A stretch of 27,331 nucleotides of DNA, taken from Pigoraptor vietnamica. Its lineage: Eukaryota; Opisthokonta; Filasterea. Within the stretch, counting starts at the first letter, position 1. Every line of letters begins with the position of its first letter. The notes under the pieces were generated by a model. The model saw only the letters and a program-made list of their open reading frames with translations, had not been told where the DNA came from and ran no database searches. The stretch spans positions 1-27,331 of the forward strand of contig CALSCQ010000070.1 in NCBI GenBank assembly GCA_943704525.1, given 5' to 3'. This document shows positions 1-27,331 of the stretch, piece after piece. The position numbers were made by a program, and so were the translations under genes.

Positions 1-22
1 GGGGGGGGGGGGGGGGGGGGGG
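1..22. repeat. Poly-G homopolymer at the contig edge
   Basis: The window opens with 22 consecutive G and then runs straight into an acac-type tract that belongs to an intron of the adjacent minus-strand gene. It probably marks where assembly or sequencing stopped. The true length of the run cannot be judged. Confidence 0.9.
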
Positions 23-30
23 ACACACAC

Positions 31-631
31 CTCGGCAAGGGACTGGATAACGCGCTCGGTGCACACAGAGCTCCCCATGCGGTGGTCCACGGCAACAAGC
101 TGCGACGGAATGCGGGATTGGGAAAGGGGGGGGTTTGGTGTTTAACTAGCGACGCACAACGCGCGGCTCAATCGCCACAAGCGCGAGAGACACGGTCGGA
201 ACCGCACCGAATCACGCTGCACTGCGACGCGCGCGTGCGCTGCGAGCTCTTCCTCGCGGCCCTCGAGATAGCGCCGCACAATGGGCTCAAACAGGCTCGT
301 CAAGCGACGCGCGAACTCGCTGCGCGTGTGGGCAATGCACGGTTGCGGCGTGCGGTCAGCATGGGGCGGCGCAGGCACAGGCGACGCGAAATACACACCT
401 TCCGTCGAGCGCATTGTTGCGCATGAAGTCGTTGAGTCGCACGTACAGGTCGATGGCCTCCCATGACGACGGCGGGAGAATGGAAACGGCGTCCTCCGCC
501 TCCGCAGCAAACAGCCCAAAGTAAATGGCGCCATTGAACTGTACCAAGTCGCCGAACCTGCGCCAACTGTAGATCAGGCCGCCTTCGCCACATATCGCCA
601 ACACCATGTACTGCATTCACTGTCGCACACG

Positions 632-720
<89 letters not shown>

Positions 721-3700
721 CAACCCTACCCAACCCAATCCCCACGTGACGCGCGCCGTACCTCTCGAAGGTCGCCGCAAAGTACCACCGGTCGTGCGCG
801 AGCTCCTCCATGACCATGGCGGCCATGCGGCTGAGTTCGCTGAGGCTCTTGATGGCCGACCCCGCGGCGCACGTGACCGCCGAAAGGCGCTCGTACGTCG
901 CCAGCGCCCCTTTCTGCACATCGTCCAAAAAGAGGTGGTTACGGTACGTTCCTCAGGTCGGGGAATTGCGCCGCGGCGGAAGGGTGCATTGATGGGCAGC
1001 GCTCAAGGAAGCCAACCCACCTGCAGGCACGCAAGCACAATGTGCTCGATCGGCTGATCTGCCCCCGATGCGCGCATGGCGTCTTCGAGCAGTCCCAGTG
1101 TGGCGGCCAGCGCGCCCTCGGGCGAGTTGAAGGGGAAGGCGTTCTTGTACCCGCCCACCTCGTCCACCAGCCAATCGCGCAGCCGTGCTGCGCACTCGTC
1201 AAACACGGCGGCCTGCGCGCAACGCAATTAGCACGCGTGGCCGTTGGAGAGCAGCGGCCCGCACCCACCTCAGCGCGCGTGACTGGCCCTTCTCCGATGC
1301 GCCGCATGCAGTCGCCAAAGTGCTTGCGCAGTAGCGCGGGGTCCACGCGGCCTTCCTGTGCGCCGGACACGAGCGCCTTCAGGTGCGCCACGCGGCGCGA
1401 GAGGTCGCGCACGCCAAAGCGTGCACAGTACTCGGCCAGCACGCCCACAACTCCAGCGGACAGCCAGCCCTGCGCGCCGCCATCGATCGAGTGCCGCACG
1501 CACATGCCGACGAGGGCGCGCATGAGCTGCTCGTGCTGTGGCCACGCCTCCGGTGAGAAGACGGCGGCTTCCGACGCGGCGTCCCCAAAAAAGTGCGCCA
1601 CCTTCGACCCGCCTGCCCGTCGCTCGCGCGGCTTCGGCTGCTTGGGTTGCCGCGTCGCGCGGGCCACCGCCTGCAGCCACCGCTGCCGCGTGGCGTCGTC
1701 GGGAGCCCCAAGCAGCACGACGGCATCCGGTGCGTTCGCCGCGGGCGCCAATCGCATCGCGCACGGCGGCGGAACGGGTGCAGCATCCTCGCCGACAGCC
1801 GCCGCAAACTGGCGTGCAAGGGCACCCTGCTCGGCATCCTCCGGGTAGTCGATCACGTGACGCGATAAGTCCAGCACGTACGGCGGCACGGGATGCTGCG
1901 AGCGGCCGTGTGAGGGCGGAAGAGCAAACGGACAACGGGGATCAACGCATGGCACAAAATGCAGGGCGAGACAAGGGAACTTTAGCGTCGGTGCACGCAA
2001 TTCAAGCGCACATCGAGCCCTTCTTACTATCTTGCTAATGCCCGATTGCCAAACAGATGAGGCACTGACCGCGTCCGACTTAAACGCGCACAGCTGCGCC
2101 GACTCGCCGTCGTCCAGAAGCACAAACGCCCGCGACTTGCACTTGCGAAAGGGACCTCCGCAGCTCCACAGAGGCCCACACATCTTCACAGCCTGCAACG
2201 CATGGACGGTGAGTGGCCGCAGTCACGCGAGGGTAAAAAGGGCCAGTGGACACACCTGAGGCACATCCATATCAATGCGGACGCGGAGTGCGGGGGCGCG
2301 GCCGCCGTCGCCTTTCTTCGGGGCGTCCTCAGCAGTGTACCACTGCGGCTGCGATGCGCGGGCGCGATCCGCGAGATTGAGGCGCACGACAATTCGCCCA
2401 AGAAGGCGGTCGTCGAGCGCGAGCATGCCGGCACGCGGCGACATGAGCCGCAGGCGCAAGACTGGCATCGGGTGGTGCACGGTTGTGCTGCGTGCGAGCG
2501 CGTGGTAAGCTGCTTGGCGCGTGGGAACTAATAGACTGTGCCGCACACCCACAACTTGCACTGCTCGTTCCACCGCGGCGCGGCGAGGGGGACGGGCGCT
2601 GTGCGGAAGTTCTGGTCGCCGAGCTCCATGGTGCAGTACACTTGGCGCTCTGCGGCAAATCCTGTAAGCACGCGGACATCGTGTGCAGGCGCGCTTCGCA
2701 CCCACCGGCGCTTCCGGGAGGAAGATCGCGCGCCTCAAGCACCGACACGCGAATGGTGAAGGACAGCGGCTCCGTCTGCGCAGCCACGCCAGTTACGCCG
2801 TGTTAGTTGCAGCCGTGCGTCTCACACAGAGGGCGCGACTGATGAGCCCACCTTGGACGGCCCTGGAGACGCCGGTGCACGGCGGTCGAGCAGAGCGGAT
2901 GTCGATGGCACGCGCGCAGGACACGCGCCACGCCGATGAGAGTGGCCGCATGCTGGACTCGCAAACATCAGGTGTGCAATTCGAGTGTGTCCGTGTGCGT
3001 GTGCGTGTGGTGTGTGTGTTCGAGTCGAGATTCGTGTGCGTGTGTGTATGTTGTTGGCATGTGCGTGCGTGCGTGCGTGCGTACATGGGGATGTGTGTCC
3101 CATCACGCGACAGATTCGCCTTTCTGCGGCAATGCTCAACGCATGCATGCCGAAAAGTGGCCGTGTCCACGAGCACCAGCCCGAGTACTTACCTTTGCAC
3201 ACATGCTCGTCGTCCTCAGCGCGCTCGACATGCTCCAGCAGCGCACGCACCGTTTCTCGCTCCTGCTCCTTCCACGCGGCGTACATCGCCTCGTCCTGTC
3301 AGGTGCGAAGGTTTGAGCTTCCGCATGAAACAGGCAGACTCGCATGCGGGCGCCCACCTCGAAGCTCTCCGGCTTGTACACCGGGTGGTTCTCGATCAAC
3401 GCGAGGCGGTGGCGCAGATCGTTTGCCGACAGCTGGTCGCTCGGGTGTGAGTGCCTCACAACAACTCCCACACCAACACGCGCGCAGACGATCAAGTCCC
3501 CGTCACAAATTGCGGCCACACACCCCATCACCGCGCGTGTTGTGTGTGCGCCGTGCACGCCCACCCACGCACCTTCCGGAGCTCGTCGGGTGATTCTGGC
3601 AGGTAGGCCGCGCGTGCGCGTGCGTCCATCTCATCGTCCACCTTCAGGGCATCCCGGAGAACGGCGCACAGCTCGTCGGGACTCGTCGGCCCGGCGTCCG

Positions 3701-4543
3701 CCGCCACAGCAGGCACAAGGCCGCTGTCGAACGCAAGTGAGGCAAACAACCGCATGCGCGACTCGAGGAACTCCTCCTCCGCCGCGGGCGACGTCTGTGC
3801 CATGCCTGTCGCGGCCACGTCCGCCTGCGCCCGCGCCGTGAGCCGGCGCTTGAGGTTTGTGCGAAAGACGACGACAATGTCGGCGGCTGTCATGCGCCCA
3901 TCCGCGTCGCGCGCAAGAACGCCCGCGCACAGCCACTTGATGGCGTCGAGGAACAGCTGGTCGTCCTTGCTGGGGGCGCGCGCGCGCTGCTCGGCCACAT
4001 GGTCCGAGAGGCGTTGCCGGGCCTGCGCTAGGACGCGCCGCTCCAGCAAGCGCCGGTCCCCGCCGCCCTTCTTCCGCCCGTGGCCCGCGTCCGCGCCCAG
4101 CACGGGATGGTGCACACACCGTAGTAGCGAGCCATACAGTCGCATAAGCTGCGGACAAGCACATGTGGGTGAGTAGCGCTCACTGGCAGTGGACGGTTGG
4201 CCAAACATACGCACCTGTTCCGGTCCCAAAGTTTCAACCTCCACCGCCGGCGTGGCAGCAGGAAGCTCCTCTTCTAATGCCCCATCATCGACAACGAGTG
4301 CACTTGCGCGCCGCGGGGCGCTCTCGTCCACGCCAGCCGGCTCCTCCGTGTCGCTGGGCACGTACACAGACACGTCGTCCGCCTCCTGCAAATTAATCGT
4401 CCCACCAACGAAAACGTGAGCCACGATACCCAGAGCCACGGTCTCTGTGTGCTGCAACGCACCTCGTCGGACGAGAAGTAGTCGTGCAGGTCCTCGACAG
4501 TGGCTGCGGGCGCCAGTGGCGCGGGTGCCTGTGCCGCGGGCAT
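31..4543 (-). CDS. CAPS/CADPS-like calcium-dependent secretion activator (C2-PH-MUN), C-terminus missing
   Basis: Sixteen exons: 4463-4543, 4215-4385, 3573-4148, 3340-3432, 3193-3295, 2852-2952, 2706-2775, 2553-2661, 2256-2487, 2070-2192, 1269-1895, 1021-1212, 762-913, 399-557, 208-319, 31-99. All phases agree and give about 990 residues; animal CAPS has about 1,300, and the rest lies off the left edge. Residues 1-84 are acidic and disordered. A C2 domain (about 376-512) includes VYCTMELGDQNF and a TTVHHPMPVLRLRLM strand. A PH domain (about 515-640) starts with MCGPLWSCGG and ends with RWLQAVARATRQ, the CAPS pattern. The CAPS/MUN-type region has EYCARFGVR (about 708), FPFNSPEGALAATL (about 787) and WEAIDLYVRLNDFMR. 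In animals CAPS binds PIP2 and SNAREs and primes dense-core vesicles. Domain order and motifs are seen; the role here is inferred. The weakest junctions are the GTCTGC donor at 3339 and the GTGCGG donor at 207. Confidence 0.9.
634..718. repeat. (CT)n/(GA)n microsatellite in a CAPS intron
   Basis: About 42 uninterrupted CT units lie in the CAPS intron 558-761. On the transcribed sense strand this is a long GA tract running towards the acceptor. Confidence 0.95.
718..743 (-). other. Intronic G-quadruplex-type, telomere-like tract
   Basis: On the minus (sense) strand the 26 bases hold five G-runs of 4, 3, 3, 3 and 4, separated by loops of 3, 2, 2 and 2 bases (ATT, TT, TA, TT). This meets the usual G4 pattern and resembles interstitial telomere-type repeats. 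It lies 18 bases inside the donor of the CAPS intron 558-761 and directly abuts the (GA)n tract. Confidence 0.7.
2985..3082. repeat. GT/CA-rich low-complexity tract in a CAPS intron
   Basis: Irregular gtgtgc/gtgcgt repetition, ending with several tgcg units, inside the CAPS intron 2953-3192. On the sense strand it reads as CA. Confidence 0.8.
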
Positions 4544-5234
4544 GGTGGCGGGGAACCCTCAGCGCAGGCGGAGGCGGCCGGTGACGGCACCCACCGCACG
4601 CGCAAGCACCGAGAAGAGCAGCAGGAAGAGCCTCTTGGCCCCCAGCAGCATGGTCGGGCGCGCGGGCGGTGCGGGATGGCTCTGCATCCCCCTTGTCCGA
4701 AACGAAATGGTTATGGCGAAACAACAAATGGTCACGTGCATGCACGTGAGGTGCGCACGTGATATGTATCACGTGAAATGTATCACGTGAGCGTCTTGGC
4801 AACGGGCGATCCCTCGATCGGCCGCCCACATATTGACCATGTCCACTTATGTCTCACAATTTCAACACGAGCGTCAAATTACCTTCGGATGTTGCTAGGG
4901 CGTACTCAGTCTGGCACAGGATCACTGGCGTATGCACTCTTATGGCTCACGTTGTCAGTGCCGATTCAGTTTACCGTCTCGGGCAACGGGGCGGAGGGGG
5001 GTGGTGCCCATGCGACTTGACGGGCAATTCACTCACCGTTTTTCAATGAACACCTCTAATCAAAGGTATAGCGTCTTATCGAGACGGTGTGCTCTGTGTG
5101 TGTGTGTGCGTGCGTGTGCGTGCGTCCTTCCCGACGTCTGCGTGCACGTGTGTAGGCGCGTGTTTTTCTTGTTGTGGATCGCACTGCCCCTTCGCACCTT
5201 GTGAGCCGCCAGTTGCCTTTCGGCCCCCGCCGCG
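4544..5234. promoter_or_regulatory. Shared upstream region of CAPS (-) and GK-like gene (+) with five CACGTG boxes
   Basis: These 691 bp separate two divergent start codons. CACGTG palindromes sit at 4733-4738, 4743-4748, 4756-4761, 4770-4775 and 4784-4789. The last two lie in a 14-bp tandem repeat (atgtatcacgtgaa-like), and three of the five are TCACGTG or TCACGTGA. This is the E-box core bound by bHLH factors in other eukaryotes. The GK-side half also has a GT-rich stretch near 5095-5130 that is probably 5' UTR. No clear TATA box was found. The regulatory role is inferred. Confidence 0.55.
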
Positions 5235-6715
5235 ATGGGGTCGTGCGGCTCAAAGCCGTCGGCAGTGGCGCCGGCGGACGTCGCGCCTGCCAAAACGACC
5301 GCGGCCGCACCTGCGCAGGAGAAGAAGGCGCCTGCCCAGCCCGCGCCCGCGCCCGCCGCGGCCCCTGCGCCCTCAGCACCGGCCAAGGCACCCGCGCCCG
5401 CGCCCGCGCCAGCGCCAGCGCCCGCCCCTGTCGCCACCGCTGCCCCACCCGCGGCACCTGCGCCGGCTGCAGCACCGGCCGCAGCACCGGCCCCGGCGGC
5501 GGACACGGCGCACCCCAATGGCGACGCGCACGCCCACCACCACCGCCCCGACCTGAAGCTGGCGATTGAACCCGTGAAGAAGGGTGTCTCGGTGACGGAC
5601 GCTGCGCCAGAAGTGCACGAGGCCGAGCAGCGAACGCCGCTGTCGGACTCTGATTCGGACTCGACGGACGGCGCGAACCTCGGTCGGCTCATGCCCAAGA
5701 CGCCCAACCCCGTCGACGACACGGAGCTGACCATGGGCGAGCTCAACCCCAAAGACAGCGGCATGCTCGAGCTGCGGCGGTCGTCCCTCGGCATCAAGTA
5801 CCGCAAGCTGAACCTCGAGTGGGCCTTTCCCCCGCTCATCCTGTGCGGCATCTCGGGCGGCGGCAAGCGCACGATCGCGCGCAAGCTCATCGCCGAGTTC
5901 CCGGACCAATTTATGTTTGCAGTGTCGCACACGACGCGGCCGCCGCGCGCAGGCGAAGTCGATGGCGTCGACTACCACTTTGTGAACGAGCACGAGATGA
6001 AGATGGGCATGCTCGGCGGGGACTTTGTCGAGAAGGTCGAGTTTTACGACCACACGTACGCGCTGAGCTTTGAGGCCGTGCGAAAAGTGGCCGTGGCCGG
6101 GAAGATGTGCGTCATTCCGCTCGAGTATGAGGTGAGGGTGATCAACAGCCGCGCGCGGTGTGTCTGTAGTGTCTGTGTGTGCGTGTGTGTGTGTGCTGCG
6201 TATTTGTGCATGTGCGTTGCACTCAGTGAGACAGTCGCGTGCGTGTGGGCACATGAGTGCGTGCGTGTAGGTATGGTGTGTGCGTGCGTGTGTATGTGTG
6301 TGTGTGTGTGTGTGTGTGCACACGGAGTGAACACGGCAGAGTCACTGACACGTGTGCTCGGCAGGGCGTCGTGCAAATGCGGCAATTTGAGGACCTCAAG
6401 GCCCTTAAGCCGCGCTACGTCCTCATCAAGCCGCCGTCGATGGCGACGCTCGAGACGCGCCTCAACCAGCGCGGCGACACGCAGGAGCAGATTGCCGAGA
6501 AGATGAGCAAGGCGCCCGAGTACGACGAGCACGAGCGCACGTCGGAGCTGTGGGACCTCGTCATTATCAACGATAAGATTGAGGTGGCGTACGTCAAGCT
6601 CAAGGAATTCCTCGCGCCGGACCTAGGGTGGACGGCGGAGCAGGTGGGCAAGCTCGAGGCCGTGCCCCTCGGGATGGACGACGACGAAGACGCCCCCGAC
6701 CTCGTCAGCAAGTGA
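5235..6715 (+). CDS. N-terminally acylated guanylate-kinase-domain protein, P-loop altered (possible pseudo-kinase)
   Basis: Two exons, 5235-6131 and 6365-6715, joined in phase 0, give 415 residues. The start reads MGSCGSKPS: Gly2 with Ser6 fits N-myristoylation and Cys4 could be palmitoylated, so membrane attachment is likely. Residues about 10-95 are a low-complexity Ala/Pro linker, followed by an acidic SDSDSDSTDG stretch. The GK domain runs from about 198 to 385. GMP-side residues are kept: TTRPPRAGE at 233-241, Tyr247, Glu266, Tyr275. The P-loop reads GISGGGKRT (205-213), so the Ser/Thr that normally follows Lys211 is Arg212. The YG[ST] motif is YAL (275-277), and the DxD-type strand reads PLEYE. 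Authentic kinases phosphorylate GMP; MAGUK GK domains instead bind proteins. A scaffold role is therefore possible, but activity is untested. The intron 6132-6364 is GT-rich. Confidence 0.88.
6132..6364 (+). repeat. GT-rich intron of the GK-like gene
   Basis: This GT-AG intron begins gtgaggg and ends ctcggcag. Most of it is gtgtgc/gtgcgt low-complexity sequence, including an almost pure (GT)n run at about 6290-6319. Confidence 0.8.
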
Positions 6716-6936
6716 GCCCGCCCGCCGCCTGCCGTGCCGCGTGCGCCCGCGTCGCGCGTGTTACGCTTTTGCCGCGCCCCCGCTGCCGCGTTTTCTCTGT
6801 CTCCCTCTCTCTCTCTCTCTCGCCGTCCGCTTCTGTCCCGCGCGAATGCCCCGCTATTTGAAATGGCGCAATCGAGCGCATTGTGACTGCGGCCGGCCGC
6901 GTGTGTCCAGCACGCAATACAGCCAGCCACACTGTA
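6716..6936. other. Convergent 3' intergenic region
   Basis: This stretch lies between the stop codons of the GK-like gene (+) and the Maf-like gene (-). It holds a short (CT)n run near 6798-6820. No canonical AATAAA signal was seen for either gene, and I see no further gene. Confidence 0.6.
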
Positions 6937-8309
6937 TTATGTGTGCCCCAGCAGCTTGCACGCCTCGACGCAGAAGCGGTGCACGGGGAAACCGACGACA
7001 TTGAAGTAGCAGCCCTCGATGCCCGCGACGAGTGCGCCGCCCCTGCCTTGGATGCCGTACGTGGGACGGAGTTAAGGCGTCGCACTGAGAGACAACAACG
7101 AGTGTGACAGTGTAAACGAGGCGTCGCACTGAGAGAGAGCAACGAGTGTGACAGTGTAAACGAGGCGTCGCACTGAGAGAACAGCAACGAGTGTGACAGT
7201 GTAAACGAGGCGTCGCACTGAGAGACAGCAACGAGACAGTAAGAACATCGCGTTCAGGGAGAGGGCAGGGGTGAGACCGTCTGCGCATTGGGAGTGAGGG
7301 CGAGTGCTGTGCGAAACAGGCGTCTGAGTGTGAGGATTGCGCGTGGTGTGCCGTGCGGAAGCGCCTCGGGAGCGGATATGACCCGGCCTTGTCCATGGGC
7401 TCGCCAGTCGAAACATATTCGCTGATGACGTCCTCAGGGAGCGTTGCAAAGCGCACGCGTGTCTGCTCCGTGAACTGCGACACGGCATACTCGCCCGCTG
7501 CGGCACGTGACCCTGAGCAATTGCACAACGCCACCAAACAAAAGTGGCACAAACAACCGAGTAGAGCGCACACACCTCGCTCACTGTAGCGAAGCAGCAC
7601 AACCCCGGTGACGACCTCGTGCACTCGCCCGGACAGAGCCCGCAGCATGTCGCGAGCGTGACCGGCGTCCCGCGGTTTCTCGAGAATGACGCCATCCAAG
7701 ACCTGATGCTGCAGCCGTCAACATGCCGTTTGCCGCGAACACAAGCCAAAGACCCTAACCCCCGGGGAAAAAAAGGCAAGACCGCGACACGACGAGTGGA
7801 ACGTGACACAACAGCCGTGACACTGGCGCAGACCCACAACAACCGTGACACTGGCGCAGACCGTGACACTGGCGCAGACCCACAACAACCGTTACACTGG
7901 CGCAGACCCACAACAACCGTGACACTGGCGCAGACCCACAACAACCGTGTCGGCGGCAACGACAAGTCCGGGCCGCGGGCTCTGCTCCTCCAGCCGGCGC
8001 GCGACCTCCACTGCCTTGTGGCGTGCTGTGGCGGCGACATACGCGGCGGGGGATTCGAAGAGGGCCTTGTCCAGGTCCTCGGCAAAGGACGACCCGCACA
8101 CCGAAAACTCAACGCCCTGTAGGGATACCCGTCAGTCGTGGGACACGGGCCTTGTCCGCTGCGCAAGCCGCGCGTGTGCTCAACACAGCTGTTTGCGGGC
8201 GCAGGGGTCCATCACTTGCCAGCGTAGAAAGCAGTTCCTTGCGCCGCGGGGACGTACTCGCGAGCACGACCCGCAGCGCATTGAGGCGCGGTAACAATGG
8301 GCCGATCAT
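6937..8309 (-). CDS. Maf/ASMTL-N-type nucleoside triphosphate pyrophosphatase
   Basis: Five exons, 8220-8309, 7940-8116, 7576-7702, 7380-7512 and 6937-7060, give exactly 216 residues plus TAA, the usual Maf length. Family motifs appear in order: VVLASTSPRRKELL (14-27, nucleotide-binding Ser/Arg/Lys), ADTVVVLDGVILEKP (85-99, with catalytic-type Asp86), LSGRVHEVVTGVVLL, and GEPMDKAGSYGIQG followed by NVVGFPVHRFC. The SSFAEDLDKA and VVGFP forms are closer to the eukaryotic ASMTL N-terminal domain than to bacterial Maf. Known members hydrolyse non-canonical or modified NTPs (house-cleaning); the substrate here is inferred. The introns are unusually varied: GC-AG (8117-8219), GT-AG (7703-7939), GT-AG (7513-7575) and AT-AC (7061-7379). 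The start at 8309 gives the normal Maf N-terminus; an in-frame ATG lies further upstream. The gene is divergent from its neighbour at 8479. Confidence 0.9.
7061..7379 (-). other. AT-AC intron with minor (U12-type) spliceosome signals
   Basis: The sense strand begins ATATCC at 7379 (U12 donor consensus ATATCCTT) and ends CCCAC at 7061. An exact CCTTAAC branch-site match lies at 7077-7071, with its adenosines 11-12 nt from the 3' end; U12 introns place this at about 10-15. Removing it joins TC|G and restores the invariant Maf block DKAGSYGIQG. The only nearby CAG acceptor (after ctctcag) would bring in an in-frame TAA. Confidence 0.85.
7074..7230. repeat. Minisatellite inside the AT-AC intron (about 44-46 bp unit, about 3.7 copies)
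   Basis: The unit contains gcgtcgcactgagaga, then caacgagtgtgacagtg, then taaacgag. Copies differ by a few bases (gacaac, gagagc, aacagc, gacagc), and the last is truncated. On the sense strand the array stops right at the CCTTAAC branch site. Confidence 0.9.
7816..7945. repeat. 28-bp minisatellite that begins at a Maf splice donor
   Basis: The sense-strand unit starts GTTGTTGTGGGTCTG and continues cgccagtgtcacg (28 bp). There are four full copies and one truncated copy (about 18 bp). The exon-proximal copy contains the last two codons of exon 2 (Val88, Val89) and the donor at 7939, so every full copy reproduces the same exon/donor context. Confidence 0.9.
8117..8219 (-). other. GC-AG intron of the Maf-like gene
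   Basis: The intron begins GCAAGT at 8219, the standard GC-AG donor, and ends ccctacag at 8117. Splicing joins LLSTL to GVEFSV, matching the continuous LL..LG..F.V block of Maf proteins. Confidence 0.8.
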
Positions 8310-8478
8310 GTTGTGCGTTTGTGCGAATGACACAACACGGCACAGCAGCAAACGAGTCGCACTTTGCAACGCGCGCCTGTTACACATCGTCCACTTCCTC
8401 ACGTGATCGATGTTACGTCGTCGCCTTGGCGCCCGTTCTTTTGGAGGCACACGGGACCCTGCGACCGCACTGTTTCCC
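8310..8478. promoter_or_regulatory. Compact divergent promoter region with one TCACGTGA
   Basis: Only 169 bp separate the Maf-like start (minus) from the chosen start of the large plus-strand gene. A perfect TCACGTGA palindrome lies at 8399-8406, the same core as in the five-box cluster upstream of CAPS. If the 8410 start is used instead, the box sits immediately in front of it. Confidence 0.45.
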
Positions 8479-11333
8479 ATGGCGCCGCCGACAGCCCCCG
8501 AACCCCCAGACAGCGACGATGACAGCGACGACGGCAGCGTCCTCACCGACTCGCTTGCCACCCCGCGCGCAGGGTCACGTGAGGGCGGTGCCGCGCGCGC
8601 CCGGCAGCCGCACGTGGAGGAGGTGCTTGCTGCGCTCCTTGCGAGTGCAGCGCCCAATCGCCCCCTCCACGTGGTCGCCGAGTATGCGCAGAGCACGGGC
8701 CTGCTCGGGGCCGTGGCCAGCCTCCTGCGCATGCTCCTCTCCATCCGCGCACTCCCGGCGAACCCCTACCCTGGCCTCGTGCGCCGCCTCCGCAAGAAGG
8801 AGCAGCTCTACGGCGTGCTGCGGGACGACGGCGACGACCCCGCAGCCCGCATCTTCTTTGACGCGGCGGAGGCGGCACCGGGGAGCCCTCTCGAGGTGTG
8901 GCGCACCGCGGGGGTGCCGGCCGGCACCGAGGTCTGGGGCCTGAGATCTCTCGTGCGCACCGTCGACCCCTTCGCCGCGCGGCTCGTGGCGCCTGCCGTG
9001 CTGGACGCCGCGCGCCACGCGATCGAGTCCGCTGGCGACTGCCGCTGCGCCGTGCTGCCGTCGCTCGCGGGGGCGTTTGTGCACTACGGCGGCGTGGCGG
9101 CCCACCCGACGCTGCTCCGCATACGGCAGGACTACGTGGTGAGCGGCGGCGACAAGGCGCGCGGCATTGCCCTGTTTGCGCAGAACGTTCTGCGGGATGC
9201 GTCGACGTTCGACTCGGGCGAGGACCGCGTCTTCCTTGTGCTCTGCATTGCCCCGCGCGGCGAGGGCGACGCGGCACGCTGGACGTCCGAGATGGTCTCG
9301 CGCAACCGCGAGGGCCTGCTCGCGGCCGTGAAGGTTGCCGTGGCCACGCGCGCGCGCATCTTCATCGAGGGGCTCTTTCGTCTGCGCCTGCGCGTCGGAG
9401 GGACTGTCGGCAGCGCCTATCGCCTGGGGCGGAAGGAGCACGTCTTCCACTGGCGCGGGCGGTCGTCCGGGGCGCCGGCCCTCGAATCCACCGCGGCGCA
9501 CGCGCACGAGTCGCTCTGTGATGGCGTCTTTTTCGAGAGGCGCCATGCGGAGACATACTCCTCGCTGTTCGAAGGCCGCCCCTCCGCGGCGCTCGCGTCG
9601 GCCGCCGTGCCCGCACTGCGCATGGCCATCGCGCGCGACGCCCACGCCGGCGGCATGCGGTCGCACGCGGGGAATCCGTACCCGGCCTACGAACGCGCGG
9701 CGCTGCTTGCGTCTGCAGAGGGCCGCGATGATGTTCTCGCGGATCTCTCGCGCGTGGGACGGACGGTGGCAGCGCGCCTTTGCGCCGCCGCCATGCAGGC
9801 GCACACTCTGGCCCGCGTGCTGGAGGAGTCTGCGCGCGGTGGTGCCCGCTCGTCCGTGTCGGTGGTGCTCTCTGCCGCGTTTGCCGAGTTTTGCGAGGAC
9901 GTTGGCGCTATGATGGGACGAAGCGGCGCGGCTTGCCTGTCGGAGCTGGAGGCGCTGCGGCCGGCCGTGGATCGCCGCCTGGACGCGCTCGCCCGTCACA
10001 TGCAGCGCCCGCCCCAGTCGTCCGCACGCGTGGGGCCGCTTGTTCGCCACCTCGAGAGCCTCGCGCGATATCTGAGTGCAATCGGCGTGCACATGCTGGC
10101 GGAGGCCGTCGCGGCGTTTGCGGGCGCGCGACGGTACGTCGCCGAGTGCGTCGCGGGCAGCGCCAAAGAGCTCGCGGCAGAGCACGCCACGGCAAGGGCC
10201 GCCCGTCTTGCCGAACAGGGCGGTGCTGCGTCACGTGCCCGGCTGGCGCGCCGGCAGTCGGTGGCCGGCACAAAGGGACGCGATCGAGACGCTCGTGGCC
10301 GCCCTGACCGTGCGCGCGCGCGAACAGTGGCGTCTCGCGACGAAGGCGCGGCGACTGTGGATCCGCCCCGCGCGGACGAGCCGTCGCTGGTGCTGGGCGT
10401 GCAGTCCGCGGGGTCCTCGCAGATGGGGCCGTCGTCGGTGCGCCACGAAGCGGCCGTCCTGCAGTACGCCGTCGACGTGCGGCTCGACGCGGTCTTTTTC
10501 GACGGCCTTGTGGAGGCGCTCACCGCACCGGTGCTTGCGTCGAACCCCTATCCCCTGCTCGTGCGGCAGCTCCGCCTCGCCATCCACCGCCTCGACCACT
10601 GGAGCGAGCCGGACGCATCACTTGGCCGGCGCCTGCAGAACGCGTCTGTGCCAATGGTGGAGTCCCAGGCCCACGTGTACGGGCTGCCGGGCCACCAGCT
10701 CTACGGTGCGCACGCGGCGGTGGTGCTCGCGGACGCGGCGACTGTGGAGCCGCTGCTTGACAGGTTCGCCGGCGCTGGCAACGGAAGCATCACGTGGCGG
10801 CAGGGCTCGGCGCGAGTGACGCTGACCACGGGATTCGCGGGGCGCATCGTCCTGTACGGCCGCATGCTGCCCCACCTGACGGACGTGGAGGTGCGCGAGG
10901 ACTACTACGCCGAGGGGCCGTCCCTCGACGACGCGCTCCACCTTTTTGCGCGCAACGTGCACGGGAACGCCGTTGACATGGTGGAGAAGGGGACGGCGTA
11001 CGTGCACGGTATGTGAGTGCCCCTTGGCGTGGCGTGTCTGCAAGCAGCCTGACCGTTGCATCTCCTCCCCACAGAGATACGTGTTGGCGACGCCCGTTGG
11101 ACGGTGGGAAACGCGATGGCGCAGCGATCCCTCTTTCTCGCCGACGTTGCGCGCGCGGCCGCAAACCGCCAGGCCATTCGCATGCGGGTGCGTACGCCTT
11201 CTGCAGTTCCGACTGCACCATCAGGCGCTGTTGACACAGTGTGCGGCAGGCGTACTTTCCGATGGACTGGCGATATGTTGCGGTCACTAAGCACTTTGTT
11301 GCGCGCTATGGCCCCGCCGGCTCTCCCGAGTGA
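8479..11333 (+). CDS. Large unknown protein with an internally duplicated module and three NPYP motifs
   Basis: Exons 8479-11008, 11075-11187 and 11250-11333 (phases 1 and 0) give up to 908 residues. I do not recognise the family. After an acidic Ser/Asp start (DSDDDSDDGS), module A (about 66-325) and module B (about 655-905) share an order of motifs: ANPYP or SNPYP followed by a VRRLR or VRQLR helix (95 and 689), IRQDY or VREDY, ALFAQNVLRDA or HLFARNVHGNA, then GDAARWT or GDARWT. A third NPYP lies at 399. A basic Arg-rich linker (about 585-640) separates the modules. No transmembrane segment or signal peptide is evident. The start at 8479 has G at +4; an in-frame ATG at 8410 would add 23 residues. 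The stop TGA at 11331 overlaps a consensus GTGAGT donor at 11330, so the frame may instead splice into the exons starting at 11752. Confidence 0.75.
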
Positions 11334-11751
11334 GTTGCGCGCGCTGGCCTTTGTATTGGCTGGCGGCTTGTGCGGGCGTGCATATCTACCCACGAGTTGC
11401 GCATCTGTGCTCGTGCGCCATCGGTGTTTGTTGCTGAGTTGCGGAGTGTTTCATTGTGCACTGCTGGCGATGCGATGTGCCTGCATTGGATCGGCCACTG
11501 TGTGCTCGCTTAAGCAAGGCGGCTGTTTGTTGCTGTTGTCGCTGTGGGCATTCCCATAGACCTTTGACCGTCCAAAGTGGCCTTGTCTCGCTGCTGTTCC
11601 TATCAATGATACGCGAGTGGTGTTTGCTGAGGGCCCAAATGGCGCCGTTCGCCTTCCGTTGTCATCTTGTGTCTATGCTTGGCCAGCTTTTTTCCTTGTC
11701 CGATTCGCAAATTTTGAATTGGCGGAGGCTTATTTTGTTCGCCGGTCGCAG

Positions 11752-12823
11752 GGCCTTTTCGAGCATGCCGGCTTCGGCCGATCCCACGGCGGCCTACCGG
11801 ACTCTGTTTCGCACGCGCGACAAGGCAGCCCTTTGGCTCAGCCACACGGCGCCGGATGCGTCGGGCGTCGCGAGCGTGCAGGCTGCAGTTGCGCATGCGC
11901 GTGTGCGTGTGCGGGACGACTGGCAGGCCGGTCGAGTGCTCTCCGCGTACCGTTGGTTGCTTCTTGCCGCAAGGGCGCAGAAGGTGCGCCGCTTCGTCTC
12001 GTCTATTGTGCACCGCACCGCTTCGAGTTGTCAATGAGATTGTTAAGCGTAGGCACTTGCGCTTCCCGATTCGCCTAATCGCTGAGGTGTGTCATCGCAG
12101 GATTTCGGCATTGTTCCGAGCGTATGGCGCATGCTACACAGCGCGGCGGGTGATGTTGAGTACCTTTTGGGGTTGAATACGACAATTCGAGAGCTCGTTG
12201 CCGCCGAGCTGGAAACGGCGGATGTGGCGTCGGAGGTGAGATTTTCGTTATCTTCCTGTTACTCGTCTGCTGTTATTGTTAGGCCTAACATTGATTTAAT
12301 GACGTTACTTCAGATCCCCAACGACATTGACCTCGGCCTTCTCAATGAAATGTACGCCGAATATGCGCGCCGCGTGTGTGCGTTGCTGGCGACGCACTCG
12401 TGCACGACGACCGCCGCATTCAACGACGCCATTCGCGGTGAGCTGGAATTGGTTCTCTTTGACTCGTGAGTTTGTCAGTCGACCTAACATGCCTTGCTTT
12501 TCACAGAGCGGCTTGAGCTTTTGGTGGCAGCCGATTCGGCAAGTGCCGATTTGGAGCTTGTGATCCACGAGGACGTGAGTGGCCCCTGAATGCCAGCTTA
12601 CTGCCACCTGCCGTGCGTGTTGTGTGTATGTGTGTGCGCGCGCGCCCTTTTTTCTTAAACGTGTTTCTTATTTCGCCGTGTGCAGACGTTGACGGCGCTC
12701 GAAGAGATTGCCGACCTGCTTCAGTGCGTCGGCGACGGAATCGCAAGTGAAATGCACGCGCTGTGTCCTGACATGGCCGCGCTCGTCTCGTCCATTGTGG
12801 AGGACATTCCTTCGCGCCGCTGA
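11752..12823 (+). CDS. Helical exons of unknown function, probably the 3' part of the preceding gene
   Basis: Exons 11752 (or ATG 11765)-11983, 12101-12235, 12314-12437, 12507-12574 and 12686-12823 have GT-AG introns and matching phases. Read alone from ATG 11765 they encode 227 residues. The product looks wholly alpha-helical (for example NEMYAEYARRVCALLATHS and LTALEEIADLLQCVGDG), with no motif I know. If the donor at 11330 (GTGAGT) is joined to the acceptor ending gtcgcag at 11751, the junction codon is GAG and the frame runs into these exons, making one protein of about 1,140 residues. I favour that model only slightly. The alternative is a separate small gene behind a 430-bp gap. The terminal TGA at 12821 is also questionable, because another frame stays open downstream. 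Confidence 0.6.
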
Positions 12824-13272
12824 GACGCGCTGGTGAAGGGATTCGCGAGATGCTCCCGCGCTTTTACATTGTGGGGTCAAGCAGCGGCGCGCGCATTCTG
12901 CACGTCGACGTAAAATGGCTCTTTACGTTGACAAGCCCGCGCGTGCGGCAACAATCGCAGATGGCCAAAAAAAAAAAAACTGAACATTGGAAACATCTGT
13001 TGTCCGAGGCCCGGTGAACCGGCGCATCGCACTGGCCGCATGGCTTGCGCCCAGCAAGGCAACCGCCGTTCGGACGCATTGGTCGCACCCTTTAGGCGAT
13101 TCCAATCTGCTTCAGTCTGTATGTCACTGCTCCAAGGTTGACTCCTTTTTTTATACACAACCTACGCAACCCGTCCAACAGTTGCGCCTAATGTCCGTCG
13201 CCCTACGGTGCGCCCCGCGCGAATCCTCACGATTGTAGCCGCACCTCTACCGCGCGGCACTCTCGTTCAATG
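12824..13272. other. Convergent intergenic stretch with an A13 run
   Basis: This lies between the unknown plus-strand gene and the 3' end of the P5B ATPase. It holds a 13-A homopolymer (12967-12979). Up to 13016 a plus-strand frame, different from that of the last exon, stays open (see findings). Beyond that I see only AT-richer, non-coding-looking sequence. Confidence 0.5.
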
Positions 13273-16200
13273 TCACGGAGGACCTACAAATATAATACAC
13301 GAGCGAAAGGTGAGCGGAAAGTAACCCGCAGTGACAACAGCCAAAACACGCGACGGCACACGTGCCTGCTTGTACGCGTTCTTGTGCTTCTTCGCGTCCG
13401 GTCGTCGCTTGCACACGCCCCGCGCCACAACGCGATCCACAAGAACGCGGTCCCACAGCAGCGCCAGGGCAAAGTTCGCGGCGGCGACGCAGCCGATCAC
13501 CACTCGCGCGCGCGTGGGAATCCACACGAGCTGGAGAACGCCGGTAGTCCAGTGTATGCGGACGAACACGAGGTACACGGTCAGGGCGAGAAGGACAACC
13601 AGTGCGACGATGTACAGCCGATTCGTCCACAGCGGCCGCCGGAAAGGGCGCCCTTCGCTGAATGCGACGGCGACCCATATAAACTGGAAAACGGAGAAAG
13701 AGAAAATGACCGTGTTCTCCATCGACGCGATGTTGTTTGCGTCGCCGTTCGCGGGATGCAGGGGCACGAACCACCCCTGCATGCGGCTCCAGACGTACAC
13801 GCCGACTTGCAACGCCACCGCGATGCCGACCTGTCCCACGATCGACCACAGCACCGGCGGCGACATGAGGCTCCCCGGCGGCCGCCGCGCGCCAAGCACC
13901 TCCGCCGGCTGCGTACGTCCCATGAGAACGCCGACCGTGAGAATGATTACGATGTCCTCGTAGAGGAACTGGTAGTCGCCGAGCGTGCTGGTGACCCAGT
14001 ACAGCAGAAGCACAGACGTGAACTGCACGAGCGAGTACAGCGCCATAAACTTGAACAGGGCGAACGACGTCACCAGCGAGCACCGCCCCTCCCGTAGTAG
14101 CATCGGCACACATTCGATCGTCGGACGCTTGTACGTGAACGGCGCCGCAACGGACGCCTCCGCCTCCGAGAGCGAAATGCCGACGTGCGCGGCCTTGAGC
14201 GCGCCGCAGTCGTTGGCGCCATCCCCGCACATTCCGACAGAGTATCCCAGCGCCTGCATGCACTCGATGAGCAGCGTCTTCTGATCGGGCGTCATGCGGG
14301 CAAACACCGCGCCTTTCGCAAGAAGTCGCGAGAAGGCGGGATCCCCTGCGTGGTGGAGCGCTGCAAAGGCACGTCCGGTCACTGCGAGAGAGTACGGCGT
14401 GGCGTCTGGCCGTCCCCCGTCGGTGCCACTCTTGAACGCACGCGGCACAAGGCGGCCAGGGTCCAGCACGCAGCGGTCAGGGTCGTCGACGTGGGACCAT
14501 ACGACCTACGGATATGCGCAGTTAGCTCCGTCAGAGCAAAACGAAACAGACTATTTGGCGACATTGTGCGCGCGACTCACATTTCCGCCCGTGTCCACGT
14601 CACCAAGAAACACGTGGTCTCCGGGGTGCACGAGCGCGCACTCGCGTGCCACGCTGACGGCCGTAAGGGCGTTGTCGCCAGTCACCATGACGCACCGAAC
14701 GGCGGCGCGGGAGAGCGCCTCGATCACAGGGGTGGTAGCGGGCTTGAGGCGGTTCTGCATCACCAGAAGGCCGAGGAACGAGAGACCGCTCTCGATGTCC
14801 TCGCGCTTTGCCCGCTGTGCGCGTAGCCACGTCATGTTCGCCGGTGCCGCGCGCCCGGCCATCGCGAGGACGCGGAAGCCCTCCTGCGTGTATCGCGAGA
14901 GGCGCGCGAGAACGTCGGGCGGGATGGTGGCGGGATCGCACAGCCCCAGGATAATCTCCGGGGCGCCCTTGGCGTAGATTTCCATGCGACGCGTCGACAG
15001 CTCCGTGACAATTACAGACATGCGCTGCAGGTGCGACGAAAAGTGGAACTGTCGCAATATGCCGTACTCTGCCGCGGGCGCGTCCGCAGCAGCAGCATCG
15101 GAACGCGGCGCTTCCGGCTGGAGGGAAGTACGGCGCACAAGGTTCGGAACGTCCGGGGGCGGCACTCCCGGCGGCCGCACGATCGTCGGCACGATGCTGT
15201 CCTCCGCCAGGGACTCGTCCCCGGGCTCTTCGAGGGACTGCGAGGGCGCGGGTCGAGAAGGCACGCGGGTCACACGTATGGCCACGCCGCATAGGAGACA
15301 GACGGATGGACAGCGGCGAAAGTGAGCAAGCAGCATACCCAGCGAGTGGCCTCGAACATCTTGGCGTCGAGGGGATCCCCGACAAGGCCGCCGTGCACGG
15401 TGGTGAGCGAGTGGCACGTGGCCAGCGCATACGTGAGGGGACGACTGCCGAGTGACCCAAGGTCGCTCACGGGCTCCTCAAACCTGCAACACCGTGGCGA
15501 CTGTGAGCAAAGAGAGCACATACTCAGACGCGTTCAGCCAAAAGGCTGCGGAGCACGCACCTGGCCGTTGCCGCGGCGACGGGAAGGGCACCCCACACAT
15601 CAAGACCGTCCTCGGTCAGCGTGCCGGTCTTGTCAAAGCAGAACAGATTCACCTTGCCGGAGACATTGACCCTGCCCAACACGAGTGATGAGCACGTGAC
15701 CGACACAGCAACCCTCTCGCCACGCGCTGTCCCCCGCCCGAAATTCTTAAAACACAATCGGACATACACTCCACGAAAGAGCATACGGGAGCGCACGCTC
15801 CCAAACAAATATGTGCGCACGCCACACACAGATGGGCGCTTACCTCGGCGGGCTGATGCAGAAGATGCTTGCCGCTTTGAGTCGCGCGAGGGCAAATATA
15901 GTGCCGATGGTCATCGCTGCGGGGAGTGCGGGAGGGACGACGATCGTGATGACGTCAAATGCCTTGATGATTGTCTTGCGAACCGGGGACTGCGGCGAAA
16001 GGACTGTGAGACACGAGCGCCCCTCGCACGAACAACAAGCTCAAACAGATGCGTCGTATGCGGTCCGTGTGACGAAGAGGGACGGGGTATCGACAGTAAC
16101 GAATGAGGACACGGAGCGAAAGCATCTCAGGCAGCGAAGGGAAGGGACAGCCAGGGGAGAAATAAGGGACACCTCAGTTCAATCGGCGGCCACAGTGTAA

Positions 16201-17258
16201 ACACCCATCGACCAAGAACAGACGGCGAGGGAACAGAGGGCGGCGTGAGACAGGCAGACACCACGTGACCCACGTCGTGCTCAATGAACGTGTAGAGGGC
16301 GTAGGAAAAGCCGCAGACAGCTGCGCCGGGTCCGTGTCAGCGCCGGGTGATCGACGTAACAGCACGCACAAGGCACGAGACCCACCGCACCCCGCAAGCA
16401 TGAGGACAAAGCGAAAGGCATCGCGGTAAAACTTGAACTTGCTTGGTCGCGGAAAGAGAATCGAGAGGACAAGGTTTCCCTTGGACGTCGCAAACCCTGC
16501 AATTCCATACGCAGTGAGCTGAGGCGACGCAAACCACATGGCCATAAGGGCAAGGCGCGGACAGAGGACAGGGAAACAAGCCGCCACTGACACACTTACA
16601 GGCATCAATAAACACGCAACGCGCGTGCGCGCACACACACACAGACAGCCTCTCCCTTAAATCGCAGCCTTTCTCTCACACTCCCTCACTCAGGCACGGT
16701 CACGCGCAGACACACGACACAAACAAGAGGGAAACGCACAAAAACCGACACAGGCGCACAGACACACAGACGCATAGACACACAGACGCACAGACACACA
16801 GGCGCACAGACACACAGGCGCACAGACACACAGGCGCACAGACACACAGACGCACACGCCCGAAACAAGGGAGAGAACGTAGGGACGCCTTTGGATAGGC
16901 ACATGAAACATGTTGCCACCACAGCAGGCAGCGCACGAACCTGTTCGGATGACAAGCGCGCGAACACGGTCGACGCCGTGGCCGCGCGTCTGGATCACAC
17001 GGGTGCCGGAGAACAGCGTGCTCTTCCTGTCCAGCTCGTCGGCGTACAGACGATCGCCGCCGTCGGAACTCAGCGCCACCTTGCTCACCGGCACGCTCTC
17101 ACCTGCACAATATCGGAATGCTCGTGAGCAGACAGTTGCGGCCGCGGCGTAATATAACTGCGATACCTGGACACGCACGCGCACACGCACACTCGCACAC
17201 ATACACATGCACACACGCACATACTCACACACACACACACGCACATGCACCCGCATAT

Positions 17259-17337
<79 letters not shown>

Positions 17338-19660
17338 AAAAGAACGAACGCGTAGATACGAGGGCGCTTGGACTCATGCGCAATCACGCACCACAACACA
17401 CGAGCATCTCCCACGCCGAACACACTAACCAGTCAGCATGCTCTCATTCACGATGCACTTCCCGCGCAGTAGCACGGCGTCGCACGGGAGCGTGAAACCC
17501 TCCTGTGGAAGCGCGAAGACGTCCCCGGGAACAAGCGCTTCGGACGACACCGTCACAACTGCGAATAACACAACACGCGTCACGGAGTGCCAATCCGCCA
17601 CACGAACGACTGTTGAACTCCACAGGCGCACACCGGCCCTCGCAAGACGGCACTACAAGCAAAGTCGCAGTGCCCTGATTGCTCCCTCAGGGTAGGGTGA
17701 GGACGCAGGATGCAGACCGAGCGACGGGTGGTGGAAGGGACTGCCACTAAAGAGAGGTGCAAGTGTGCGAAACCCACAATCCGTCCCGCGAAGCACTTGG
17801 ACGTCGCAGCTGAACATCGCCATGCGGCGCAGATTCGACTGATTCTGCGGTGGAGAAGGCTCAACGACGCCGCTCACAAACAGACGCACTGCTACAACAG
17901 CGCACACTCTCACACGGAGACACTCCTCAAATGAACGCAATTCATAAGACTTTCAGCCGCCGCCACAAAAAACAGCGCAAGTTGCTCTCCGCAGACACAT
18001 ACTTGCACCGCACGCACACACACACGCACAATCACTTAAGTCGCTTAAGGCGCACGCCCAGCGAGCCCAACGATCGTTCGCAGCACGCACCTTGCGCATT
18101 TCGACCAGTGTGATGCCCGCCGAAATGGCCGACACGCACAGGATGCACACGGCATAGACGGTGTAGGGCTCCAGCATCCACACAATGACGCTGCAGATCT
18201 GGAAGAGGTAGAACGGATGCAGCACCTGCGCCCGCACGCCAGTAGGATGTGTCACGACGACATACAGCGCAGGCAAAGGACACAGACGCAACAACATGAA
18301 CACTTCATCGAGTGCGTCGCCTTCAACGTGGGCCACATGGGCACGCTCGCACGGAGAGACATGTGGCTCTGCGATTGCACGTGCCTCCTCGAACAGCAGC
18401 CGCAGGTACGGCTTGACGCGGACGTCAATCTGGTTGGCCCCGTGGAGGCGCAGGCGGCGCTCGTGCAGGGCGCTCGAGAGACCGGCCTCGCCCGCCGCCT
18501 GCATCTGAGCGACTGTCGCGCGGTACTCATCGCCCCTGCGGCCGGCCATGCGTCAGCCGCGGTCTCAGCACGCGCGCGCTCACGTGGGCCGCGAGTGAAG
18601 CGCCCAAGCAATTCAAGGTGCCACACGCAGACCGAAGGCACACGAAACCGTACACAAAGAAAAACACCCACCCGAGCTGCACGAAACCGTGCTGGCCCTC
18701 GTCATACACGAAGCGCTGGTGCTTGTGCTCGAACAGACGCACCGTATCGGCATCGTCGCGAGGCGCCACCTGTGGAGGCACGCCGAGGTAAGCGCAATGC
18801 AGGCGGCCCACTGCCATGGGCTGCCATCGAGTGCCTCAATCGCATGCACCTCACGGGCACAGCACACATCGCGCGCAGTGCACACACCCCGGGCGAAGAC
18901 AGGAGCGGCGCGGTCTCCAAGGCACCGTCGGCGTCGTCCAAGCCAACCGCCGCAATGGCACCCGATTCGCCGCGCGTGCGACAAAGTGGACGTTCGCCGA
19001 GGGAGCCCTGCGCGGGGCGCGCGTGCGCTGCGGCGGCGGGGACGCGGACTGCTTCGACGGCCTCGAGCGAGTACTCGCCATCCACATTCTGAGTGCAGGC
19101 GCCAGCATCACAATTTCATACCAATATGCCGCAGACAACAGACAACCACTGCCGCGTTCATCACTCACGAAGGAAGCGCAAGTGACACGCACCAGTGTCA
19201 GCACAAGGTGCAGATTGTACGGACACGCGCACGCGCGCACAAGTCGACAATGCACACGTGCCGCCAAACTACCCACCACGACCAGGACACGGCGCGCACT
19301 CGCCAGAGCGCACGGTGACATGGAGAGGCGGACAAACGCGCGCGGCGACCACCGGCAGACAACGAGCACAAGGCCGCCGGTTGCGATGCAGAGGGCGCCA
19401 AGAAGCAGCAGTCGCAGCACGCTCCATTCGTACCCACGCACGCTCTGAAGAGGGACGAAATGAGCGCACGGCGCACGAACAGAGAGCGTACGCATGGAAG
19501 CAAATCCGCCGTCACCTGTCTCAGTGGGAGTCAGCACAGTTGCACACCGCAGACTCACGGCAATAGAGGGGACGGGGCTATCGTCCCGCGCAGGCTCCTG
19601 CAGCACCACGTGACCCGCATCGGTGACGGCCGGGGCCGCCGGCTTCGACGCCGCGCGCAT
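13273..19660 (-). CDS. P5B-type P-type ATPase (ATP13A-like polyamine/cation transporter)
   Basis: Sixteen phase-consistent exons: 19559-19660, 19277-19444, 18888-19088, 18672-18769, 18385-18535, 18091-18225, 17778-17844, 17430-17558, 16941-17102, 16386-16496, 16274-16320, 15844-15989, 15561-15671, 15339-15483, 14581-15237, 13273-14505. They give about 1,220 residues, normal for the family. The N-terminal extension has a membrane dip ([21 protein letters not shown]) typical of P5B. Then come [14 protein letters not shown] (M1/M2), TGES (350-353), the P5 signature PPALP in M4 (476-480), DKTGTLT with phosphorylated Asp519, KGAPE, and [11 protein letters not shown] (904 on) followed by the P5B block [12 protein letters not shown]. 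Five to six membrane helices follow. Known P5B pumps move polyamines from endolysosomes or vesicles; the substrate here is inferred. The intron 18226-18384 is GC-AG, the other fourteen GT-AG. No ATG was noticed upstream of 19660. Confidence 0.93.
16752..16852. repeat. 16-bp minisatellite in a P5B intron
   Basis: About six to seven units resembling gcgcacagacacacag lie inside the P5B intron 16497-16940. Occasional gcat replaces gcac. Confidence 0.85.
17260..17333. repeat. (CA)n microsatellite in a P5B intron
   Basis: About 37 uninterrupted CA units lie within the P5B intron 17103-17429, preceded by 90 bp of degenerate CA-rich sequence. It reads (GT)n on the sense strand. Confidence 0.95.
18226..18384 (-). 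other. GC-AG intron of the P5B ATPase
   Basis: The exon ends GAGGAG and the intron starts GCACGT at 18384 and ends gggcgcag at 18226. Only this splice joins LLFEE directly to VLHPFYLFQ, the P5B block that leads into M1. The nearest GT donor, four bases further in, breaks the frame. The donor is a poor match to the usual GCAAGT. Confidence 0.7.
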
Positions 19661-20393
19661 GGGGCAATGGGACTGACGCACGGCGGCAGGCGACTGAAGG
19701 GGACACGAAGGACGCGACGGCCCGCGCGGCACGACTGCAGATGAGCCTGCCACTGCGCCCCGCAGACGGAGGAAGGCGCTCTCTCAGAGCCACACCGTGC
19801 GCAGACAGCAAACAATGGCGTGTGACGACGAAGTGAAGAGGGACGTTCCGTTATCACATAGGCGGGTTTGGAGAGACCACAAGCCCAGTGACGTAACACA
19901 GTAACTGGCGGATGGTGACGTTGGTAGGGCGTCAGGCGAGCCCATGTAAATTGCAAAAACCCTCATTAGCCGAGCCCACCACACGGCCTGCGGCGGGAGG
20001 ATTGGATTGTCGCCGCCGACGCGGCGCTGGCCCACGGACGGCAGTCAGCCACTGAGTCGCTATGCTTCGGTCGCCACTTTCACCATGCGCAATGGACGTT
20101 TCTTGAGGCGCACTTCGTGTGCACGATTGCGTACGCTGGAGTGCGAACGCCTTGTATGCGTGGATCCTCTTCAACCCACCGTGCCGCTTACTCGTCCTGC
20201 TGGTCAACTTCACGTGACGACGGGAGGCAGTCGAGTGAGAGGGGGAGTGCCATGTGGCGAAGGACACAATGGCCGGCCCTTCGCGGTTGCCGTGTTGTGC
20301 GCACTCTGGCACGTGCGATGCGTACAAGCGCGGAGTGGGACCACAGGAGGGCTCGTTTGCGGTGGGTGTGCGCCGACCTCGAGTGTTAGAGCA

Positions 20394-20750
20394 TGTGTGT
20401 GCGTGTGTGTGTGCGTGCGTGTGAGTGTGTGTGAGTGTGTGTGTGTGGAGTGGTGTGTGTGTGCGTGCGTGTGTGTGTGTGTGTGTATGTGTGTGTCTGT
20501 GTGTCTGTGCGTACGCGTGCGCTTGCGTGTGTCAGTAGTAGTGTCATTAGTGCCAGTGCCTGTGTGCCGGTGTGTGTGCGTGTATGTATGTGTGTGCGTG
20601 GGCACGTGTGTATGCCGGGGTGCATGTGTGTATGTCTGGTTGCCGGCGTGTGTATGACAGTGTGTGTTGGTGCGTTGTGCGTGCCTGTGTGCGCTCGCAA
20701 GCATGTGTCGTGAATGTACACCGTGTGTGCTGGCGTGTCTACATGTCGCG
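20394..20750. repeat. GT-rich low-complexity block
   Basis: More than 300 bp of interrupted gtgtgc/gtgtgt repeats with scattered single-base variation. This irregularity separates it from the pure (CA)n arrays elsewhere. Similar but sparser sequence continues to about 20960. Confidence 0.85.
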
Positions 20751-21442
20751 TGTCAGGCAGTTGGTTTGTCCCACGTAGTACGCGTGTGCGCGCTGTGTGT
20801 GTCGTGAATGTGTGCTGAGTGTGTGCGTGTCAGTCATGTCGGGGTTTGCTCTGCATACATGCGCGCATGTGCGCGCTGTGTGTCTCGTGAATGTGCGCGT
20901 GTGTGCGTGTCAGTCTCATGTCGGTCTGTTCTGCTTACATGCGCGCATGTGTGCGTGTGTACATGTGTTTGCGAATGGTTTGGTGGCAGCAGGGTCAGTG
21001 GGGTATCGCGCGCAGCCATTGCTCTGCACTCACCGCCCGGCTTCATGCCGGTACTAAAAGTGAATTGTTCGTGCGCGCCAAGTTCAGTGCCGTTGTTATG
21101 TGCCAATATTTGTGCAAACGAGAACAGAGGCGCGCGGTGCACACCCGCGAGCCACAACACGCGCACGCACGACGCTCCACTTGGGACGCATTCGCACACA
21201 CCACCGCATGGCGCACTTACAGAGGACCGTTCATCTCAGATCTGCAATTTGGCACTGTCAACGCGCGCAACAAACTGGGGCGTTATGGCATCAGCTGCGG
21301 AGAGAGAGATTCCTGTTTGGGGGTACGCGACGGGCGAGTTCAACCACATGGCGCTGGCAGTCACCCACGCACACATGCTACACAGACGGATGCACGCACG
21401 CGCCGGCACACACACACAAACTTGCAACACAGATGTACGCAA

Positions 21443-21447
21443 CACAG

Positions 21448-21497
<50 letters not shown>

Positions 21498-21648
21498 GGA
21501 TGCACACCTATGCACAAGCACGCACACGTCACGCACACACACACACACATACACTGAAACACACACACACCACACACACACACATACACTGCAACACACA
21601 CACCACACACACACCACACACACACACACATACACTGCAACACACTGC

Positions 21649-21686
<38 letters not shown>

Positions 21687-21690
21687 ACAC
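21443..21690. repeat. CA-rich compound microsatellite
   Basis: Several (CA)n runs (about 21446-21489, 21534-21548, 21655-21684) are separated by short spacers such as accacac and the repeated motif acatacactgcaacac or acatacactgaaacac, which recurs three times. Confidence 0.85.
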
Positions 21691-22718
21691 GCACCTGCGC
21701 ACGCACACAGATGCACGCACACACTACGGACGGTACTCACACAGACACACAGACTGTGTACAGGGAAACTATCACCACACGAAAACAAGAACGCCACTGT
21801 TACTTTACTTTGCGCTCGCCCGCAACCCTCGCGCCTCTGACGCACATCGATGCACGCGCACACGCAAACGATGGATGCAATGCTCAACAGCGGGGCCCAA
21901 TGTACGCACCAAATTCCACAGATTCCAATTGGGATGTGTCACGTGACAAGGCAGTGTGCTCACTTACTATAGTGCCTCTGCTGTGCATCCACGTACCACG
22001 GCAAATGAAATTGGTTCACGACTCGGATTGCTTCCGTCACGCACCGCGTCGCACCCTCTATCAAACTCAGTGTTCGCCTTCAGTTGGGCAGCCCGGCAAG
22101 TCGGCGGCGAGTGGTTCGCTGCCTGCCATCAGTTTCCCCGCCTTAGCTGGGGCTCTGACGGCATGCCGACCTGATTTGGACCCTCGAGACCGCTTCTGTT
22201 CACGAAGTGTTTGTTAAATAGAACCTTTTACTCTGAACACATTTGGCGCATTCATGACATCCGGCCCCTGCTGAGGTACAGGATTTCAAGTATGTATTAC
22301 TCAGTCGGCTTACCACCGAATTGTGCCGTGTACGTATCACTGATATGGGACTGAGGACGGCTTGGAGATGTTCGTATATATGCTCAGGGTAGTTTTACGC
22401 CTCGAAGAAGAGGGCCTTGCAGCCATGGGGAAGGGCTTCTGGACTGTGTCCCATCCCGTGGTCGAGGGTTCAAGGCCCCAAGGTTGGCAGTTTAATTGGG
22501 TTTTTTCGTCAACGGTTGGCATCGCGCGCTCGGCATTCCTCATTCTTCGCATAGCAGCACTTGTCCCAGGCAGCCAATAGAGTTGCTCAAATGGGGCGAA
22601 TTCCTTGCAGATTGGAATTCGGCCTCATAACGCACTGCCGTTGGTCAAAACCACAGCAGGGTGCTCCAAACGTTCCAAGCTCCATGCATTCTGCGCATAC
22701 CGAAGAGTTGGGTGTGTG

Positions 22719-22861
22719 GTTGCCTATTGTTTCAGCCGACTGCGTCACCTCTTCCCGTCACTGCACACACTGTAATGAAGCTCGTCACGTTGCCTATTGT
22801 CAGTTTCAGCCGACTGCGTCACCTCTTCCCGTCTGACTCGGCACACACTGTAATGAAGCTC
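22719..22861. repeat. Imperfect tandem duplication of about 65-73 bp
   Basis: Two copies (22719-22783 and 22789-22861) begin gttgcctattg, share cagccgactgcgtcacctc, and end cacacactgtaatgaagct. Small insertions in the second copy account for the length difference. Confidence 0.85.
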
Positions 22862-22940
22862 CGGCGTCACGTCATCCGTTTCGCGACTGCCATTGGAGTC
22901 AGAGACATCTCATCCATCCGGTGTACATGCTGTGACGCGA

Positions 22941-22960
22941 TTTTTTTTTTTTTTTTTTTT
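22941..22960. repeat. T20 homopolymer
   Basis: Twenty consecutive T about 100 bp upstream of the start of the unknown gene at 23061. It may be a nucleosome-excluding poly(dA:dT) tract in that promoter or the tail of an old retroposed copy. No adjacent element was recognised. Confidence 0.8.
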
Positions 22961-23023
22961 CGACTTGAGGGATCCACAATCTAGTTCTCGATTACTGTAT
23001 AGGTTGATTGCTTCCTCAAAGAG

Positions 23024-23045
23024 ATAAGTTTTGGCGGCCAATCAG
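23024..23045. promoter_or_regulatory. E2F-like and CCAAT-like elements before the gene at 23061
   Basis: The sequence agttttggcggccaatcag combines a TTTTGGCGG core (E2F-like) with CCAAT, 16-35 bp upstream of the first ATG. The match is by eye only. Confidence 0.3.
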
Positions 23046-23060
23046 AATTCAATCCGCAAC

Positions 23061-24786
23061 ATGATTGGCCGCAGCAAGAGGCCCCGCGCCGAGGGTGCCC
23101 CTACTGGCAACGGAGGGGGTGGCCTGCGGAAGTCCGCGCGCCTGCATTCGGCGCCGCCGGTGGGCGACGCAGCAGTGCGGCAGCAAAGCGCCGTGCAGCC
23201 CGTGACGATACCGACGGTTATGCTCCCCCCCCCGGCGACGGGCAATACTTCCGACGCTGTCGACAGGTGGACCGAGTCCCTTATTGACGACATTGCGGGT
23301 CTTATTCGGCGCTCAAACGAGGGCGACGGCGGCGCCATGACACCGAGCCAGTGCACTGAGTTCACCTGTACTACTGCGTCGGTATGTTTCTCATCACGGC
23401 AAAGCTCTGGATCACGAGCCGGCTCGGGACGCGTCGATTGCGAAGCGACCTTGTCGCAGGGTCGACGCGGGGTGCAGTGCCCTTCCAGATTCACGTGTCG
23501 GACATTCTCGAAGTGCTCGCAGCAAGGGCATCCGGCGCCCGTGATTCGGCCACCGCGCCGGGGCGAACGTCAACTGAAGCAGCGCGTGTTGGACTTGTGC
23601 GAGGGCTGGGACGAGGTGAGGCAGAGCGACGCAATGTCAGTGTTCGCTGCCTTCGCGGCCGCACTGAGTGCAAGCTCCGTGCCGTACGTCGACATGTCCG
23701 GGGCGGCGGCTCCGGCGGTCCTGTGCTCGACGAATTTGGAAGCAACCGTCGTGGTCCTGCTCTGCGGAAAATTCCTGCGGTTTCTTCGCGAACATGGGGC
23801 ATTGAGCGCTACGCGCGTGGACGCTGACAACTTTTGGCGCGTCATCGCCGGCAATGTGGCGGTTCCCACAACTGGCGCTGGCATACGTCTCGTCACCCGC
23901 GATGTGCAGCAGGCGGCATGGGAAGACGTGATTAGAAGCCTTGCCGAGCCGGCGGAACAGTCTGGGACGCCGGCGGCGCGGGCCGGCACCACCTCCGACG
24001 GCCGCGGGGTTCCGGCCGGGACAGGCACCAGCCGTCAGCCGGCGACGGCCGATCCCGCACTGGCATCCGCGGCACGGACGGGGGCGGACAGCACCACGCC
24101 GGCGGCCACTGCTAGGGCTGGCACGACCCCCACCGCCGCCACCCGCACGGGCAAACAGTCTGCCATCCAGTCGCAAGCGGCCGGTTGCACGGATTCAATG
24201 CCGGCTGGGACACACGTGGGTTTTTTTTTTTTTGGCAATGGGTGAGTAACTTGAAATGCGGCTGACTCTGCGATTGTTTGACGTCACAGGAGAGTGCGGA
24301 ACTCACGGCTACTGACGTCATCAAAGCGCTCCATTCGCAGCTCAGGCACATGCCGTATGTGACGGAAGGTGGAGTGTTCTGGCCGTTCGGTTCACTATTA
24401 TTTCTCGAAGCCGAAATGAGTGACTTGGGCCCGGCAAATGCCTTACTGCAGATGATGAAGACGACATTGTCGATGCCACGCGCGACCATCTCCGTGGCCA
24501 GAGACATTCCTTCGTGCGCAATGTTGCAGGTCTCTTGGGCCTGCACACCAACTCCAACCGCGAGGTGTTGCTGCGCCGAATTGCCTTTGTCGCACACGGA
24601 AAATGCCTCGAAAAGCTCACCGAGGGCGATTTTAGCGGTCAAGTCGTTCAGCCAAAAGGCAGCTCCACGGAAACAGCGACACTGCTCAAAGAGTTGGGCT
24701 TGGTGGCGGACACACTATGCCAGGCGAAGACGCCGCCGAACCAGAGTCGGCTGCACGCGCAAGGCGGTTTCCGTTGCCGGAGTTGA
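23061..24786 (+). CDS. Unknown protein, probably nuclear, with a basic N-terminus and a Thr/Ala-rich linker
   Basis: Proposed exons are 23061-23381, 23460 (or 23523)-24215, 24290-24368 and 24452-24786, giving about 475-496 residues. I do not recognise it. The N-terminus (MIGRSKRPRAEG, then LRKSARLH) is basic and could be a nuclear localisation signal. The centre is helical (MSVFAAFAAALSA, VVVLLCGKFLRFLREHG). A Thr/Ala/Gly/Pro low-complexity linker lies at about 300-385. The C-terminal part (RNVAGLLGLHTNSNREVLLR followed by RIAF) is loosely reminiscent of a SAP-like helix-turn-helix, but this is weak. The acceptor of exon 2 is uncertain. The third intron (24369-24451) was chosen because it brings an acidic DDEDDIVDATRDH stretch into frame; reading through without splicing keeps an open frame to 24892. 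The 3' end overlaps a minus-strand frame. Confidence 0.55.
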
Positions 24787-25054
24787 TACTGCCGACCGCC
24801 GTAGTGTCGACGCGCGCCGAGCTGCCGTGCGCCGGCGGCTGGTGTTGACTGACACCGTCGCTCAAGCCGCCAATGCCGCCGCCTGGCTGTGACTGAGAGG
24901 GCGCGATGGGCGATGCCAGCGCCAGAGAGGTAAGAACGGTAAGCACAGAAACAAGCCCAAGGAATGCCAGTGCGACAGCTGCACGGCGCCGTCCGCGTTC
25001 CCCTGTACTGCTGTGGCCGCCGCCGGCCCGCGCTCTGATAGCGGTGCGGCGCAT
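24686..25054 (-). CDS. Possible small single-pass membrane protein
   Basis: A 122-residue open frame starts at ATG 25054: a basic head (RRTAIRARAGGG, then RGRRR), one hydrophobic segment of about 24 residues (ALAFLGLVSVLTVLTSLALA), and a Ser/Gly/Gln/Pro-rich tail of low complexity. The pattern fits a type II signal anchor or a signal peptide. Codon use looks like the neighbouring genes. No homologue was recognised, and the tail overlaps the last exon of the plus-strand gene by 101 bp, so one of the two calls may be wrong there. An exon structure is possible but not evident. Confidence 0.35.
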   Translation of the reverse strand: MRRTAIRARAGGGHSSTGERGRRRAAVALAFLGLVSVLTVLTSLALASPIAPSQSQPGGGIGGLSDGVSQHQPPAHGSSARVDTTAVGSINSGNGNRLARAADSGSAASSPGIVCPPPSPTL

Positions 25055-25273
25055 GATGCCGTGTAAGAGCACCACGACTTGCAAAACTCGGAGGCGTGAA
25101 AGAAGAGTGAAGGACGAGTGAGAGCAAAAATAGGAGGAATGTTTGCGCACGCGGTAAGGAGAGAGAGAGGGGGGTTCGTGGAGAGTGTAGGGTATAGGAA
25201 AAATCAAATTGAAACCCGTGGCACATTTCGCTCGCAAATTCGCAAATTCAAATTACGAGCTGTCTCAATCCTT

Positions 25274-25318
25274 GTGGAGAATGCAGGGGTACTAATAAAA
25301 GTACCCCTGTGGAGAATG
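25274..25318. repeat. Perfect 10-bp inverted repeat with AATAAA loop, flanked by 10-bp direct repeats
   Basis: The stem is 25284-25293 (caggggtact) paired with 25300-25309, perfectly complementary. The 6-base loop (25294-25299) reads aataaa. The direct repeats gtggagaatg lie at 25274-25283 and 25309-25318. No gene is assigned to this spot. Confidence 0.85.
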
Positions 25319-25338
25319 TCAACAAAGCACGCGGCGGA

Positions 25339-25503
25339 CGAGATCTCGGCAATTTTCATGTGCAATTAACGTCACGTGAGCAGACATCAGCATGGCGAAA
25401 TGGGTTCGCATTATAAGGAGGATTTCGTGGGGCCTTACTAGAAAGTGAAGCCGATTTTTTCCTTATTTGGCACGTCACGTGCCGAATGTAGCGAGATCTC
25501 GGC
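25339..25503. promoter_or_regulatory. Candidate promoter of the glycosyltransferase-like gene with paired palindromes
   Basis: The palindrome CGAGATCTCG followed by GC occurs twice (25339-25350 and 25492-25503). ACGTCACGTG also occurs twice (near 25369-25378 and 25472-25481), in the opposite order. A TATAAGG motif lies at 25412-25418, about 175 bp before the start codon. CACGTG is the same core found in the CAPS/GK and Maf upstream regions. Function is inferred. Confidence 0.45.
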
Positions 25504-25591
25504 GATTCGCTACGCATTATCATCCCATTTGGGGGATGGCCCGTCAAGGTGTTCAGTTGTGCTCTGTCACACGTGCCAATCCGCAAAAATA

Positions 25592-26760
25592 ATGACAACA
25601 CGCCGTCGCTTGTGCATTTTTGCGGCCGTGGGTTTCGCCAGTCTTGCGCTGGCCATGCGGCTGGCCTTAAATTGGTCTGCCGAATGGAATGCGCACTTGC
25701 CGGCGGTCGTCTACTCTAACAACGACAACGTCACGCGCGAATTGTGGGCCGCACCTCTCGAAGGCCGAGAGGCCGCTATTGTCGCGGGGCTCAGTCGAGC
25801 TGACGACCGACTGCGCATTCTCGTCGTTGCCATCCACTTTAATCGCAACGACCTCATTTCGCTGCAGCTGTGCAGTCTACGCGAAAACCTTCGAAATCCC
25901 TTCGACTATGTCGTCATTAATGACGGCAAGGACACGGCCACACATGCGTCCATTTCGGCGGAGTGTGCTCGGCTTGGAGTGCCGTGCATATCGACGCCGC
26001 TCGTTCGATTTTATCCAATTAACCCCTCCATAGAGGTGGGCCGAACGATCGACTGGTTGCTCTCGCACGTCGCGAATCCATCGGGCCGGCTTCTGCTGTC
26101 GATGCAGTCGGATTATCTGCTCGTGAAGCCGCTGGACTTGCGCGCGTATATGGACGGTCGAACGATCGCGGGCTGCTGGGACGTTCGCGAACACGGGGGC
26201 GTGCGTGTCAGTTACATTATCGACGGCATTTTTGCGTATGACGCTGCGTCGTTGCCTGATCCGGAAGACCTAGTATTTGGGTGCGATCCAGAGGGTTGCT
26301 TTTACAACGGTGTGCGTGGCGATACGGGCGTGAAGACTGCTGGATATTTCGAGAGGCACCCCGACGTCGCCGTGCGCTCGATACCTTTTAGTCGTGCCCT
26401 TACGCGCGCGCATCTCGCGAACGAAACGTCGCCTCTCTCACGGCAACTGTACCGAATTGATCTCGACATTTGCGAAGCGGCGGGTCTCTCAGGAGGATAT
26501 ATCGAGGTCTACGGCGAGCATGCTGAAATCCTCCACTTGCACTCGGCGAGCGGGTGGAATAAGAACCTGGGGGACGTCCACGACCGCCGCTGGGCTGCGC
26601 TTGTCCTGCTCCTCCGAGATGAGTGGAGTTGCCCTGGTGAGTACTTGTATTTGTTGCTGACTGTTGCGGGTGCGTCATGCTTCTGCTCTCAGGCGAGTCA
26701 TTTGGGTTTAGCAGCCGAGTGGATGTCGTCTTCAACCGTTCTATTTTGACTCGTCTTTGA
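25592..26760 (+). CDS. Type II membrane protein resembling a GT-A-fold glycosyltransferase
   Basis: Exons 25592-26636 and 26693-26760 (56-nt GT-AG intron, phase 1) give 370 residues. The start MTTRRRLCIFAAVGFASLALAM is a short basic tail plus one hydrophobic helix, as in Golgi type II glycosyltransferases. Then comes ILVVAIHFNRNDLISL with VINDGKDTATH, a Rossmann-like nucleotide-sugar half. RLLLSMQSDYLLVKPLDL may place a metal-binding acidic residue in the SDY position of a DXD motif. FGCDPEGCFYNGVRGDTG is Cys- and Gly-rich, and HLHSASGWNKN is near the C-terminus. I cannot assign a CAZy family or a substrate. Splicing the intron replaces an implausible hydrophobic tail with ESFGFSSRVDVVFN. Base composition is less GC-rich than the left-hand genes. 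The alternative is another nucleotide-binding lumenal enzyme. Confidence 0.6.
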
Positions 26761-26829
26761 AACTGCAGCACCGCAGCCGGCATGAAATGAATTTGCGATT
26801 GTTTCATTAAACGCGAAGGTCGGGTATGT

Positions 26830-26976
26830 TCACGACATGTGCCGATCCACGCGTCGCAGCACCCTTGCCCGCACGAATTCGGGATGATTGTTGAGAGCAA
26901 CATAGCCGTCCCCGCAGGCGAGGATGTCACATAAATTGCCAGCGGCGCAAGGCCAGCAGTCGGCACAAGGCCAAAT
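26830..26976 (-). CDS. Possible last exon of a truncated minus-strand gene
   Basis: An open stretch follows a plausible acceptor (cttcagctcag, ending at 26977) and ends at TGA. It encodes 48 residues: a Cys-rich start (IWPCADCWPCAAGNLC), then DGYVALNNHPEFVRARVLRR. It would be convergent with the glycosyltransferase-like gene. Upstream sequence in the same frame stays open to 27126, but no earlier exon could be defined before the contig ends. The family was not recognised. Confidence 0.3.
   Translation of the reverse strand: MWPCADCWPCAAGNLCDILACGDGYVALNNHPEFVRARVLRRVDRHMS

Positions 26977-27331
<355 letters not shown>

Follow-up and report, generated by a model that had tools for sequence, protein, structure and literature searches.

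Which splicing machinery removes the fourth intron of a Maf-like gene in Pigoraptor vietnamica, and how might this machinery recognize the 5' end of the intron? In animals, plants, and some protists, minor introns have AT-AC or GT-AG ends, an RTATCC start, and a CCTTRAC sequence near the 3' end; they lie in conserved housekeeping genes, and their spliceosome contains U12, U4atac, U6atac, and SNRNP25. All of these features are also found in this genome. However, positions +7/+8 of the donor are most often GC here rather than TT, and positions 12-14 of U6atac are GCC rather than AAG. Judged from sequence, Maf intron 4 is very probably a genuine minor AT-AC intron that is removed by a retained, but altered, minor spliceosome.

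The Maf gene

The gene lies on the minus strand of the window (the whole 27,331-nt stretch that was analysed), where its exons span positions 8309-6937. Exon 1 (8220..8309) is followed by intron 1 (8117..8219), which has GC-AG ends (GCAAGT..CAG). Exon 2 (7943..8116), whose donor placement is uncertain by 3 nt, precedes intron 2 (7703..7942), a GT-AG intron that holds 28-bp tandem repeats, and exon 3 (7576..7702) precedes intron 3 (7513..7575), which is also GT-AG. The last two nucleotides of exon 4 (7380..7512) are the start of the Ser codon after MDKAG. This codon is interrupted by intron 4 (7061..7379), a phase 2, 319-nt AT-AC intron of the U12 type with boundaries placed by coding homology, and exon 5 (6937..7060) ends in the stop codon TAA at 6937-6939. 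Since intron 1 is GC-AG, this one small gene contains GC-AG, GT-AG, and AT-AC introns.

The spliced product has 215 residues and an unbroken Maf domain. The Pfam Maf profile (PF02545) matches it over its full length (profile positions 1-181 of 187, residues 13-205) at 198.1 bits, and human ASMTL-Maf (2p5x) matches at 186.5 bits. When the DNA is read without splicing, the profile is broken at intron 4 into pieces at 7370-7690 and 6970-7059. The predicted product is a Maf-family, ASMTL-type nucleotide pyrophosphatase.

Repeated sequences are present within and around the gene. The 28-bp tandem repeat of intron 2 (7807-7949, minus strand) reaches the exon 2 donor and copies the GGTTGTTGTGGGTC of this donor, so that similar donors recur. 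GT/CA microsatellite tracts are frequent in the window (6276-6318, 17171-17333, 20394-20509, and 21449-21694).

Splice signals and boundaries of Maf intron 4

On the minus strand, intron 4 begins with ATATCCGCTC (the 5' splice site, 7370..7379) and ends with CGCCTTAACTCCGTCCCAC, the final AC being the 3' splice site (7061..7062). The preliminary description had taken this interval of the Maf gene for an AT-AC, U12-type intron, based on an ATATCC donor, a CCTTAAC branch site 11-12 nt before the AC end, and the restoration of DKAGSYGIQG when the interval is removed. Donor positions +1 to +6 are indeed ATATCC (7379-7374) and match the RTATCC start of U12-type introns. The textbook match ends there, however: +7/+8 is GC rather than the TT of RTATCCTT, and the intron is therefore classed as a variant minor intron rather than one with a standard donor. 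CCTTAAC is present as described, at 7071..7077 of the same strand (GCCTTAAC), and it is complementary to the UAAGG of the host's own U12. Ten bases follow it up to the end of the intron, the last two being AC, and its two A's are placed 11 and 12 nt away from the final base of the intron, within the distance of about 10-20 nt typical of U12-type branch sites. The preceding base is G, as opposed to the pyrimidine of the consensus (YCCTTRAC). CCTTAAC occurs once in the window when both strands are searched (0.74 copies expected), and ATATCC occurs four times (2.08 expected). Neither motif is remarkable singly; what is remarkable is that both sit exactly at the ends fixed by homology.

Excision of 7379-7061 joins the exons in one frame as MDKAGS|YGIQG, and across the junction MDKAGSYGIQG aligns without a gap to the MDKAGGYGIQA of 2p5x. 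Alternative boundaries were sought among stop-free, frame-compatible pairs with GT-AG, GC-AG, AT-AC, AT-AG, or GT-AC ends, with the donor moved from -45 to +60 and the acceptor from -60 to +45. Among the 24 pairs that this yields, only AT-AC at 7379/7061 keeps the full ungapped block, so the AT-AC ends are fixed by coding homology and the interval given in the preliminary description stands. The runner-up is a GT-AC pair that uses the identical 3' end; its product is one residue shorter (DKAG|YGIQG).

These boundaries bear on the idea of a U2-type intron, which could have GT-AG or GC-AG termini at different positions or could keep its AT-AC ends and be spliced by the major spliceosome. In the same gene, introns 1-3 are GC-AG or GT-AG, and AT-AC introns of the U2 type are known, reportedly from the work of Wu and Krainer in 1997. 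Against this idea, DKAGxYGIQ is lost with every GT-AG or GC-AG pair that lies within ~60 nt of the ends. SYGIQGR is missing from the product of the nearest GT-AG pair, and none of the GC-AG pairs in this range retains YGIQG. The ATATCC donor, together with a perfect copy of the U12 branch motif 11-12 nt before the intron end, also argues against major-spliceosome splicing, and a U2-type intron is highly improbable.

About half of intron 4 is taken up by a 44-bp tandem array of 3.6 copies (7075..7235, minus strand), which overlaps the beginning of the branch site. Its last copy reads GACGCCTTAAC, where the other copies read GACGCCTCGTTTAC and contain no CCTTAAC. This difference suggests that the array grew beside the branch site without copying it.

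Components of the minor spliceosome

The assembly to which the window belongs (32.5 Mb, 1395 contigs) was searched for minor-spliceosome snRNAs and proteins, with 14 genomes, all from prokaryotes, as controls. Rfam models find one match each over the cut-off for U12 (73.8 bits, cut-off 53), U6atac (81.4 bits, cut-off 33), and U4atac (64.0 bits, cut-off 53); for U6atac, the scoring covered 46 of 652 first-look candidates, so that what follows concerns one U6atac in one assembly. None of the control genomes has a match over the Rfam cut-off, and weaker matches (E limit 10) are present in 7 of them for U12, 11 for U6atac, and 11 for U4atac. A second U6atac match in the host (L006) is weak (21.6 bits), lacks the GAGAGAAGG stretch, and was set aside.

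The branch-pairing region of U12, GAGUAAGGAAAAU, is the same as the consensus, and U12 is predicted to form a duplex of -7.1 kcal/mol with UUCCUUGAC and of -5.1 kcal/mol with the Maf branch site. U6atac keeps the GAGAGAAGG stretch, and its predicted duplex with the host U4atac has an energy of -47.4 kcal/mol; its 5' splice site-pairing box is altered. The DNA upstream of the three genes has a common TCCCAYAAG sequence, which ends 57 nt before the start of U6atac (L005), 57 nt before U4atac (L010), and 62 nt before U12 (L004). This common element argues that the three genes are part of a single genome and are transcribed by a single system. It is likely to be an snRNA promoter element and, as such, could provide a handle for finding U11.

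Among the U11/U12-specific proteins, the search covered the SNRNP25 (U11-25K) family. PF18036 matches adjacent stretches of C821 at 45.9 and 33.8 bits, the second of which contains one TGA, and has no match in any of the 14 prokaryotic controls. For U11 snRNA, there is no Rfam match among the 39 scored of 1226 first-look candidates, a number too small to show absence. The pattern AGCGG..RATTTTTKG has 41 matches compared with 19 for its control; 16 of the 41 were readable, none of these being convincing by eye. Thus, the genome does not lack all components of the minor spliceosome: U12, U6atac, and U4atac each score above the Rfam gathering value and SNRNP25 is present, in support of the minor-spliceosome reading put forward in the preliminary description. 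That description did not anticipate the donor's difference from RTATCCTTT, the repeated occurrence of this difference elsewhere in the genome, or the corresponding change in U6atac.

GC donors across the genome

RTATCCGCTC has 102 matches in the genome compared with 43 for the reversed pattern. Follow-up of 60 of the 102 sites, Maf included, finds CCTTRAC at a distance of 40-390 nt downstream in 15, upstream in 2, and on the opposite strand in 1. Since the other 45 of the 60 have no such downstream motif, which is in line with the 43 reversed-pattern matches, a match to RTATCCGCTC does not by itself prove an intron. When the donor and the branch site are held at a fixed intron spacing, TATCCGC..TTCCTTRAC is found 23 times (control 1), and TATCCTT..TTCCTTRAC is found 0 times in the genome (control 0). 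From base composition, TATCCTT should be about threefold rarer than TATCCGC, a bias that does not account for 23 versus 0.

A set chosen blind to the donor gives a similar picture. It consists of 43 branch-like sites, 23 of TTCCTTAAC and 20 of the 44 distinct TTCCTTGACY sites, for which the DNA 40-380 nt upstream was inspected. All 18 occurrences of TATCCNN are on the sense strand, with none on the opposite strand; the NN of these 18 is GC in 9, CC in 3, AC in 2, and TT, TC, GA, and CG in 1 each. GC accounts for 2 of 9 TATCCNN near the TTCCTTAAC sites versus 7 of 9 near the TTCCTTGACY sites, the former share probably being lower because fewer of the TTCCTTAAC sites are introns. In the 20 TTCCTTGACY loci, TATCCGC is the commonest 7-mer that does not resemble a microsatellite (7 loci, L107 and L108 among them). 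The shift is not absolute, as CC, AC, and perhaps TT donors occur; the sole TT candidate (L105) lies just outside the fixed-spacing frame and has no protein support. In all, at least a few tens of putative minor-intron donors are seen, and GC is, as far as such candidates indicate, the commonest +7/+8 choice of this genome.

Several of the candidate introns interrupt recognizable genes. Besides Maf, nine genes have protein matches that run across the spliced junction, and four more have weaker matches. Six of the nine were chosen by the RTATCCGCTC donor: CUL3 (L093, AT-AC), sedlin/TRAPPC2 (L056, AT-AC), the PIH1 CS domain (L069, AT-AC) and TFIIIC-delta (L040, GT-AG), both of which have Pfam matches over the junction, and AP-1 mu (L067, GT-AG) and exosome CSL4 (L085, GT-AG), both of which match PDB sequences across the junction and fall below the Pfam cut-off in the short piece. 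The other three were chosen by the branch site, blind to the donor. These are IMP3 (L104, GTATCCGCTT..AG), LSG1 (L114, ATATCCGCCC..AC), which matches a PDB sequence across the junction and has no Pfam family match over it, and urocanase (L110, GTATCCGCCC..AG), with a PDB sequence match and a Pfam score below the cut-off in the short piece.

Two of the weaker cases also come from the branch-site selection: MCMBP (L115, ATATCCGCAC..AC), at 35.5 bits, is over the cut-off and crosses the junction by 2-3 residues, and SGF29 (L106, ATATCCCCTC..AC, donor ATATCCCC) reaches 21.6 bits (cut-off 23.8) and an E of 0.38 against PDB. CLAMP (L059), chosen by its donor, reaches 21.5 bits (cut-off 22.7) and crosses the junction by 2-3 residues. 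In eIF3K (L079) the protein is restored at 54.4 bits; the branch-like site is poor and lies ~46 nt from the AG, so this intron may be of the U2 type. Consequently, among the 15 RTATCCGCTC sites that CCTTRAC follows, protein support is present for 7 (Maf included), weak for CLAMP, and absent for 7 (L038, L051, L055, L072, L087, L090, and L091). A Pfam scan of the L038, L072, L090, L091, L101, and L105 junctions, which left out L014/L051, L032, L055, L087, L107, and L108, found no relevant family. The motif pair at L100 sits in apparent coding sequence and was rejected.

Could Maf intron 4 simply be a U12-type AT-AC intron of the ordinary kind, its donor just slightly off the consensus, removed by a standard minor spliceosome with unchanged machinery? 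Its ATATCC and CCTTAAC fit the textbook, U12, U4atac, and U6atac are present, and 9 of the 18 donor-blind TATCCNN are not GC. However, GC recurs, with 23 versus 0 for TT at the fixed spacing and 9 of 18 versus 1 of 18 in the donor-blind set, and U6atac differs at exactly the positions that pair with this part of the donor. An unchanged machinery is thus quite improbable.

U6atac and its pairing with the donor

The host U6atac reads GAGCCGAGAGA where the Rfam consensus is GAAAGGAGAGA, so that AA at positions 12/13 is replaced by GC. In the Rfam alignment the host sequence is UGAGCCGAGAGAAGG and the consensus UGAAAGGAGAGAAGG, positions 12-14 being GCC in the host and AAG in the consensus. In the textbook register, A12-A13 of U6atac face U+8-U+7 of the donor, an arrangement that the predicted duplex reproduces. 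In the same register, G12 and C13 of the host U6atac are complementary to C+8 and G+7 of the GC donor, and A11 and G10 can pair with U+9 and C+10; positions +7 to +10 of the Maf donor (GCTC) are thereby complementary to G10-A11-G12-C13. C14 lies opposite the conserved C+6, a mismatch that makes the compensation incomplete.

Predicted duplex energies follow this complementarity. The GC donor pairs with the host's own box at -6.0 kcal/mol and with the Rfam-consensus box at -3.4 kcal/mol, and the textbook donor pairs with the own box at -4.1 kcal/mol and with the consensus box at -8.2 kcal/mol. Thus, each box is predicted to prefer its own kind of donor, the pair of own box and GC donor being weaker than that of consensus box and textbook donor.

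A high G+C content could by itself have carried +7/+8 toward GC, with an independent change in U6atac and no functional co-evolution. The window is ~62% G+C, CC and AC are also found at +7/+8, and C14 is unpaired with C+6, all of which would fit such drift. Drift should, however, spread over GG, GC, CG, and CC, and these are seen in 0, 9, 1, and 3 of the 18. In addition, U6atac has the exact complement at both positions. The Rfam consensus of this box is AAAGG, and a double change that arose independently is improbable as the source of such a match. Composition drift is accordingly a rather unlikely explanation, and the donor and U6atac look like a case of natural co-evolution.

The branch site, which is YCCTTRAC in many of the introns and GCCTTAAC in Maf, still pairs with U12, whose recognition sequence is unchanged. 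At the other end, the putative minor introns of the host most often start with RTATCCGC (ATATCCGC) rather than RTATCCTT (ATATCCTT), and the GCC at positions 12-14 of U6atac, where the consensus has AAG, would read the GC donor through G12/C13 together with A11/G10. U11 is described as pairing with the donor except for the first three bases, which are read by U11-48K, after which U6atac replaces U11 (PMC3584512). Since U11 and then U6atac both read the donor, a change at +7/+8 should need both to follow. The U6atac half of this change is observed; the U11 half is a prediction. On balance, we favor the view that this lineage rewrote its recognition of the minor 5' splice site, with U6atac and, by prediction, U11 moving along with the donors from RTATCCTT to RTATCCGC, and with U12 and the branch site left untouched.

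Relation to other minor splicing systems

Donor changes in U12-type introns were reportedly rescued by complementary changes in the pairing box of U6atac in experiments by Incorvaia and Padgett in 1998. Unlike these laboratory suppressor pairs, the paired changes seen here are apparently natural and lie at +7/+8; if the donor and U6atac moved together, they would be a natural counterpart of the suppressor experiments. Among protists, Physarum polycephalum, in which minor splicing is said to be transformed (a 2021 study by Larue, Elias and Roy), offers a likeness in that its minor-intron motifs reportedly depart from the animal/plant consensus. More than 20,000 minor introns have been reported in Physarum (PMC8329584), compared with 23 in one spacing frame here, where the change is a covariation of donor and U6atac.

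Acanthamoeba castellanii is another protist with extra conservation right after the minor-intron donor, in its case a C-rich region. As far as the available part of that report goes, however, its donor consensus is RTATCCTTT, RTATCCTT is required for effective sites, and no U6atac change is mentioned (PMC2846911). Cyanophora possibly has a transformed minor machinery (PMC10639083), and the U12 donor has been described as highly conserved (PMC3584512). In the open-licence PMC literature, as represented by titles and the starts of abstracts, there is no report of TATCCGC minor donors or of a naturally altered U6atac box.

Detectors that require RTATCCTT, a rule like that in the Acanthamoeba report (PMC2846911), would miss many of the putative minor introns here and could label the lineage as minor-intron-poor. 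If the proposed change is real, the minor splicing code exists here in a natural, orthogonal version. A joint shift of donor and U6atac would make it possible to ask how splice sites can change as a set while the cell survives, in what order the changes came, whether U11 or U6atac led, and what weight the +6 mismatch carries.

The genes that contain the putative minor introns of this genome include TRAPPC2/sedlin (L056), CUL3 (L093), and CSL4 (L085). Among the minor-intron splicing diseases tabulated in PMC8199999, human TRAPPC2 is listed with an aberrant 5' splice site.
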